Assembly: GCA_938084715.1 (NCBI GenBank)
Contig: CALKES010000007.1
Location: 1 to 60,906 of the forward strand
Reading direction: 5' to 3'
Length of the DNA: 60,906 nucleotides
From: Candidatus Bipolaricaulota bacterium
GTDB taxonomy: Bacteria > Bipolaricaulota > Bipolaricaulia > Bipolaricaulales > Bipolaricaulaceae
Shown piece after piece: positions 1 through 60,906 of this stretch; within the stretch, counting starts at the first letter, position 1, and every line of letters starts with the position of its first letter. A program made the translations under genes and the position numbers. Below the pieces are notes generated by a model, which did not search any database, had not been told where the DNA came from, and worked only from the letters and a program-made list of their open reading frames with translations.

Positions 1-243
1 GACCCGGATCACGAGTGGGCCCACTACCAGCTCGGGGAGGTGGCGCGGCTTCGGTACCTGTGGGCCGAGGCCCGGGCCCACTACGAGCGGGCCCTCGCGA
101 TCGTCCAGAAGAAGGAGCGGGAGATCCAGGCCCAGTACGGAAGGCCGGTTTCCCTCACCGACCTTCAGGGGCTGCGGGCCCAGGAGACCCGCCTCCGGGA
201 GCTCCGGGGACGGGTTGAGGCGATCCTCCGCCAGATCCCCTAG
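1..243 (+). CDS. C-terminal end of a TPR-like protein (5' truncated by window)
   Basis: An open frame runs from the first base to the stop at 241-243 with no start inside the window, so this is the last 80 residues of a longer protein. The residues fit a tetratricopeptide helix pair: alternating small and aromatic positions around HYQLGEVARL and ARAHYERALAI. A charged, probably coiled-coil tail rich in Lys, Glu and Arg follows. TPR repeats mediate protein-protein contacts, but nothing here shows the partner. The next gene starts about 60 bases downstream on the same strand behind its own possible promoter. Confidence 0.6.
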   Translation, partial: DPDHEWAHYQLGEVARLRYLWAEARAHYERALAIVQKKEREIQAQYGRPVSLTDLQGLRAQETRLRELRGRVEAILRQIP

Positions 244-301
244 CCCTGGCAGGAAGGCCAGTCCCCGCCTACACTTGGGCCCAGACCGAGGAGGAACAGG
301 A

Positions 302-1924
302 ATGCGCACCCTTTCGCAAGTGCTCGATGAGACCGCTCGGAAGTTCCCCGACCGCCCCGCCGTCCTTTACGAGGGGCGGACGATCTCCTACCGGGACCTC
401 GCCGGCGAGGTGGACCGCCTCGCCGCAGGCCTCGTGAAGCTCGGGATCGAGCCCGGGGACAAGGTCGCGATCTGGATGTCCAACGTCCCGGAGTGGATCG
501 CAGCCTATTTTGCCATCGCCAAGGTCGGGGCCGTGGTCGTCCCCATGAACACCCGCTACAAGACCCACGAGGTGGAGTACATCCTCGGAAACGCCGAGGC
601 GAAGGCGGTGTTCGTCGCCCAGGGGTTCCTCGGGATCGACTACGCGGCGATGCTCTCCGAGGTCCGCCCGAAGCTCCCCCTCCTCCGGGAGGCGATCACC
701 GTGGGAGGGGAGGCCCCGGGGCTTCGGCCCTACGCCGAGGTCCTAAAGCTCGGGGAGGACCAGGCGGCCCAGGCCGAGGTCGCCCGCCGGGTGAAGGGGA
801 TCGACCCCAACTCGTGCGTCTTCATCCTCTACACCTCCGGGACCACCGGCCACCCCAAGGGGGCGATGCTCTCCCACGTGAACATGTCGGAGAACGCCCG
901 GCAGATCACCGAGGTGATGCAGATCACGGAGAAGGACGTGTTCCTCCTCGCCGTCCCCTTCTTCCACTGCTTCGGGTGCGTGATGGGGATCCTCGGGGCG
1001 GTCACCTGGGGGGCGGCCATCGTCCCCATGCCCGTGTTCAAAGCCGACGAGGCCCTCCGCCTGATCGAGAAGCACCGGGTGAGCGTCCTGTACGGGGTTC
1101 CCACGATGTTCGTCCTGGAGCTCGAGGAGCAGCGGAAGGCGAAGGCCGCTGGAAAGCCCTACGACGTCTCCAGCCTCCGGACGGGGATCATGGCCGGGGC
1201 CCCCTGCCCGGTGGAGGTCATGCGGGGGACGATGGAGGAGCTCCGGTGCAACGTGTGCATCTGCTACGGGCTCACCGAGGCCTCGCCCGTGATCACGATG
1301 ACCCGCTTTGAGGACCCCCTCGACAAGCGGGTGGAGACGGTGGGGAAACCCCTCCCTGGGATCGAGGTCAAGATCGTGGACGACGCGGGGAAGACCGTGC
1401 CGCTGGGGCAGACCGGGGAGCTCGCCTGCCGGGGGTACAACGTGATGCTGGGGTACTGGAAGAACCCCGAGGCGACCCGGCAGGTGATCGACGAGGAGGG
1501 CTGGCTCTACTCTGGGGACCTCGCGACCCTCGACGAGGAGGGGTATGTCCGGATCGTGGGCCGGAAGAAGGACATGTACATCGTGGGGGGGTTCAACGTC
1601 TACCCCGCGGAGGTGGAGGAGGTCCTGTTCACCCACCCCGGGGTCCAGAACGTGGCCGTGGTCGGGGTCCCCGACGCGGTGATGGGGGAGGTGGGGATGG
1701 CGTTCATCATCCCCCGGGACGGCCACACCCTCGACCCCCAGGAGGTCGTGGACTTCTGCGCCCGCCAGATCGCGGCGTTCAAGGTGCCCCGGTACGTCGT
1801 GATTGGGGAGCCGTTCCCGATGACGGCCTCGGGCAAGGTCCAGAAGTTCAAGCTCGCCGAGCGGGGCCGCGAGCTCGTCGCCTCGGGGAAGGTCCCCAAG
1901 CTCGAGCCCCGGAAGTCCAAGTAG
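302..1924 (+). CDS. Acyl-CoA synthetase (AMP-forming fatty-acid-CoA ligase)
   Basis: The 540-residue protein belongs to the ANL adenylating superfamily and should activate a fatty acid to acyl-AMP and then acyl-CoA. Visible motifs are the phosphate loop YTSGTTGHPKG near residue 177, YGLTEAS near 322, the hinge and motif around GRKKDM near 419, and the C-terminal catalytic Lys in SGKVQKF near 510. The ATG at 302 is preferred over upstream in-frame starts because AGGAGGAAC lies just before it and family homology begins here. A TACACT hexamer at 270-275 could be its -10 box. Chain-length preference cannot be read. A second, more divergent ligase lies at 20164-21834. Confidence 0.9.
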   Translation: MRTLSQVLDETARKFPDRPAVLYEGRTISYRDLAGEVDRLAAGLVKLGIEPGDKVAIWMSNVPEWIAAYFAIAKVGAVVVPMNTRYKTHEVEYILGNAEAKAVFVAQGFLGIDYAAMLSEVRPKLPLLREAITVGGEAPGLRPYAEVLKLGEDQAAQAEVARRVKGIDPNSCVFILYTSGTTGHPKGAMLSHVNMSENARQITEVMQITEKDVFLLAVPFFHCFGCVMGILGAVTWGAAIVPMPVFKADEALRLIEKHRVSVLYGVPTMFVLELEEQRKAKAAGKPYDVSSLRTGIMAGAPCPVEVMRGTMEELRCNVCICYGLTEASPVITMTRFEDPLDKRVETVGKPLPGIEVKIVDDAGKTVPLGQTGELACRGYNVMLGYWKNPEATRQVIDEEGWLYSGDLATLDEEGYVRIVGRKKDMYIVGGFNVYPAEVEEVLFTHPGVQNVAVVGVPDAVMGEVGMAFIIPRDGHTLDPQEVVDFCARQIAAFKVPRYVVIGEPFPMTASGKVQKFKLAERGRELVASGKVPKLEPRKSK

Positions 1925-1928
1925 GGGG

Positions 1929-2678
1929 TCACCGCCGGGCGGTCTGTGCGATCGCCCAAAAGGCGTCGGGGTCCAGGGACGCCCCCCCGACGAGGGCCCC
2001 GTCGAGCTCGGGGAGCCGGAGGAACTCCCCGGCGTTCTCGGGCTTGACCGACCCCCCGTACTGGATCCTCACCCCCTCGGACCCTTCGCCAAACCGGTCC
2101 CGGAGCCAGGCCCGGATCCGGGCGGCCATCTCCCGGGCGTCGGCGGGGTGAGCGGCGACCCCGGTCCCGATCGCCCACACCGGCTCGTAGGCGACCACGA
2201 GCCCCCCGGGGCTCCCCAGGCCCTCGAGCCCAAGGGCGAGCTGCCCCTCGACGACCGGCCACGCCCGGCCCGTCTTCCGCTCCTCCAGGGTTTCCCCCAC
2301 GCAGAGGATCGGGGCAAGGCCCGCCGCGGACACGGCCCGGACCTTCCCCCCCACGAACCGGTCGTCCTCAAAGAAGAGTTTCCGTCGCTCGGAGTGGCCG
2401 CAGAGGACGTAGCGGACCCCAAGTTCGGCGAGCTGGAGGACCGACACCTCGCCCGTGTACGCCCCCGCGGGCTCTGGATGAACGTTTTGGGCCCCAAGCC
2501 GGACTGGGCTTCCTCGGAGGGCCCGCGCCGCCTCGGGGAGGAGGGGGAAGGAGGGGAACACCGCGAGCTCCACCCCTGGCTCGGGGGGGACCAAGTCCAG
2601 AAGCCGCTTCAGGTAGGTCCTCGCCTCCCAGGCCGTCTTGTGCATCTTCCAGTTCGCCGCCACGAGGGGTACGCGCAC
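1929..2678 (-). CDS. tpiA: Triosephosphate isomerase
   Basis: TpiA interconverts dihydroxyacetone phosphate and glyceraldehyde 3-phosphate in glycolysis and gluconeogenesis. The 249-residue protein has the N-terminal NWKMH with substrate-binding Lys11, catalytic His95 in CGHSERR, catalytic Glu165 in AYEPVWAIGTG, and the phosphate-binding YGGSV and GGASL loops. The start is taken as GTG at 2678, preceded by AAAGGAGGA with a short spacer; an ATG at 2702 has no ribosome site. The gene ends 4 bases from the convergent ligase gene. Its ribosome-binding region overlaps the -35 box of the divergent slipin promoter. Confidence 0.95.
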   Translation of the reverse strand: MRVPLVAANWKMHKTAWEARTYLKRLLDLVPPEPGVELAVFPSFPLLPEAARALRGSPVRLGAQNVHPEPAGAYTGEVSVLQLAELGVRYVLCGHSERRKLFFEDDRFVGGKVRAVSAAGLAPILCVGETLEERKTGRAWPVVEGQLALGLEGLGSPGGLVVAYEPVWAIGTGVAAHPADAREMAARIRAWLRDRFGEGSEGVRIQYGGSVKPENAGEFLRLPELDGALVGGASLDPDAFWAIAQTARR

Positions 2679-2688
2679 CGCTCCTCCT

Positions 2689-2718
2689 TTGACAAGCCCC
2701 ATCGTAGGCGCCTATCAT
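2689..2718 (+). promoter_or_regulatory. Promoter of the slipin gene (TTGACA-N18-TATCAT)
   Basis: A perfect TTGACA at 2689-2694 and TATCAT at 2713-2718 are 18 bases apart, upstream of the slipin ATG at 2741. The -35 box lies on the complement of the tpiA ribosome-binding site, so the divergent genes share this short stretch. Confidence 0.7.
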
Positions 2719-2740
2719 GCCGCAGGCAAAGGAGGGGCGC

Positions 2741-3487
2741 ATGGTGACGGGTCTAGTCGTTGCGGCGCTGGTGATCCTTTTCCTCTCCAGCGCGATCCGG
2801 GTGGTGCGGGAGTACGAGCGGGGGGTGATCTTCCGGCTCGGAAGGCTTGTCGGGGCGAAAGGGCCGGGGCTCTTCTTCATCATTCCTCTCGTGGACAAGA
2901 TGGTGAAGGTGGACCTCCGGACGATCACCCTCGACGTCCCGCCCCAGGAGGTCATCACCCGGGACAACGTCCCGGTGAACGTGAACGCGGTTGTCTACTT
3001 CCGGGTCATGGACCCCCAGGCGGCGGTGGTCGAGGTCCTCGACTTCATCGAGGCCACGCGGCAGATTTCGATGACGACGCTGCGGTCGGTCCTGGGGCGC
3101 GTGGAGCTCGACGACATCCTCGCCGAGCGGGAGAAGCTCAACCGGGAACTCCAGCAGATCATCGACGAGCACACCGACCCCTGGGGGATCAAGGTGAGCA
3201 CGGTCGAGATCAAGGACGTGAAGATCCCGACTGAGATGCAGCGGGCGATCGCCCGGCAGGCGGAGGCGGAGCGGGAGCGGCGGAGCAAGGTCATCAACGC
3301 CGAAGGGGAGCTCCAGGCGGCGGAGAAGCTCCGGGAGGCTGCGGCGATCATGCGCGAGGCGCCCGGGGCGCTTCAGCTCCGGTACCTCCAGACCTTGTCG
3401 GAGATCTCCACCGAGAACGCGACCACGATCGTGTTCCCGGTTCCGATCGAGCTCCTCGAGGCCCTCCGCGGCCGGCCCCAGGGTTGA
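2741..3487 (+). CDS. Slipin / stomatin-family SPFH membrane protein
   Basis: A 248-residue SPFH (band 7) protein of the slipin group. One hydrophobic N-terminal segment at about residues 3-20 is followed by the SPFH core, including [12 protein letters not shown] and the PGLFFIIP turn. A helical region rich in Glu, Ala and Arg ([20 protein letters not shown]) follows, where family members oligomerise. Slipins form membrane microdomain scaffolds and are often paired with an NfeD-type membrane protein, but no NfeD gene is visible here. ATG 2741 follows AAAGGAGG; an earlier ATG at 2717 lies inside the -10 box. The stop overlaps the next gene's TTG start. Confidence 0.9.
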
Positions 3488-4218
3488 GGGTCTGCACACT
3501 CGGGAGTGGGTCCACGGGGAACGCCCTCCTCGTCGAGGGGCCGGGCGGGCTCCTCCTCGTGGACGCGGGGCTTCCCTGGCGGGAGCTCCAGGCGAGGGCC
3601 TCCCGGGCGGGCTTCAGCCTAAAGGGGCTCCAGGCGGCCCTCCTCACCCACGAGCACAGCGACCACGTCCGGGGGCTGGACCCCCTCCTCCGGAGGGGGG
3701 TTGAGGTTTACGCCAGCGCCGGGACCCTCCGGGCCCTGGGGATCCGGGGAACGGCCCTCGCTCCGGGGATCGAGCTTGGGGGAATCCGGGTCTTCCCCTT
3801 CTCTACCTCCCACGACGCCGCGGAGCCGGTGGGGGTGCGGCTTGAGGCGAACGGGTCCCGGGTCGGGATCGCGACCGACCTCGGGCAGGTGACCTCGGCC
3901 GTCCTGGAGGCCCTCGACGGGTGCTCCACGGTCGTCCTCGAGGCGAACCACGACGTGGAGCGGCTCCTTGCGGGTCCCTACCCCTGGCCCCTCAAGCTCC
4001 GGATCCTCGGGCCCGAGGGGCACCTCGCGAACGAGGACGCCGGTCAGGCGATCCGCCTCCTGGGAGACGGGGTCCGGGAGGTCCTCCTCGCCCACCTTTC
4101 GCTGGAGAACAACACGCCGTCCCTGGCCCTGGAGACCGTGGCCGCGGCCCTGGACGGCTGGAAGGGCCGGCTCTACCTCACCTACCCCGACCGCCCGAGC
4201 GTCGTCGTCGGCGCGTAG
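3484..4218 (+). CDS. WalJ/YycJ-like metallo-beta-lactamase-fold hydrolase
   Basis: A 244-residue MBL-fold protein starting at TTG 3484, which overlaps the slipin stop in TTGA. The start [13 protein letters not shown] and the zinc motif THEHSDH are typical of the YycJ/WalJ family. ATDLGQ and the EANHD segment supply further metal ligands. In Firmicutes WalJ is linked to coordinating DNA replication and cell division; other members are nucleases or phosphodiesterases. Its role here is unknown. Tight coupling suggests co-transcription with the slipin gene. Its last 37 bases overlap the convergent ftsI end. Confidence 0.8.
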
Positions 4219-5885
4219 GGGCGGACGATCCCCAAGGACGCCATCCCCCGGACGATCTGGCCCACGCTCGGAACGGCGGTCGTCCCGCTCCAGAACTCGG
4301 GATTCCGGCTCGTCTGGTAGATGACGAGGACGGTGTACTCCGGGTCCTCCCAGGGGAAGAACGCGGCCATCCCCGTGGTCACGTGGTCGGGGACGTACCC
4401 CCGGCCGGGGAGGGCCATCTCCGCGGTCCCCGACTTCCCCCCGACGTTGAACCCCTGAACCGCGGCCGGGGTCCCGGTCCCCACGTTCACGGTGTAACCG
4501 AGGATCTCCCGCATCGCCCGGCACGCCTCGGGGGTGGCGATCCTCCCCCGGGGCTCGGGGGGCCCCGGGAGGAGGCGGGGCCGCAGAAGCGTCCCCCCGT
4601 TGGCCATCGCGGCAAACGCCGCCCCAAGCTGGATCCCCGTCACGGCGACCCCCTGCCCAAACGAGGCCACCGCGAGGTCGAGCTCAGTCCACCCCTCCTT
4701 GGGGTTGAGGATCCCCGCGACCTCGCCGGGGAGCTCGATCCCCGTCTTCTGGCCGAACCCCATCCGGGTGAGGTAGGTGTACGTTTTCTCGATCCCCAGC
4801 CGCTGGGCGACCTGGACGAGGACGGTATTCACGCTCTCGGCCATCGCCCGTCGGAACGTGACCGGGCCGTAGCTCCTCCCCCGAGCGTTCTTGACCGACG
4901 TTCGGCCGACGAGGATCGGGGAGTCCCCGGAGAAGACCTCGTCGGCGAAGACGAGCCCCTGGTCGAGGGCGGCGAGGCCCACGAGGGCCTTGAACGTGGA
5001 CCCGGGCTCGAACACGTGGCTGACGGACCAGGGGACGAGGAGGTTCGGGTCGGGCTTGGCGGGGTCGGGGGCCGGGCCGTGGGCGAGGGCGAGGATTTCG
5101 CCGGTTTTGGGGTTCATCACGAGGGCGAACCCCCGGTCCGCGCCGGGGTAGGTGGCGAGCCCCCGGGCGATCTCCCGCTCGCACACCCACTGGATTCGGG
5201 CGTCGAGGGTGAGGCGGAGGTCGTTCCCTGGGGCCCCGGAGTCCTCCTCCCACAGGTCGTACACCTGGCCCCCCGGACCCCGGAGGAGGCGGACGACCCG
5301 CGGCCTCCCCGCGAGCTCCCCGTCGAACAGGAGCTCGAGTCCGGCGAGCCCGTGCCCGTCTACCCCCACGATCCCCAGGACCGCGAGGGCCAGGGGGCCC
5401 TGGGGGTAGGCCCGCTTCCAGGAGTCGAAGAAGAGGAGGCCCCGGATCCCCTGGGCCTTGGCCTGGGCCTGGAGCTTCTTCCCCACCGCGTAGTCCACCC
5501 CCCGGGCGATCCAGGTGAAGTACGCCTGCCGGTACACCTTCTCCCGGGCCTCGGCCCGGCTCAAGCCGAGCTCCCGGACGAGGAGGTCCACGAGGAGCTC
5601 GGGCTTCGTGACAAGGGTGTTGTCGAGGGCGATCTCGTAGGCGGGGACGTCGTAGGCGAGGGGGACCCCGTTTCGGTCGAGGATCGCCCCCCGACGGGCG
5701 GGGATTTCGATCCGGTCCTCCTGGATCGCCTGGGCGAGGGCCGACCAGCGGCCGTGCTCGACGACCTGGAGCTGGACGAGGCGGCCGACGACGAGGAGGC
5801 CGCCCAACCCCAGGACAAGGAACGCCACCGCGGCGCGGTTAACGGCCTCCCCCTTCGAGGACGAGGTAGCGGGTCCGCTTCTCAT
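4182..5885 (-). CDS. ftsI: Peptidoglycan transpeptidase FtsI (class B PBP)
   Basis: A 567-residue class B penicillin-binding protein: short cytoplasmic start, one membrane helix at about residues 18-38, a dimerisation/pedestal domain containing RRGAILDRNG, and a transpeptidase domain. Active-site motifs are SxxK in EPGSTFK, SxN in AESVNT and K(S/T)G in GGKSGTAEM. It crosslinks septal peptidoglycan. Gene order rsmH-ftsL-ftsI matches the start of a division and cell-wall cluster and supports FtsI over other PBPs. ATG 5885 lies inside the ftsL end (47-base overlap). A GTG at 5828 is possible, but the GA-rich ribosome site is too far from it. Confidence 0.92.
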   Translation of the reverse strand: MRSGPATSSSKGEAVNRAAVAFLVLGLGGLLVVGRLVQLQVVEHGRWSALAQAIQEDRIEIPARRGAILDRNGVPLAYDVPAYEIALDNTLVTKPELLVDLLVRELGLSRAEAREKVYRQAYFTWIARGVDYAVGKKLQAQAKAQGIRGLLFFDSWKRAYPQGPLALAVLGIVGVDGHGLAGLELLFDGELAGRPRVVRLLRGPGGQVYDLWEEDSGAPGNDLRLTLDARIQWVCEREIARGLATYPGADRGFALVMNPKTGEILALAHGPAPDPAKPDPNLLVPWSVSHVFEPGSTFKALVGLAALDQGLVFADEVFSGDSPILVGRTSVKNARGRSYGPVTFRRAMAESVNTVLVQVAQRLGIEKTYTYLTRMGFGQKTGIELPGEVAGILNPKEGWTELDLAVASFGQGVAVTGIQLGAAFAAMANGGTLLRPRLLPGPPEPRGRIATPEACRAMREILGYTVNVGTGTPAAVQGFNVGGKSGTAEMALPGRGYVPDHVTTGMAAFFPWEDPEYTVLVIYQTSRNPEFWSGTTAVPSVGQIVRGMASLGIVRPYAPTTTLGRSG

Positions 5886-6153
5886 CGAACGGCACCATCC
5901 CCAGGGCCTGGGCCCGGACGGCGATCTCCTCGAGGGAGTAGGCCCGGTCCACCTGGTAGACGAGGTCCAGGCGCACCCGCTCGAGCTCCTCCAGAGATAG
6001 GACGAGCTGGGCCCGCTGGGCCCGGAGGCCGGCGAGGATCGTCCCCTGCCAGAGGTAGAGGAAGACGAGCCCGGCCACGAGGGTTCCCGCGGCGATCACG
6101 AGCGCCGCCTCCCTCCAGCCGGTTCCTCCCCTTCCAAATGCCCTCCTCTCCAC
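5839..6153 (-). CDS. ftsL: FtsL-like division protein
   Basis: A 104-residue bitopic protein. A basic cytoplasmic N-terminus is followed by one membrane helix at about residues 15-38 and then a heptad-like Leu/Val-rich coiled coil (residues 40-75). This is the FtsL architecture, where the coiled coil pairs with FtsB/DivIC and recruits FtsI and FtsW to the septum. FtsL sequences are poorly conserved, so the call rests on size, topology and position between rsmH and ftsI. Its end overlaps the ftsI start. Confidence 0.75.
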   Translation of the reverse strand: MERRAFGRGGTGWREAALVIAAGTLVAGLVFLYLWQGTILAGLRAQRAQLVLSLEELERVRLDLVYQVDRAYSLEEIAVRAQALGMVPFDEKRTRYLVLEGGGR

Positions 6154-6200
6154 GGTGACGAGCGTACGGCCCGCGGGGGCGGCGCTTCGGGACAGGCGAC

Positions 6201-7106
6201 CTAGGGGGACCCGACCTCGGGCACCCGCCCGGCGCGGAGCTTCGCCGACCGGGCCCGGGGGTTCCGGGCGAGTTCTTCCTCCCCCGGCGTCACGGGCTTC
6301 TTCGTCAGAATCTCTACCCGTCCGGCGAGGGCCTCCGTGCGGAGGAAGCGCTTCGCGATCCGGTCCTCGAGGGAGTGGAACGAGATCACGCCCAGGACCC
6401 CCCCGGGGCGGAGGAGGGAGAGGGCGGCGGGGAGCGCCCCCTGGAGGGCCGAGAGCTCGTCGTTCACCGCGATCCGCAGGGCCTGGAAGGTCCGCGTCGC
6501 GGGGTGGATCCGGTGGCGGCCCGGGGGGTAGACGCGGGCGACGAGGGAGGCGAGCTCTCCAGTGGTCCGGATCGGCCGGGCGCCGGCGATCGCCCGGGCG
6601 ATCCTCCGGGCGTACCGCTCCTCCCCGTACTCGAGGAGGATCCGGGCGAGGTCACGCTCGGGGAGACCGTTCACGAGGTCGGCGGCCGTCGTGGAGGCGT
6701 CGGGGTCCATCCGCATGTCCAGGGGCCCGTCGGCGGAGAAGGAAAACCCGCGCCCGGGCGAGTCGAGCTGGAGGGAGGAGACCCCGAGGTCGAAGAGGAC
6801 CCCGTCCAAGGGGGGGAGCCCGAGGGGGGCGACGAGGGCCCGGAGGTCCCGGAAGTTCCCCCGGAGGAAGGTCGCCCGGTCTCCGAAGGGGGCGAGGCGC
6901 TCTTGGGCTAAGGCCAGGGCCTCGGGGTCCCGGTCGATCCCCACGACCCGCGCCCCGCGGGAGAGGAGGGCTTCCGCGTGGCCGCCCAGGCCCACGGTAG
7001 CGTCGAGGAACGTCTTCCCCGGCCGGGGATCGAGGAAGGCCACGACCTCCGCCACGAGGACCGGCGCGTGGCGCTTCGTCGAGGGGTAACCGACGTCTTC
7101 CATCAC
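6201..7106 (-). CDS. rsmH: 16S rRNA (cytosine-1402-N4)-methyltransferase RsmH
   Basis: RsmH (MraW) adds the N4 methyl group at C1402 of 16S rRNA in the ribosomal P site. The 301-residue protein has the N-terminal HAPVLVAEVV, SAM loop DATVGLGGHAEALL, DLGVSS, the DMRMD segment, and the C-terminal FHSLEDRIAKRF and ARSAKLR signatures. The start is taken as GTG 7106, 11 bases after GGAGG; the adjacent ATG 7103 is equally possible. It is the first recognisable gene of the division block. No mraZ lies upstream; the surface-hydrolase gene lies there instead. Confidence 0.95.
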   Translation of the reverse strand: MMEDVGYPSTKRHAPVLVAEVVAFLDPRPGKTFLDATVGLGGHAEALLSRGARVVGIDRDPEALALAQERLAPFGDRATFLRGNFRDLRALVAPLGLPPLDGVLFDLGVSSLQLDSPGRGFSFSADGPLDMRMDPDASTTAADLVNGLPERDLARILLEYGEERYARRIARAIAGARPIRTTGELASLVARVYPPGRHRIHPATRTFQALRIAVNDELSALQGALPAALSLLRPGGVLGVISFHSLEDRIAKRFLRTEALAGRVEILTKKPVTPGEEELARNPRARSAKLRAGRVPEVGSP

Positions 7107-7188
7107 CGCGTGGGCGGCCTCCAACCCGTCGGGTCGAACTCGGGTTGGTTCGACAGCCGAAGGACGGGGTTGGAGGGTGCGTGCACGT

Positions 7189-8565
7189 CTACCACGTTCG
7201 GACGAGGACCGTGCCCCGGTTGGTCTCCCACCGAGCGAAGGTCCATCGGTCGGAGAGTTCGAGGACTGCGGCGAGCTGGAGGATCGGGTCGGGGACGGAC
7301 TCCGGGGCGAGGAGCCCCCGGATGTTCCCGTACGTCACGGGGATGTTCGCGTCGTTGTCCGGGGCCCCGCGAACCCCGGGGGCCAGGGCGGAGACGTAGG
7401 CCGAATCGGGGTTGAGGCGGATCCAGGGGATCCCCGCCTCTACCCACCCCTGGTACTGGAGGACGAGGTGGGGGTAGTCCGGGGTGTTCTGGACGTGGTC
7501 CTGGACGGAGCCGATGACGATGACCCGGAGGTCGGGGTTCGCCGCGAGGGCCGCCCCGTAGGAGCGGCTCATGTCCCGGATCTCCCAGAACCGGCGCGCC
7601 TCCTCCAAGGTCGCGACGTCGGAGGGCCAGGGGCTGAGGAGGCCCCGGGCGACGGCCGCCTCCAGGGCTTGGACGGAGTGGACCCGCTTCTCCCTCCCCC
7701 CAAACGTCCCCGTGTACGTCCCCAGGGCGTAGTCCCCGGGGTCGTAGCGACTGTTTCCGTTCAGGTCGTGGTAGAGGACGCCAAGGCCTGGGCCTCCCCG
7801 GGGGCCGGTCGTCCCGGAGTGGGCCGTGGGGTCCCAGCGGAGGTTGGCGTAGTTCACCTCGCACCGGACCCCGTCGGGGGTGAGGCGGCAGGTGCCGGGG
7901 ACGTAGGCGGGGTTCGGCTCCTCCCGGCCCCCGAGGTCCACGGTGGTGAACGGGACCCCAGCCGGGTTCTCCCAGCCCACGTACCAGTCCACGGCCATCT
8001 CCCCCCCGAAGAGCCCCAGGGCGGCGACGGCGGTGTTCCCGCCGTTGGAGAGGCCGATCAGGCCCACCTGGGTGATCGAGTACGGGAGGAGGTCAGCGAC
8101 CGCGCACCCGGCCGTGGTGAGGGCCTCCCCCCGGAGAAGCCGGACCACGTCCCGGAGCGCCCGGAGGGAGCCCTGGCCCCGGTGGTCGTAGGTCCCCCCC
8201 GAGGGGAGGGGCGGCCGTCCACCCCCGGGGAAGGCGAACACCACGTGGATCAGCCCTTGGGCGACGTAGGGGTTGGGCGTGGGGCGCGGAGGGAGGTCCA
8301 CGGAGCCGGGTGTGTCGGCCCCGGGGACCTCGACGACCGCCGCCGTCCCCTCCCCGTACCGCGGCCGGTCGGGGTAGGTGAGCCGGACGACGATCCCCCC
8401 GTCCGGGGCGGACTCCGAGGCGATCCAGACGACTGCCGTCCAACCCCCGGGGACGCGCTCCCGCGGGGGAGGGGTGCAGGTGGCCCAGCCAAGAGCACTC
8501 CCCAGGGCGAGGCCGGCGACGAGCCCAAGGATGAGCTTCCCGCGGTCCCTCGGGGGACGGGGCAC
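7189..8565 (-). CDS. Secreted or membrane-anchored alpha/beta-hydrolase-like protein
   Basis: A 458-residue protein with a basic start and one hydrophobic segment at residues 9-28, acting as a signal or anchor. The nucleophile elbow GLSNGGN is preceded by a strand-turn of the alpha/beta-hydrolase fold, and GRGGR-type turns and a VVFAFPGGG segment precede it. A motif LNGNSRYDPGDYALG resembles dockerin-like calcium loops. Late Asp and His residues (NDANIPVTYG, SVQDHVQNTP) could complete a triad. The family may be a peptidase or esterase, with no substrate evident. GTG 8565 follows the stop of the upstream aminotransferase by one base, behind a GAAGGGG ribosome site, so the two are probably co-transcribed. 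Confidence 0.6.
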   Translation of the reverse strand: MPRPPRDRGKLILGLVAGLALGSALGWATCTPPPRERVPGGWTAVVWIASESAPDGGIVVRLTYPDRPRYGEGTAAVVEVPGADTPGSVDLPPRPTPNPYVAQGLIHVVFAFPGGGRPPLPSGGTYDHRGQGSLRALRDVVRLLRGEALTTAGCAVADLLPYSITQVGLIGLSNGGNTAVAALGLFGGEMAVDWYVGWENPAGVPFTTVDLGGREEPNPAYVPGTCRLTPDGVRCEVNYANLRWDPTAHSGTTGPRGGPGLGVLYHDLNGNSRYDPGDYALGTYTGTFGGREKRVHSVQALEAAVARGLLSPWPSDVATLEEARRFWEIRDMSRSYGAALAANPDLRVIVIGSVQDHVQNTPDYPHLVLQYQGWVEAGIPWIRLNPDSAYVSALAPGVRGAPDNDANIPVTYGNIRGLLAPESVPDPILQLAAVLELSDRWTFARWETNRGTVLVRTW

Positions 8566-8566
8566 G

Positions 8567-9880
8567 CTACCCCTTCGTGGCGGCGGCGAACGCCTCCCCA
8601 AGGACCCCGAGCCCCTCGAGGAGGGCCTCGTCGGGGGTCACGAGGGGGACGAGGAACCGGACCACGTTCCCGTAGACCCCGGCGGTGGGGAAGATCACCC
8701 CCCGCTTCAGGGCCTCAAGCTGAACCTTCTTCGTCGTCTCGGGGTCCGGCTCGCGGGTCTTCCGGTCCCGAACGAGCTCGACCCCCACCATGGCCCCAAG
8801 CCCCCGCACGTCGCCGATGGCGGGGTAGGTCCGCTCCAGGGCCCGGAGCTCCCGGGTGAGGATCTCCCCGATTCGAACGGCCCGAGCGAGGAGCCCCTCC
8901 TCCCGGATCGCGTCGAGGACGGCCAGGGCCGCGGCGCAGGCCACGGGGTTCCCGCCGTACGTGGACCCGATCCCCCCCAGGACCGGCGCGTCCATCACCC
9001 CGGCCTTTCCGATCACCGCAGACAGCGGAAGCCCCCCAGCGATGGATTTCGCGACGCAGATGAGATCAGGCTCGACGTCGAAGTGCTCGCAGGCGAAGAA
9101 CCGCCCCGTCCGGCCGACCCCGCACTGGACCTCGTCGGCCACGAGGAGGAAGCCGTAACGGTCGGCGAGGTCCCGGAGGAAGGGGAGGAACTCCGGCGGA
9201 GGGACGATGAACCCCCCCTCCCCGATCACCGGCTCCACGACCACGCACGCCACCTCGTGGGGGTCAACCAGCGAGAGCATCCGCCGCTCGATCGCCTCCA
9301 TCGGGATCGGGTAGCGGTAGGGGTAGGGGTAGGGGAGGCGGTACACGTCCGGGGCGTAGGGCCCAAACCCCGCCTTGTAGGGAATGGCTTTGTGGGTCAT
9401 CGTCATCGCAAGAAGCGTCCGGCCGTGGAAGGCGTTGTCGAAGACGAGGACGGCCTTGCGGCCCGTGGCGGCCCGGGAGATCTTCACCGCGTTCTCCACC
9501 GCCTCGGCCCCCGAGTTGAAGAACGCGCACTTCTTCGGGGTTGGCCCCGGGGCGAGCTCGGCGAGGCGCGCGGCGAGCTCGACGTAGGGGTCGTAGGGGA
9601 CGGCGGTGAAGTCCGTGTGGAGGAAGGCGTCCACTTGGGCCTTGACCGCGGCCACGACCTTGGGGTGGTTGTGGCCGACGTTCATCACCCCCCACCCGCC
9701 GGAGAAGTCGAGGAACCTGTTTCCGTCCAGGTCCTCCACGACACACCCCTCGGCCCGCGCGGCGTAGAACGGGGCCAAAGGGGAAAGGGGTCGGGCCACG
9801 TACCGGTCCTTCTTGAACTGGACGGCCTTCGACTTCGGGCCAGGAACCTCCGTGACGAGCCGAATGTACTTGCGGGCCAT
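8567..9880 (-). CDS. Class III PLP aminotransferase (4-aminobutyrate transaminase-like)
   Basis: A 437-residue fold-type I aminotransferase, subgroup III. It shows LDFSGGWGVMNVGHNHP, the PLP-phosphate site NSGAEAVENAVKISR, AFHGRT, VVVEPVIGEGG, the cofactor Asp in LLVADEVQCGVGRTG, and the Schiff-base Lys in CVAKSIAGGLPL. Closest recalled families are GabT and ornithine/acetylornithine aminotransferases. The acceptor is probably 2-oxoglutarate or pyruvate; the amine donor cannot be fixed from sequence. ATG 9880 has AGGAGG six bases upstream, so a longer open frame reaching 10150 is not used. It lies between the RNase Z-like and hydrolase genes in one minus-strand run. Confidence 0.85.
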   Translation of the reverse strand: MARKYIRLVTEVPGPKSKAVQFKKDRYVARPLSPLAPFYAARAEGCVVEDLDGNRFLDFSGGWGVMNVGHNHPKVVAAVKAQVDAFLHTDFTAVPYDPYVELAARLAELAPGPTPKKCAFFNSGAEAVENAVKISRAATGRKAVLVFDNAFHGRTLLAMTMTHKAIPYKAGFGPYAPDVYRLPYPYPYRYPIPMEAIERRMLSLVDPHEVACVVVEPVIGEGGFIVPPPEFLPFLRDLADRYGFLLVADEVQCGVGRTGRFFACEHFDVEPDLICVAKSIAGGLPLSAVIGKAGVMDAPVLGGIGSTYGGNPVACAAALAVLDAIREEGLLARAVRIGEILTRELRALERTYPAIGDVRGLGAMVGVELVRDRKTREPDPETTKKVQLEALKRGVIFPTAGVYGNVVRFLVPLVTPDEALLEGLGVLGEAFAAATKG

Positions 9881-9890
9881 CGCTCCTCCT

Positions 9891-10742
9891 CTACTCGATT
9901 TCCACAAGTTCCCCCGGGGGAATGAGCCTGACCTTGAACGGGAGGCCTTTCTTCTCGATCTCCCGGGCGAGGCCGGCGAGATCCCCCCGGTAGCGGCTGG
10001 AGAGGTGGAAGATGATGAGCTCTTTCTCCACCCCCGCCTTCTGGGCGACCTCGATCGCCTCCCAAACGGTGGCGTGTTTGTACTCTTTCCGGTCCGCGTC
10101 GGCAAGGAACGTCGCCTCGTGGAGGAGGACCTCGGTTCCCCGGACCGCATCGGGGTTCAAGGGAACGGAGTCCCCCCCGTAGGAGAAGAGGATTTGGGTG
10201 TACTCCTCGGAGATCTCGTCCTTCTTCCCCGCCTGGACGAGGGCCACGATCTCCTCCTGGGGGAGGTCGCGGAAGGGCTCCCGGAGCCGCCGCCGGACCT
10301 CGCACACGTTGTATCCTAAAGACGGCTCCCCCCGGGCGTGGACCGTCCCGAACGCCTCGATGTACCGGGGCATCCGGCCCTCCAGGAGGACGACCCGGTC
10401 CCCGGCCTGGAGGGGAATCCACTCCAGATCGTACTGGAGATTCCGGTTCGTCCGGGCGAAGTACCGGATGAGCTCGGAGACGAACGGGCTCCCGGCGGGG
10501 TAGTACACCCGGAGCTCCTTCTCGTGGTCCCCCATCGCGTTGTTGCGGATGTTGATGAGGCCCATGAGCCCAGAGATGTGGTCGGCGTGGCCGTGGGAGA
10601 GAAAGACGTGTTTGATCGCAAACACTCGGTTCTCGAGGGCCGTGCTCACCCCCTCCCCGCAGTCGAAGAGGATCCGGTCCGGGGCGTAGTACACCCACGT
10701 GGAGTAGAGGGCTTTAGAGAAGACGAGGGCCTTCATCGCCAT
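9891..10742 (-). CDS. RNase Z-like metallo-beta-lactamase-fold protein
   Basis: A 283-residue MBL-fold protein resembling ribonuclease Z, which trims tRNA 3' trailers. The zinc motif LSHGHADHISG is intact, the C-terminal motif LLHEATF is present, and FHLSSRY supplies the last His. An insert at about residues 140-170 corresponds to the flexible arm region. The usual RNase Z N-terminus (an LGT strand) is shortened, so another phosphodiesterase role is possible. The start is ATG 10742; TTG 10745 and ATG 10736 are in-frame alternatives. A tRNA-Pro gene elsewhere in the window already encodes CCA. Confidence 0.7.
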   Translation of the reverse strand: MAMKALVFSKALYSTWVYYAPDRILFDCGEGVSTALENRVFAIKHVFLSHGHADHISGLMGLINIRNNAMGDHEKELRVYYPAGSPFVSELIRYFARTNRNLQYDLEWIPLQAGDRVVLLEGRMPRYIEAFGTVHARGEPSLGYNVCEVRRRLREPFRDLPQEEIVALVQAGKKDEISEEYTQILFSYGGDSVPLNPDAVRGTEVLLHEATFLADADRKEYKHATVWEAIEVAQKAGVEKELIIFHLSSRYRGDLAGLAREIEKKGLPFKVRLIPPGELVEIE

Positions 10743-10781
10743 CAATCCTAACCGAAGGGGCCTCCCCGTCTCACGGTCCCG

Positions 10782-10809
10782 TGGACATAGGAAAGGATCG
10801 CGCTATACT
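10782..10809 (+). promoter_or_regulatory. Leaderless promoter of serS (TGGACA-N16-TATACT)
   Basis: TGGACA at 10782-10787 and TATACT at 10804-10809 are 16 bases apart. Only 8 bases separate the -10 box from the GTG start at 10818, and there is no Shine-Dalgarno. Transcription should begin at or next to the start codon. Confidence 0.75.
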
Positions 10810-10817
10810 GCCCCGCC

Positions 10818-12089
10818 GTGCTCGACCTCCGGTTGCTGCGCGCGGATCCCGAGGGTATGGAGCGGCGCCTGCGGCGCCGGGACCCGGGGATCGACCTCAA
10901 GCCCATCCTCGCCCGGGACGAGGAGCGGCGCCGGCTCTCGGCTCGAGCCGACGAGCTCCGCCGGAAGCAGAACGAGGCCTCGGAGGCGATGGCCCGCCTG
11001 GCCCGGGAGGGGAAGGCGGCCGAGCGGGATGCCCTTCGGGAGGAGCTGAAGGGGGTCGCCGCGGAGCGGAAAGCGGTCGAGGAGCGGCTTCAGGCCGTGG
11101 AACGGGAGCTCGAGGCCGCCCTCCTTGCCCTGCCCAACGTCCCCCACGACTCCGTCCCCGACGGGACGAAGGAGGAGAAGGTCGCCCTCCGCTCCTGGGG
11201 AGAGAAGCCCCAGTTCCCGTTTTCCCCCAAGCACCACGTGGCCCTGGCCCAGGCCTTGGGGCTTCTCGATCTTGAGCGGGCGGCCAAGGTGACCGGGGCG
11301 CGGTTTCCGATGTACACCGGGGACGGGGCGAGGCTCGAGTTCGCCCTCCTCCACTGGATGATGGAGCTCCACGCCCGGGAGCACGGGTACACCCCGGTCC
11401 TCCCCCCGATCCTCGCCAACCGGGCCTCCTTCGTGACCTCGGGGCAGTTCCCCAAGTTCGCCTCCGAGGTGTACGCCTGCCCCGAGGACGAGCTCTTCCT
11501 CAACCCCACCGCGGAGGCCCTCCTCGTGAACCTCCACCGGGACGAGGTCCTGGCGGAGGAGGACCTCCCCCGGAAGTACGTCGCCTACACCCCCTGCTTC
11601 CGCCGCGAGGCGGGGACCTACGGGGAGGAGGGGCGGGGGTTGATCCGGGTCCACCAGTTCAACAAGGTCGAGCTCTTCCAGTACACGACTCCCGAGACCT
11701 CGTACGGGGCACTGGAGGAGCTTGTCCGCCAGGCAGAGGCCGTCCTCCAGCGGCTTGGGCTTCACTACCGGGTGACCCTCCTCCCGGCCGGGGACCTCGC
11801 CCAGCAGGCGGCGAAGACGATCGACGTCGAGGTCTGGCTCCCGGGGCAGGGGCGGTACTACGAGGTCTCCTCGTGCTCAAACTGCGAGGACTACCAGGCC
11901 CGGCGGGGGAACATCCGCTACCGGCCGGCCGACGGGGGCAAGCTCCGCTACGTCCACACCCTGAACGGCTCGGCCCTCGCCACCTCGCGCCTGTTTGCGG
12001 CGATCCTCGAGCAGAACCAGCGGGAGGACGGGACGGTGGCCCTCCCGCCGCTTGTGGCCGACCTCCTGGGGAAGCCCGTCCTGGGCTAG
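10818..12089 (+). CDS. serS: Seryl-tRNA synthetase
   Basis: SerRS charges tRNA-Ser. The 423-residue class II synthetase begins with the long antiparallel coiled-coil arm (residues ~28-100, rich in Glu, Arg, Ala and Leu) that grips the tRNA variable arm. The catalytic core has motif 2 around PCFRREAGTYGEEGRGLIR, SSCSNCEDYQARR, and motif 3 near NGSALATSRL. GTG 10818 matches the conserved start (MLDLRLLRADPE) and sits directly behind a -10 box, so the mRNA is predicted to be leaderless. It converges with the RNase Z-like operon's upstream region and precedes a secreted-protein gene. Confidence 0.97.
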   Translation: MLDLRLLRADPEGMERRLRRRDPGIDLKPILARDEERRRLSARADELRRKQNEASEAMARLAREGKAAERDALREELKGVAAERKAVEERLQAVERELEAALLALPNVPHDSVPDGTKEEKVALRSWGEKPQFPFSPKHHVALAQALGLLDLERAAKVTGARFPMYTGDGARLEFALLHWMMELHAREHGYTPVLPPILANRASFVTSGQFPKFASEVYACPEDELFLNPTAEALLVNLHRDEVLAEEDLPRKYVAYTPCFRREAGTYGEEGRGLIRVHQFNKVELFQYTTPETSYGALEELVRQAEAVLQRLGLHYRVTLLPAGDLAQQAAKTIDVEVWLPGQGRYYEVSSCSNCEDYQARRGNIRYRPADGGKLRYVHTLNGSALATSRLFAAILEQNQREDGTVALPPLVADLLGKPVLG

Positions 12090-12181
12090 ACCGGCCCCGG
12101 GAGCGTGGCGCCGATCACAGACAGGAGCGGCTTGCGGCTGTACCATCTCCGGTAGTGCGTCAGTCCCGAAGGAGGGAGATC

Positions 12182-13852
12182 ATGCGCAAGGCGATTCTGT
12201 TGTGGATGGCATTGGCCTTGGGCGGGCTCTTGGCTCTGGCCCAGGGGTGGGTGGACCGCGGGCCGATCTACATCTACGGCGACGCCCAGTTCACCTGGGA
12301 GAACGGCGTCCTCAAGGGGAAGGGGACCCCGGAGGACCCCTACGTGATCGAGGGTTGGATCATCGATACCCGCGGCCACGACTACGGGATCTACATCGAC
12401 GGCACACGGGCCCACTTCGTGATCCGGGACTGCCAGATCCGCTACCCCCTGGAGAAGGCAGGGATCATGTTCAGCAACGTCCGCAACGGGCGGATCGAGA
12501 ACACCGCCATCTACGGGGGACGGGTGGGGATCCACCTCCTCGTCACCTCGGGGGTCGTGATCACCGGAACCGCGATCGGCTACTGCGACCACGGGATCGT
12601 CCTCGGGCCGGCGTCGGCCGGAAACCAGATCTACGGGAACTCGATTGTTCACTGCGGGTTCCCCGCCCGCCAGGAGGCCGGCCCCAACCAGTGGTACAAG
12701 GACGGCCGGGGGAACTTCTGGGGGGACTACCGGGGCGTGGACGGAAACGGGGACGGGATCGGCGACACCCCGTACGAGCTCGTCCCGGACCTCTATCCCC
12801 TGATGAAGGCCCCGGTGGAGCTCCCCCGGGGGGCCAGCCGCCTGAGCACGTTGGAGCTCGCGCGGTTGGGGGAGCGGGGGATCGTGGCCCTCGCCCCGGG
12901 GTCCCTCGTCCGCCTTGTGGCCCGGGACGTTGGGGTCGGGGTGGACCAGATCTTCTACCGCCTCGACGAGGGGACGTGGCTCATCTACAAGGACCCGTTC
13001 CCCCTTCCGAACCAGGCGATGGTCCGAATGGAGTACTACGCCGTCGATAAGCTCGGGAACCGAGAGCGCACCAAGCAGCTCGTGATCTACCTCGACATCG
13101 AACCCCCGGTGACCCGGATCGTGGCCGGCGACCCCCACTACTACGCCCCGGACGGGAAGCTGTGGATCACCTCCCGGACGAAGATCGAGCTCCGCTCGGA
13201 GGACGCCTCGGGGCTTGCCAACATCTTCTACCGGATCGAGGGCGGGGACTGGCGGGCCTACGTGGAGCCGTTCATCGTCCCTGGTCCCGAGGGCCCGTAC
13301 AAGATCGAGTACTACGCGATCGACCTCTACGGGAACCGGGAGGCAGTCCAGACGGCGATCCTGTGGAAGGACGACTCCGCCCCGGAGACGGAGACCCAAG
13401 CGGGAGGGCGGCCCCCTTTTGACGTGGGGGGGACGGGCCCGGTCGCCGCTCCTGGGCCGGCTCCCCAGCCGGTGCAGGCGCCTGTGACCCCGCCCGCGCC
13501 CCCCGCTCCTGCTGCCACGTACCGGATTACCCTTGCCGCGATCTCCCTCCTTGAGGGGACCGGGGGCCTCTGGACGTTCACCTACGCCCTGAACGGCGTG
13601 GAGAAGACCGTGGCCCGGGACGAGCTTCCCCTCGTCCTCTACACCGGGGAGGCCCGGCGGCTCTCCCTCACCCTGCGGGCCAAGGAGGGGCCGGAGCCCA
13701 CCACCGACGTGGGCGAGCACACCCTGACCCTCGCTCCGCCGTGGACCCTCGCCTCCTACGACCTGGAGGTCCCGGTGTACGTGGGGGGGGACCCAGCCTC
13801 GACCCTCCTTGGGGTGTGGCGGTTCACGGTGCTCATCCTCCCGGGGCCTTGA
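12182..13852 (+). CDS. Secreted NosD-like beta-helix protein with beta-sandwich repeats
   Basis: A 556-residue exported protein with a signal peptide at about residues 1-20 ending in LALAQG. Residues ~45-215 form a right-handed parallel beta-helix with repeated IxNxxI rungs and the NosD-type segment GNFWGDYRGVDGNGDGIGD, which probably binds calcium. Two related repeats of about 85 residues follow (~240-420), each with a YRIEGGDW-type strand and a YYAIDLYGN/YYAVDKLGN end, like OmpL47-type domains. A Pro/Ala-rich linker (~425-450) precedes a final beta domain. Likely a cell-surface carbohydrate-binding or adhesive protein; no catalytic motif was recognised. GGAGGG lies before ATG 12182. A strong hairpin follows the stop. 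Confidence 0.75.
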   Translation: MRKAILLWMALALGGLLALAQGWVDRGPIYIYGDAQFTWENGVLKGKGTPEDPYVIEGWIIDTRGHDYGIYIDGTRAHFVIRDCQIRYPLEKAGIMFSNVRNGRIENTAIYGGRVGIHLLVTSGVVITGTAIGYCDHGIVLGPASAGNQIYGNSIVHCGFPARQEAGPNQWYKDGRGNFWGDYRGVDGNGDGIGDTPYELVPDLYPLMKAPVELPRGASRLSTLELARLGERGIVALAPGSLVRLVARDVGVGVDQIFYRLDEGTWLIYKDPFPLPNQAMVRMEYYAVDKLGNRERTKQLVIYLDIEPPVTRIVAGDPHYYAPDGKLWITSRTKIELRSEDASGLANIFYRIEGGDWRAYVEPFIVPGPEGPYKIEYYAIDLYGNREAVQTAILWKDDSAPETETQAGGRPPFDVGGTGPVAAPGPAPQPVQAPVTPPAPPAPAATYRITLAAISLLEGTGGLWTFTYALNGVEKTVARDELPLVLYTGEARRLSLTLRAKEGPEPTTDVGEHTLTLAPPWTLASYDLEVPVYVGGDPASTLLGVWRFTVLILPGP

Positions 13853-13875
13853 GGACCAGGAAGCGGGCTTTCGCG

Positions 13876-13907
13876 GGGGAGGCGGCCCTCCAGGGCCGCC
13901 TCCCCTT
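13876..13907 (+). terminator. Hairpin terminator after the beta-helix gene
   Basis: A perfect 14-bp inverted repeat (arms 13876-13889 and 13892-13905) is followed by only two T. It lies 24 bases after the stop codon and abuts the putative glgA -10 hexamer TAAACT at 13909-13914. Confidence 0.6.
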
Positions 13908-13921
13908 GTAAACTCCCGGGG

Positions 13922-15331
13922 ATGAGGGTCCTCGTCGTTGCAGCCGAGCTCGCCCCCTTTGCCAAGGTAGGCGGCCTGGGCGACGTGATCTCCGGCCTTC
14001 CCCGGGCCCTGGCCCGGCTCGGGGTCGACGTACGGATCGCCATCCCGAAGTACCGGGGGGTCCCCGCGGGCCTCTTCCGGGGGGCGCTTTCCGTCCCGGT
14101 GGGGGGCGGGGAGCGGACCGGCGGGGTGTTCGAGGGGAAGCTGCCGAAGACCTCGGTTCCCGTCTACTTCCTGGGCCACGACCCCTACTTCGATCGCCCC
14201 GGGATCTACGGCGAGGGGGGGACGGGGTACCCCGACGAGCTCGAGCGGTTTGCCTTTCTCTCCCGGGCGGCGGTCGCGCTTCCGCGGTTCGTGGGCTGGG
14301 CCCCGGACCTTGTCCACGCCCACGACTGGCACACCGCCCTGGTCCCGGTTCTCCTTCGGGCGGCCGGTTCCCGGATCCGGTCCCTCCTCACGGTCCACAA
14401 CTTCGCCTACCAGGGTTCCTTTCCCCGGGAGCGGGGGGAAGCCCTGGGGCTCTCTCCGGAGGGGTGGCGGCTCGTCCTCCACGGGGACGGGATCAACCTC
14501 CTGGCCGGGGGCATTCGGGCGGCGGACTGGGTCACCACCGTGTCCCCCTCCTACGCCCGGGAGTGCCTGGCCGGCGCGGACGGCCTGGAGGGGGAGCTCC
14601 GCGCCCGGGGGGAGACGTTCTCCGGGATCCTCAACGGGATCGACACCGAGGCCTGGGATCCGGCCCGGGATCCCCACCTCTGGGCCCCCTACGCGGCCGA
14701 CGACCTCACGGGGAAGGCGGAGAACAAGCGCCGCCTTCGGGAGGCGCTTGGCCTGCGGGACGAGGTGGCCCCCCTCGTGGGGATGGTGGCCCGGCTCGTG
14801 GAGCAGAAGGGCCTCGACCTCGTGATGGCGACGTTCGAGCGGATGATGGCCCTGGGGATCCAGCTCGTGGTCCTGGGCGAGGGGGAGCGCCGCTATGAGG
14901 ACTTCCTCCGGGGGGCGGAGGCCCGCTACCCAGGCCGGGTCCGAACCCTCGTCCAATTCTCCGAGGAATGGGCTCACCGGATCGAGGCCGGGGCGGACAT
15001 GTTCCTCATGCCATCCCGGTTCGAGCCCTGCGGCCTGAACCAGCTTTACTCCCTGCGCTACGGGACCGTCCCGGTCGTCCACGCCACGGGCGGGCTCCGG
15101 GACACCGTGGTCGACTGCGGTCTGCGGGCGGAGTCCGGGAACGGGTTTGTGTTTGAAGCGTATACCCCGGAGGCGCTTCTGGAAGCCTTGGGCCGGGCGG
15201 TCCGCCTGTGGCGGGGGGACCCCGCGGCGTGGGGGAGGCTCGTCCGGCGGGGGATGGCCGAGGACCGCTCCTGGAACGGTCCGGCCCGGGAGTACCTCTC
15301 CCTGTACGAGCGGGTTCTCGGCCGCGGTTGA
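13922..15331 (+). CDS. glgA: Glycogen/starch synthase (GT5)
   Basis: GlgA extends alpha-1,4-glucan using ADP- or UDP-glucose. The 469-residue GT-B protein has the N-terminal ADP-binding KVGGLGDV, HAHDWHTAL, a TVHNFAYQG loop, NGIDTEAWDP, and the C-terminal nucleotide-binding FEPCGLNQLYSLRYGT and ATGGLRDTV segments. The start ATG lies 7 bases after a TAAACT hexamer with no Shine-Dalgarno, again fitting a leaderless mRNA. No other glycogen gene is adjacent, so glgA appears as a single-gene unit between a terminator and the transporter promoter. Confidence 0.95.
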   Translation: MRVLVVAAELAPFAKVGGLGDVISGLPRALARLGVDVRIAIPKYRGVPAGLFRGALSVPVGGGERTGGVFEGKLPKTSVPVYFLGHDPYFDRPGIYGEGGTGYPDELERFAFLSRAAVALPRFVGWAPDLVHAHDWHTALVPVLLRAAGSRIRSLLTVHNFAYQGSFPRERGEALGLSPEGWRLVLHGDGINLLAGGIRAADWVTTVSPSYARECLAGADGLEGELRARGETFSGILNGIDTEAWDPARDPHLWAPYAADDLTGKAENKRRLREALGLRDEVAPLVGMVARLVEQKGLDLVMATFERMMALGIQLVVLGEGERRYEDFLRGAEARYPGRVRTLVQFSEEWAHRIEAGADMFLMPSRFEPCGLNQLYSLRYGTVPVVHATGGLRDTVVDCGLRAESGNGFVFEAYTPEALLEALGRAVRLWRGDPAAWGRLVRRGMAEDRSWNGPAREYLSLYERVLGRG

Positions 15332-15355
15332 CGGGGGGGTGGCCCCGGCTACACT
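15328..15355 (+). promoter_or_regulatory. Promoter of the Liv-type substrate-binding protein gene
   Basis: TTGACG at 15328-15333 and TACACT at 15350-15355 are 16 bases apart. The -35 overlaps the end of glgA. A leader of about 27 bases with AGGAGG precedes GTG 15389. Confidence 0.75.
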
Positions 15356-15388
15356 TTCTTCATCTTTCCGCTTCAGGAGGTGTTCGAA

Positions 15389-16699
15389 GTGAGATCCCTC
15401 ATCTGCAGTTTCCTTCTCGCCGTCTCGGTGTTTGCCGTGGGGGTGTCGGGCCAGGTGATCCGCATCGGGGTTGTGGGCCCGATGGCGTACATCCAGGGGA
15501 AGCACCACTGGCAGGGGGCCGTTCTCGCGGCGGAGGAGATCAACGCTGCGGGCGGGATCACGGTCGGCGGCCGCACCTACCGGATCGAACTCGTTCAGGT
15601 GGACTCCAACGAGATGCAGCCCGGGCCCGACGCCGTGACCGCCGTCGAGCGGGCCATCACCGTGTCCAAGGTCGACTTCCTCGTGGGCGGGTTCCGCACC
15701 GAGGCCATGCTCGCCATGACCGAGGTGGCCTGCGACTACAAGAAGATCTTCCTCATCGCCGGGGCGGCGGAGAACAAGCTCCTTGAGGGCCGCGTGGACA
15801 AGAACTACAACCGCTACAAGTACCTGTTCCGCGTGACCCCGGCCCGCTCCACCTACCTGGCCCAGGCGGCGTTCATCCAGCTCCGGGAGGTGATGGACCT
15901 CTTCCGGCGGGAGCTGGGGATCGCCGAGCCCCGGGTGGCGATCCTCGCCGAGCAGGCGGAGTGGGCGACCCCCATCGTCACGTTCCTCACCCTCCAGGTG
16001 AACGCCCCCCTGGCCGTGGGTGGGCTCGGGGGAAGGCACGTCGGGACCTGGCGCCCGTCGGCCCTGGCCACGAGCCTGACCGCGGAGCTGACGGCGATCG
16101 AGCGGGCCGGGGCCCACATCGTGTTCACCGTGTTCTCCGGCCCGGTGGGGGTCGTGTTCGGCCGCGACTGGGGCCGGCTCCAGATCCCGGTGGCCGCGCT
16201 GGGGATCAACGTCGAGGCCCAGGCCCAGGGGTGGCTGGAGGCCACGGGAGGCTATGGGGCCTACGCGGCCACGGTCGGGATCTACGCCGACGGGGTGGCG
16301 GTGACCCCCCAGACCCTCCCGTTCATCGAGGCCTACCGGGCCCGGTTTGGGGAGCTCCCCCTCTACACCGCCGGGACCTACGACGCGATCTACATCCTGG
16401 CCGACGCGATCCGCCGGGCGGGGTCGCTGGGGACCGACGCGGTGATCGCGGCCCTCGAGGCCACGGACTACGTCGGGACCATCGGCCGGATTGTGCTGGA
16501 CAAGACCCACGACCCTCTGTGGGGCCCCGAGCACCTCACGGGCCTGGGGGTCCAGTGGCAGGATGGCGCCCCCAGGGCGTTCTGGCCCCGGGAGTGGCGG
16601 CCCGATCCCGGGAACCGCCCCGACTTCGTCGTCGGGTTCCCGGGGACCGTGCCGTACCAGATCCCGCCGTGGGTCGTCGTCCACTGGCAGGGGAAGTAG
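15389..16699 (+). CDS. ABC transporter substrate-binding protein, LivJ/LivK family
   Basis: A 436-residue exported type I periplasmic binding protein. Residues 1-20 are a signal peptide ending at VGVSGQ. The mature start IRIGVVGPMAYIQGKHHWQGAVLAAEEIN and DFLVGGF are typical of the family that binds branched amino acids, amides or aromatic and other small acids. GTG 15389 is chosen over GTG 15380 because AGGAGG sits 8 bases before it. It heads a plus-strand transporter operon with the two permeases. The ligand is unknown, and the linked acyl-CoA ligase and SPT-like genes suggest it may not be an amino acid. Confidence 0.88.
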   Translation: MRSLICSFLLAVSVFAVGVSGQVIRIGVVGPMAYIQGKHHWQGAVLAAEEINAAGGITVGGRTYRIELVQVDSNEMQPGPDAVTAVERAITVSKVDFLVGGFRTEAMLAMTEVACDYKKIFLIAGAAENKLLEGRVDKNYNRYKYLFRVTPARSTYLAQAAFIQLREVMDLFRRELGIAEPRVAILAEQAEWATPIVTFLTLQVNAPLAVGGLGGRHVGTWRPSALATSLTAELTAIERAGAHIVFTVFSGPVGVVFGRDWGRLQIPVAALGINVEAQAQGWLEATGGYGAYAATVGIYADGVAVTPQTLPFIEAYRARFGELPLYTAGTYDAIYILADAIRRAGSLGTDAVIAALEATDYVGTIGRIVLDKTHDPLWGPEHLTGLGVQWQDGAPRAFWPREWRPDPGNRPDFVVGFPGTVPYQIPPWVVVHWQGK

Positions 16700-16713
16700 A
16701 GGCTGATAACCTT

Positions 16714-16739
16714 GGGCCGGGCCCTTCGGGGCCCGGCCC
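16714..16739 (+). promoter_or_regulatory. Intercistronic hairpin with TTCG loop before livH
   Basis: A perfect 11-bp stem (16714-16724 / 16729-16739) closes a TTCG loop 5 bases before the livH ATG, and no Shine-Dalgarno is visible. It probably stabilises the upstream mRNA or partly terminates transcription, keeping the binding protein in excess over the permease. This effect is inferred. Confidence 0.55.
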
Positions 16740-16744
16740 CTTCC

Positions 16745-17611
16745 ATGATCGCCGATATCCTGGTCAGCGGCCTGGTCCGGAGCGGGGTGTACGCCATGCT
16801 CGCCCTGGGCTTTGGCCTTGTGTTTGGGGTGGGACGGATCCTCAACCTCGCCCATACCGCGTTCTACATGCTCGCCGCCTACGCGATTTTCGCCCTGGTG
16901 GGAGGCGGCCTGGGGATGCCCCTTGCCGCCCTCCTCGCCACCCTGGCTGTCGCAGGGATCGGGCTCGTCCTGTACAAGCTCTTCGTGGAGCCGGTGCGGG
17001 AGCTTGAGGCCACGGTCCTCCTCTCGACCCTGGCCCTCGCCGTCCTCATCCAGGAGGTGTGCCACGTCCTGTTCACCGCGGACCTCCTCTTCGTGCCGCC
17101 CGCGTTTCCAGGGTACACCTCCCTCGCCGGGGTTCGGGTGGGGCACCAGGAGGTGGCGACGTTGGTTCTGGCCGTGCTGAGCCTGATTGGGGTTCGGTTC
17201 GTCCTCGCCCGGACCCGACTGGGCCTCGCGATCCGGGCCTGCGCCCAGGACCGGGAGGTGGCGAACCTCATGGGGATGAACGTGAACCGGGTGACGGCGA
17301 TTGTGATGGCACTTGGATTTCTCCTCGCCGCCCTCGCCGGCCTCGCCGTTGCCCCCCTCTACCCCGTGGAGCCGCGGATGTGGACCCACCCCCTCGTGAT
17401 CGTCCTCGCCGCGGTGGTCCTCGGGGGCCTGGGAAGCCTCAAAGGCAGTGTCATCGGAGCGGTGATCCTGGCGTTTGCGGAGGTGTTGGTGGTGTTCCTG
17501 GTGCCCGGCGGTTCCTACCTCCGCACCGCCGTCGCCCTTCTGATCATGGTCGGGGTCTTTCTCCTTCGGCCCGAGGGGCTGTTTGGGGCGGGGATCCCCG
17601 AGGAGCGGTAG
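16745..17611 (+). CDS. ABC transporter permease, LivH family
   Basis: A 288-residue polytopic inner-membrane protein with about eight hydrophobic segments. The signatures LVRSGVYAMLALGFGLVFGV and LNLAHTAFYML at the N-terminus, and the cytoplasmic loop AIRACAQDREVANLMGMNVNRV that contacts the ATPase, define LivH. It forms the translocation path with the next gene's product. ATG 16745 has no Shine-Dalgarno and directly follows a strong hairpin, so its translation may depend on upstream ribosomes. The LivM start lies just beyond the stop. Confidence 0.9.
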   Translation: MIADILVSGLVRSGVYAMLALGFGLVFGVGRILNLAHTAFYMLAAYAIFALVGGGLGMPLAALLATLAVAGIGLVLYKLFVEPVRELEATVLLSTLALAVLIQEVCHVLFTADLLFVPPAFPGYTSLAGVRVGHQEVATLVLAVLSLIGVRFVLARTRLGLAIRACAQDREVANLMGMNVNRVTAIVMALGFLLAALAGLAVAPLYPVEPRMWTHPLVIVLAAVVLGGLGSLKGSVIGAVILAFAEVLVVFLVPGGSYLRTAVALLIMVGVFLLRPEGLFGAGIPEER

Positions 17612-17612
17612 G

Positions 17613-18647
17613 GTGTTCTACCTTCGCTACTTCGTCCGCTACCTGCGGAATGAGGTGTTCGTCCTCCCCAGCCGGTCCCTGGCCTTGGCCTTCGCCGTGG
17701 TGCTGGCCGTGCTCCCCCTCCTCACCCAGGACGCCTACGTCCTGCGGCTCGTGATCCTCACCGCGCTCTTCTCCCTCTACGCCGCAAGCTGGGACCTCCT
17801 TGCGGGGTACGCGGGGCAGATCAGCCTGGGGCATGCCCTGTTCTTCGGCACCGGTGCCTACACGACGGCCCTCCTCAGCGCCCACCTCCGTCTCCCACCC
17901 TACGTCACGGTCCCCGTGGGGGCAGTGGGAGCCACCCTGGCCGGGCTGCTTGTGGGGGTTCCCTGCCTCCGCCTTCGGCGCCACTACCTGGCCCTCGCCA
18001 CCCTCGCCTTCCCCCTCATGCTCATCGGGCTTGTGTTCATGTTCCCGGGCTTCTCCGGGGGGGAGGGGGGGATCTGGCGGATCTCCCGCCTGGCCTCCTC
18101 GCGAGTCCAGGAGTACTACCTCATCGTGGGGATCGCCGGGGTCCTGGTCGTCTCCCTGTGGAAGGTCGGCTCCTCCCGCCTCGGGCTCATCTTCCACGCG
18201 ATCCGCGAGGACGAGGTGGCGGTGCGGGCGTCGGGGATCGACACCGTGCGCTACAAGCTCCTCGCGTTCGCCCTCTCGGGGCTGGCCGCGGGGACCGCGG
18301 GGGCCCTCTACGCCCACTTCACCCGCATCGCCGGCCCCAGCAACCTCGACCTGTTCATGTCGTTCCAACCCATCATCTGGACGATCTTCGGCGGGGCGGC
18401 GACGATCTACGGTCCGGTGGCGGGGGCGTTCGTCCTCTACCCGGTCCTCGACCTCCTCCAGACCGTGGTCCCAAAGTACCGAATGCTCCTCTTCGCCCTC
18501 CTCATCCTCCTCATCCTCCGGTTCATGCCCCAAGGGGTGGCGATTTGGGTTCGGGAAGCGATCGAACGCGCCTGCCCGAGCTGCCGGGTGCGGAGCGCGG
18601 CCTGGCGAAAGCGGTGCCGGGCCTGCGGGGCCGAGCTACAGCCCTAG
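17613..18647 (+). CDS. ABC transporter permease, LivM family, with C-terminal zinc ribbon
   Basis: A 344-residue polytopic permease. SWDLLAGYAGQISLGHALFFG and the coupling loop AIREDEVAVRASGIDTVRYK are classic LivM motifs. Unusually, the last ~25 residues carry Cys321-x2-Cys324 and Cys335-x2-Cys338 in a basic context (CPSCRVRSAAWRKRCRAC), a probable small zinc ribbon on the cytoplasmic side. GTG 17613 follows AGGAG by 8 bases. The 3' end overlaps the convergent livF gene by 12 bases. Confidence 0.88.
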   Translation: MFYLRYFVRYLRNEVFVLPSRSLALAFAVVLAVLPLLTQDAYVLRLVILTALFSLYAASWDLLAGYAGQISLGHALFFGTGAYTTALLSAHLRLPPYVTVPVGAVGATLAGLLVGVPCLRLRRHYLALATLAFPLMLIGLVFMFPGFSGGEGGIWRISRLASSRVQEYYLIVGIAGVLVVSLWKVGSSRLGLIFHAIREDEVAVRASGIDTVRYKLLAFALSGLAAGTAGALYAHFTRIAGPSNLDLFMSFQPIIWTIFGGAATIYGPVAGAFVLYPVLDLLQTVVPKYRMLLFALLILLILRFMPQGVAIWVREAIERACPSCRVRSAAWRKRCRACGAELQP

Positions 18648-19382
18648 GTAGGAGCGACGGACGACTTCGTCCCCAAGGAGGTTCTCCGGGGGACCCTCGG
18701 CCACGACCCGGCCTTGGGAGAGGACGTAGCCCCAGTCGGCAAGCGACAGGGCGATCGCCGCGTCCTGTTCCACGAGGAGGACGGAGACCCCCATTTCCTT
18801 CACCTCGCGGATCCGGGAGAACAGGGGCTCCTTCACGAGCGGCGCCAGGCCCGTGGACGGCTCGTCCACGAGGAGGAGCTTGGGCCCCCCCATGAGGGCC
18901 CGGGCGATGGCGAGCATCTGCTGTTCCCCTCCCGAAAGGGTCCCCGCCCGCTGGCGGGCCCGGTCCCGGAGGAGGGGGAACAGGCGGTAGACGTCGGAGA
19001 GGCGCTCGGCCACCTCGCGCCGGCTTCGGACGAGGTAGGCGCCGGCGAGGAGGTTCTCCCGGACCGTCATCTCCCGGAACGGCCGCCGCCGCTCCGGGCA
19101 CAGGATGAGCCCCCGGGCGGCGATCTCGTGGGGGAGGAGCTCGTCGATCCGCTCCTCGAGGAACCACACCCGGCCCCCGAGGCGCACCTCCTCGTGGGGG
19201 TGGACGCGCTGGTCCCAGCGGACGAGCCCGGCCAGGGCCCGCAGAAGCGTCGTCTTCCCCGCTCCATTCGAGCCCACCACGGTCACGAGCTCCCCCTCCC
19301 GGACCTCGATCCCCACGTCGTGGAGGAGGAGGGCCTTCCCGTAGGCCACCGAGAGCTCGTGGGTTTGGATCGACTGGCGCAC
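18636..19382 (-). CDS. ABC transporter ATPase, LivF family
   Basis: A 248-residue cytoplasmic ATPase. It has Walker A GSNGAGKTT, the LSGGEQQMLAIARAL signature, Walker B LLLVDEPSTGLAP, and the H-loop position replaced by Gln in LLVEQD, which is the norm for LivF. It pairs with LivG to energise the LivH/LivM permeases encoded on the opposite strand. GTG 19382 overlaps the livG stop in TAGTG, showing translational coupling at the end of the minus-strand operon. Confidence 0.92.
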   Translation of the reverse strand: MRQSIQTHELSVAYGKALLLHDVGIEVREGELVTVVGSNGAGKTTLLRALAGLVRWDQRVHPHEEVRLGGRVWFLEERIDELLPHEIAARGLILCPERRRPFREMTVRENLLAGAYLVRSRREVAERLSDVYRLFPLLRDRARQRAGTLSGGEQQMLAIARALMGGPKLLLVDEPSTGLAPLVKEPLFSRIREVKEMGVSVLLVEQDAAIALSLADWGYVLSQGRVVAEGPPENLLGDEVVRRSYLGL

Positions 19383-20167
19383 TAGAACGCCTCCCGGGGG
19401 GATGTTCCGACCCGGCCCAGGTAGGCCTCGATCACCCGGGGGTCCTTGGCCACAACGTCCGGGGGGCCGTCGGCGATGACCTCCCCGTACTGGAGGACGA
19501 CGATGCGATCCGTGATCCGCATGAGCTCGCTCAGCTTGTGGTCCACGATGAGCATCGCGCAGCCCTCGCTGTGGAGGCGGCCAAACCGCCCTCCCTTCCG
19601 GAGGCGGGCGATGGAGTTCGCCAGTAACCGGGTCTCGGCCTGGGTGAGCCCAGCAAACGGCTCATCGAGCACGAGGAGCTCGGGCTCGGTGGCGATCGCC
19701 CGGGCGATCTCCAACCGCTTGAGGTCCCCCTGGGACACTGCCCCGGCGGGGGTGAGGGCGAGGTCGGAGATCCCCACGAACTCGAGAGCGTCCAGGGCCC
19801 GGGCCTCGGCCGTCTTCACCCACTCCCCTTGGCGCCGGACCCGGGGGCTGTGGAGCCCGATCATCACGTTGGCGATGAGGGGAAGCCGCTTCATGGGGCG
19901 GCTGTTTTGGAACGTCCCGGTGATCCCGAGCTCCACCCGCTTCCAGGTGGGAAGGCGGGTGATGTCCCTCCCCTTCCACAGGACCTTCCCCCGGTCGGGC
20001 CGCAGGAGCCCCATGATCATCCGCACGACCGTCGTCTTCCCCGCCCCGTTGGGGCCGATCAGGCCCACGATCTCTTGGGGGGCGACGGAGAAGCTCACCC
20101 CCCGGACGGCCTCCAAGCCCCCGAACCGCTTCCAGAGGTCGGAGACGGCGAAGAGGTGGTCCCTCAC
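19382..20167 (-). CDS. ABC transporter ATPase, LivG family
   Basis: A 261-residue ATPase with Walker A GPNGAGKTT, a Q-loop in TGTFQNSRPM, the degenerate signature SQGDLKRLEIARA typical of LivG (GDQRRLE in relatives), Walker B LLVLDEPFAGL, and the H-loop in IVDHKL. A 15-residue basic insert (RKGGRFGRLH region) lies before the H-loop. GTG 20167 overlaps the stop of the upstream acyl-CoA ligase in GTGA. It is the fourth gene of the SDR-SPT-ligase-livG-livF operon. Confidence 0.92.
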   Translation of the reverse strand: MRDHLFAVSDLWKRFGGLEAVRGVSFSVAPQEIVGLIGPNGAGKTTVVRMIMGLLRPDRGKVLWKGRDITRLPTWKRVELGITGTFQNSRPMKRLPLIANVMIGLHSPRVRRQGEWVKTAEARALDALEFVGISDLALTPAGAVSQGDLKRLEIARAIATEPELLVLDEPFAGLTQAETRLLANSIARLRKGGRFGRLHSEGCAMLIVDHKLSELMRITDRIVVLQYGEVIADGPPDVVAKDPRVIEAYLGRVGTSPREAF

Positions 20168-21834
20168 AGCCCCTCCAGCTCCTCCCGGAGGTCCCGGCGG
20201 GACACCTTCCCGACGTCGGTCTTTGGGAGCTCCGATCGAAATTCCACCGCCCGGGGGACTTTGTACGGGGCGAGGCGCTCCTTGAGGTAGTCCCGGATCT
20301 CGGCCTCGGTGACCCGCCCCCTCGCCTCGGGCTTGAGGACGACGTAGGCCATGGGGTACTCGCCCACTTTGGGGTCCTTCACTCCCACCACCCCAGCGGC
20401 CTTGATCATGGGGTGGGCGAGGAGGACCTCCTCGATTTCCCGGAGGAACACGGAGAACCCCCGGTACTTGATGAGGTCCTTCGTTCGGGCGTAGTAGTAG
20501 AAGTACCCCTCCTCGTCCATCCGGACGAGGTCCCCGGTCCGAAGCCAGCGCATCCCCTCGAGGTCCACGAACCCGCGGCGGTTCTCTTCGTCCCGTCGCC
20601 AGTAGCTCCCGGCGATGTTCGGGCCGGCGAGGAGGAGCTCGCCCACCTCCCCCACGGGGACGGGGGCCGTCCCGTCGGGGTCCACGACCAGCGCCTCGAC
20701 GTTGGGGAGGGGGATCCCGAACGAGCCCCGCTTGATCCGGTGGGAGGGGTTGACGTGGCTCACCCCGGCCGTCTCCGTCATCCCAAACCCCTCGAGGATC
20801 TCCTTCCCCGTCCGGGCCTCCCATCCTGCGGCGGTGGCCTCGGGGAGGGAGTCTGCCCCGCTCACCACGAGCTTCAGCCGCCTCCAGTTCACCCAGCTCG
20901 TTTTCGCGTGGGAGCGGAGGACCTCGTACAGGGCCGGGATTCCGTAGAACACCGTTACGCCTTGGCGCTCCATCGTGGAGAGGATCTGCCCAAGGTCGAG
21001 GGACGAGAAGAGGACGATCGTGGCCCCGAGGGTGATCCCCATGAGGAGGACCGCCACCTGGCCGTAGATGTGGTAGAGGGGAAGGGCTGCGGCGACGGCC
21101 TCCCCCCCTTCGGAGAGGATCGGGAAGAACGCCCGGAGCTGAGCGGCGCAGGCCCGGAGGTGGCGGTGAGAGAGCTGGACCCCTTTGGGCTGGGCCGAGG
21201 TCCCCCCGGTGTAGGGGAGGACGGCGAGGTCCCGCTCCGGGTCGACCTCGATGCTGGAGGGGCGGCCTCGACCGTCCCGGACGAGCTTCCCCCAAGGGTG
21301 GATCCCGGGTCCGGACGGGAGGGGGGGCTTCTTGGCGAGCGCCCCCTTCAGGGCGGGGAGGTACTCGTGGGCCCCGGTGACGATCGTCCCCTTGAGCGGG
21401 AGCTCCGTCCGCTCGAGGTTCCCGTAGAGGACGTCCTGGCACACGACGTGCGTGGCGCCGCTGTCCCGAAGCTGGAAGCCAAGCTCGGAGCTGGAGTACA
21501 CCGGGCTCACCGGGACCACGGTTCCCCCGGCCTTGAGCACCCCAAAGTAGGCGACGACAAATTGGGGGCTGTTGACGAGGTAGAGGGCCACCCGATCGCC
21601 CTTGCCGACCCCGAGGGAGGCCAAGGACGAGGCGAAGGCGTCGACCTCCTCCTGGAGCTCCCGGTAGGAGAGGTTCCGGCCGTAGAAGTGGAGGGCGGTC
21701 CGGCGGGGGAACCGCTCCGCCGCCTCGTCGAGGACGGTCCACACCGGTTCGGTTGAGATCTCCACCCGGTGGGGAACCCCCGGGGCGTAGTGGCCCGTCC
21801 ACGGGCGCTCTCGGTACGGGTTTCGGTCGCTCAT
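20164..21834 (-). CDS. AMP-dependent acyl-CoA ligase in the Liv/SPT operon
   Basis: A 556-residue ANL-family ligase. The phosphate loop is the variant YTGGTSAQPKG near residue 192. GFGMTETAG, the WLRTGDLVRMDEEGYFYYYAR hinge region and the C-terminal SELPKTDVGKVSR Lys are present. It should form an acyl-CoA from a free acid. Placement between the SPT-like gene and livG suggests either activation of an imported acid or supply of acyl-CoA for long-chain-base or N-acyl lipid synthesis; both are inferences. ATG 21834 has AGGAGG upstream and overlaps the SPT stop in ATGA. It differs clearly from the ligase at 302-1924. Confidence 0.88.
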   Translation of the reverse strand: MSDRNPYRERPWTGHYAPGVPHRVEISTEPVWTVLDEAAERFPRRTALHFYGRNLSYRELQEEVDAFASSLASLGVGKGDRVALYLVNSPQFVVAYFGVLKAGGTVVPVSPVYSSSELGFQLRDSGATHVVCQDVLYGNLERTELPLKGTIVTGAHEYLPALKGALAKKPPLPSGPGIHPWGKLVRDGRGRPSSIEVDPERDLAVLPYTGGTSAQPKGVQLSHRHLRACAAQLRAFFPILSEGGEAVAAALPLYHIYGQVAVLLMGITLGATIVLFSSLDLGQILSTMERQGVTVFYGIPALYEVLRSHAKTSWVNWRRLKLVVSGADSLPEATAAGWEARTGKEILEGFGMTETAGVSHVNPSHRIKRGSFGIPLPNVEALVVDPDGTAPVPVGEVGELLLAGPNIAGSYWRRDEENRRGFVDLEGMRWLRTGDLVRMDEEGYFYYYARTKDLIKYRGFSVFLREIEEVLLAHPMIKAAGVVGVKDPKVGEYPMAYVVLKPEARGRVTEAEIRDYLKERLAPYKVPRAVEFRSELPKTDVGKVSRRDLREELEGL

Positions 21835-23069
21835 CGAACCTCCTGTGGGGCCAGGCCGCGATTCTCGGCCGCCAGGACCGTCGTCACGGCCTCCTCGACC
21901 TGGGCGAGCTCCTCCTCGGTGTGGGTGGCCATGTAGCTCGTCCGGAGAAGGCACCTCCCCTGGGGGACCGCGGGCGGGAGGGCAACGTTCGTGTACACCC
22001 CCGCCTCGAGGAGGGCCTTCCAGAAGGTGAGCGTCCGCAGGCCGTCCCCAAGGACGATGGGAACGATCGGGGTTTGGCTTGGTCCCGTGTCGAGCCCGAG
22101 GCTCCGGTAGAACGTGCGCATCCGGTCCCCGATCCGGTTGACCCGCTCCACCCGCTCGGGTTCCCGCTCGAGGACCTCCAGGGCGGCGAGGGCCGCGGCG
22201 GTGCTCGCGGGGGGGAGGCTCGCGCTGAAGATGAGGGACCGCGCCCGGTGCTGGATCCAGTGGATCACCGCCTCGTCCCCGGCGATGAACCCCCCCACCG
22301 AGGCCAGGGACTTGCTGAACGTCCCCATGATGAGGTCGACCTCCTCGGTGAGATTGAACTGGGCGGCGGTGCCGCGGCCTCCCCCGGTGACCCCAATCCC
22401 GTGGGCATCGTCCACAAGGAGGCGGGCTCCGTGGCGGCGGCAGAGGTCGACGATCTCCGGGAGGGGGGCGAGGTCTCCCCCCATGCTGAACACCCCATCC
22501 ACCACCACGAGCTTCCCCACCGCAGGGGGGAGGGAGCTCAGGACCCGGTCGAGGTCGGCCACGTCGCCATGCTGGAACCGGCGGAGCTCTCCGAGGGAGA
22601 GGCGGCAGCCGTCGAAGATGCTCGCGTGGTCCTCCTTGTCGCAGACGACGACGTCTTCCCGGCCGACGAGGGCCGAGATCGCCCCCACGTTCGTCTGGTA
22701 GCCGGTGGCGAACACGAGGGCCTTTTCTTTTCCTAGGTAGCTTGCGAGCTTCTCCTCGAGCTCGAGGTGGAGCTCCAGGGTCCCGTTGAGGAACCGGGAG
22801 CCGGTGCAGCTGGTTCCGTACTTCTCGATCGCCTGGGCGGCCGCGGCCCGGACCCGGGGGTCGGCGGTGAGCCCGAGGTAGTTGTTGGAGCCGATCATGA
22901 TCACCCGACGACCCCCCACCACCGCCGTCGTCCCCTCCGACTCCTCGATGGGGATGAAGTAGGGGTAGAGGCCCTGGGCCTGGGCCGTGCGGGGGCTCAT
23001 CGGGTAGCCCAACCGCTCGGAGAACGCGGGGTCGACTAGAAACCGGCGGCACTTCTCCAGGATGTCCAT
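21831..23069 (-). CDS. Serine palmitoyltransferase-like alpha-oxoamine synthase
   Basis: A 412-residue PLP enzyme of the alpha-oxoamine synthase family, which joins an amino acid to an acyl-CoA with decarboxylation. Visible residues include GSNNYLGLT, His148 in KEDHAS stacking on PLP, Asp221 and His223 in DDAHGIG, and Schiff-base Lys253 in GTFSKS. The N-terminal QGLYPYF (residues 32-38) plus a GT motif and SRFLNGTLELH resemble bacterial serine palmitoyltransferases more than BioF or Kbl, as far as I recall those sequences. Expected product: 3-ketosphinganine from serine and palmitoyl-CoA. BioF or Kbl activity remains possible. The next SDR gene would supply the reductase. Confidence 0.72.
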   Translation of the reverse strand: MDILEKCRRFLVDPAFSERLGYPMSPRTAQAQGLYPYFIPIEESEGTTAVVGGRRVIMIGSNNYLGLTADPRVRAAAAQAIEKYGTSCTGSRFLNGTLELHLELEEKLASYLGKEKALVFATGYQTNVGAISALVGREDVVVCDKEDHASIFDGCRLSLGELRRFQHGDVADLDRVLSSLPPAVGKLVVVDGVFSMGGDLAPLPEIVDLCRRHGARLLVDDAHGIGVTGGGRGTAAQFNLTEEVDLIMGTFSKSLASVGGFIAGDEAVIHWIQHRARSLIFSASLPPASTAAALAALEVLEREPERVERVNRIGDRMRTFYRSLGLDTGPSQTPIVPIVLGDGLRTLTFWKALLEAGVYTNVALPPAVPQGRCLLRTSYMATHTEEELAQVEEAVTTVLAAENRGLAPQEVR

Positions 23070-23071
23070 CG

Positions 23072-23914
23072 TCAGAAGGCGCGGTAGTAGCGCATGATAC
23101 CCCATTCCACGAGGCGGCTGGGGAGGATCCCCCGGAGCCCCACGGCGAGGCGCTGGAACGGGTTTCCCACCGTGTACCGGGGCTTGGGCCGGGGGTGGCG
23201 GAGGATCCGGAGAACGAGCCGGGCCACGGCCTCCGGAGGGGCACCCATCCGCTCATCCTCCTCCGCGCGAGCGAGGGCCCGCTCGAGCCTCGCCCGGTAG
23301 GCGTCGTCCACCGCCGCCAGGCGCCGGCGGTGGGCGGTGAACGGGGTTCGGATGTCCCCCGGCTCGACGAGGACGATCCGGATTCCGAGGGGCGCGACCT
23401 CCATCCGCAGGGCCTCCGTGAGGCCGCTTAGGGCGAACTTCGAGGCGCTGTAAACGCCCTGGTAGGGCAGGGCCACCCGGCCGGCGAGGGAGGAGACGTT
23501 GACGATCACCCCGTCTCCGCGGGCCCGGAAGTGGGGGAGGACGACCTGGCAGACCCGCAGGGCCCCGAAGAAGTTCGTCTGGAAGAGGTCGATGGCCTCG
23601 GAGAGCGGCGTCTCCTCGACGGGCCCGGCGATCCCGTACCCGGCGTTGTTGACCACGGCATCAATCCGCCCGGCCTCGGCGAGGATGCCGGCCACGGCCT
23701 CCCGAACCGAGGCCTCGTCCCGGACGTCCAGGGGGATCCAGGTCCAGCCTCCGGGGGGGCTTTCGGGGGCCGACCGGCTCCCCCCGTAGACGGTGAACCC
23801 GGCCCTTGCGAGGAGATCCGCGCAGGCCCGGCCGATCCCCGACGAGGCCCCCGTGACGAGGACCACGGGGAACCCCTGGCCCCAGGTCTCCCTTTGGCTC
23901 TTCCGCTCCGCCAC
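23072..23914 (-). CDS. Short-chain dehydrogenase/reductase, first gene of the SPT operon
   Basis: A classical SDR of about 280 residues. It has the Rossmann motif TGASSGIG, NNAG in VVNNAGYGI, catalytic Ser in VNVSSLAGR, and YSASK with the Tyr-x3-Lys pair. The C-terminus is longer than in minimal SDRs and ends with a hydrophobic/basic tail, as in membrane-associated lipid reductases such as ketosphinganine reductases. Two bases separate its stop from the SPT-like start, so reduction of the ketosphinganine-like product is the natural hypothesis. The start is uncertain; GTG 23914 is used because longer starts would run into the recA promoter and gene. Confidence 0.8.
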   Translation of the reverse strand: MAERKSQRETWGQGFPVVLVTGASSGIGRACADLLARAGFTVYGGSRSAPESPPGGWTWIPLDVRDEASVREAVAGILAEAGRIDAVVNNAGYGIAGPVEETPLSEAIDLFQTNFFGALRVCQVVLPHFRARGDGVIVNVSSLAGRVALPYQGVYSASKFALSGLTEALRMEVAPLGIRIVLVEPGDIRTPFTAHRRRLAAVDDAYRARLERALARAEEDERMGAPPEAVARLVLRILRHPRPKPRYTVGNPFQRLAVGLRGILPSRLVEWGIMRYYRAF

Positions 23915-23923
23915 GCCTCCGCC

Positions 23924-23952
23924 TTGCTTCCGAAGGTAACGCCCATTACGAT
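23924..23952 (+). promoter_or_regulatory. Candidate recA promoter (TTGCTT-N17-TACGAT)
   Basis: TTGCTT at 23924-23929 and TACGAT at 23947-23952 are 17 bases apart, just before CGGAGGCGG and the recA ATG at 23970. No recognisable LexA-type palindrome was seen. It overlaps the start region of the divergent SDR operon. Confidence 0.5.
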
Positions 23953-23969
23953 ACCCCCGGAGGCGGTCC

Positions 23970-24983
23970 ATGGGCAAGCGCGAAGTGCTCGACAACGTCC
24001 TAAAGCAGATTCAGAAGTCCTACGGCGAGGGCGCGATCATGTGGCTCGGGGAGAAGCCCGACCCCACAGGGATCGAGGTCATCCCCACGGGGTCCCTCGC
24101 CCTGGACATCGCCCTCGGGGTGGGGGGCGTCCCTCGGGGGAGGATGATCGAGATCTTCGGCCCCGAGGCGTCGGGGAAGACAACCCTCGCCCTCCACATC
24201 ATGGCCGAGGCCCAGAAGCTCGGGGGGACCGCCGCGTTCATCGACGCCGAGCACGCCCTGGACCCCAACTACACCCGGGCGATCGGGGTCGACCTCGACC
24301 ACCTCCTCCTCTCCCAGCCCACCTCGGGGGAGCAGGCCCTGGAGATCATGGAGCACCTCGTCCGCTCGGGGGCGGTGGATGTGATCACGGTGGACTCCGT
24401 GGCCGCCCTCGTCCCCGAGGCTGAGCTCCAGGGGCAGATGGGGGACGCCCAGGTCGGGCTCCAGGCCCGGCTCATGAGCCAGGCGATGCGGAAACTCGCC
24501 GCCGCCGTTTCCCAGTCCAAGACGGTCGCGATCTTCGTGAACCAGATCCGGTCCACGATCCAGGCCGGCCCCTGGGGCCCGGGGACGACGACCTCCGGGG
24601 GACGGGCCCTCAAGTTCTACGCCTCGGTGCGGATGAACATCTGGGCCGAGGGGAAGATCGCCGAGGGGGACGACCGGGTGGGGATGAAGGCCCACGTTCG
24701 GGTGGTGAAGAACAAGGTCGCGGCCCCGTTCCGGGAGGCGAGCTTCGACGTGATCTACGGGCAGGGGATCGTCCGGGAGCGGGACGTCATCAACTGCGGG
24801 GTGGACGTGGGGGTCATCACCCGCTCGGGGTCCTGGTACTCCTACGGTGATACCCGGCTTGGGCAGGGGCTCGCCCAGGCGGCCCAGTTCCTCCACGACA
24901 ACCCCGATCTCACGGACAAGATCGCGACGGAGATCCGGAAGAAGGCGGGCCTCCCCAGCCCCCAGGCTCGTGAGGCGGGATGA
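23970..24983 (+). CDS. recA: Recombinase RecA
   Basis: RecA forms filaments on single-stranded DNA, drives homologous strand exchange and stimulates LexA-type self-cleavage. The 337-residue protein has Walker A GPEASGKTT (residues 65-73), the MAW region, Walker B VITVDSVAAL, loop L1 around ELQGQMGDAQVGLQARLMSQ, and NQIRSTI. The short C-terminus is charged. ATG 23970 follows GGAGG. RecX begins inside its 3' end, so the two are coupled, as in many bacteria. Confidence 0.98.
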   Translation: MGKREVLDNVLKQIQKSYGEGAIMWLGEKPDPTGIEVIPTGSLALDIALGVGGVPRGRMIEIFGPEASGKTTLALHIMAEAQKLGGTAAFIDAEHALDPNYTRAIGVDLDHLLLSQPTSGEQALEIMEHLVRSGAVDVITVDSVAALVPEAELQGQMGDAQVGLQARLMSQAMRKLAAAVSQSKTVAIFVNQIRSTIQAGPWGPGTTTSGGRALKFYASVRMNIWAEGKIAEGDDRVGMKAHVRVVKNKVAAPFREASFDVIYGQGIVRERDVINCGVDVGVITRSGSWYSYGDTRLGQGLAQAAQFLHDNPDLTDKIATEIRKKAGLPSPQAREAG

Positions 24984-25452
24984 GGAGTCTGCCCGGGCGT
25001 GCCTCGCCCGGCTCGTGGCCCTCCGGCCCCGGACGGTGAGGGAGGCCCGGGGGCGGCTCCTCGAGAAGGGGTTCCCCCCCGAAGCGGTCCAAGGGGCCCT
25101 CGCCTGGGCCGTGGAGGGGGGGATCCTCGACGACCGCCTGTTCGCCCGCCTCTACGCCGAGGACCGACTCCTTTCCCGTCCCTGCTCCCGGCGCCTCCTG
25201 GCGAGGGAGCTCCGGGAGCGGGGGGTGGAGGCGTCCCTGGCCGACGAGGCGGCCCGCGGGGCCCTGCCGGAGCTCTCCGAGAGGGACCTTGCCCGCCGCG
25301 CCCTGGAGGGGCGCCTCCGGCTGTGGGGGGGGCTTCCCCCCGAGGAGGGGGCGCGGCGGGCCGCGGCGTTCCTCCTCCGCCGGGGGTTTTCGGCGGACGT
25401 GGCGCGGACGGCGGTGGAGGAGGCCCTGGGGATGAGATGGACGTCCGAGTAG
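24970..25452 (+). CDS. recX: RecX-family regulator of RecA
   Basis: A 160-residue helical protein. The repeated three-helix pattern appears in LARLVALRPRTVREARGRLLEKGF, the GILDDRLFARLYAEDR motif and a third repeat ending FLLRRGFSADVARTAVEEAL. RecX caps RecA filaments and limits their activity. GTG 24970 overlaps the recA end by 14 bases, so it is translationally coupled. Sequence conservation in RecX is low; the position directly after recA strengthens the call. Confidence 0.88.
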   Translation: MRRDEESARACLARLVALRPRTVREARGRLLEKGFPPEAVQGALAWAVEGGILDDRLFARLYAEDRLLSRPCSRRLLARELRERGVEASLADEAARGALPELSERDLARRALEGRLRLWGGLPPEEGARRAAAFLLRRGFSADVARTAVEEALGMRWTSE

Positions 25453-25928
25453 GTCTCGGCATTGACTTCCACCGGTTCGCCCCAGACCGCCGGCTCGTCC
25501 TGGGCGGGGTGGAGATCCCCTTTTCCCGGGGGCTGGCCGGTCACTCCGACGCCGACGTCCTCCTCCACGCGGTCTGCGACGCGCTCCTGGGGGCGGCGGC
25601 GCTTGGGGACATCGGACTGCACTTTCCGGTGGGGGACCCGGCCTACGCCGGAATCTCGTCCCTCGAGCTCCTCCGGAGGACCGCGGCCCTCCTTGGGGAG
25701 GCGGGCTACGCCCCCGTGCAGGTGGACGTGGTCGTGGTGGCCGAAGAGCCGAAGGTCGCTCCTCACGTCCCGGCGATGCGGGAGCGAATTGCTGGGGCGC
25801 TGGGGCTTCCCCCCACGGCGGTCTCGGTGAAGGCGACGACCCCCGAGGGGATGGGGGCCCTCGGCCGGGGGGAGGGGCTCGCGGCCTGGGCCGTGGCCCT
25901 CGTGGGGAGGAGCTCTGGCGCTCCATGA
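25437..25928 (+). CDS. ispF: 2-C-methyl-D-erythritol 2,4-cyclodiphosphate synthase
   Basis: IspF cyclises CDP-methylerythritol 2-phosphate to MEcPP in the non-mevalonate isoprenoid pathway. The 163-residue protein has metal ligands Asp10 and His12 in GIDFHRF, a third His in GHSDADVLLHA, and the conserved KATTPEGMGALGRGEG near the C-terminus. ATG 25437 overlaps recX by 16 bases. No other MEP-pathway gene is nearby. Confidence 0.96.
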   Translation: MDVRVGLGIDFHRFAPDRRLVLGGVEIPFSRGLAGHSDADVLLHAVCDALLGAAALGDIGLHFPVGDPAYAGISSLELLRRTAALLGEAGYAPVQVDVVVVAEEPKVAPHVPAMRERIAGALGLPPTAVSVKATTPEGMGALGRGEGLAAWAVALVGRSSGAP

Positions 25929-26479
25929 ACCAGCCCACCCTGGAGACGAAACGACTGATCCTCCGCCCCTTTTCCCTTGCCGACGCCCACGACGTCCAGC
26001 GTCTGGCCGGGGCCTGGGCCATCGCCGACACCACCACAGGCATTCCCCATCCGTACCCGGAGGGTGCCGCCGAGGTGTGGATTCGCGAGCACCCACGGCT
26101 GTTTGCGGAGGGGAGGGAGGTCACGTTTGCCATTGTCCGTAAGTCGGATGGAGCCCTGATCGGCTCAATTGGCCTCGTGAACATCTCCCCCGGTCACCAG
26201 GCGGAGCTCGGCTACTGGGTTGGGGAGCCGTTTTGGGGGCAGGGCTACTGCACCGAGGCCGCCTGGGCCGTCTTGGATTACGCCTTCGGGACCCTCGGGC
26301 TGGCGCGGGTGTACGCGCGCCACTTCCGCCGCAACCCCGCCTCCGGACGGGTGATGCAGAAGCTTGGGATGACCCACGAGGGGTGTCTTCGGCGTCACGT
26401 GGTGAAGTGGGGGAAGTTGGAGGACCTCGAGCTCTACGGAATCCTTCGCGAGGAGTGGCGCCCGGTGGCACGCCCCTAG
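25925..26479 (+). CDS. GNAT acetyltransferase, RimJ/RimL-like
   Basis: A 184-residue GNAT protein. TKRLILRPF at the N-terminus, ELGYWVGEPFWGQGY with the acetyl-CoA pyrophosphate loop, and NPASGRVMQKLGMTHEG are typical of the Rim-type subgroup that acetylates N-termini or small amines. The substrate is unknown. ATG overlaps the ispF stop in ATGA, so it ends the recA-recX-ispF-GNAT run. The next gene has its own promoter. Confidence 0.88.
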   Translation: MNQPTLETKRLILRPFSLADAHDVQRLAGAWAIADTTTGIPHPYPEGAAEVWIREHPRLFAEGREVTFAIVRKSDGALIGSIGLVNISPGHQAELGYWVGEPFWGQGYCTEAAWAVLDYAFGTLGLARVYARHFRRNPASGRVMQKLGMTHEGCLRRHVVKWGKLEDLELYGILREEWRPVARP

Positions 26480-26519
26480 CTTCTGCGCCCTTATTGGGTC
26501 GGGGCGAGGGGGGGCGGGC

Positions 26520-26525
26520 TATAAT
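26520..26525 (+). promoter_or_regulatory. Leaderless -10 box (TATAAT) of the RNA-repair operon
   Basis: A perfect TATAAT ends 8 bases before the thpR ATG at 26534. There is no Shine-Dalgarno and only a weak TTGGGT candidate -35 at 26494. This spacing matches serS and the gene at 33014. Confidence 0.65.
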
Positions 26526-26533
26526 CCCGCGCC

Positions 26534-27082
26534 ATGCGCTTGTTCTTCTGTCTTGAACTCCCCCCCCCGGTCCGGACCCAGCTCGCCCGGCTGGCGGCCG
26601 GGCTCCGGCCCCGGGTCCGGGGGGCCAAATGGGTTGAGGAGGAGAACCTCCACGTCACGGTCCGGTTCCTCGGGGAGACGGGAGAGGACCTCCTCCCGGA
26701 GCTCGAACGCCTGGGGAAGGCTGTGGCGGGGGAGATCGCCCCGTTTGAGATCCTCCTGGACCGGCTTGGGGCGTTTCCAAGCCCGTCCCGAGCCCGGGTC
26801 CTGTGGGCCGGGACGGGTGGAGACGCGGGCCCGTTTGCCACGCTCGCTTCGAAGGTCGAGGAGGGGGTCCAGGACCTCGGGTTCCCCCCCGAGCGGAAGC
26901 TCGCCCTTCCCCACGTGACCCTGGCCCGGCTGCGGATCCCCCAGGACCTCGCCTCCCTCCTCGGGGGGACTCCCGTGGCCCCTCTTCGCGCCACGATCGA
27001 GAACCTGACCCTGATGGAGTCGGAGCTCCGGCCGGAGGGGCCCCGGTACACGCCCCGGGCGCGGTGGCCCCTTGGGGGGTGA
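26534..27082 (+). CDS. thpR: RNA 2',3'-cyclic phosphodiesterase ThpR (2H family)
   Basis: A 182-residue 2H phosphoesterase with the two catalytic motifs HVTVRF near residue 40 and HVTLAR near 127. ThpR enzymes open 2',3'-cyclic phosphates and some make 2'-5' RNA links. Adjacent archease and rtcB genes point to processing of RNA ends for sealing. The ATG lies 8 bases after a TATAAT, implying a leaderless operon mRNA. Three bases separate its stop from the archease GTG. Confidence 0.92.
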   Translation: MRLFFCLELPPPVRTQLARLAAGLRPRVRGAKWVEEENLHVTVRFLGETGEDLLPELERLGKAVAGEIAPFEILLDRLGAFPSPSRARVLWAGTGGDAGPFATLASKVEEGVQDLGFPPERKLALPHVTLARLRIPQDLASLLGGTPVAPLRATIENLTLMESELRPEGPRYTPRARWPLGG

Positions 27083-27085
27083 GGG

Positions 27086-27508
27086 GTGACCTACGAGATC
27101 CTCGACCACACCGCCGACGCCGGCGTGCGGGGGATCGGGGCGACCCTCGAGGAGGCGTTCGCCGAGGCGGCCCGGGGGACGTTCGCCCTGATGGCGGACC
27201 TCGACTCCGTCCGCCCCGAGGGCGAGGTGGCCGTGGAGGCCGAGGCCGACACCCCCGAGGGGCTCCTCGTCGCCTGGCTCGGCGAGCTCCTCCGGGAGCG
27301 GGACGTCCGGGGGATGCTCTTCTCCCGGTTTGAAGTGCACATTGTGGGGCGGGACGGAGCGTGGAGGCTTTCCGGCCGGGCGTGGGGGGAACGGATCGAC
27401 CCCCGGCGCCACAGGCTCGGGGTTGAGGTGAAGGCGGCCACCTACGCTGGGGTCCGGGTTGAACGGACGGGCGACGGCTGGATCGCCCAGTGCGTGGTGG
27501 ACCTCTGA
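27086..27508 (+). CDS. Archease, RtcB activator
   Basis: A 140-residue archease. The N-terminal YEILDHTADAG carries metal-binding Asp residues, and the C-terminal KAATYAGVRV and QCVVDL are conserved. Archease speeds guanylylation and turnover of RtcB RNA ligase and widens its NTP use. Its position between thpR and rtcB fits that role. GTG 27086 lacks a clear ribosome site and follows the previous stop by 3 bases, consistent with coupled translation. Confidence 0.94.
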   Translation: MTYEILDHTADAGVRGIGATLEEAFAEAARGTFALMADLDSVRPEGEVAVEAEADTPEGLLVAWLGELLRERDVRGMLFSRFEVHIVGRDGAWRLSGRAWGERIDPRRHRLGVEVKAATYAGVRVERTGDGWIAQCVVDL

Positions 27509-27518
27509 AGGAGGGGAG

Positions 27519-28997
27519 ATGACGACACAAAACCTGGTCCGACGTGGGGAGTACATGTGGGAGCTTCCCAAAACCGGGGAAATGCGGGTTCCGGGGTGGA
27601 TCTTCGTCTCCGAGGCCCTTCTTCAGCCCCTCCTCTCGGGCGAGGCGGAAGGGGAGGGCGAGGGGGGCGGAGGGCACGACTGGAACGCCCTCGTCCAGGT
27701 TCGGAACGTGGCCTGCCTCCCGGGGATCGTCCGGGCCTCGATCGCCATGCCCGACGTCCACCCCGGCTACGGGTTTCCCATCGGGGGGGTGGGGGCGTTC
27801 GACCCCGAGGAGGGGGTCGTCGCGATGGGGGGTGTGGGGTTCGACATCAACTGCGGGGTGCGGGTCCTGGCGACCCCGCTCACCCGGGCCGACGTCGAGC
27901 CCCGGAAGGAGGAGGTCGCCGACGCCCTGTTCGCCCACGTCCCGGCCGGCCTTGGGTCGGAAGGGAAGATCCGCCTCACCCTCCCAGGGGTAGACGAGGT
28001 CCTGGAGAAGGGGGCGGAGTTCGCCCTCGCCCGGGGCTACGGCCTCCCCGAGGACCTCGAGTACATCGAGGAGAACGGGCGGATGGACGGGGCGGACCCG
28101 GCGGCCGTCTCCCTCAAGGCCAAGGAGCGGGAGTTCCGCCAAATCGGGACCTTGGGCTCGGGGAACCACTACCTCGAGGTCCAGTACGTGGAGGAGGTGC
28201 GCGACCCTGAGGCCGCGAGGGCCTACGGGCTGGAGGAGGATCAGATCCTGATCGCGATCCACTGCGGCTCGCGGGGCCTGGGGCACCAGATCGGGCAGGA
28301 CTCGCTTCCGGAGCTGGAGCGGGCGAGCCGGAAGTACGGGATCCCGATCCGGGAGCGGGAGCTCGTCTGCGCCCCGATCCGCTCCCCCGAGGGGGAGAAG
28401 TACCTTTCGGCGGTGTTCGCCGGGATCAACTGCGCGTTCGCCAACCGCCAGGTCATCGCCCACCTCGTTCGCGAGGCCCTCGCTCCCCTGTTCTCCCTCC
28501 CCCCGGGGAAGATCCGGACCCTCTACGACGTGGGGCACAACAACGTGAAGTTCGAGCGCCACCGGGTGGACGGGGAGGAGGTGCGGCTCCTCGTCCACCG
28601 CAAGGGGTCGACCCGGGCGTTCGGGCCGGGTCGGCGGGAGAACCCGGACCGCTACCGGAAGGTCGGGCACCCGATCTTCGTCGGGGGGACGATGGGGACG
28701 GCCTCCTACATCCTCCGGGGGACGGAAGAGGGGATGGAGAAGGTCTTTGGGTCCGGGGTTCACGGGGCAGGGCGGGCGATGTCCCGGGCCAAGGCCAAGC
28801 GGCGCTGGCGGGGCCAGGAGCTCATCCAGAGCCTGGCCCGGCAGGGGATCGTCGTCCGGGCCCACTCCTACGGAGGGGCGGCGGAGGAGGCGCCCGGGGC
28901 GTACAAGGACGTCGACCTCGTGGTCGATGCGGCGGTGGGGGCAGGCCTGAACGCCCTCGTGGCCAAGGTCCGGCCCCTGGTGTGCATCAAGGGGTGA
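27519..28997 (+). CDS. rtcB: RNA-splicing ligase RtcB
   Basis: RtcB joins RNA 3'-phosphate or 2',3'-cyclic phosphate ends to 5'-OH ends using GTP and manganese. The 492-residue protein has metal ligands in GVGFDINCGVR (Asp and Cys near 109-112), GSRGLGHQIG, HNNVKFERH, and the GMP-accepting His near 415 in HGAGRAMSR. C-terminal VKDVDLVVD-type residues complete the fold. ATG 27519 follows GGAGGGG. With archease and ThpR it forms a compact RNA-end repair or tRNA-splicing module. Confidence 0.97.
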   Translation: MTTQNLVRRGEYMWELPKTGEMRVPGWIFVSEALLQPLLSGEAEGEGEGGGGHDWNALVQVRNVACLPGIVRASIAMPDVHPGYGFPIGGVGAFDPEEGVVAMGGVGFDINCGVRVLATPLTRADVEPRKEEVADALFAHVPAGLGSEGKIRLTLPGVDEVLEKGAEFALARGYGLPEDLEYIEENGRMDGADPAAVSLKAKEREFRQIGTLGSGNHYLEVQYVEEVRDPEAARAYGLEEDQILIAIHCGSRGLGHQIGQDSLPELERASRKYGIPIRERELVCAPIRSPEGEKYLSAVFAGINCAFANRQVIAHLVREALAPLFSLPPGKIRTLYDVGHNNVKFERHRVDGEEVRLLVHRKGSTRAFGPGRRENPDRYRKVGHPIFVGGTMGTASYILRGTEEGMEKVFGSGVHGAGRAMSRAKAKRRWRGQELIQSLARQGIVVRAHSYGGAAEEAPGAYKDVDLVVDAAVGAGLNALVAKVRPLVCIKG

Positions 28998-29000
28998 GGG

Positions 29001-29927
29001 ATGAAGACAAGCGTGATCGGGCTCGTGATGGCGGTGGGGTTGACCGGGGCGGCCGCGCCCCCCGTGGCCACCCTTTCCCTCAACTGGCTCTCCTCGGTGG
29101 CGTTCTCCCCCGACGGGGCGTACCTCGCCGTGGGGACCCACCACGCGGTCGTCCTGTACAGGACAGGGGCGTGGAACGAGGCGCGGCGGCTGGCGTTCCC
29201 CGAGGCGACGGTGTTCGCCGTCGCCTTCGCGCCCAACGGGGACCTCCTGGCCGGGGCGGCGGTGAACGAGGTTCGGGTGTGGGACGTCGGGACGGGGAAG
29301 CTCGTGGCGACCCTCCGCGGGTCGTTCGGCCGGCCCCGGGGGATCGCGTTCGGCCCGCCCGGGACGCTCCTCGTCGGCGGAAGCGACGGGACGCTCTCGC
29401 TGTGGAAGCTCGGCGGGACGGGCCCCCTGTGGGTCAAGACCCCGCACCAGGTCCCCGTCCAGGGGGTCGCGTTCTCCCCCGACGGCGCTCTCGCCGCCTC
29501 GGCGGGGCACGACCGGGCGGTCCTGTGGAACACGGCCACCTGGACTGAGGTCCGCTCCCTCCCCGGGAAGGCGTGGGCTGTCGCGTTCACCCCGGACGGC
29601 TACTTCCTCCTCATTGGGTGGGGGAAGGTCCTCCGGGTCTGGGACACCGCGGTGGGGTTCCTCTACCACAACGAGCTGTGGGGCCACGAGAGCTGCGCGA
29701 TCACTGTGGCCGTGTCCCCCGACGGGCGGTACCTCCTCTCGGGGTCCCTCGATGAGACAGCTCGGCTTTGGGACGCGGAGACGGGGCGCTGCCTGGCCGT
29801 CCTGGGCGGCCACGGGGCGGTGGTGGCGGCGGTCGGCTTTTCCCCGGACGGCTCCCTCCTCTTCACCGCGTCCGACAACGGTCGGGTCCTCATCTGGGGC
29901 CTGGACGGGGTCCTGGCCGGGCCGTGA
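29001..29927 (+). CDS. Exported WD40-repeat beta-propeller protein
   Basis: A 308-residue protein with a signal peptide-like start (residues 1-18). About seven WD40-type blades follow, recognised from repeated FSPDGxxLA and VWD/LWD ends (AFSPDGAYLAVG, VRVWDVGTGK, VSPDGRYLLSGS, ARLWDAETGR). A propeller of this size could be a self-contained interaction scaffold. It starts 4 bases after rtcB and overlaps the next gene in GTGA, so it is in the same operon, but an exported protein has no obvious part in RNA repair. Confidence 0.85.
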   Translation: MKTSVIGLVMAVGLTGAAAPPVATLSLNWLSSVAFSPDGAYLAVGTHHAVVLYRTGAWNEARRLAFPEATVFAVAFAPNGDLLAGAAVNEVRVWDVGTGKLVATLRGSFGRPRGIAFGPPGTLLVGGSDGTLSLWKLGGTGPLWVKTPHQVPVQGVAFSPDGALAASAGHDRAVLWNTATWTEVRSLPGKAWAVAFTPDGYFLLIGWGKVLRVWDTAVGFLYHNELWGHESCAITVAVSPDGRYLLSGSLDETARLWDAETGRCLAVLGGHGAVVAAVGFSPDGSLLFTASDNGRVLIWGLDGVLAGP

Positions 29928-30973
29928 CGGTCGAGGGCTGGATCCGGGACCACGTCCCCCTCGCCGCCGCTTCTTCCGCTGAACTCCGCTACGAGCGGAT
30001 GGTCCGCCAGGGGGCGGAGGACCTCCCCGGGGTCCACCGGGAGGTCGACCCCTGTAACCCGTCGGACTGGGTGGACGGGGCTCTGATCGGGGCGTTTCTG
30101 GCCGGCCTAGGGGACGCGCAGCGCGTCCTCGACGTGGGAACTGGGGATGGCTGGCCCGGCCTCCCCCTGGCCCGGCACGTTCCGGAGGTCGTGGCCCTCG
30201 ACCCTTCCCCTCGTCGGGTCGAAGTCGCCCGGGCGAACGCCCGGAAGCGGGGGCTCCCCAACGTCCAGGTCGTCTGCGCCCCGGCCGAGGCGCTCCCGTT
30301 CCCGGACGGGAGCTTCGATGGGGTGGTCGCGGGAACGGCGTTCGAGCAGTGCCGCGATCCCCTCCGGGCCTTGAAGGAGGCGCATCGGGTCCTCCGGGGC
30401 GGGGGACGGCTGGCGGCCACGTTCGAGGACCTCGCCGCCCAGCTTCGGGGGCCGGTCGAGGAGAGGGCCGAGCTCTACCTCGATCGGGAGGCGGCCGTCT
30501 ACCGCCTCGTCCACCGCTCCCTTTCCCCCCTGCGCGAGGCGGAGTACGAGCTCCGGTTCCGGGCGGAAGACGACCTCCGGCGGGCCGCGGCGGCGGTGCC
30601 CTCGGTTCCCAGCTTCGTCCGGGCCGCGGGCGGGCCGGGGTTGCGCCCCGTCGCCCCGGACGACCCCCTCCTGGGGATCCCCCTCGTGGAGAGGTTCCGG
30701 GACCTCCTCCTCTCCGCGCGGTACTTCGAGCTCCGGCACCGATCGCCGGGGGAGGCGGCTGCGCTTGTGGAGGAGGCGGGGTTCCGTGGAGTTAGGGTCT
30801 ACGGGAACCCCGCCCGCCTGGCTCGGGACTTCTTCCTCGGCCTCCACGAGGCGGGTGTGCTCCCATCCCTGGCTCCCCACATGGACGCCCTCACCCGGGC
30901 CTTCGGCCGGCTGTACGAGGCCCTCCCGGCCGGGAAGACGTCGGTGTTCTTCCTCGTCGCCCGCAGGCCGTGA
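29924..30973 (+). CDS. Class I SAM-dependent methyltransferase
   Basis: A 349-residue protein. Residues ~65-180 form a Rossmann methyltransferase domain: VLDVGTGDGWPGLPLA (SAM loop), VALDPSPRRVEVAR with the acidic residue binding ribose, FPDGSFDGVVAGTAFE, and HRVLRGGGRLAATFED. The C-terminal ~160 residues are a separate helical region of unknown role. Substrate unknown. GTG 29924 overlaps the WD40 stop. The next gene also begins with GTGA overlap. Confidence 0.82.
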   Translation: MTVEGWIRDHVPLAAASSAELRYERMVRQGAEDLPGVHREVDPCNPSDWVDGALIGAFLAGLGDAQRVLDVGTGDGWPGLPLARHVPEVVALDPSPRRVEVARANARKRGLPNVQVVCAPAEALPFPDGSFDGVVAGTAFEQCRDPLRALKEAHRVLRGGGRLAATFEDLAAQLRGPVEERAELYLDREAAVYRLVHRSLSPLREAEYELRFRAEDDLRRAAAAVPSVPSFVRAAGGPGLRPVAPDDPLLGIPLVERFRDLLLSARYFELRHRSPGEAAALVEEAGFRGVRVYGNPARLARDFFLGLHEAGVLPSLAPHMDALTRAFGRLYEALPAGKTSVFFLVARRP

Positions 30974-31737
30974 CGCTCCTCGCCTCGTCCCTAGCCTTCC
31001 ACCCCTCCCCGCCGGATGAGGCCCTCGCCCGGGCGCTTGAGCTGGGGTTCGAAGGGGTCGAGTTCCTGCTCGACCCCCCGTGGGAGCCGGGGGCCTGGGG
31101 GCCGGCCCTCGTCCGCCGGGTCCGCGCCCTGGGCGGGGGGGTCTCCGTCCACGCCCCCGTGGCCGACTTGAACCTCCTCTCCCCCCACCGGGGGGCGCGG
31201 GCGCTCGCCGAACGGGAGGTCGCCCGCTCCCTGCGCCTGGGGGCGGCCCTCGGGGCCCGGACCGTCACCTTCCACGGCGGGTACCGCCCCTTGGCCGGGG
31301 CTCCCCACACCCCCCCGTGGGACGCGGCCTGGGCGGCGGTCCGTCGGCTCCGGGCGCGGGCCCAGGAGCTCGGGGTCGAGCTGTGCCTGGAGAACGACCC
31401 CCGGCACCCCCACGCCTACCTTTGGGACCTCGGTCGGTTCCGGGAGGTGTTGCTCGAGCTCGGACTCCAGGGAACCCTCGACCTCGGCCACGCCTGGATC
31501 GCCCACGGCCGGGCGCTCCGCGGGCTTGTTCCCCCCCTCCTTCCCCATCTCCACGTTGTCCACCTCCACGACAACCGCGGGGAGACCGATGAGCACCTGC
31601 CCCTGGGAGGGGGGGACCTCCCGTGGGACGAGCTCGTTCCCCTCTTTCAGGGGGTCTCCACTTGGGTGGTGGAGGTGAAGGACCCGGAGGCCCTCGGGGC
31701 GAGCCGGCTGTGGCTCCAAGGGAGGTGGCAGCGGTGA
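30970..31737 (+). CDS. Sugar-phosphate isomerase/epimerase-like TIM-barrel protein
   Basis: A 255-residue AP-endonuclease-2/xylose-isomerase-like TIM barrel. Strand-end metal-binding candidates are visible: [41 protein letters not shown] and VVEVKD. These fit the Glu/Asp/His set of the family. It may isomerise or epimerise a sugar or act on another small molecule. It is coupled by overlapping GTGA junctions to the methyltransferase before it and the FmdE-like gene after it. Confidence 0.8.
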
Positions 31738-32301
31738 GGGCCCGGCCGCAGTTCGAGGAGGTCGTCCGGTTCCACGGCCACCCCTGCCCCGGCTGGCGAT
31801 CGGCTACCGGGTGACCTTGGTTGCCCTGGACTTCCTCGGGGTCGAGCGGGCCGAGGACGAGGAGCTTGTGGCGATCGTGGAGAACGACGCCTGCGGGGTC
31901 GACGCGGTCCAGTACGTAGCCGGCTGCACGTCCGGCAAGGGGAACCTCGTCTTTCGGGACTGGGGGAAGCCGGTCTACACCTTCTTCTCCCGGCGGACGG
32001 GCCGCGGGGTGCGGGTCCTCGCCCACCTCCGGGGCTTGCCCCCGGGTCTGGGGGAGACCGGGGGGCCCGCGTCCGGTGGATCCTCACCGCTCCGGCGGAG
32101 GAGGTGCTCACCCTCCGGGCCGTGACGGAGGAGCCACCGCCGATGGCACGGATCCGGTCGAGTGCCCCCTGCGCCGCGTGTGGGGAGCCCGTGATGGAGA
32201 GTCGGCTCCGGGACGTGGGCGGCCGGCGGGTGTGCACCCCGTGCGCGGAGCGACTTCGGGGAGGACGAGTTCGTCGGGTCCCAGGAGGGCCAGGGGGCTG
32301 A
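31734..32301 (+). pseudogene. FmdE-family gene split by two single-base deletions
   Basis: Three consecutive frames join into one FmdE-like protein. GTG 31734 starts with FHGHPCPG, then a base is missing near 31791-31793; the next frame reads AIGYRV and [20 protein letters not shown] second base is missing in the C run at 32066-32068, after which [13 protein letters not shown] and a CAAC/CTPC treble-clef zinc finger follow. FmdE proteins bind metal through the N-terminal His/Cys motif and are linked to formylmethanofuran dehydrogenase or metal handling. Otherwise strong conservation suggests either recent inactivation or sequence errors. The 3' end overlaps sfsA on the other strand. Confidence 0.8.
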
Positions 32302-32938
32302 GTCCCTCCCCGTCGAAGCGGCAGACCACGGCCCGTGCGGCCACCCCAGCCGCGAGGGCCTCGCGGAACGCCTCGGCGAATTTTGGGTCGATCCCGGCGT
32401 GGGGTCCAAACCGGGTCGCGTCGGGCCGCTGGACGACGAAGAGGACGAGCGCCTCCTCCCCTCGCTGGACGAGGCCGGCGAGCTCTTCAAGGTGCCGCCT
32501 ACCCCGAACCGTGGGGGCGTCGGGAAAGAGGGCGAGCCCGTTCTCCACGAGGGTTACCGACTTCACCTCGACCCAGACACGCCGTCGGCCCCGGGCGAGG
32601 AGGAAGTCGGCCCTTCCCTCTCCTAGGCGCGGCTCCCGGGCCAGGATCCGCCAGCCCCGGAGCTCGGGGACGGTGCCCCGCTCGAGGAAGGAGGGGAACG
32701 CCCGGTTGGGGAGGGTCGCGTCGAGGGAGACGAGGAAGGGGCCGAGGTCCGCCCCGACCGCGGTCCACGCCGTCCGACGGCCGGGGGGCGCCGGGCGGAG
32801 GAGGATCCTTCGCCCCGGGTCCAGGACCTCCTGAAGGCGTCCTGGGTTGGGGAGGTGGGCGCGGACCACCCGGCCGTCGAGCTCCACCTCCACGACGAAC
32901 CGATTTCGCCGACGGAGGAACGTCCCCCAGAGCGCCAC
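32108..32938 (-). CDS. sfsA: SfsA-family DNA-binding/nuclease-like protein
   Basis: A 276-residue protein. The OB-fold N-terminus ([26 protein letters not shown]) and a nuclease-like domain with [24 protein letters not shown] and DGIDP-like [16 protein letters not shown] are SfsA hallmarks. Function is poorly known; it was linked to sugar fermentation in E. coli. GTG 32938 follows CACACT by 7 bases on the minus strand, possibly leaderless. Family members end near LVLPEV; here about 40 extra residues run antisense through the fmdE 3' end, which suggests a lost stop codon or sequence error. Confidence 0.85.
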
Positions 32939-32999
32939 GAGGGGAAGTGTGCCCGACCGGGAAAGGGGGGCCCAGCCTGGGTCGGCGGGGAGACGAGGG

Positions 33000-33005
33000 T
33001 ATACT
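33000..33005 (+). promoter_or_regulatory. Leaderless -10 box (TATACT) of the 33014 gene
   Basis: TATACT ends 8 bases before ATG 33014 and no Shine-Dalgarno is present. No convincing -35 box is visible. It lies about 60 bases from the divergent sfsA start. Confidence 0.6.
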
Positions 33006-33013
33006 GGCCCGGA

Positions 33014-34045
33014 ATGGTCCGGATCCGCGACGCAACTCCAGGGGATGAGCCCGAGCTTCGGCGCCTGGAGGCGGCGAGCCCCCAGGGGACGGGCTCCCGC
33101 CTGGCGCTGGAGCGGGCCACGTTCTTCTACCGCTCCGCCCTCTACCCCCGGGCCCGGGTCCTCCTCGCCGAGGAGGGGGAGCGGGCAGTGGGGGTCCTCG
33201 CCTTCGCCCCTAAGGAGGTCCTCGTGGGGGGCGAGCCTGCGACGGCCGCCTACGTCTACGACCTCCGCTCGGATCCCACCTACCGGCGGAGCATGAAGCG
33301 CGGGCTGTGGGAGCTCTGGTCCGCGGTGGAGGGGGAGGCGAGGGCCGACGGGGCCGCATTCCTCTACGGCCACGTCAAGGGGGACAACGTCGATGCCCTG
33401 CGGGTGTTCACGAAGGGCGGGGGGGAGGTGGCGGGGGAGTTCCTGATTCTTACCCTTCCCACCCGGCCCGGCCGGGTGCACCTCTCCCCGCTGGACGACC
33501 CCGGGTCGGCGATTTCGGCCCTCGCGGAGGCCCTCGGGCCCCGGGACCTCCGCCCCGTGAGCCTTGGCGAGGTCTACCTCCGCGGGATGGGACTGGGGTA
33601 CCTGAGGGGCGTCTTCCGCCTTGACCGGGGGTCGAGCTTCGCCCAGGTGAGCGTCTGGGACTGCTCCCAAGTCTTTCAGGAACGGGTCTTGGCCATGCCT
33701 TGGGAGTACCGGGTGCTCGGCCGCGTCCTAAACCCCCTGGCCCGGCTCCTTCCCCTCCCGCGGGTTCCCGTCCCCGGTCAGGCCCTCCGGTTTTGGCACG
33801 TGTTCGACGTGTGGGTGGGCGGGCGCTCCGGGCCGCGGCTCCTCGCCCAGATCCTGGGGGATCTTTCCCACCGGGCCCGGGCCCACGGAGTGGACCTCCT
33901 CGCCCTGTTCCAGGGCGTGGGGGACCCCCTGGTGCGGCTTCCGCCGATCCTCCTCAAGGAGACCCTCGTCTACCGGACCCTGGTTCGGGACCTCGGGGGA
34001 CGGAGGCCCACGCCGCCCCTCTACCTCGACATCCGCGACCTCTAG
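33014..34045 (+). CDS. GNAT-fold protein with long C-terminal domain
   Basis: A 343-residue protein. Residues ~1-155 look like a GNAT acetyltransferase domain (MVRIRDATPGDEPELRRLEAA, then YVYDLRSDPTYRRSMKRG for the acetyl-CoA loop, and GHVKGDNVDALRVFTKGGG). Residues ~160-343 form a second domain that I do not recognise, possibly another divergent GNAT repeat. The start sits behind a leaderless -10. The stop overlaps the convergent ATP-grasp gene by 4 bases. Substrate unknown. Confidence 0.65.
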   Translation: MVRIRDATPGDEPELRRLEAASPQGTGSRLALERATFFYRSALYPRARVLLAEEGERAVGVLAFAPKEVLVGGEPATAAYVYDLRSDPTYRRSMKRGLWELWSAVEGEARADGAAFLYGHVKGDNVDALRVFTKGGGEVAGEFLILTLPTRPGRVHLSPLDDPGSAISALAEALGPRDLRPVSLGEVYLRGMGLGYLRGVFRLDRGSSFAQVSVWDCSQVFQERVLAMPWEYRVLGRVLNPLARLLPLPRVPVPGQALRFWHVFDVWVGGRSGPRLLAQILGDLSHRARAHGVDLLALFQGVGDPLVRLPPILLKETLVYRTLVRDLGGRRPTPPLYLDIRDL

Positions 34046-35283
34046 CCCTCCACGTACCGGTTGTGGAACATGAAGAGCTCGGTGGAGTCGTAGGAGGTGA
34101 GGAGGAGCTGGGGGGCGTGGGTCAGGATGTAGGCCCAGAGGAGGAGGGCGGGGAGAGGATCCCGGCGGTCGAACACGTCGTCAGGGGTCCTCCGGTCCCG
34201 CCACCACCCGCGCCGAAGCTGCGCCTCCTCCCGGGGGTGCCGCAGTCCCCGGACGAGGCTCTCGGCGAGCCACGCCCAGTCCCCGAAGTGGACCCGCGTC
34301 CGCAGACCCTCCTGGGGGCGCGGGAGGGGGTCGACCTTCTCCCCACGGGCGATCCGCACCCACGCCCCGACCAGGTCGCAGCCCCCGAGCTGGGCGAGGT
34401 GGAGGGCGGGGGTGGGCCGGGGGTTTGCGTCCACCACGTAGGGCTTCCCCGTGGCCCGCTCCACCACGTAGTCGAACCCCACGAGGCCCGTGTACCCCAG
34501 GGCCCCGATGAGCTTCCGGGAGGCCTCCTCCCCGGCCGGGTGGCGGATGCACTCCCGGAGGACCGTCGTCCCCGCGTCCCGGGGCATCGTCCGGATCCCC
34601 CGGATGAAGATCTGGCCCACGACCTCACCCCGCTGGGCGAGCTCAAGGGAACACACCGTGGGGCCGTCGACCCACCGCTGGACGATGGGGAGGAGGGGAG
34701 CCTTGAGCCGGTAGGCCTGGACGACCTCGCCGTAGATCCGGGGGAGGTCGGCCGGGTCCTCCACCCGCCGCATCCCGGCCGAGCCCGAGCCCCGGCGGAG
34801 CTTGACCACGGCCGGGCCGTCGAGGCTTCGGGCCACGTCCCGTACCTCGTCGAGGGACCGAGGGGCCCACGTCGCGGGGGAGTTCACCCCCGCCTGCCGG
34901 GCGAGCTCCCCCAGCTGCACCTTGTCGTGGAACGTCTCCACCTCCTCGGAGGTGGGGAGGACCGTGGCGGCGTGGCGGAGGATCTGGTCCCGTACGCGGC
35001 TCAAGGGGATGACCTCCTCGAAGGTGGGGAAGTAGACGTCGTGGTCTCCCGTGGCGAGCTCCCGAAGGAGGGCCTGGACGTACCCTTGCGGGTCGAGGCG
35101 GAGGGAGGGGATCTTCACCCGGCGGGCGACGTAGCGGGAGTAGAAGCCGTAGGCCATCCGGTGCCCGTCGGCGGCGGTGACATACCAGCCGTCCCTCCCG
35201 AGGCGGCGGATCACAGCGAGCGCCGCCGGCTCAAACAGCCCGGTGACGAGCACCCGATGCCGTCGATTTGCCCCCTTGGCCAT
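34042..35283 (-). CDS. ATP-grasp ligase-like protein
   Basis: A 413-residue protein with an N-terminal Rossmann-like pre-ATP domain (RHRVLVTGLFEPAALAVIRRLG). An ATP-grasp core follows: PAVVKLRRGSGSAGMRRV (ATP-binding loop), VQRWVDGPTVCSLEL, and VGFDYVVERATGKPYVVDANPRP with metal-binding Glu/Asn residues. Such proteins ligate a carboxylate to an amine or thiol; several relatives make amino-acid or peptide-like metabolites. The C-terminal ~90 residues are extra and Trp/Arg-rich. No biosynthetic partners are adjacent, so the substrate is open. Confidence 0.8.
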   Translation of the reverse strand: MAKGANRRHRVLVTGLFEPAALAVIRRLGRDGWYVTAADGHRMAYGFYSRYVARRVKIPSLRLDPQGYVQALLRELATGDHDVYFPTFEEVIPLSRVRDQILRHAATVLPTSEEVETFHDKVQLGELARQAGVNSPATWAPRSLDEVRDVARSLDGPAVVKLRRGSGSAGMRRVEDPADLPRIYGEVVQAYRLKAPLLPIVQRWVDGPTVCSLELAQRGEVVGQIFIRGIRTMPRDAGTTVLRECIRHPAGEEASRKLIGALGYTGLVGFDYVVERATGKPYVVDANPRPTPALHLAQLGGCDLVGAWVRIARGEKVDPLPRPQEGLRTRVHFGDWAWLAESLVRGLRHPREEAQLRRGWWRDRRTPDDVFDRRDPLPALLLWAYILTHAPQLLLTSYDSTELFMFHNRYVEG

Positions 35284-35387
35284 GGATGGGCAAGGCTAGC
35301 GGGGGGACGAGCTCCGTGCCAGGGCCCACTCCTCCGCTTTCGGGAAGGCGTGCCCTGCGCCGAGGGCCTCCTTGGGAAGTGGGGGAC

Positions 35388-35417
35388 TTGACGCCGACGC
35401 CCGATTCATGGTAGGTT
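35388..35417 (+). promoter_or_regulatory. Candidate promoter of the CsgG-like gene
   Basis: TTGACG at 35388-35393 and TAGGTT at 35412-35417 are 18 bases apart, 60 bases before the TTG start at 35478. The rest of the 35284-35477 gap shows no gene. Confidence 0.5.
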
Positions 35418-35477
35418 CCGCCGACGGCCACGCCCGACCGCGGCAGAGTGTTCAAGGCAGTGGAGAGGGGGTAACAA

Positions 35478-36524
35478 TTGAGGTGGGTAGCGGCAGTTCT
35501 TGTCCTCTTCTTGGGCGTGGGGGCGCTTGGCCAGGGTTGTCCCACGGTGGCGGTGGTCATTCCCGAGACTTTGATCATCCGGCAAATCCCAAGGCCAGTG
35601 CCCGATCCGGCAGCGGAGACGGCGATCATCAAGCATTTCCTCGAATACGGTTTCAACGTCGTGGATCTGGTTCATGTCAAGCTCCTTCGTGCTGCGCCTC
35701 AGGGCCTGGCCCGGACCCAAGAACTGGCCCGGAAGGCCATGGCCGGGGATCAGGTGGCGATCCGGGAACTGGCGGGTCGGGACGGCCCAGGCGCCGACGT
35801 CCTTGTGGTTGGAGAGGCCGTGTCCACGGTGACCGTGTTTGAGGCCCTGAGGATCCCGGGTCAACCTCGGCTTCAGGACGGTCGGGCGCGGGTGGAGGTC
35901 CGGGCGATTCGCGTGGCCACGGGGCAGATCCTCGCGGCGGAGGCCTTTCACACAGGGGGAATCGACTTCTCCGAGGAGCTCGCGGGGAAGAAGTCCCTCG
36001 AGCGGGCGGGGGACAAGGTCGCCTGCAAACTGGCGACAAGCATCGTCCAGCGGTACCCATTCACGGGTGGATGCGCCAAGCGGTGTCCTCTGCCGCAACC
36101 GACGGTTGGTGTTCTTACCTTTGAGAACCGGAGCGGTTGCTTCTGGCCGGGAGTGGACATCGGCCAGGTCTTCGCCACGGCGATCGAGACCGCCCTTTCC
36201 GAGCGTGGGTGTAAGACCGCGCGGGCGATGGCCTCCGACGGCGTGATCGAGGGTGTGATCTCCGACTGCCGGGTCATCACCACCCCCACGATTGATCTCC
36301 CCATCCTTAACCTCCTTCTGCGTGGGGTGATGATTCGGGTTACTGTGGACGTCAGGTTTTTGGACGTGTCCACAGCTGAGTTCCGAGCGTTTGAGGTCGA
36401 GGCCAGCGTTTCGGGGATCGAGATTTTGGGGATTCGGTTTGGCGCAAGTCCCCGCGATCTTGCCAGGGCTGTAGCTAACCAGATTGCGAGCCGTGTTGGT
36501 GCCCAGTGCCGAGGAGGTAGTTAA
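35478..36524 (+). CDS. Exported CsgG/LpoB-like protein
   Basis: A 348-residue exported protein with a signal peptide (residues 1-19, ending LGVGALGQG). Two similar halves each contain a nucleotide-binding-like or TolB-type strand: PTVAVVIPE near 22 and PTVGVLTFENRSG near 211. Each is followed by helices and strands ending in AVANQIASRV-type helices. This resembles the CsgG/LpoB/curli-secretion fold, but no lipobox Cys is present. TTG 35478 is preceded by GAGAGGGGG. Base composition is less extreme than its neighbours, suggesting a transferred island with the next gene. The stop directly abuts that gene's ATG. Confidence 0.5.
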   Translation: MRWVAAVLVLFLGVGALGQGCPTVAVVIPETLIIRQIPRPVPDPAAETAIIKHFLEYGFNVVDLVHVKLLRAAPQGLARTQELARKAMAGDQVAIRELAGRDGPGADVLVVGEAVSTVTVFEALRIPGQPRLQDGRARVEVRAIRVATGQILAAEAFHTGGIDFSEELAGKKSLERAGDKVACKLATSIVQRYPFTGGCAKRCPLPQPTVGVLTFENRSGCFWPGVDIGQVFATAIETALSERGCKTARAMASDGVIEGVISDCRVITTPTIDLPILNLLLRGVMIRVTVDVRFLDVSTAEFRAFEVEASVSGIEILGIRFGASPRDLARAVANQIASRVGAQCRGGS

Positions 36525-37151
36525 TGGTCCCCGCACGGAACCACGGGCTTCCGGTGCTTTTGAGTGCCGTTCTGGTGGCCTTTGGTGCAGGGGCAACCCC
36601 GTTCCGAAGTGTCCCTCCGACGATAGGTGCCTACACCCTCCGTGGGGGAGAGGGGCAAATGGGTGCGGGAATAGGGGTGGTCCCCTTCCGAGCCCATCGG
36701 ACGGAGAGCTTAAACGTTGCGTCGGGATTGCGGGCTGGTTCCAGGTGGGCATGGGCATGACCTACGGCGTTCAGCCCGGTTCGCTCCCCTCGATGACCTA
36801 CACCGGCGACGCCAAGCTGCGGTTGCCGCTTGGGGGAGGCTTGGATTTGGGATTTCCCATGGGGTTTAGCGTTGTCGATCGCGGACTGGGGGGGCGGGTT
36901 CGGCTACGTCCAGGGCCGGTCTCGTGGCGAGCGCGCGGCTGAGACCGGTCTTCACTCTTCACGCCGGGGCGAACCTTGGCCTTTCAAAGGTCGGCACCTA
37001 CGGGGGCCTGTACATTTTGGCCGACTTCGACCTTCTACCGAAGCTTAAGCTGGTGGGGGGCCGGGGGATTTCCCCTCTCAGCGTGTCCATGAGCGCGTGG
37101 CTCCGGCCCCTCCGCTGGCTGGATGTAGAGCTCGCCCCCCTCTCGCCCTGA
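36524..37151 (+). pseudogene. Outer-membrane-like beta-strand protein, frameshifted
   Basis: The gene begins at ATG 36524 with a signal peptide-like start. One base is missing near 36739 (before FQVGMGMTYG), and two further frame changes occur near 36868 and 36915. The final frame reads LRPVFTLHAGANLGLSKV and ends in alternating hydrophobic/polar strands with an aromatic near the C-terminus (SAWLRPLRWLDVELAPLSP). Together about 205 residues resemble a small beta-barrel. It follows the CsgG-like gene without a gap, suggesting a paired exported system that is now broken or mis-sequenced. Confidence 0.6.
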
Positions 37152-37185
37152 GCGGAAAGGTTTACGCGCGGTTCTGAGGCCTACC

Positions 37186-38073
37186 TTATCCCGGAAGGAC
37201 CCGGAGCCCGAGGGAGTGGGCGAGGTTGGCGCGGGGATCGATCTCGTACCGGAGGGCCGCGGAACTTCCGCTTGAAAACAGGGTCGTCACCCCGGGGCCG
37301 TGGCCGCTCACCACGCAGTCGGAGTGGACCACGATCCCGATCGAAATTGCCCCCGTCTTGTACACCCTCCCGTAGGCGTGGTCCGTGTCGAGGATCGCCA
37401 CGAGGTCCCCCAGCCGCAAATCCGCAAGGCCGTACTCTTCAACCGTTTTCGGATCAAAGAGCTGGATGTCGTAGTCTCCCCGGTAACAGCTGTCGGCGCC
37501 GAGCCCCGAGCCCATGAGGGCCGCCGGGACGACGTGGGTCACCCCGACGACGAGGGCCCCGCCCTCCTCCCGGACGGGCATCTTGGGGAGGACCCGCGGG
37601 TCGAGGTTCATCACCCGCACCTCGGGGTGGTCGAGGAGCTGAAGCCCGGTCCCAAACGCCTTGATCCCCACCTTGTCCCCGATCTGCAGCTTCTCCAGGG
37701 TCTCGGGCGGAAAGTCCACAAGGACGTGCTCGATCCCCCCGTGTTTGCCGGTGACGACGCCCCGGGCGCCCTTGGCGTCCCCGGAGAGGACCGTGGCCTC
37801 GTTTCCGATGCACGCAAGGAGGTTCAGGCCGTCGTTTGTGGGGGGCAGGCCCTCCCGGTCCTTGGCGAGGTTCCGGATCGAGACCCCGGGCTCGACGTGG
37901 TCGGCGGCCCACCCCACCGCGGGGTCGCCCACCCGGAGGTTGTACGTGATCCCCCCCACCCCGGGAAGGACGAGGGGCCGGCCGTCGTGGCTGATCCGGT
38001 ACCCCCGCATCGAGGGGTTCGTGACCTCCCCCATCACCGAGAGCATGATGAGCCGATCGGAGTTCGTGCGCAC
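37186..38073 (-). CDS. DUF4438-family protein
   Basis: A 295-residue protein matching, as I recall, the DUF4438 family known from Thermotoga and other thermophiles: LPGVGGITYNLRVGDPA, NLLACIGNEATVLSGDAKG, GGALVVGVTHVVPAALMGSGLG, and YGRVYKTGAISIGIVVHSD. Function is unknown; the fold contains barrel domains with no clear catalytic residues. GTG 38073 has AAAGGAGG six bases upstream. It faces the downstream end of the outer-membrane-like pseudogene and diverges from pgsA. Confidence 0.75.
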   Translation of the reverse strand: MRTNSDRLIMLSVMGEVTNPSMRGYRISHDGRPLVLPGVGGITYNLRVGDPAVGWAADHVEPGVSIRNLAKDREGLPPTNDGLNLLACIGNEATVLSGDAKGARGVVTGKHGGIEHVLVDFPPETLEKLQIGDKVGIKAFGTGLQLLDHPEVRVMNLDPRVLPKMPVREEGGALVVGVTHVVPAALMGSGLGADSCYRGDYDIQLFDPKTVEEYGLADLRLGDLVAILDTDHAYGRVYKTGAISIGIVVHSDCVVSGHGPGVTTLFSSGSSAALRYEIDPRANLAHSLGLRVLPG

Positions 38074-38115
38074 ATCGCCTCCTTTGGGAGCCCATCCTAG
38101 CGGTGCGGGACGGGA

Positions 38116-38144
38116 TTGACAAGACTTCCGCCCCGGGCTAGGGT
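38116..38144 (+). promoter_or_regulatory. Leaderless promoter of pgsA (TTGACA-N17-TAGGGT)
   Basis: A perfect TTGACA at 38116-38121 lies 17 bases from TAGGGT at 38139-38144. Only 7 bases separate the -10 box from GTG 38152 and no Shine-Dalgarno is seen, a strong leaderless case. Confidence 0.75.
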
Positions 38145-38151
38145 CCTCCCC

Positions 38152-38706
38152 GTGACGATCCCCAACCAGATCACCCTCGCCCGGATCCTCGCCACGCCCC
38201 TGTTCATGGTCTTCCTCTACGCCGAGGGGACCGTGTTCAAGATCCTGGCCCTGGCGCTCTTCGCCCTGGCCGCCCTTTCCGACGCCGTGGATGGCTACGT
38301 GGCCCGGGCCCTCCGCCAGGAGACCGCCTTCGGCGGGTTCGCCGACCCGATCGCGGACAAGCTCCTCGTCACCGCCGCCTTCGTCTCGTTCGTCGAGCTC
38401 GGGGAGCTCCGGGCGTGGCCCGTCGTCGTCATCCTCGCCCGGGAGTTCCTCGTCACGGGGTTGCGGGTCGTGGCGATGGCCGAGGGGATCTCGATCTACG
38501 CAAGCGTCCTCGGGAAGATCAAGACGCTTTCCCACATCGGGCTTGTCCTCTTCATCCTCTCCACCCGCTACTTCGGCCTCGGGCCGTGGGGGCGGGAGCT
38601 CAAGGAGGCGTTCCTCTACCTCGCGGTGGCCCTGGCCGTGATCTCGGGGGCGGAGTACTTCTGGCGGGGGCGGCGGGCCCTCCGGGCGGCCTCCCGGCGG
38701 GGGTAG
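38152..38706 (+). CDS. pgsA: CDP-diacylglycerol-glycerol-3-phosphate 3-phosphatidyltransferase
   Basis: PgsA makes phosphatidylglycerol phosphate. The 184-residue polytopic protein starts with IPNQITLARILATP and carries the full CDP-alcohol motif DG-x2-AR-x8-G-x3-D-x3-D (DGYVARALRQETAFGGFADP and the Asp of PIAD). About five membrane helices are seen. GTG 38152 matches the conserved start and the leaderless promoter; an in-frame TTG at 38116 is the -35 box itself. Other CDP-alcohol transferases are less likely. Confidence 0.93.
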   Translation: MTIPNQITLARILATPLFMVFLYAEGTVFKILALALFALAALSDAVDGYVARALRQETAFGGFADPIADKLLVTAAFVSFVELGELRAWPVVVILAREFLVTGLRVVAMAEGISIYASVLGKIKTLSHIGLVLFILSTRYFGLGPWGRELKEAFLYLAVALAVISGAEYFWRGRRALRAASRRG

Positions 38707-38804
38707 AGGGGACAGACGGGCCCCTCCCGGGGGTCCGGCGGCCTCCTGGGGGCCTCCCCGGCCCCCTATAAGGAGGGGATGGAGGACTCTGAGGGAGGAA
38801 AACG

Positions 38805-39305
38805 ATGACACGACGGTGGTGGATCGTGGTTCTCGTCCTTGGGGTGGGCGTCTCGGCCTGGGCGGATACCCTCTACCTCAAGAGCGGGCAGAAGGTTTCC
38901 GGGGAGCTCTGCGGGGTGACCCCGGAGGCCGTCCTGTGGTGCGCGACCGGTGGGTTTCAGGTGAAGATCCCCCTCGCGGACGTGGCTCGGGTGGAGTTCG
39001 CCACTGACCCGACCCTCGTTCCCCGGGTCACGGAGGCCGAGTGGCGGAAGGCGATGGGGAGGGCCCAGCGGGACCTCGTCTCCTGCCGGACGGCCCGAGC
39101 CGGGCTCATCCTCGGGGGACTGGCGTTCGTGGCCGGTGGGTACTGGCTTGGCCTCCAGGGCCAGGCGACGGGGAACGTCGTCATCGCCCTCGGGGTCGTG
39201 GTCACCGGACTGGGGGTGATCGCCACGAACCCCCGCTGCCCGGCCCAGGAGGAGCGGGTCAAGGTCCTCACCCGGATCGGGCTCGACCACGGCTGGCTCT
39301 ACTGA
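38805..39305 (+). CDS. Exported small membrane protein, function unknown
   Basis: A 166-residue protein with a signal peptide (residues ~1-20, ending in WAD). The first mature part (LYLKSGQKVSGELCGVTPEAVLW, then IPLADVARVEF) resembles an LSM/SH3-like beta barrel seen in envelope proteins. Two hydrophobic segments follow at about 97-115 and 120-138, and a Cys-containing tail. ATG 38805 has GAGGGAGG upstream and a TATAAG at 38768-38773 could be its -10. The 38707-38804 gap is GC-rich with several short inverted repeats. Confidence 0.6.
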   Translation: MTRRWWIVVLVLGVGVSAWADTLYLKSGQKVSGELCGVTPEAVLWCATGGFQVKIPLADVARVEFATDPTLVPRVTEAEWRKAMGRAQRDLVSCRTARAGLILGGLAFVAGGYWLGLQGQATGNVVIALGVVVTGLGVIATNPRCPAQEERVKVLTRIGLDHGWLY

Positions 39306-39339
39306 GGCCGCCTTTCCAGGCGGTCGAAGGCCCGCCGAC

Positions 39340-39367
39340 TTGACTTCGGCGGCGGATCCTCTATCCT
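39340..39367 (+). promoter_or_regulatory. fusA promoter (TTGACT-N16-TATCCT) with long leader
   Basis: TTGACT at 39340-39345 and TATCCT at 39362-39367 are 16 bases apart. Transcription from here leaves a leader of about 105 bases before TTG 39481. TCCCTC (39381) and GAGGGA (39461) are complementary and could close a leader structure. Confidence 0.65.
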
Positions 39368-39480
39368 TTTCCCCCAATTGTCCCTCGGGCGATCGCCCCC
39401 CTAAGCGACGGCTGGTCCCCAGCTCTTCGCGTCTGGACCCCGGTGGGGAACGTGTGGGTTGAGGGACGGAGGAGCTAGGG

Positions 39481-41556
39481 TTGGTGCACGACATCAGGAA
39501 AGTTCGCAACATCGGGATCGCGGCCCACATCGACGCCGGGAAGACCACGGTCACGGAACGGATCCTCTACTTCACGGGACGGACCCACAAGATCGGCGAG
39601 GTAGACGACGGGGCGGCCACGATGGACTGGATGCCCCAGGAGCGGGAGCGGGGGATCACGATCACCGCCGCGGCGACGACCACGGAGTGGAAGGGGCACC
39701 GGATCAACGTGATCGATACCCCCGGCCACGTGGACTTCACCGCCGAGGTCGAGCGGTGCCTGCGGGTGGTGGACGGGATGGTGGCCCTGTTCTGTGCGGT
39801 GGGCGGGGTCCAGCCCCAGTCGGAGGCGGTGTGGCGGCAGGCGGAGCGGTACCGCGTCCCCCGGATCGCGTTTGTGAACAAGATGGATCGCACCGGGGCC
39901 GACTTCTGGGGCGTGATCCGGGAGATCCGGGACCAGCTCGGGGCGAGCGCCGTTCCGGTCGTCCTCCCGATCGGGGCCGAGGACTCCTTTGTGGGCCTCG
40001 TCGACCTCCTGCGGATGGAAGCCCTCTTCTACCGGGAGGGCCCGGCCGGGGTGGAGGTGGAGGTCCGTCCGGTGCCCCCGGCGCTCCGCGAGGAGGCCCA
40101 AAGCGCCCGGGAGGCGCTTCTAGAGCGGGCGTGTGAGGAGGACGACCGGCTCCTCGCCCAGTACCTCTCCGGGGAACCTCTGGCTTTTCCGGACGTGATC
40201 GCCGCCCTGCGGAGGGCCACGATCGCCGGTCGCCTCGTCCCCGTCTTCGCCGGCTCGGCGGTCCGCAACAAGGGGATCCGGCGGCTCCTCGACGGAGTGG
40301 TGGACTTCCTCCCCTCTCCCGCGGACCTTCCTCCCGCCATCGGGACCTGGGATGGCCGGGAGGAGATCCGGGAGGCGCGGGACGACGAGCCGCTTGCGGC
40401 CCTCGCGTTCAAGGTCCAGGCCGACCGGCACGTGGGGAAGCTCACGTACCTCAGGGTCTACTCCGGGGTTCTCCGGGGTGGGGAGACGGTGTTCAACGCC
40501 AGCCGCGACGTCCGGCAGCGGATCGGGAGGCTCTTTCGTATGCACGCCGACCGACGGGAGCCGGTGGAGGAGCTCCGGGCCGGGGAGGTAGGGGCGGCGG
40601 TGGGCCTCGGGGAGACCTACACCGGGGACACCCTGTGCGACGAGCGGAAGCCGATCGTGCTCTCCCCGATCGAGTTCCCCGCCCCGGTGGTGGACCTCGC
40701 CGTGGCCCCCCTCCGCCGGACGGACGCCGACCGCCTGAGCCGGGGCCTCTCCGACCTCGCCGCCGAGGACCCCACGTTCCTCGTCCGGGCCGACCCCGAG
40801 ACCGGAGACGTGGTCGTGTCGGGGATGGGGGAGCTCCACCTCGAGATCATCGTCGACCGCCTGCGCCGGGAGTTCGGGGTCGAGGTCACCACGGGGCAGC
40901 CCCAGGTCGCCTACCGGGAGACGGTCATCGGGACCGTGGAGCACGAGGGGAAGCTCGTGAAGCAGACCGGAGGCCACGGCCAGTACGCCCACGTTGTCCT
41001 GCGGGTCGAGCCCGCGGCCCCTGGAGAGGGGTTCGAGTTCACAAACAAGGTCGTGGGCGGGCGCGTGCCCCGGGAGTTCGTCCCCGCCGTGGAGCGGGGG
41101 ATCGTCGAGGCGATGGCCGAGGGGCCCTACGCCCGCTACCCGGTCGTGGACGTCCGGGTGGCCTTGCTTGACGGCTCGGCCCACGAGGTGGACTCCTCCG
41201 AGCAGGCGTTCCGCACCTGCGCCGCGGCCGCGTTTCGCGAGGCATGCCGCAAGGCGGGGATGCGGCTTCTGGAGCCGGTGATGGAGGTCGAGGTGGCCGC
41301 CCCGGAGGCGGACCTCGGGGCGGTCCTGGGGAGCCTCGCCGCACGGCGGGGACGGATCCTCGGCCTCGAGGCCCGGGGCCGGCTCCAGACCGTCCACGCG
41401 GAAGTTCCCCTCGCGGCGATGTTCGGCTACACGACGGAGCTCCGCGGCCTGACGAGCGGCCGGGGGGAGTTCTCGATGCGGTTTGCCCGCTACGAAGCCG
41501 TGCCCCCGGCCCTGGCCGAGGAGATCGTGGAGAAGCGGGCCCGAGAACGTCGGTAG
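39481..41556 (+). CDS. fusA: Elongation factor G
   Basis: EF-G drives ribosomal translocation with GTP. The 691-residue protein has G1 AHIDAGKTT, switch/G2 [11 protein letters not shown]3 DTPGHVD, G4 NKMD, and domains II-V, including GGHGQYAHV and the domain IV loop region [10 protein letters not shown]. The ribosome site GGAGGAG is 6 bases from TTG 39481 and 9 from GTG 39484, so either may be used. It is not next to rpsL, rpsG or tuf here, and it has its own promoter, so it may be a stand-alone or second EF-G copy. Confidence 0.94.
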
Positions 41557-41596
41557 CGCCGCGGCCCAAATCCAAGTAGGATCGAAGAGGTCGAGC

Positions 41597-42298
41597 ATGG
41601 AGCCGTGGCGGGTGGTCCTCGTGGTGGCCCTGGCCCTGGGGGTCCTGGCCCTCCTCCTCCCCGCCCCCGAGGAGGTCCCCGGCCTCACCGGGGGGACCCT
41701 CATCGAGGGGGGGCTCTACGTCCTCGAACGGTCGGGGAAACCCTTGGGGGAAGAGGAGTTCTCCCTGTGGTCGGGGGATGGGTTCTACCGGGTCGAGTCC
41801 GCGGGCCGGGTCGAGGGGGAGAAGTTCTCCTCGGTCCTCGTCCTCGACCGGGACTGGAACCCCCTCTACTACGCGGAAGGGGGGCGGACGCCCCTCGCGG
41901 TGCGCGTGGTCGAGGGCCGGCCGCGGGTGACCACGGGCTCCGGCCTCTTCCGCCGGGAGACGGCGCTCGTCGCCCTTCCTCCCCTTGCGTTCCTTGGGGC
42001 GCGGGCCGTGGCCCCCTGGTTCGCCCTCTACCGGGCTCTCCAGGTTCGGGCCGGGCTCACCGCGGTCCTCCCCGGGGAGCGGGCGGCCGTCCCCGTCGAC
42101 GGGGGACGGGCGGAGCCCGTGACCTTGGACGTGGAGGGGCGGCCCCTCCCGGCGGAGGTGTACGCCGTTCGGTTGGGGAATCGGGAGGTCCAACTCTACG
42201 GCCAGGGGGACCTCCTTCTGGGCGGCGTGATCCCCGCGGAGGGGTGGGTGTTCTACCTCCGGGAGATGCTTCCCCGGGGCCTCGTGCCGACGCCCTAG
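41597..42298 (+). CDS. Membrane-anchored protein of unknown function
   Basis: A 233-residue protein with one N-terminal hydrophobic segment (residues ~6-22, uncleaved or signal). The rest is predicted outside the membrane and beta-rich (GLYVLERSGKPLGEEEFSLW, FYRVESAGRVEGEKFSSVLVLD). The pattern resembles proteins that hold a lipid-like ligand in a beta sheet, but this is only an impression. ATG 41597 follows GAAGAGG by 6 bases. Its stop abuts the convergent ricT gene. I do not recognise the family. Confidence 0.55.
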   Translation: MEPWRVVLVVALALGVLALLLPAPEEVPGLTGGTLIEGGLYVLERSGKPLGEEEFSLWSGDGFYRVESAGRVEGEKFSSVLVLDRDWNPLYYAEGGRTPLAVRVVEGRPRVTTGSGLFRRETALVALPPLAFLGARAVAPWFALYRALQVRAGLTAVLPGERAAVPVDGGRAEPVTLDVEGRPLPAEVYAVRLGNREVQLYGQGDLLLGGVIPAEGWVFYLREMLPRGLVPTP

Positions 42299-42299
42299 C

Positions 42300-43109
42300 T
42301 CACCCGCTCGGGGGGACCCCGTCTTCGGGGACGCTCCCCCGGTGCTCGGACCGCGTCCCGTCCGGCCACTGGACGGTGAACGTCCCCTGGAACACGTTGA
42401 GGGAGATCACCTTGCCCGTCCGGCCCCCGAGCTCCACCTTGGCCCCCACCTTCGGCATCCCCTCCAGGGCCTCCCGGTACTGCTCGTGCTCGTAGGTGAG
42501 GCAGCAGGTGAGCCGGCCGCAGACCCCGGTCAGCCGCTCCGGGCTCAGGAACAGCCCCTGCTCGAACGCAAGCTCCAGGGGAACTGGCCGCAGCCGGTGG
42601 AGGAACGTCCGACAGCACAGCGCCCGGCCGCAGGGCCCGACCTCCCCCAGGATCCGCGCCGCGTCCCGGCGACCGACCTGGTGGAGCTCGATCCGCAGGC
42701 GGAACGCCCCCCCGAGCTCCCGGAGGAGCTCCCGGAAGTCCACCCGGCTCGGGGCGGTGAAGGAGAGGCGGAGGAACGTCCGCTCGAGGTCGAGCTCGGC
42801 CCCCACGAGGCGCATCGGAAGCCCCTGGGCGGAGGCACGGGCTTGGGCCGCCCTTCGAAGTTCCTCGGCCTCGGCCTGTCGGGCCTGGTGGGCCTTCAGG
42901 TCCTCCTCCGTGGCCAGGCGGACGAGGTGGGTCCGGGGGCTCCCGGGCTGGAGGGGGGACCGGAGGACTTTGGCCAGCCACAGGGTCCGGGCCTCCTCCT
43001 CCACCCACGTCTCGCCCGGGTTCCCCACGGCCGTCCCCCACGCCGCGGGGTGGAGGTCCCCTGCCGGGCCCAGCCGCCGGACGAGCGCCCCTACCCCTTC
43101 CGCGGCCAC
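42300..43109 (-). CDS. ricT: PSP1-domain protein RicT (YaaT)
   Basis: A 269-residue PSP1 protein. The C-terminal Cys-rich core VGPCGRALCCRTFL and LTGVCGRLTCCLTYEHEQY matches RicT/YaaT, where the cysteines bind iron-sulfur clusters. RicT acts in a complex affecting RNase Y mRNA processing in Firmicutes; whether this applies here is unknown. GTG 43109 follows GGAGG and overlaps the holB stop by 19 bases; the holB-ricT pairing is common. The N-terminus has a GETWVEEEART strand typical of PSP1. Confidence 0.9.
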   Translation of the reverse strand: MAAEGVGALVRRLGPAGDLHPAAWGTAVGNPGETWVEEEARTLWLAKVLRSPLQPGSPRTHLVRLATEEDLKAHQARQAEAEELRRAAQARASAQGLPMRLVGAELDLERTFLRLSFTAPSRVDFRELLRELGGAFRLRIELHQVGRRDAARILGEVGPCGRALCCRTFLHRLRPVPLELAFEQGLFLSPERLTGVCGRLTCCLTYEHEQYREALEGMPKVGAKVELGGRTGKVISLNVFQGTFTVQWPDGTRSEHRGSVPEDGVPPSG

Positions 43110-43966
43110 AGGGCCACCACCTCCGCGAGAAGCCGCGCGTTCGCGTTGTCCTCGAGCTCCCCCCGGGCGAGGGATGCCTTGCGGGCCCATCCCATCCGCT
43201 TCTCAGAGGGGAGGTCGGGCCACGCCGTCCCCCCTTCATGGACGAGGAACCGGGCGAGCTCCGCGAGGAACGCGGCCACCCCTTCCTTGCCCCCTTTGGC
43301 GAGGGAGTCCATCGCCGCAAGGACCTCGTCCGCGCCCGCCCCGGGGAGGAGGAAGGCCAGTCGCTGGCCGAGGGCCCGGCGGATCAGGGGGTCCCCGGCC
43401 TCGTCGGCAAGGGCCTGGGCGAGCTCGGCCAGGTTCAAGCCCTCGGCGCGGGCCACGGCCTCTTCCCACTCCTTGAGAGGACGGCGGCGAGCGGCAAGGA
43501 AGGGGGCGACATCCGCGTCGCGATCCAGGAAGGAGAGAAGAAACGCGATCTCCCCCTCGTCGTACCCGAGCTCGCGAAGGGCAGCGCGGGTTTCCCCTTC
43601 CCCCCCGCCGCTCCAGCGGAGGGCGCACCGGGACCGGACCGTGGGGAGGACGCGGTCCAGGGCCTCGGCGAAGAGGACGGCCTCCAGGTGGGGCGGGAGC
43701 TCCTCGAGGAGCTTGAGGAGGGCGTTCGCCGCCTCCCGCGAGAGCCGCTCCGCGGGCCCGATCACGGCCACCTTCCGCGGGGCGAGGGAGGGGCCGTACC
43801 GGGCCCATAGGATGAGGTCCCGGACCTGGTCGATCCCGACCTCCGCTCCCTCCGCGGCGAGGACCCGGGCGTCGGGGTGGCCGTCCGGGGCCTGACCCAC
43901 GATCGCCGCGGCCCGGGAGTTGGCCGCCGTGCGGGCTCCGGGTCCCACGTAGAGTTCGGGGATCAT
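43091..43966 (-). CDS. holB: DNA polymerase III delta-prime-like subunit
   Basis: A 291-residue clamp-loader-like protein. REAANALLKLLEELP and SRC in VRSRCALRW are the conserved delta-prime motifs; no P-loop is evident, as expected. The N-terminus is shorter than in typical delta-prime (usually ~330 residues) because the protein starts close to the IVGQAPDG strand. It takes part in loading the sliding clamp. ATG 43966 is preceded by no strong ribosome site. It lies next to the tRNA-Pro promoter, on the opposite strand. Confidence 0.82.
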   Translation of the reverse strand: MIPELYVGPGARTAANSRAAAIVGQAPDGHPDARVLAAEGAEVGIDQVRDLILWARYGPSLAPRKVAVIGPAERLSREAANALLKLLEELPPHLEAVLFAEALDRVLPTVRSRCALRWSGGGEGETRAALRELGYDEGEIAFLLSFLDRDADVAPFLAARRRPLKEWEEAVARAEGLNLAELAQALADEAGDPLIRRALGQRLAFLLPGAGADEVLAAMDSLAKGGKEGVAAFLAELARFLVHEGGTAWPDLPSEKRMGWARKASLARGELEDNANARLLAEVVALWPRKG

Positions 43967-44010
43967 CCGCCGGAAGGGTACGGGGGGCGGGGGGGCGGGA
44001 CAAGGCGCCC

Positions 44011-44038
44011 TTGACGGTGGGGAGGGCCGGGGTAGAGT
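44011..44038 (+). promoter_or_regulatory. tRNA-Pro promoter (TTGACG-N16-TAGAGT)
   Basis: TTGACG at 44011-44016 and TAGAGT at 44033-44038 are 16 bases apart and end 9 bases before the tRNA 5' end. Confidence 0.75.
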
Positions 44039-44047
44039 TCGGATGGG

Positions 44048-44124
44048 CGGGGCGTAGCGCAGTCCGGAAGCGCACCTGCTTTGGGAGCAGGGGGTCGCTG
44101 GTTCGAATCCAGTCGCCCCGACCA
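44048..44124 (+). tRNA. tRNA-Pro (anticodon TGG), CCA encoded
   Basis: A full cloverleaf can be drawn. The acceptor stem is CGGGGCG/CGCCCCG (44048-44054 with 44114-44120), with a D-arm around AGCGCAG. The anticodon stem CCTGC/GCAGG carries loop TTTGGGA (anticodon TGG), and the T-arm holds GGTTCGAATCC. A73 and a genomically encoded CCA follow. It is alone, with its own promoter. Confidence 0.97.
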
Positions 44125-44400
44125 GCCCAGTTTCTCCCCGCCGGTCCGGCCCTGCACTGCCTCCCAGTGTCCCCGAGAACGGTGGGCCGCCGGAGGTTAA
44201 CTGGCCGGTTCGACGCTCCCCGCGGGAGCTGGCTCGGGAGGGCTGGAGCGTGCCGGGCCACCGCCTCCGCGCCTTCGTCCACGGCTACGTCGACGCCCGG
44301 TGGCCGTACTTCCACCTCCGCACCGCTTCGCGGACACCTACCACGGGAAGGTCATCCCCTACGCGACCGCGCGGGACGCCCCCTGTCTCCCCCTTGACGT

Positions 44401-44757
44401 GTGCCTCATCGTGGGCGGGCCGTTCGCGAGCTTCGTCGCCGACCACCACCTTCGGCGCGCGGGAACACGGTGGTGTGGCTCGACTACCGCTTCGGGCGCG
44501 TCTTCCTCCAGCTCCTCCGGCGCACGGTCCGCCGCTCCCTCCGCCGGGAGGAGCTCTGGAGCGGGAACCGGGAGTCGCTTCGGAAGGCGCTCCTCTCGCG
44601 CGATTCGATCCTCCTGTGGGCGATCCGCACGCACGCTCGGCGGAAGCGGGAGTACCCGGAGCTCCTCGCGCGGCCCGAGCACGCCCACCTCACGGTGGTC
44701 CGGCTCCGCTCGCCCGGGGGGGGCGTTGGCGGGCGGGGATACCTCGTCCGGCGCTGA
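44401..44757 (+). pseudogene. C-terminal half of an adenylate-kinase-like (topology modulation) protein
   Basis: From about 44465 the frame reads NTVVWLDYRFGRVFLQLLRR, WSGNRESLRKALLSRDSILLW and the HARRKREYPELL end. This is the C-terminal half of the adenylate-kinase-like proteins annotated as topology modulation proteins. The N-terminal half with the P-loop is absent; upstream residues in this frame look like noise. Nothing else recognisable lies between the tRNA and this remnant (44125-44400), apart from unrelated short open frames. Confidence 0.7.
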
Positions 44758-44827
44758 GGTCGGAGTCCCCCCTGACTTCCGGGCCTTCAGGGGATGGCGC
44801 GCCCCGACCAAGGGGCGCTGGCACCCT

Positions 44828-44862
44828 GGAAAGAAAGGGGCCCGGGCGGTCGCCCGGGGCCC
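44828..44862 (-). terminator. Hairpin with T-rich tail, minus strand
   Basis: GGGCCCGGGCG (44838-44848) and a complementary arm (44851-44862, one bulged C) form a strong stem. Read on the minus strand it is followed by CCTTTCTTTCC, a terminator pattern. It lies about 130 bases past the minus-strand PKD remnant. Confidence 0.6.
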
Positions 44863-44990
44863 GTCCGTCGAGGAGGGTCTTGGGGGAGCGCCTTGATTTC
44901 GGGCTCCTTGACCAGTTCGCCGGAGGTATCAATGCGGTTGAGGGGGTTGCGAGCCTACATGATCGCCAGCTGTGCGGCCGCCTCGTTCAG

Positions 44991-45133
44991 TCATTCGGCG
45001 AAGGCCGCCTCCCAGTCCGCGGTCTCCACGAACCGGGTGAGGGTCTGGATCCTGCCGGCGGAATCCGTGACCGTGAGGCGCACCCGGTAGACCCCCGGGC
45101 GTTCGAATCCCCGAACCACCACTGGCCCCTCTT
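44991..45133 (-). pseudogene. Remnant of a PKD-domain protein C-terminus
   Basis: On the minus strand a frame ending at 44991 reads GVYRVRLTVTDSAGRIQTLT, the last strands of a PKD (Ig-like) domain, then a short acidic tail. Upstream the frame is closed by a stop near 45140 and no start fits, so only the end of a surface protein survives. The rest of 44758-45302 shows no gene that I can support. Confidence 0.6.
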
Positions 45134-45302
45134 TCGTTCTTGATCATCTCCCACCGGGATTTGCTCCTCGCTATCCCACCATCCCCATCCATCGGGCGGG
45201 AGAAGTCCTATGGGGCCCTCATCCAAGCTTGCATCTGACCCCAACCCGTCTTCGTCTGACTTGCTGCCAGAACCGATGGCGAGGAGGAGCGGATAGGTGG
45301 GT

Positions 45303-45689
45303 TCAGCTTCCAGACCGGGATGGGGGGCTCGATTTCGATCGGCACCCGGCCTCCTGCGTGATCCACGCCGCGCCGTGGAGGGCGGTCCCTTCGGGAAGGG
45401 CCACGGTGACCACGCCTCCCGGGACCACCCGGCCGGAGAAGGGCAGAATCGCTGAGTTCCCCAATGCTAGAACGAGGTTCACCCCCACCACGAGGACTTG
45501 GGCCGGTCCCACCTCCGCGAGGAGAAGCTCCAGTCCCACGACCTCGTCCCCCGTCCGGTTGGCGAACACGTGGCCCCGCCCCCCCGGGCCGAGGGACAAC
45601 TGGTCGTACGTCCCCTGGTAGATGTCCCCCGGTGCTCCGAAGCCCACTACCACCGCCAGCCCTGCGAGAACCCACCCCCTCAGCATCAT
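45303..45689 (-). CDS. Small exported protein, probably frameshifted at its 3' end
   Basis: A 128-residue exported protein with a signal peptide (residues 1-18) and a beta-rich mature part (VLVVGVNLVLALGNSAILPF). ATG 45689 follows AAGGAGG. Near 45352 the residues become Ser/Arg-rich, while another frame continues with natural-looking sequence VPIEIEPPIPVWKLNPP. A single-base deletion in the G-rich run there is likely. Function unknown; it may be a pilus- or matrix-like surface protein. Confidence 0.5.
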   Translation of the reverse strand: MMLRGWVLAGLAVVVGFGAPGDIYQGTYDQLSLGPGGRGHVFANRTGDEVVGLELLLAEVGPAQVLVVGVNLVLALGNSAILPFSGRVVPGGVVTVALPEGTALHGAAWITQEAGCRSKSSPPSRSGS

Positions 45690-45714
45690 CTTCTACCTCC
45701 TTGGTTTTGGTGCC

Positions 45715-46263
45715 TCAAGGGGTGAGGAACTCGACCCGGCCGGAGGCGAGGTCGTAGAGGGCACCAACCACGGCGGGGTGGCCCAAGGCACGGCGGAGCC
45801 CTTCCACCGTCCCCTGGACATGGAAGCGAACGGTTTCCGCCCAGAGGTCTCCCCCGCCGGGGCGGGCCCTCTCGATCGCCGGACGGATCGCCGCGTCCAG
45901 GGGGCCTTCGGGAGCGCCCGGGGGCTGTTCGATCGCGGCCTTCACCGCCCCGCACCCGGTGGGCCCGAGGACGACGACGAGCGGGACGTTGAGGGGCCCG
46001 ACGGCGTACCCAAGGCTCGCCACGACCGTCTCGTCGCAGACGTGGCCGGCCGTGCGGACGACGAACAGGTCCCCGAGTCCCTGGTCGAATACGATCTCCG
46101 GGGGGACGCGGGAGTCCGAGCACCCGAGGACCGCGGCCCACGGCTTCTGGCCGGGGACGAGCTCAGCCCGCCGTGCGGGATCCCGGCGGGGATGGCCGTG
46201 GGCTCCCCGGGCGTGCCGGTCGTTCCCCTCCTGCAGAAGGCGCAGAGCGGCTTTCGCGTCCAT
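45715..46263 (-). CDS. Beta-carbonic anhydrase-family protein lacking the zinc His
   Basis: A 182-residue beta-class carbonic anhydrase homologue. Cys48, Asp50 and Arg52 of LGCSDSR are present, as is Cys104 of the second zinc motif. The His three residues earlier, normally G-H-[ST]-x-C-G, is Pro101 (GPTGCGAV). With a canonical ligand missing, it may bind zinc differently or have lost CO2 hydration. ATG 46263 follows GGGGAGG by about 11 bases. The next plus-strand gene is divergent. Confidence 0.88.
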   Translation of the reverse strand: MDAKAALRLLQEGNDRHARGAHGHPRRDPARRAELVPGQKPWAAVLGCSDSRVPPEIVFDQGLGDLFVVRTAGHVCDETVVASLGYAVGPLNVPLVVVLGPTGCGAVKAAIEQPPGAPEGPLDAAIRPAIERARPGGGDLWAETVRFHVQGTVEGLRRALGHPAVVGALYDLASGRVEFLTP

Positions 46264-46456
46264 CGGCTGCAATCCTCCCCCACGAGGGAGCGGGCGGCAA
46301 CGGGATGGCCTCCACGGGAGTTCCATGGGGGGTGCACAGGATGTGCAGAGGGAGGGAGGACACTCCGAACGACGCCGGCAAGCGAGAGCGAGCGCCGCGC
46401 CGAGAGATGGAAGTCTGCCACCCCCGCCGTGGCACACCCACGGCGATCCCACCCAA

Positions 46457-46482
46457 GGGGCGGAGGTCCCCACCTCCGCCCC
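46457..46482 (+). repeat. Perfect 11-bp inverted repeat upstream of the DOMON gene
   Basis: GGGGCGGAGGT (46457-46467) pairs with ACCTCCGCCCC (46472-46482) around CCCC. It could be a terminator, an operator or a leader hairpin. The remaining 46264-46537 gap shows no gene; a TATCCT at 46505-46510 could be the -10 box of the DOMON gene. Confidence 0.5.
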
Positions 46483-46537
46483 ACCCTCTTCCTTGGAAAC
46501 TGGCTATCCTTGCTGGGGCAAGCGAAGGAGGATGACC

Positions 46538-47446
46538 ATGCGTAACCTTGTTCTGATCGGACTGGGAACGGTGCTGATCGCCGGAGCAGCTGTCGGGCAG
46601 CCCACGGGGGAGGAGCTTGGAACCTGGGCCCTTCGCCACTGGGACGACGTGGGAAACGGCCGCCTCGAGGCGGTCGTAGCGTGGTTCGCCCCCGAGGGCG
46701 GGGTCGCCTTCCTCGGCGGGCCAGCGGATGGGTTTCACTACGGGTCTGACATCCTCCACGCTTGGGAGGCGTTTTTCGCGGCCGTGCCGGCCCGCGGGTA
46801 CGCCCTGACCGGCGTGACCCGGGCGGTCCCCGAGGCCCGTCTCGTCTACGGAACCCTGGAGCTCGACACGGCCGGTGGCTCCGTGACGGTGGACAGCTAC
46901 CTCCGCTTCTCCGGCGATGGCAAGCTCCTCGGGGCGGACTACGTCCTCGTCCACGGCCTTGGGCCCGCGGGCCCAATCACCGACGGGAGCCTTGGGGAGG
47001 GGGAGTACCGAAACTCCGTCCAGGACATCCGAAGCGGGGTGGGCCTCCACTGGCGGAACGGGCTCGTGGTCCTCTTTGCGGCCCTGCGCAGCCCTGGCAC
47101 GGGCTGGGTATCAGCCGGGTTCGATCCCGTGAACCGGATGCAGGGGGCGAACTTCATCATCGCCGCGGTGACCCCCGCGGGCCTCGCGATCGAGGACCAC
47201 TTCGGTTCGGGGACGACGTCCCACCGGCGTGACCGCCGGGAGGACGTCCTCCGGGCCGCCGGGGCCGTGGCCGGGGGGCAAACGGTGGTCGAGTTCGTGA
47301 TCCCCCTCGATAGCCTCGACCCGGAGGACAAGCCGCTCGTTCCGGGGGGGAGCTACACGGTCCTCCTCGCCTACCACCGCTCCTCGACGTCGTTCACCAC
47401 CCTCCACACGGCGCGGGGCTCGGTGCAGATCGCCTTGGAGAAGTAG
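46538..47446 (+). CDS. Exported NTF2-like + DOMON-domain protein
   Basis: A 302-residue exported protein with signal peptide (residues 1-20). Residues ~24-135 resemble a SnoaL/NTF2-like fold (WALRHWDDVGNGRLEAVVAWF). Residues ~145-302 form a DOMON-type beta sandwich (QDIRSGVGLHWRNGLVVLFAA, GWVSAGFDP, VVEFVIPLDSLDP), a fold that binds heme b or sugars. AAGGAGG precedes ATG 46538 by 6 bases; ATG 46532 is in the same frame. The next gene starts one base after its stop, suggesting joint function in an extracytoplasmic redox step. Confidence 0.75.
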   Translation: MRNLVLIGLGTVLIAGAAVGQPTGEELGTWALRHWDDVGNGRLEAVVAWFAPEGGVAFLGGPADGFHYGSDILHAWEAFFAAVPARGYALTGVTRAVPEARLVYGTLELDTAGGSVTVDSYLRFSGDGKLLGADYVLVHGLGPAGPITDGSLGEGEYRNSVQDIRSGVGLHWRNGLVVLFAALRSPGTGWVSAGFDPVNRMQGANFIIAAVTPAGLAIEDHFGSGTTSHRRDRREDVLRAAGAVAGGQTVVEFVIPLDSLDPEDKPLVPGGSYTVLLAYHRSSTSFTTLHTARGSVQIALEK

Positions 47447-47447
47447 C

Positions 47448-47672
47448 ATGGACACTCTGCGCGAGATGGCGTACTGGCCGCTTGGGCCGTTCCCAGTCCT
47501 GTTCTACCTTGGCCTTGTGAGCTACGCCCTGCTCCTTGCCACCGGGGCCTCGATGGCCCTTCCCCGGCGGCTCAAACGCCGCCGCCCCCTCTGGCTCCAC
47601 CACGGGCTCGCCTACGCGACCGTGGCCGTGGCCACCCTCCACGCCCTCCTCGGGATCGTCGCTCGAATCTAA
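47448..47672 (+). CDS. Small two-helix membrane protein with His pair, DOMON partner
   Basis: A 74-residue protein with two hydrophobic helices (about residues 14-36 and 50-72). LHHGLAYATVAVATLHALLG places His at positions compatible with heme-b ligation, and a basic loop RRLKRRRP faces the cytoplasm. Together with the preceding DOMON protein it looks like a reduced version of cytochrome b561-DOMON electron-transfer proteins. Heme binding is inferred, not shown. A bidirectional-looking terminator follows. Confidence 0.6.
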   Translation: MDTLREMAYWPLGPFPVLFYLGLVSYALLLATGASMALPRRLKRRRPLWLHHGLAYATVAVATLHALLGIVARI

Positions 47673-47690
47673 TGCCTGGGCGTAACATGG

Positions 47691-47724
47691 CGCGGGGCCA
47701 GCGGCCGCTGGCCCCGCGTGTTTT
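47691..47724 (+). terminator. Terminator after the DOMON/two-helix operon
   Basis: A perfect 28-base palindrome (arms 47691-47704 and 47705-47718) is followed by TGTTTT. It lies between convergent genes and closes the plus-strand operon. Confidence 0.85.
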
Positions 47725-49018
47725 ACGGTTTCTCGATCTCCATCGTCATCGCCACAAGCCCGGAGAGGAGCTTGGGGTAGAAGTCCGTGGACTTCTGGGG
47801 CATCGAGACCCCGAGGTCGGCGATCTGGAGAACCTCCTCGACGCGGGTTGGGTTGAGGAGGAACGCCGCCTGCCCCTTCCCTCCGTCCACGAGGGCGACC
47901 GCCTCCTCATCCGTGTGGGCGTAGTCGACGTGGGTTCCCCGGGCGAGGACCTCGTCGTCGATCCCGAGGTACGGCTCGAGGATCCCCTTGTGGAGGACGG
48001 CGACGTCGAGCCGCTTCCAGGCCGGGGGCTGGCTTCCCGGGACGATCTCCTCGGGCCGGAGGCCCCCCCCCAGGGTGAGCCCCCAGAACTTCCCTTCGGA
48101 GTAGAGGACGAAGGCGGGCCTCTTCCCGGCCGCCCGGGCGAGGAACTCCCGGGACGCCGGAAGGGAGGGGAGCCCCTCCACCTCAAACCGCTCCCGAACC
48201 CGGTCCAGGAACGAAGGGAGGGCGAAGGGGGCCCCGGGGCGGAGGACCCGCGGGGTGGGGCGGATCACGCACCCCGGCTCCTCCACGTTGACGAGGGTCA
48301 CCGGGAGGGCGGTGAAGCTCTGGGGGGAGGCCGGCCTCCAGCCCTTCCCCAGGCACTCCCGCATGAACGCCTGGGCCGTCTCGAACCGGTGGTGCCCGTC
48401 GGCGATGTAGAGCTCCAGGGGTTTCAGGGCTTCCCGCACCGCCTCCACCGCCCCCCGGTCGGGGATGTACCAGAGCTCGTGGCGGTTCCCGAAGTCGTCC
48501 CGGGCCACGGCGTCGGGCGTGCGGGCTCCCACGGCTTCTTCGGCGGCCAGGCTCGCCCCCCGCCGCGGATCCCGGTAGAGGAGGAAGATGTGCTCGAGGT
48601 GGGCCTCCGTCGCTCGGAAGAGCTTGAGCCGGTCCTCTTTCGGGCCCCGGAGGGTGTGCTCGTGGGGCTTGGCCCCGCTTTGGGAAAGGTCGAGGAGGGC
48701 GATGATCCCCTGCCGGATGAGCTCCCGGCCGTCGTGGCGGAACGCTTGCCGGTAGAGGTAGACCCCGGGCGAGGGGTCGTGGGTGAGGACCCCCTTCTGG
48801 ATCCACTCCCGGAGAAGCGCGGCCCGGTGGGCGTAGTCGGCGGGGTCCTGGGGGGGGACCTTGGTCCCAATCAGGCGGACGTAGGAGTACGGGGACCGGC
48901 GGAGGTAGGCTGCCTCCTCCGCGGGCCCGATCCGGTCGTAGGGCTGCGTCACGACGAGGGAGAGGTCCCCCACGGTTTTGCTATAGCGGAGCCCGCGGAA
49001 GGGGTGGACGACGGCCAC
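47723..49018 (-). CDS. DUF1015-family protein
   Basis: A 431-residue DUF1015 protein. Conserved parts are the N-terminal PFRGLRYS and VTQPYDRI, SYVRLIG, the HEHTLRGPKEDRLKL segment, LYIADGHHRFETA and the C-terminal FLLNPTRVEEV. Function is not firmly established; it is often next to serA and serC, as here, which suggests a role in serine/phosphoserine metabolism. GTG or ATG near 49018 follows the serA stop by 3 bases. No phosphoserine phosphatase gene is visible in the window. Confidence 0.85.
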   Translation of the reverse strand: MAVVHPFRGLRYSKTVGDLSLVVTQPYDRIGPAEEAAYLRRSPYSYVRLIGTKVPPQDPADYAHRAALLREWIQKGVLTHDPSPGVYLYRQAFRHDGRELIRQGIIALLDLSQSGAKPHEHTLRGPKEDRLKLFRATEAHLEHIFLLYRDPRRGASLAAEEAVGARTPDAVARDDFGNRHELWYIPDRGAVEAVREALKPLELYIADGHHRFETAQAFMRECLGKGWRPASPQSFTALPVTLVNVEEPGCVIRPTPRVLRPGAPFALPSFLDRVRERFEVEGLPSLPASREFLARAAGKRPAFVLYSEGKFWGLTLGGGLRPEEIVPGSQPPAWKRLDVAVLHKGILEPYLGIDDEVLARGTHVDYAHTDEEAVALVDGGKGQAAFLLNPTRVEEVLQIADLGVSMPQKSTDFYPKLLSGLVAMTMEIEKP

Positions 49019-49021
49019 GGG

Positions 49022-49930
49022 CTACCCCTTCCCCGCCCGGGCGAGGAGGAGCTCCACGAGCTCGTCCCCGATCCGCTCCTGGGCCTCCTTCGTCTGGGCC
49101 CCGATGTGGGGGGTGAGGGTTACTTTGGGGTGGCGGAGGAGCTCCGCGTTCGTGGGGGGCTCGACGGCGAAGACGTCGAGGCCCGCCCCGGCGAGCTTCC
49201 CGGAGTTGAGGGCCTGGAGGAGGGCCGCCTCGTCCACCACTTCCCCCCGGGCGCAGTTCACGAGGTACGCCCCGTCCTTCATCAGACCCAGCTCCCGGGC
49301 CCCGATCACGGGCCCGGCCGGGTCAGGCGGGACGTGGAGGCTCACGAAGTCGCTCGTCCGGAGGAGTTCGTCCAAGGAGACCATCCGCACCCCGGGGAGG
49401 GGGGACTCCTTCACGAACTTGTCGAACGCCACGACCTCCATCCCGAGCGCCAGGGCCCGTCGGGCGAGGGCCTGCCCGATCCGCCCAATCCCCACCACCC
49501 CGAGGGTCTTCCCCTGGAGCTCGATCCCCACGAACGACTTCTTGTCCCATTTGCCCTCGCGGATCGACTGGGTCGCCTGGGGGAGGGACCGGGCGAGGGC
49601 GAACATATGGGCGAGCGCAAGCTCGGCCACCGAGTCCGAGCTCGCCCTGGGGGTGTTGAGGACCTCGATCCCCTTTGCCCTCGCGTACTCGGCGTCGACG
49701 TTATCGAGGCCGACCCCGGCTCGGATGATGAGCTGGAGGCCCCTCGCCGCGTCGATCGCCCCCTTCCGGACTTTCGTCGCCGAGCGGACGACGATTGCGT
49801 CGTAGCCTTTCCCGAGTTCCGCCCCAAGCTCCTCGGGGCCCATCCCGGTCCGAACCGTGACCGAAATGCCGCCCTCCCGGAGGCGCCCGAGGGCTTTCTC
49901 GTCCACCGGATCGCAGATGAGGACCTTCAT
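49022..49930 (-). CDS. serA: D-3-phosphoglycerate dehydrogenase, short form
   Basis: SerA oxidises 3-phosphoglycerate to 3-phosphohydroxypyruvate, the first step of serine synthesis. The 302-residue NAD-dependent 2-hydroxyacid dehydrogenase has VVRSATKV, RAGVGLDNVD, Rossmann motif GVVGIGRIGQALARRA, catalytic Arg in NCARGEVVDE, and Glu/His in VTLTPHIGAQT. It lacks the C-terminal ACT regulatory domain, so feedback inhibition by serine through ACT is not expected. ATG 49930 follows GAGGGG. Confidence 0.9.
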   Translation of the reverse strand: MKVLICDPVDEKALGRLREGGISVTVRTGMGPEELGAELGKGYDAIVVRSATKVRKGAIDAARGLQLIIRAGVGLDNVDAEYARAKGIEVLNTPRASSDSVAELALAHMFALARSLPQATQSIREGKWDKKSFVGIELQGKTLGVVGIGRIGQALARRALALGMEVVAFDKFVKESPLPGVRMVSLDELLRTSDFVSLHVPPDPAGPVIGARELGLMKDGAYLVNCARGEVVDEAALLQALNSGKLAGAGLDVFAVEPPTNAELLRHPKVTLTPHIGAQTKEAQERIGDELVELLLARAGKG

Positions 49931-49940
49931 CTTCCCCTCC

Positions 49941-51017
49941 TCAGAGCTTGAGGACCTCTTCGATCGCCCCAAGGACCCCCCGGATGTCGGGAAGGGTCAG
50001 GTCCCCCATGTGGGCGATCCGGAACGTCTTCTCCCGCAGGTCCCCGTACCCGTTGGAGATCCGGAGCCCATACTGGGCGATGAGGGCCTTGTTGAGGGCG
50101 TCCACGGAGATCCCCCGGGTGTTTTTGATGCAGGTCACCGTCTTCGACCAGTACCCCTCCTCGGGGTAGACGTCGAAGTGCTTCTTCGCCCACGCCTGGA
50201 CGACCGCGGCCATCTCCGCGTGGCGGGCGAACCGCCGGTCGAGCCCCTCCTCGAAGAAGTAGTCCAGTTGTAGGTTCAGGGCGAAGAGGTGGGGGACGGA
50301 GGGGGTCGCCGGGGTCTCGTTCTTCTCGTGGGACTTGAGCATGACCGGGAAGCTGAAGTAGTAGGTCTTGGGCTTCACCGCCTCCGCCCGCTGGATCGCC
50401 CGCGGGGAGAGGGCGCACACCGTGAGTCCCGGGGGGAGGCCGAAGCACTTCTGGACCCCGGCCAAGCACACGTCCAGCCCGAGCTTGTCGAACTCGATCT
50501 TCACCCCGCCCATGGCCGTGACCGCGTCCACGAGGAGGAGGACGTCGGGGAACTCCCGCACCACGGCGGCGATCTCGGGGAGGGGGTTCATGAGGCCGGT
50601 TGAGGTCTCGTTGTAGACAACGGCCACCGCGTCGTACTGGCCCGTCTTCAGGCGGGCGGCGATCTCCGCGGGCCGGGCCGCCTTCTCCCACGGGATCTCC
50701 AGGGCGTCGGCGGGGATCCCGCACGCCTGGCTGATCTCGTACCAGCGCTTGGCGAACGCCCCGTTCACCACGTGGAGGACCCGCTTTCCCACGCAGTTCC
50801 GCACCGCGGCCTCCATCGCCCCCGTGGAGGAGGATGCAAACAGCAGAACGGGGCTCTCCGTGTAGAGGAACCTCCGGAGTTTCGTCTGGAGGTCGGCGTA
50901 GAGCCCCCGGAACTCCGGGGTCCGGTGGTAGATCTGGGGCGTGGCCATCGCCTGAAGGACCTCCGGGCGGACCTCGATCGGGCCTGGAACGAAGAGCTTC
51001 ACATGGGAGATGCGCAT
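49941..51017 (-). CDS. serC: Class V PLP aminotransferase, phosphoserine aminotransferase-type
   Basis: A 358-residue fold-type I, class V aminotransferase of the small alanine-glyoxylate/phosphoserine group. LFVPGPIEVRPEVLQAM, SSTGAMEAAVRN, LLLVDAVTAMGG, and the Schiff-base Lys in LAGVQKCFGLPPG are clear. The order serC-serA-DUF1015 supports conversion of phosphohydroxypyruvate to phosphoserine. Alanine-glyoxylate activity is the main alternative. ATG 51017 has AAGGAGG upstream. Confidence 0.85.
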   Translation of the reverse strand: MRISHVKLFVPGPIEVRPEVLQAMATPQIYHRTPEFRGLYADLQTKLRRFLYTESPVLLFASSSTGAMEAAVRNCVGKRVLHVVNGAFAKRWYEISQACGIPADALEIPWEKAARPAEIAARLKTGQYDAVAVVYNETSTGLMNPLPEIAAVVREFPDVLLLVDAVTAMGGVKIEFDKLGLDVCLAGVQKCFGLPPGLTVCALSPRAIQRAEAVKPKTYYFSFPVMLKSHEKNETPATPSVPHLFALNLQLDYFFEEGLDRRFARHAEMAAVVQAWAKKHFDVYPEEGYWSKTVTCIKNTRGISVDALNKALIAQYGLRISNGYGDLREKTFRIAHMGDLTLPDIRGVLGAIEEVLKL

Positions 51018-51066
51018 CGTGCCTCCTTGAAGGGGATCTTGCCCCAGCGGGAAGGATCTTGCCAGC

Positions 51067-51957
51067 TCAGGCCGTTCCGGCCCGGGAGAGCCCAAGCTCC
51101 CGGGCGAGGCCGAGGGCATAGGCGAACTCCTCCCGGGTGATCCGGCGGCGGAGGGCGGGGACCTCGTGAGCCCTCCCCGCGGGGTAGTACTGGGCCATCA
51201 GGTTCACGAACGTGTCCGGGGAGATGGCGTCCCGGAGGAAGCGGAGGACGGCCTCGGTCCCGGAAAGGCCCTCGGGGAGGACGAGGTGGCGGACGAGGAG
51301 GCCCCGGAGGGCGATTCCGCCCTCGACCCGGAGGTCCCCCACCTGGCGGTGCATCTCCCGGAGGGCCTCCTTGGCCCGCTCGGCGTAGTCGGGAACTCCG
51401 GAGAGGCGCGCACCGACCGCGCTGTCCCCGTACTTGAAGTCGGGCATGTAGATGTCCACGATCCCCTCCAGGAGCCGGAGGGCTTCCACGGACTCGTACC
51501 CCCCACAGTTCCAGACCACGGGGAGCCGGAAGCCGTCCTCGACGGCGCGGGAGAGGGCCGCCACGATCTGGGGCGCCTGGTGGGTGGGGGTCACGAAGTT
51601 CGCGTTTTCGCACCCGACCTCCTGGAGGTGGAGGAGGATCCCCGCCAGGTCGGCGACCGAGATCTCCTCCCCTTCCCCGAGGTGGGAGATCGCGTAGTTC
51701 TGGCAGAAGAGGCAGCCCAAGTTGCAGCCGGAGAGGAACACGGTCCCCGAGCCGCCGCATCCGACAAGGACCCGCTCCTCCCCGAAGTGGGGTCCCCACG
51801 AGGCGACCCAGGGGGCGGACCCAGCCCGGCAGAAGCCCCGCTCGCCCTCCGCCCGCAGGGCCCCGCAGTTCCGCGGGCAGAGCCGGCAGGGGGAGGCGAG
51901 CTCGGCCAGGGCCTCGGCCCGGGCCCGAAGCTCCCCGGGGGAAAGGTTGCGCCTCAT
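51067..51957 (-). CDS. Radical SAM protein, PflX/COG1313-like
   Basis: A 296-residue radical SAM protein. An N-terminal Cys-rich part (SPCRLCPRNCG, GFCRAG) precedes the cluster motif CNLGCLFCQNYAISH, with the GEE/E(I/V) and a NCGGYES strand further on. It resembles the PflX/COG1313 group, distant relatives of pyruvate-formate-lyase activases, whose targets are mostly unknown. ATG 51957 overlaps the maf stop in ATGA. No glycyl radical enzyme gene is adjacent. Confidence 0.88.
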   Translation of the reverse strand: MRRNLSPGELRARAEALAELASPCRLCPRNCGALRAEGERGFCRAGSAPWVASWGPHFGEERVLVGCGGSGTVFLSGCNLGCLFCQNYAISHLGEGEEISVADLAGILLHLQEVGCENANFVTPTHQAPQIVAALSRAVEDGFRLPVVWNCGGYESVEALRLLEGIVDIYMPDFKYGDSAVGARLSGVPDYAERAKEALREMHRQVGDLRVEGGIALRGLLVRHLVLPEGLSGTEAVLRFLRDAISPDTFVNLMAQYYPAGRAHEVPALRRRITREEFAYALGLARELGLSRAGTA

Positions 51958-52544
51958 CCCCGCCTCCAGCCCACCTCCCGGAGGAGGCGGTCGAGGGTTG
52001 CCAGGGGAAGCCCGACCACGTTCGTGTACTCCCCCTCGATCCGGAGGACAAACGGGGCCGCTCCCCCTTGGATCGCGTACGCCCCGGCTTTGTCCAGGAC
52101 GTCCTCCCGGGCGAGGTAGTCGGCGATCTCCTCGTCGCCGAGGGGCTTGAACAGGACCCGGGTTTCGACGAGGGCCTCCCGCTCCTCCTGCCCGACCACC
52201 ACGAGGCCGGTGAACACGGAGTGCCAGCCCCCGGCGAGGGCCCGGAGGAAGGCCCGGGCTTCCTCGAGGTCCCGGGGCTTCCCGTAGGGGGCCCCGTCCC
52301 GGAACACCCCCGTGTCCGCGGCGATCACGGTCCCGTCCGGCCTCCTCTCCCGCGCCCACGCCGCCTTGCGCCGGGCGACCCGGAGGAGGTCGGGCGGGGC
52401 GAGGACCTCCCCCTCGTCCACCTCCGGGGGGAGGACCTCGAACTCCGGGACGAGGAACCGGAGGAGCTCAACCCGCCGGGGCGAGCCCGAGGCGAGGATC
52501 AGCCGTTGCCCTCCTGCCCGAGGCTCTCGATAATCGGGCGGCAT
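51954..52544 (-). CDS. maf: Maf-family nucleotide pyrophosphatase
   Basis: Maf proteins hydrolyse (d)NTPs, often dTTP/UTP or modified bases, as house-cleaning enzymes. LILASGSPRRVELLR, the DEGE and VIAADTGVF region, and the KAGAYAIQGGAAPFV motif are typical. The only ATG (52544) gives 20 extra N-terminal residues and shares bases with the divergent HDAC start. AGGAGGG is 6 bases before a CTG at 52502, exactly where Maf homology starts, so a CTG start is plausible. The stop overlaps the radical SAM start. Confidence 0.88.
   Translation of the reverse strand: MPPDYREPRAGGQRLILASGSPRRVELLRFLVPEFEVLPPEVDEGEVLAPPDLLRVARRKAAWARERRPDGTVIAADTGVFRDGAPYGKPRDLEEARAFLRALAGGWHSVFTGLVVVGQEEREALVETRVLFKPLGDEEIADYLAREDVLDKAGAYAIQGGAAPFVLRIEGEYTNVVGLPLATLDRLLREVGWRRG
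52506..52534 (+). promoter_or_regulatory. Leaderless promoter of the HDAC-like gene (TTGCCC-N17-GATAAT)
   Basis: TTGCCC at 52506-52511 and GATAAT at 52529-52534 are 17 bases apart. ATG 52543 lies 8 bases after the -10 with no Shine-Dalgarno. The promoter lies inside the N-terminal extension of maf if maf starts at 52544. Confidence 0.65.
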
Positions 52545-53379
52545 GGAGATCATTTTCAGCGAGCGGTGCCTGGAGTACCACACCGTCGGGCACCCCGAGG
52601 GCCCGGCCCGGGTCCGGGCCCTCCAAGGCTACCTCGCTCGGAAAGGGTACCCGTTCCTGGAGCCGGCTCCCGCCCCCGATGAGGACCTCCTCCGGGTTCA
52701 CACCCCGGACCACCTCCGGCGGGTCAGGGAGCGGGACTTCCACGACCCCGATTGCCCCCCCTACCCGGAGATCGACTTCTATGCTCGCCTTGCCGCGGGG
52801 GGGGCCCTGCTCGCCCAGGAGCGGGGCGGGTTCTCCATCCTCCGCCCCCCCGGCCACCACGCCGGCCCGAGCTTCCTCGGGGGCTTCTGCTACTACAACA
52901 ACGTCGCCGTGGCGGTGCGGAGGTCGGGGAGGAGGACCCTCATCGTGGACATCGACGGGCACCACGGGAACGGGACGGAGGAGGTCTTCTACGGAGACCC
53001 CCAGGTGACCTACATCTCCCTCCACCGGATGTACAACTACCCCGGGACGGGCCACGCCTCGCGGGGCAACTGCCTCAACTATCCCCTTCCCCCCCGGTGC
53101 GGAAAGCGCCTCTACGTCGAGACCTTGGAGCAGGCCCTGGCCGCGGCCGGGCCGGGCTTCGAGGAGCTTGCCGTCTCCGCGGGTTTTGACACCTACCGAG
53201 ACGATCCCTTGGCCTCCCTGGGCCTCGAGGTTGACGCGTACTACGACATCGGGGTCGTCCTCGGGTCCCTCCGGCTTCCGACGTACCTCGTCCTCGAGGG
53301 GGGGTACGTCCCGGAGGTCATGGGGCCGACGGCGGACGCCCTCCTCCAGGGCCTGGGCGATGCCCGGGGAGCGGGCTAG
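52543..53379 (+). CDS. Histone deacetylase-family amidohydrolase
   Basis: A 278-residue arginase-deacetylase-fold enzyme. RPPGHHAGP, GFCYYNNVAVA, metal motif DIDGHHGNGT, SLHRMYNYPGTG and GFDTYRDDPLASL are the zinc and catalytic segments of the family. Bacterial members deacetylate polyamines, acetoin-related or other acetylated compounds; the natural substrate here is unknown. The mRNA is probably leaderless. It is the only gene of its strand between maf and the ABC importer, which has its own promoter. Confidence 0.92.
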   Translation: MEIIFSERCLEYHTVGHPEGPARVRALQGYLARKGYPFLEPAPAPDEDLLRVHTPDHLRRVRERDFHDPDCPPYPEIDFYARLAAGGALLAQERGGFSILRPPGHHAGPSFLGGFCYYNNVAVAVRRSGRRTLIVDIDGHHGNGTEEVFYGDPQVTYISLHRMYNYPGTGHASRGNCLNYPLPPRCGKRLYVETLEQALAAAGPGFEELAVSAGFDTYRDDPLASLGLEVDAYYDIGVVLGSLRLPTYLVLEGGYVPEVMGPTADALLQGLGDARGAG

Positions 53380-53380
53380 A

Positions 53381-53410
53381 TTGCTCCAGCGCGGCCCGGC
53401 GGGGTACAAT
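53381..53410 (+). promoter_or_regulatory. Leaderless promoter of the ABC importer operon (TTGCTC-N18-TACAAT)
   Basis: TTGCTC at 53381-53386 and TACAAT at 53405-53410 are 18 bases apart. ATG 53417 follows the -10 by 6 bases, and there is no Shine-Dalgarno. Confidence 0.65.
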
Positions 53411-53416
53411 TACGCT

Positions 53417-54433
53417 ATGCGACCTCTAACCGTTCTTGCGGTTTCGGCCGCCTTTTCTCTTTCTGGCTTTGCCTCTTCCCTCAAGGTCTCCCTCCCTCCG
53501 GCCACGGGCGCGGTTCCCATCGTGATGGGGGTGGCGTGGGGCCTGTTCTCGGAAGAGGGGGTGGCGGTGGAGCTGGTGCCCCTTCCGAGCCAGCGGGACC
53601 GGCTCCTCGCCTTCCAGGCCGGCCAGGTGGACCTCGTGGTCACCGACCTCACGGGGGCGCTTCTCCTCCTCGCAAGCGTGCCCGGGGCCGCGGTCATCGC
53701 AGGCACGGCCTTCATCCCGGAGCCGGAGGCACTCCACCTGGCGTTCATCACCCCGCCAGCGTACTCCCGGATCCCCACCTGGGACGACCTCGTCGCCCGG
53801 GTCCGGGGAGGTACGCGGGTTCAGATCGCCCTTCCGCGGCAGTCGGACCTCGAGTTCGTGGCCGATGAGCTCTTTCGTAGGGAGGGCGTCACTGTCCCCG
53901 CGGACCTCTACATTGGCCAGGACAACCTCCTCAACAACGCCTCGTGGACGTTGCTGGGGATGGTGGCGGTGGGGGCCCTTCCGCAGCCCTACGTGGACTA
54001 CATCCTCGCCTACGGCTACCCGGGAAAGCCCACCTTGACCGTCCTCCGGTGGGTCTCGGGGGTGGACATCCCCCCCGAGGTGATCGTGGTTCGCCGGGCA
54101 CTTTTGGGCTCGGAGGCTTTGGCTGCCTTCTTCCGCGGCCTCCGGCGGGCGGTGGACCGGTTCAACGGTGAGGACCGGGACGCGATCGTGGCCGCGGCGC
54201 TCCCCCTCGCGGTGGACCTCTTCTTCCCCGGCGGGGGGCCAGAGACGGCCACCGACCCCGAGGTGCGGGCTGAGATCGAGCGGGGGATCGCGTCCATCGT
54301 GATCCCGAGGTTCCCCCAGCCCGAACCCGTCTCCCGGGAGGTCTACGAGCGGGTCGTGGCGTGGGCGGTGGGGAAGAGGTACCTCCGCTCCCCCATCCCC
54401 TACGAGACCGCCGTCGCGCCTCCTCCGGGATGA
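53417..54433 (+). CDS. ABC transporter substrate-binding protein, NMT1/SsuA-like
   Basis: A 338-residue exported type II binding protein. A signal peptide (residues 1-20) precedes KVSLPPATGAVPIVMGVAWGLFSEEGVAVELV, the pattern of the nitrate/sulfonate/taurine and thiamine-precursor (NMT1/THI5-like) group. The ligand is unknown. It starts behind a leaderless promoter and its stop overlaps the ATPase gene in ATGA, so the three importer genes form one operon. Confidence 0.85.
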   Translation: MRPLTVLAVSAAFSLSGFASSLKVSLPPATGAVPIVMGVAWGLFSEEGVAVELVPLPSQRDRLLAFQAGQVDLVVTDLTGALLLLASVPGAAVIAGTAFIPEPEALHLAFITPPAYSRIPTWDDLVARVRGGTRVQIALPRQSDLEFVADELFRREGVTVPADLYIGQDNLLNNASWTLLGMVAVGALPQPYVDYILAYGYPGKPTLTVLRWVSGVDIPPEVIVVRRALLGSEALAAFFRGLRRAVDRFNGEDRDAIVAAALPLAVDLFFPGGGPETATDPEVRAEIERGIASIVIPRFPQPEPVSREVYERVVAWAVGKRYLRSPIPYETAVAPPPG

Positions 54434-55164
54434 TCGAGGTCGATGGCCTGACCGTGGTCTACGGCCGCGGGGAGGCCTCCGTCCCTGCGGTGGCCGGCCT
54501 GTCCATGGACGTCGACACCTACGAGCTCGTGTCCGTGGTCGGCCCCTCGGGGTGCGGGAAATCGACGCTTCTTTTCGTCCTCGACGGGCTGCTCAAGCCC
54601 ACGGCGGGGAGGGTCCGGGTTCATGGCGAGGAGGTGCGGGGGGTGCGGCGGGACGTGGCCCTCATCCTCCAGGACGCTGGGCTGCTGCCCTGGAAGACCG
54701 TGCGGCAGAACGCGGAGCTCGCCCTCCGGCTCCAGGGGCGGAAGGAGTCCGCGGACAAGGTCCTGGCGGACCTTGGGCTTGCGGGGTTTGAGAAGCGTTT
54801 TCCCAGCGAGCTCTCCGAGGGGATGAAGCGCCGGGTGGGGATCGCCCGGGCCTTGGCCTTGCAGCCCCGGGTTATGCTCATGGACGAGCCCACCGCCAAC
54901 CTCGACTCCATCACGAGGGAGCACATCCAGAACCTCCTCCTCGGTCTCTGGTGGGAGATGGGGTTCACGGGGGTCCTCGTGACCCACGACATGGAGGAGG
55001 CGGTGTTCCTGGGGAAGCGGATCTTCGTCCTCTCCGCCCGCCCGGCGCGGGTGGTCGAGGTGATCGAGAACCCGGGGATGGGGGAGCCGGGCTACCGGGG
55101 GACCCCGGAGTTCGCCGCCCAGGTCGCCCACCTGCGCGGGGTTCTTGGGGGGAACGGGGCATGA
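54430..55164 (+). CDS. ABC transporter ATPase, SsuB/TauB-like
   Basis: A 244-residue ATPase. Walker A GPSGCGKST, Q-loop in LILQDAGLLPWKT, signature LSEGMKRRVGIARA, Walker B VMLMDEPTANLD and the H-loop in VLVTHDMEEAV are intact. The LPWKTV motif is typical of the sulfonate/nitrate/taurine importers. ATG 54430 overlaps the binding-protein stop. Its C-terminus has a VEVIENP strand as in SsuB relatives. Confidence 0.93.
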   Translation: MIEVDGLTVVYGRGEASVPAVAGLSMDVDTYELVSVVGPSGCGKSTLLFVLDGLLKPTAGRVRVHGEEVRGVRRDVALILQDAGLLPWKTVRQNAELALRLQGRKESADKVLADLGLAGFEKRFPSELSEGMKRRVGIARALALQPRVMLMDEPTANLDSITREHIQNLLLGLWWEMGFTGVLVTHDMEEAVFLGKRIFVLSARPARVVEVIENPGMGEPGYRGTPEFAAQVAHLRGVLGGNGA

Positions 55165-55946
55165 GGCGGACCCTCCGGCAGGCGTTCTACTACCTCCTCG
55201 CGATCGCGGTGGTGATCGGGCTGTGGTGGGGGGTGTCCTGGCTTCTGGAGACGGTCCGGGGGCGGGAGATCCTCCCCAGCCCCGGGGTGACCTTCGTGGC
55301 CGCCGTGGAGAACATCGGGACGCTGGCGAGCGCGTTTGGGACCTCGGCCCTGCGGTTCCTGATCTCCCTTGCGGTGGCGTTCCTCCTGGGGCTCCCGCTG
55401 GGCCTCGCCGTGGGGTTCGAGCCGAAACTCGATCGGTACCTTTCCCCCCTCATCTACCTTCTCTACCCCATGCCTCCCGTGGCCCTCCTCCTCTTCCTCT
55501 ACCTCGCCTTTGGCCTAGGGGAGGTCGTGCGGCTCGTGGTCGTGGTGATGGCCCTCTTCTTCCAGGTCGTCGTGGCCGCCCAGGGGGCGGCGAAGTACAT
55601 CGTCCCGTCCCACGTGACCGCGGTCCGGGCCGCCGGGGCGACCCGCGGGCAGGTCTACCGCCACGTCGTCCTCCCCGCGACCCTTCCCAGCGTCCTCACC
55701 GCCGCGCGGGTGTCCGTGGGCTTGGGGATCACGATGCTTTACATCGCGGAGACGAAGCTCGGGGTGCTCCTCGGGCCTGGGGCGGGCCTGGGCCGCTTCA
55801 TCGAGTACTACACGTTCCGGGGGGACATCTCCCTCGCGGGGGTGGTGGGGCTCGCGCTTCTAGGGCTCCTCTTCTACGTGGTCCTGGAGCTCCTCGAGCG
55901 GGTCCTGTGCCGGTGGAAGTTTGTGGGGGCCCGGGGTGGAACTTAG
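55161..55946 (+). CDS. ABC transporter permease, SsuC/TauC-like
   Basis: A 261-residue permease with about six membrane helices. The EAA-like coupling loop (VTAVRAAGATRGQVYRHVVL plus a downstream PATLP) and LPSPGVTFVA near the start match the sulfonate/taurine permease type. The N-terminus RRTLRQAFYYLLAIAVVIGL is hydrophobic. ATG overlaps the ATPase stop and the 3' end overlaps the NAD kinase start by 11 bases, so all four genes may be co-transcribed. Confidence 0.9.
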   Translation: MRRTLRQAFYYLLAIAVVIGLWWGVSWLLETVRGREILPSPGVTFVAAVENIGTLASAFGTSALRFLISLAVAFLLGLPLGLAVGFEPKLDRYLSPLIYLLYPMPPVALLLFLYLAFGLGEVVRLVVVVMALFFQVVVAAQGAAKYIVPSHVTAVRAAGATRGQVYRHVVLPATLPSVLTAARVSVGLGITMLYIAETKLGVLLGPGAGLGRFIEYYTFRGDISLAGVVGLALLGLLFYVVLELLERVLCRWKFVGARGGT

Positions 55947-56721
55947 AGCGGTCCTCTTCGTTCACACCCCCTCCCGGCCGGCCTCCCGGGCCGCCGTGGA
56001 GCGGGGCCTTGCCTGGTGCCGGAGGCGGGGGATCCGGGCGGAGGCCTACCCGGAAGGGAACGTGGCGGCGGCCGACCTCGTCGTCGCCGTGGGGGGGGAC
56101 GGGACCCTCCTCCGGGCCGCCTCCCTCGTCTACCCGCGGGAGGTCCCGATCCTGGCCCTGAACGCGGGGGGCCTGGGGTTCCTCGGCGCGGGGGATGCCG
56201 CGGGGATCGAGGAGGCCCTCGCCGCCGTGGCCGACGGGAGGGGCGAGCTTGAGCGGCGGGCGCGGATCCTGGCCCCCGAGCGGGGGACGGCCCTCAACGA
56301 CGCGGTCTTTCTCGGGACGGAGGCCGCGGGGTTCACCGGCCTCGACGTGACGGTGAACGGGGAAGGGGTCTTCTCGCTTGATGGGGACGGCCTTGTCGTG
56401 GCGACCCCCACGGGGAGCACGGCCTACGCCCTCGCCGCGGGCGGACCGGTCGTCGCCCCGACGGCGCCGGTCCTCCTCCTCGTTCCCCTCGCCCCCCACC
56501 GCCTTGGGGTGCGGCCCGTGGTCGTCCCCGAGGGGGCCGAGGTGGTCGTCCGGGCCCGCTACCCCGTCCGGATCCTCCTCGACGGGGATGGGGCTGGAGG
56601 TCTTGGGCCCGGGGAGGCGGTGGTCGTGCGGAGGGCGCCTGCGGGGACGGTCCTCGTCCGACTTCCGGGGACGGACGCGTTCTTCGCCCGACTCCGGGGT
56701 AAGCTTGGGTGGTCCGGTTGA
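55936..56721 (+). CDS. nadK: NAD kinase
   Basis: NadK phosphorylates NAD to NADP. The 261-residue protein has GGDGTLLRAA, a short NDAVF segment, GLVVATPTGSTAYALAAGGP and VVVPEGAEVVV. GTG 55936 is taken because homology begins here and it overlaps the permease end by 11 bases; TTG 55921 is an alternative. NAD kinase in an importer operon is unusual, but the coupling may just reflect genome compaction. Confidence 0.93.
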   Translation: MELRAVLFVHTPSRPASRAAVERGLAWCRRRGIRAEAYPEGNVAAADLVVAVGGDGTLLRAASLVYPREVPILALNAGGLGFLGAGDAAGIEEALAAVADGRGELERRARILAPERGTALNDAVFLGTEAAGFTGLDVTVNGEGVFSLDGDGLVVATPTGSTAYALAAGGPVVAPTAPVLLLVPLAPHRLGVRPVVVPEGAEVVVRARYPVRILLDGDGAGGLGPGEAVVVRRAPAGTVLVRLPGTDAFFARLRGKLGWSG

Positions 56722-56732
56722 AAGGGGGAACG

Positions 56733-58070
56733 GTGCAAGTCGAAGCGCTGCTCGATGGGGTTCTCAAGCGGAAGGTGGCCGATGAGCTGGAAGTCGTGGC
56801 GATCCGAAGCCGGGAAGAGCTGACCCGGTTCACGGGGTGCGCGATCCACCAGAACGTGGCGGCGTCCGACCGGACGGTCCACGTGAAGGCGTGGGTGGAC
56901 GGGAAGTTCGGGGTTGTGACGACGAACGACCTCACGGCGCGGGGGCTCGCCCGGGCGGCGTCCCGGGCGGCGGCCGCGGCCCGGGTTCAGACCACGCCCG
57001 CGGGCTACGCCCCCCCAGAGCCGAAGCTCGTGACCGAGGTGGAGGACTGGGACGAGGCGACCTGGAACGCGACCCCGGAGGAGCGGGCGACCCTCGTGGC
57101 CCGGGCGGTCCGGGGGGCGGCCGAAGCCGGGTTCAACGCCTCCGGCGCCCTCTCCACCGGCGGGGCGGAGATCTGGATCCGCACCTCCCCGGGGGTTGAC
57201 GTCTACCACCGGACGTCCGCCGTCCGGTTCGTGACCGTGGTCCTGGGGAAATCCGGCGGCTCGGGCTACGCCGAGTTCTCCGGCTCCCGCCTCTCCGAGT
57301 TCGTCCCCGAGGAGCCGGCCGAGCGGGCCCTCCGCAAGGCGATGGCCTCCGAGAAGCGAATTCCCCTCGAGCCGGGGGAGTACACGGTCGTCCTCGAGGA
57401 GCCGGCGGTGGCCACGCTCCTTGGGATGCTCTCCTCGATGGGCTTCTCCGCCCGGGCGGTCCTCGAACGGCGGAGCTTTTTCCTTGGGAAGTTCGGGGAG
57501 AAGCTCGTCTCGGACCTGGTGACCGTCTACGACGACGGCCTCCACCCCCGGACGGCCCGGATGCCGTTTGACTTCGAGGGGACCCCCAAGCAGCGGGTGT
57601 ACTTCTTCCGAGCCGGGGTTGCCGAGGGGGTGGTCCACGACACCCGGACCGCGACCCTGATGGGGACGGCCTCCACTGGGCACGCCCTCCCCCCACCGGC
57701 GGCCGGGTGGTCCCCGATGCCCACCCACATCGTGATGGAGCCGGGGGCGGCCTCCGACGACGAGCTCCTTGCAGGCGTGGAGCGGGGGCTCCTCGTGACC
57801 CGGTTCCACTACGCCCGGCCGGTGGACCCGATGCGGGGCGTGATGACGATGATGACCCGGGACGGGACGTTCCTCGTCGAGCGGGGGCGGGTTGTCGGGG
57901 CGGTGGACGACCTGCGGGCCACGGAGTCGGGGCTCCGGGCCCTGTCGCTTGTCGAGGCGGTGGGGAGGACCCAGAGGCTCATCACCCACGGGGAGGGGTT
58001 CGGGGCGTACCTTGTCCCGAAGGTGCGGATCGGGAAGTTCGCCTTCACCGGCCGGACGGAGCGGATGTGA
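56733..58070 (+). CDS. pmbA: TldD/PmbA-family metalloprotease subunit
   Basis: A 445-residue PmbA/TldE-like protein. GYAEFSGSRL, RMPFDFEGTPKQRVYFFRAGVAEGVVHDTRTA and the C-terminal GVMTMMTRDGTFLVERGRVV match the subfamily that lacks the TldD zinc His/Glu motif. With TldD it degrades unfolded or modified peptides. No TldD partner is visible here, so this may act alone or with a distant gene. GTG 56733 follows GAAAGGGGGA. Confidence 0.87.
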   Translation: MQVEALLDGVLKRKVADELEVVAIRSREELTRFTGCAIHQNVAASDRTVHVKAWVDGKFGVVTTNDLTARGLARAASRAAAAARVQTTPAGYAPPEPKLVTEVEDWDEATWNATPEERATLVARAVRGAAEAGFNASGALSTGGAEIWIRTSPGVDVYHRTSAVRFVTVVLGKSGGSGYAEFSGSRLSEFVPEEPAERALRKAMASEKRIPLEPGEYTVVLEEPAVATLLGMLSSMGFSARAVLERRSFFLGKFGEKLVSDLVTVYDDGLHPRTARMPFDFEGTPKQRVYFFRAGVAEGVVHDTRTATLMGTASTGHALPPPAAGWSPMPTHIVMEPGAASDDELLAGVERGLLVTRFHYARPVDPMRGVMTMMTRDGTFLVERGRVVGAVDDLRATESGLRALSLVEAVGRTQRLITHGEGFGAYLVPKVRIGKFAFTGRTERM

Positions 58071-59551
58071 TGGGGGCCCTGGAAGCGCTGCGGGCCTACG
58101 TCCGGGAGACGGAGGAGATCTCCGCCGCGGCGGCCCTCGCCGCCTGGGACCAGCGGACGGGGATGCCGGAGAAGGGGGCCGAGGCGCGGGCCAAGGTCCT
58201 GGGAAGGCTTGAGCGGCTCGCCTTCGAGCGGCTCGTGTCCGACCGGATGGCCGAGCTCCTCCGGGCGGCGGAGGGGGAAGCCGAAGGCGAGATCGACCGG
58301 GCCCTCGTCCGGGTCTGGAAGAGGAACCACACCCGGCACCGGGCGATCCCCCCCGAGCTGTACCAGAAGTTCGTCGAGGCGACTGCCCGGGCCGAGCATG
58401 TCTGGGAGAAGGCGAAGGCGGCCTCGGACTTTTCCCTCTTTCGCCCCCACCTCGCCGAGGTCCTCGACCTTGTCCGGGAGATCGCCCGCCTCATCGGGTA
58501 CCGGGAGAGCCCGTACGACGCCCTGGTGGAGGAGTACGAGCCGGGGATGACGACCGCTCGCCTCGGGGAGGTCCTCGGCACCCTCCGGCGGGAGCTCACG
58601 GCGTTCCTCCAGGAGCTCCGCCAGGGGACTCCGCCGGCTCCCCTGCCCCCCGGTCGGTACCCCGTGGACGCCCAGAAGCGGTTTTGCCGCGACGCCCTTA
58701 CCTGGATCGGGTACGACTTCTCCGCCGGGCGGCTCGACGACTCCGTTCACCCGTTCACGATCGGGGTCGGTCCGGGGGACGTCCGGGTCACGAACCGCTA
58801 CCGGGAGGAGGACCCTTTCTCCTCCCTGTTCGGGGCCCTCCACGAGGGGGGCCACGCCCTCTACGGCCAGGGGGTCGCCCCGGAGCTTGCCTGGACCGGC
58901 CTCTCGGGTGGGGCCTCGTTTGGGATCCACGAGTCCCAGTCCCGGTTCTGGGAGAACCAGATCGGGCGGAGCCTCCCGTTTTGGCGCCACGCCCACCCCC
59001 ACCTCGTCCGGCACTTCCCCGCCCTGGCCCGGACCTCCCCCGAGGACGTGTGGCGGCACGTGAACCGGGTCGAGCCCTCGTTCATCCGGGTCGAGGCCGA
59101 CGAAGTGACCTACAACCTCCACATCTGCCTCCGGTTCGAGCTCGAGGTGGAGCTCGTCGAGGGGCGGCTTTCGGCCGACGGGCTCCCGGAGCGGTGGAAG
59201 GGGGCGATGGGGGAGTACCTGGGGGTGGTCCCGCCCGACGACGCCCGGGGGGTTCTCCAGGACGTCCACTGGTCGGGGGGGATGTTCGGCTACTTCCCGT
59301 CCTACGCCTTGGGGAACCTTTACGCCGCGCAGTTCGCTTCGGCTGCGGAGCGGGAGATCCCGGGCCTCTGGGCGAGGGTGGCGCGGGGGGAGTTCCTCCC
59401 GATCCGGGAGTGGCTGCGGGAGAGGGTGCACCGCCACGGGCAGGTGTACCTCCCCGAGGAGCTCTGCCGGCGGGTGACGGGGGAGGGGCTCTCGCCGGAG
59501 CCGTTCCTCCGCTACGTCCGGCGGAAGTACGGGGAGGTCTACGGGCTCTGA
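58070..59551 (+). CDS. Carboxypeptidase Taq-type metallopeptidase (M32)
   Basis: A 493-residue M32 metallocarboxypeptidase. The zinc motif HEGGHALYGQG (HExxH-like, with Glu as catalytic base), a downstream GIHESQSRFWEN supplying the third ligand, and HWSGGMFGYFPSYALGN are diagnostic. It removes C-terminal residues with broad specificity; the best-known members come from Thermus and Pyrococcus, fitting a thermophilic lifestyle. ATG 58070 overlaps the PmbA stop in TGATG. Confidence 0.96.
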   Translation: MGALEALRAYVRETEEISAAAALAAWDQRTGMPEKGAEARAKVLGRLERLAFERLVSDRMAELLRAAEGEAEGEIDRALVRVWKRNHTRHRAIPPELYQKFVEATARAEHVWEKAKAASDFSLFRPHLAEVLDLVREIARLIGYRESPYDALVEEYEPGMTTARLGEVLGTLRRELTAFLQELRQGTPPAPLPPGRYPVDAQKRFCRDALTWIGYDFSAGRLDDSVHPFTIGVGPGDVRVTNRYREEDPFSSLFGALHEGGHALYGQGVAPELAWTGLSGGASFGIHESQSRFWENQIGRSLPFWRHAHPHLVRHFPALARTSPEDVWRHVNRVEPSFIRVEADEVTYNLHICLRFELEVELVEGRLSADGLPERWKGAMGEYLGVVPPDDARGVLQDVHWSGGMFGYFPSYALGNLYAAQFASAAEREIPGLWARVARGEFLPIREWLRERVHRHGQVYLPEELCRRVTGEGLSPEPFLRYVRRKYGEVYGL

Positions 59552-59558
59552 GGGGGGC

Positions 59559-59586
59559 TTGACGCCCGGCCATTTATGGATATAAT
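59559..59586 (+). promoter_or_regulatory. Strong promoter (TTGACG-N16-TATAAT) of the 59619 gene
   Basis: TTGACG at 59559-59564 and a perfect TATAAT at 59581-59586 are 16 bases apart. A leader of about 25 bases ends in CGGAGG before ATG 59619. It is among the best consensus matches in the window. Confidence 0.85.
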
Positions 59587-59618
59587 GGTCCACAATTTCT
59601 GTAGTGCGGAGGTGGACC

Positions 59619-60476
59619 ATGCGTAGTGTGCGTGTAGGTGCCTTTGCTATCGCGCTGGCCTTGTTCCTCGTCCCGGCCCTCGCCCAGACCGCGGCCGTTC
59701 AGGCCTCGGTGGCGATCCGGAATGAGACGTGCACCGCCGGTGTTCAGCTCTCCCAGATCGTGTGGGTCCGGGGGGAGCAGGTGATCGGGCTGCAGATCCT
59801 CCAGGTCCTTGTACGGATGGGGCAGACCTACACCTCGGAGGCCCAGCTCTCGGCGGCCCCGACGTCGGTCGTCGTCCGGGGGCTGGCCCAGGGTGGGGCG
59901 TTTGAGGCGACGGTTCCGATCGGCCAGTCGGTCAAGTACGTCTGCGGGACGATCACCGCGACCCTGGCCGGTCAGCCGGTGGGGGAGACCCCGGCTGGGG
60001 GTCAGCCCGAGTTTCCGGCGGGGATGCCCCGGCCGAACCTGACCCCCGGGATGACCCCGGCCCAGCTCCTTTCGGCCCTCCAGGCCGCCGGGGCCCAGGT
60101 CGAGGTCCAGGGCTCGGAGAGCAAGCCCAAGCTGGGCGACGCCGCTGATCCGATCCTTGTCGGGGCGTTTCCGACCGGGTTCGCCGCCCGGGCGTTGTGG
60201 GTGAGCACGACGGGGTCGCTGCGGGTGGCGGTGGCCCACGACCGGCCGAGCGCGTTCCTCTGGCTGTGGATCGTTCCCGTCCCCAACGTGTGGAACACGG
60301 CCACGGCCTGGACCCCCCTCACGGGGGCCCTTGTCGTGTCCCTCGACCGGCCCCAGGCGCTGCAGCCCTTCACCCAGTGGGGGAACGCCCCGGTCCCAGG
60401 GAATCTCTTCTTCGTCCTCCTGATCAAGTGGGACCTCGGGCCGGCGATGCCCTACGTCCTCACCCTCTCCAACTAG
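59619..60476 (+). CDS. Exported protein of unknown function
   Basis: A 285-residue protein with a signal peptide (residues ~1-23, ending ALAQT). Residues ~24-115 are beta-rich with paired Cys (CTAGVQ and VCGTI) that may form a disulfide. A Pro/Gly-rich linker (~116-145, PAGMPRPNLTPGMTPAQ) leads to a second beta-rich domain ending AMPYVLTLSN. It has a strong promoter and a strong terminator, so it is probably abundant, perhaps a surface or matrix component. I do not recognise the family. ATG 59619 is preferred over GTG 59604 because of CGGAGG. Confidence 0.6.
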   Translation: MRSVRVGAFAIALALFLVPALAQTAAVQASVAIRNETCTAGVQLSQIVWVRGEQVIGLQILQVLVRMGQTYTSEAQLSAAPTSVVVRGLAQGGAFEATVPIGQSVKYVCGTITATLAGQPVGETPAGGQPEFPAGMPRPNLTPGMTPAQLLSALQAAGAQVEVQGSESKPKLGDAADPILVGAFPTGFAARALWVSTTGSLRVAVAHDRPSAFLWLWIVPVPNVWNTATAWTPLTGALVVSLDRPQALQPFTQWGNAPVPGNLFFVLLIKWDLGPAMPYVLTLSN

Positions 60477-60493
60477 CTGAGGCTCTAGAGTTC

Positions 60494-60525
60494 GGGCGGC
60501 CCCGTTCGGGGCCGCCCTCCCTTTT
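60494..60525 (+). terminator. Terminator after the exported protein gene
   Basis: A 10-bp perfect stem (60494-60503 / 60508-60517) with GTTC loop is followed by TCCCTTTT, a standard intrinsic terminator. Confidence 0.9.
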
Positions 60526-60564
60526 CCCCGCGCTATACTTGAAACCCAGGCGGAGGTGACCCCG

Positions 60565-60906
60565 ATGCGAGCGAGATCGTTGGCATGGGCCGCGGTTGTG
60601 GGGGCACTCCTCCTGCTCTCCGGCTGCGGTCCCAGGGAAGACCAGGGGGGAGGATGCCCGTACTGCCCGGGTGGGGGAGGAACGGCGGTGGTTGTGGCCT
60701 TTGAGACGGTGGACCAAGGGGTCCACAGCGGGATCCGGGGCGAACGCCGGGTCGTCGTCCGGGATGGGGCGACGTGGGCCGCCCTGTGGGCCGAGCACGG
60801 GGCCGGGCGGACGCCCCAACCCGAGCTTCCCCCGGTGGACTTCACCCAGGAGATGGTCGTCGGGTACTTCTGGGGGGAGAAGCCGACGGCGGGGTACCGG
60901 GTCGAG
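60565..60906 (+). CDS. PrcB-like lipoprotein (3' truncated by window)
   Basis: An open frame from ATG 60565 to the window end (114 residues visible). A lipoprotein signal ends in LLLLSGC, giving a lipidated Cys at residue 21, followed by a Gly/Cys-rich linker (CPYCPGGGG). The next region reads VRDGATWAALWAEH and MVVGYFWGEKPTAGYRVE, which resembles the C-terminal PrcB domain of protease-complex subunits. CGGAGG precedes the ATG, and TATACT at 60534-60539 could be its -10 box. Probably an outer-membrane or periplasmic lipoprotein. Confidence 0.75.
   Translation, partial: MRARSLAWAAVVGALLLLSGCGPREDQGGGCPYCPGGGGTAVVVAFETVDQGVHSGIRGERRVVVRDGATWAALWAEHGAGRTPQPELPPVDFTQEMVVGYFWGEKPTAGYRVE

Follow-up and report, generated by a model that had tools for sequence, protein, structure and literature searches.

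An exported DOMON protein paired with a 74-residue two-histidine membrane hairpin in Bipolaricaulota: a candidate minimal haem-b electron conduit

In the CYBDOM proteins, represented by HYP1 and CRR of Arabidopsis and by CG8399 of insects, a DOMON domain is fused to cytochrome b561 and electrons cross the membrane to outer acceptors such as Fe(III) (PMC10784544, PMC10691727). A locus of Candidatus Bipolaricaulota bacterium raises the question of whether a comparable path could be built from much less material, since a gene for an exported DOMON protein (A) is followed there by a gene for a membrane protein of only 74 residues (B). The window analysed is a stretch of 60,906 nucleotides (contig CALKES010000007.1), and a preliminary description had read the pair as a stripped-down DOMON-cytochrome b561 electron path. 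That interpretation is partly supported. The reading that we favour, with a probability of roughly 55%, is that A and B together constitute a minimal transmembrane haem-b electron conduit in which a homodimer of B would carry two haems coupled to a haem in the DOMON domain.

Both open reading frames lie where they were first described, the stop codon of A being separated from the start codon of B by a single base (TAG-c-ATG). The strong terminator reported after the pair corresponds to a 13-pair hairpin with z = -3.1 (Table 1), although a strict consensus terminator scan missed it. Gene B has the size initially given, and its AlphaFold2 (AF2) model is the announced two-helix structure, a hairpin with a pLDDT of 93. 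Pairwise dN/dS values of 0.12-0.41 point to purifying selection on B; together with the relatives found in 35 of 100 genomes of the phylum, they identify it as a real gene.

Table 1. Positions in the window of genes A and B, their domains and conserved residues, and the downstream hairpin
Feature	Position	Strand	Basis
Gene A: 302-aa exported protein (signal peptide, NTF2/KSI-like domain, DOMON)	46538..47446	+	ORF, Pfam, AF2/Foldseek, orthologues
A, predicted signal peptide (approximate); hydrophobic stretch ending AAVGQ	46538..46600	+	By eye from sequence and orthologues
A, predicted NTF2/KSI/SnoaL-like domain, approx. residues 23-139; another domain in f2	46604..46954	+	Foldseek to ketosteroid isomerases, weak SnoaL_2, f2 sequences
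A, DOMON domain, residues 146-301	46973..47440	+	PF03351, alignment, Foldseek 4zel, 6jt6, 2ivf_C
A, Met201, predicted haem ligand, motif GFDPVNRMQGA	47138..47140	+	M in 20/20 intact B-paired DOMONs; motif type and spacing as the CYBDOM Met
A, His229, nearly invariant in the DOMON; outside the expected haem-ligand pair	47222..47224	+	Alignments
A, His290, predicted second haem ligand, just before the last strand	47405..47407	+	H in 20/20 intact B-paired DOMONs; CYBDOM spacing
Gene B: 74-aa membrane protein, two helices	47448..47672	+	ORF, 30-sequence alignment, AF2 hairpin, dN/dS
B, helix 1, residues 17-42, invariant Gly22	47496..47573	+	Alignment, AF2
B, interhelix segment, within Arg/Lys-rich residues 38-50; predicted cytosolic	47574..47588	+	Net charge
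B, helix 2, residues 48-73, invariant His51 and His65 on one face	47589..47666	+	Alignment, AF2
B, His51, invariant; predicted haem ligand, cytosol side	47598..47600	+	30 sequences
B, His65, invariant; predicted haem ligand, outer side; aligns weakly with a STEAP4 His	47640..47642	+	30 sequences
Terminator: 13-pair hairpin with a GTGTTTT tail, separating B from the convergent DUF1015 gene	47690..47726	+	Fold, z = -3.1

By its sequence A belongs to the DOMON proteins, its match to Pfam PF03351 (E = 3e-10, 40.8 bits) exceeding the curated cut-off of 32.7. The NTF2-like part, which had been proposed along with the DOMON, is weak by sequence, the match of the N-terminal half to SnoaL_2 (E = 0.054) remaining below the cut-off; an NTF2-like fold is nevertheless predicted by the AF2 model of A (mean pLDDT 91), which Foldseek aligned with ketosteroid isomerase (KSI) structures at TM-scores of 0.65-0.82 by target length. 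The same model also matched the DOMON domain of dopamine beta-hydroxylase, the cytochrome b domain of pyranose dehydrogenase (6jt6) and chain C of ethylbenzene dehydrogenase (2ivf). From the match lengths and the Pfam positions, we infer that the KSI-type matches cover the N-terminal half of A and that the DOMON and haem-b matches cover its C-terminal half.

The expected haem ligands of CYBDOM are a Met in the motif SxDxxMGxD and a His located 84-93 residues further on (PMC10691727, PMC10784544). In A, 89 residues separate Met201 from His290, and every intact B-paired DOMON (20/20) has the pair. These two residues are the predicted haem pair, expected to match the ligands of CYBDOM and cellobiose dehydrogenase by motif and spacing; the positions were judged in this manner because sequence searches of the PDB, with whole A and with the DOMON alone, gave no DOMON relative. 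The suggestion that the DOMON binds haem b thus stands as a prediction from conserved candidate ligands. The Met is absent from the sole B-less A of the window's family (G022) and from several unpaired DOMON paralogues. One exception among the B-paired proteins, in G059, carries an internal deletion that removes the His and looks degenerate. His229 is retained even in DOMONs devoid of the Met.

Only five positions, M1, P16, G22, H51 and H65, are invariant among 30 aligned B sequences that share 26-91% identity with the B of the window. The two histidines are 14 residues apart on helix 2, on a face that also bears the small residues A55, T58, A62 and G69, and the conservation of this helix is one-sided (permutation p 0.025). 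Of the histidines originally pointed out in the second helix, H51 is indeed conserved, but the adjacent H52 is R, H or S in relatives and the second conserved histidine is H65. The mean net charge of residues 38-50 amounts to +5.5 and is about 0 at both ends of the protein, so that, following the positive-inside rule, the loop is predicted to be cytosolic, placing H51 near the cytosol and H65 near the outside.

To which known cytochromes could such a hairpin be related? Ferric_reduct (PF01794) is the most consistent Pfam match of B, encountered for 20 of 23 members with a best E of 2.9e-4 and always below cut-off; the B of the window reaches 16.6 bits against a cut-off of 28 and covers positions 8-57 of 121 only. 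A scan of the phylum with this profile yielded seven matches, four of which fall at B loci, those to B again below cut-off. In PF01794 each of two helices carries a His pair, which makes four His in all, with fewer in short forms; B has a single His-bearing helix per chain and a dimer would provide both. Cytochrome b561 profiles (PF03188, PF01292) did not match the B of the window, and matched two of 23 relatives at E 0.016-0.02. By score, then, B is outside PF01794, PF01292 and PF03188, and it appears to resemble half a ferric reductase more than a cytochrome b561. In a PDB profile search B aligned weakly with STEAP4 (E 0.47), at two of its helical repeats, in each of which H65 coincides with a His, a placement that is suggestive only; unrelated channels also appeared in this search and were dismissed, their matches being weak. 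Foldseek found no cytochrome match for the B model, a single hairpin offering little to match. Two other identities were set aside: DUF4149, which stayed below threshold, and VKOR, likewise below threshold and in need of a conserved Cys that the B alignment lacks.

Another parallel is offered by the architecture of cytochrome b6, where one half carries two His on one helix and a packing Gly on the other, and whose AB hairpin alone is able to assemble a b6-like haem protein (PMC5730185). The layout of B, with two His on one helix and the Gly on the other, is the plan of half a cytochrome b, and B may work like half such a cytochrome. Two His that hold a haem from either side cannot come from a single hairpin, so that a homodimer would be expected. 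The idea of a stripped-down DOMON-cytochrome b561 path is supported by the exactly two His that B keeps, at the spacing of membrane dihaem cytochromes, and needs correcting as to family: B is nearest to the ferric-reductase domain and half-size, and for that reason would need to dimerize.

The linkage of the two genes was surveyed in 100 Bipolaricaulota genomes grouped in families, the window belonging to family f1. B was found in 35 of them. A lies directly upstream of B, with a gap of 1-11 nt, in 21 genomes (15 of f1 and six of f2); in another two genomes of f1 (G005, G029) A and B persist as interrupted remnants, and the B match of G085 is a fragment. Within f1, 17 genomes have both genes, one has A only (G022), none has B only and 22 have neither (Fisher p 2e-10, phylogeny ignored; a short A-like fragment in G014 was scored as absent). 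The remaining 11 genomes, six of f2 and five of f5, encode B without an adjacent A, so the linkage in relatives, named at the outset as a check on the reading, is present in many of them but not in all. The six f2 genomes have DOMON genes elsewhere, and no DOMON match occurs anywhere in the five f5 genomes; in the latter, the gene that begins some 60 bp from B, in divergent orientation, encodes an exported protein with a CHRD domain (starts being first-ATG guesses). The N-terminal part of this CHRD protein (HPPSxx...HYVE; loci L070, L072, L073, L074, L077) has no Pfam match. Near-exact pattern searches of contigs retrieved six loci, all from Bipolaricaulota/Acetothermia, a type of pattern that may miss diverged relatives in other phyla, and tblastn against plasmids gave no match.

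In f2 the N-terminal domain of A is a different one, without Pfam match, while the DOMON and B are retained. Because of this exchange, the DOMON and B form the core of the unit and the NTF2-like domain, present in f1 and initially counted as part of it, is an add-on. Each f2 genome carries two to five DOMON proteins (loci L080, L084, L085 and L086); in several of these the DOMON is preceded by an N-terminal membrane anchor or by a longer stretch, the Met and His are kept and B is not a neighbour. In G005 (L058) and G029 (L082) both A and B are interrupted, and A of G003 (L065) has an internal deletion that removed the NTF2-like part and the start of the DOMON; unless assembly faults are responsible, some relatives appear to be losing the pair.

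Gene neighbourhoods provide a hint of function. In most f2 genomes B is close to genes for superoxide reductase, nitroreductase, a rubrerythrin-like protein and an AhpC-type peroxiredoxin (Pfam on examples). A weak AhpC relative is found near the pair in two divergent f1 genomes, and a ferritin-family gene near B in three f5 genomes. Within the genus of the window, carbonic anhydrase and DUF1015 are the neighbours, neither of which is telling on redox. Neighbour genes in some families thus suggest oxidative-stress or iron chemistry. The f2 island containing B (L069, L076, L078, L079, L105-L109, L112) is also beside biotin ligase-like and MetK-like genes, recognized by eye.

DOMON genes have other membrane partners in the phylum. 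Related DOMON genes adjoin cytochrome b in G055 and G058; in G068 one stands beside a small multi-helix protein and a Rieske-like protein (the latter assigned by eye); a small membrane protein with its own H-x13-H helix, weakly cytochrome b561-like, is encoded after a DOMON gene in G059 and G092. The association of a DOMON with a membrane b-type cytochrome thus recurs in the phylum. The small His protein of L164 (G092:C161) and L165 (G059:C185) matches PF01292 at E = 8e-4, and its partner is a second DOMON gene, without the Met. No homology between B and the L164 protein was detected by hhalign, and the two small DOMON partners therefore look independent. At L087 (G058:C155, 8004-12281), the gene immediately before that of cytochrome b encodes a DOMON protein with C-terminal membrane helices; HemB and ferrochelatase are both present in this genome.

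The supply of haem is the main weakness of a haem reading and the strongest evidence against it. HemB was detected in six of the 100 genomes, none of them B-bearing, and ferrochelatase in four, with a single weak match (G089) among the B-bearing ones; no B-bearing genome had AhbD over the cut-off, the partial matches in the window's genome being far below it and taken as other radical-SAM proteins. Organisms carrying B thus probably cannot make haem, which would have to be scavenged. Cytochrome bd was not found in B-bearing genomes, and the few families tested revealed no other recognized haem protein in the genome of the window. Cytochromes do occur in members where HemB and ferrochelatase were not found, namely cytochrome b in G055 and cytochrome bd-like and b561-type matches in several f3 genomes, which makes haem scavenging plausible in the phylum. 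Haem auxotrophy appears to be widespread among Bipolaricaulota. Marine sediment is reported to have yielded bacterial isolates that depend on haem (PMC11139205).

If A and B form an electron conduit, it could operate as follows. The B hairpin would have both termini outside and its Arg-rich loop inside, and two copies lying side by side would build a bundle of four helices resembling the core of a cytochrome b or a ferric reductase. The His51 pair would hold one haem near the cytosol and the His65 pair a second one near the outer face. The outer haem of B would then swap electrons with the Met201/His290 haem in the DOMON of exported A, as proposed for CYBDOM. Our best guess is that the conduit would connect the cytosol or quinones with an oxidant or a metal on the outside, candidate substrates being superoxide, peroxide or Fe(III), with haem obtained by scavenging. 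More tentatively, and at odds that fall short of even, B may be a natural half cytochrome b, a symmetric dihaem homodimer of 74-residue hairpins with imported haem and an exported haem DOMON partner, and a living example of the state that could have given rise, through duplication, to the four-helix cytochromes b.

Other explanations weigh the same observations differently. B might be a quinone- or superoxide-reactive haem mini-cytochrome in its own right, in the manner of E. coli CybB, a minimal four-helix dihaem superoxide oxidase involved in oxidative-stress defence (PMC11869295); the exported partner, DOMON in f1 and f2 or CHRD in f5, would then be an interchangeable accessory and not an obligate carrier. 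The six f2 genomes with B and no adjacent A, the f5 pairing with a divergent CHRD gene and the f2 island of superoxide reductase, peroxiredoxin and rubrerythrin-like genes fit this picture, as does the precedent of CybB itself. It accords poorly with the nearly always joint gain or loss of A and B in f1, with haem ligands kept in all intact paired DOMONs and with the presence of DOMON genes elsewhere in all the f2 genomes where B is alone, and we consider it rather unlikely.

The lack of the tested haem-synthesis genes in B-bearing genomes can also be taken at face value: the His pair of B would bind another metal or a quinone, and the DOMON a metal or sugar, or act as a plain sensor. DOMONs can bind sugars (PMC4846438), and H229 is nearly invariant besides Met201 and His290. 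Yet haem proteins are where this His spacing, this helix plan and this Met/His motif are found, and phylum members without detectable haem synthesis encode clear cytochromes, such as the cytochrome b of G055, scavenging being plausible; this possibility seems to us slightly less likely still. It is highly improbable that B is a mere anchor or assembly factor holding A at the membrane. B is small, the signal peptide of exported A would be its sole membrane anchor and Foldseek returned no cytochrome for B; an anchor, however, has no need of two invariant intramembrane His, kept down to 26% identity while most positions vary, and B persists without A.

Considered as a minimal haem-b conduit, A/B would share with CYBDOM an outer DOMON with Met and His and a membrane part with His, all predicted haem ligands. 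It differs in being bacterial, in consisting of two genes instead of one polypeptide and in the lack of a b561-family match; B has 74 residues, two helices and two His where CYBDOM has a full b561 domain with four, and f1 A contains an extra NTF2-like domain. The ferric reductase superfamily (PF01794; FRE, NOX, STEAP, YedZ/MsrQ) is the nearest Pfam family of B and has the same His spacing on one helix, but B corresponds to roughly the first half of that domain, scores below the cut-off and has a single His-bearing helix and neither flavin nor NADPH domain. Each half of the four-helix core of cytochrome b6 and of bc1 cytochrome b resembles B in being a hairpin whose two His share one helix, the other helix bearing a conserved Gly; those cytochromes are single chains made of two different halves whereas B would be a symmetric homodimer, and no sequence homology has been demonstrated. 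Cytochrome b559 (PsbE/PsbF) holds, as B would, a haem between two small membrane proteins, one His coming from each, and differs from B as a heterodimer with one helix and one His per chain and one haem.

DOMON-bearing FRE proteins are known in some protists (PMC3591440). In terms of function, the analogues of A/B are the CYBDOM ferric reductases, LcoA-BcnA and CybB. The combination of a membrane protein with an exported partner in a two-gene unit is shared with LcoA-BcnA, where cytochrome b561 and a secreted lipocalin act against oxidative (lipid peroxyl) stress (PMC9113575); that partner is a YceI-type lipocalin and that cytochrome a full b561, neither of which is present in A/B. CybB is a single four-helix chain for which PMC11869295 describes no DOMON partner, unlike the two-helix, DOMON-paired B. 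CytbX, a designed minimal four-helix dihaem membrane cytochrome (PMC10120048), is artificial, single-chained and without sequence kinship to B.

If B binds haem as a dimer, it would rank among the smallest natural transmembrane electron wires, and a natural protein would become available for testing the proposal that cytochrome b arose when a two-helix hairpin was duplicated. For the organisms themselves, the finding would mean that apparent haem auxotrophs import haem for A/B, and in an uncultured phylum electron transfer across the membrane would be linked to the chemistry of oxidative stress or iron.
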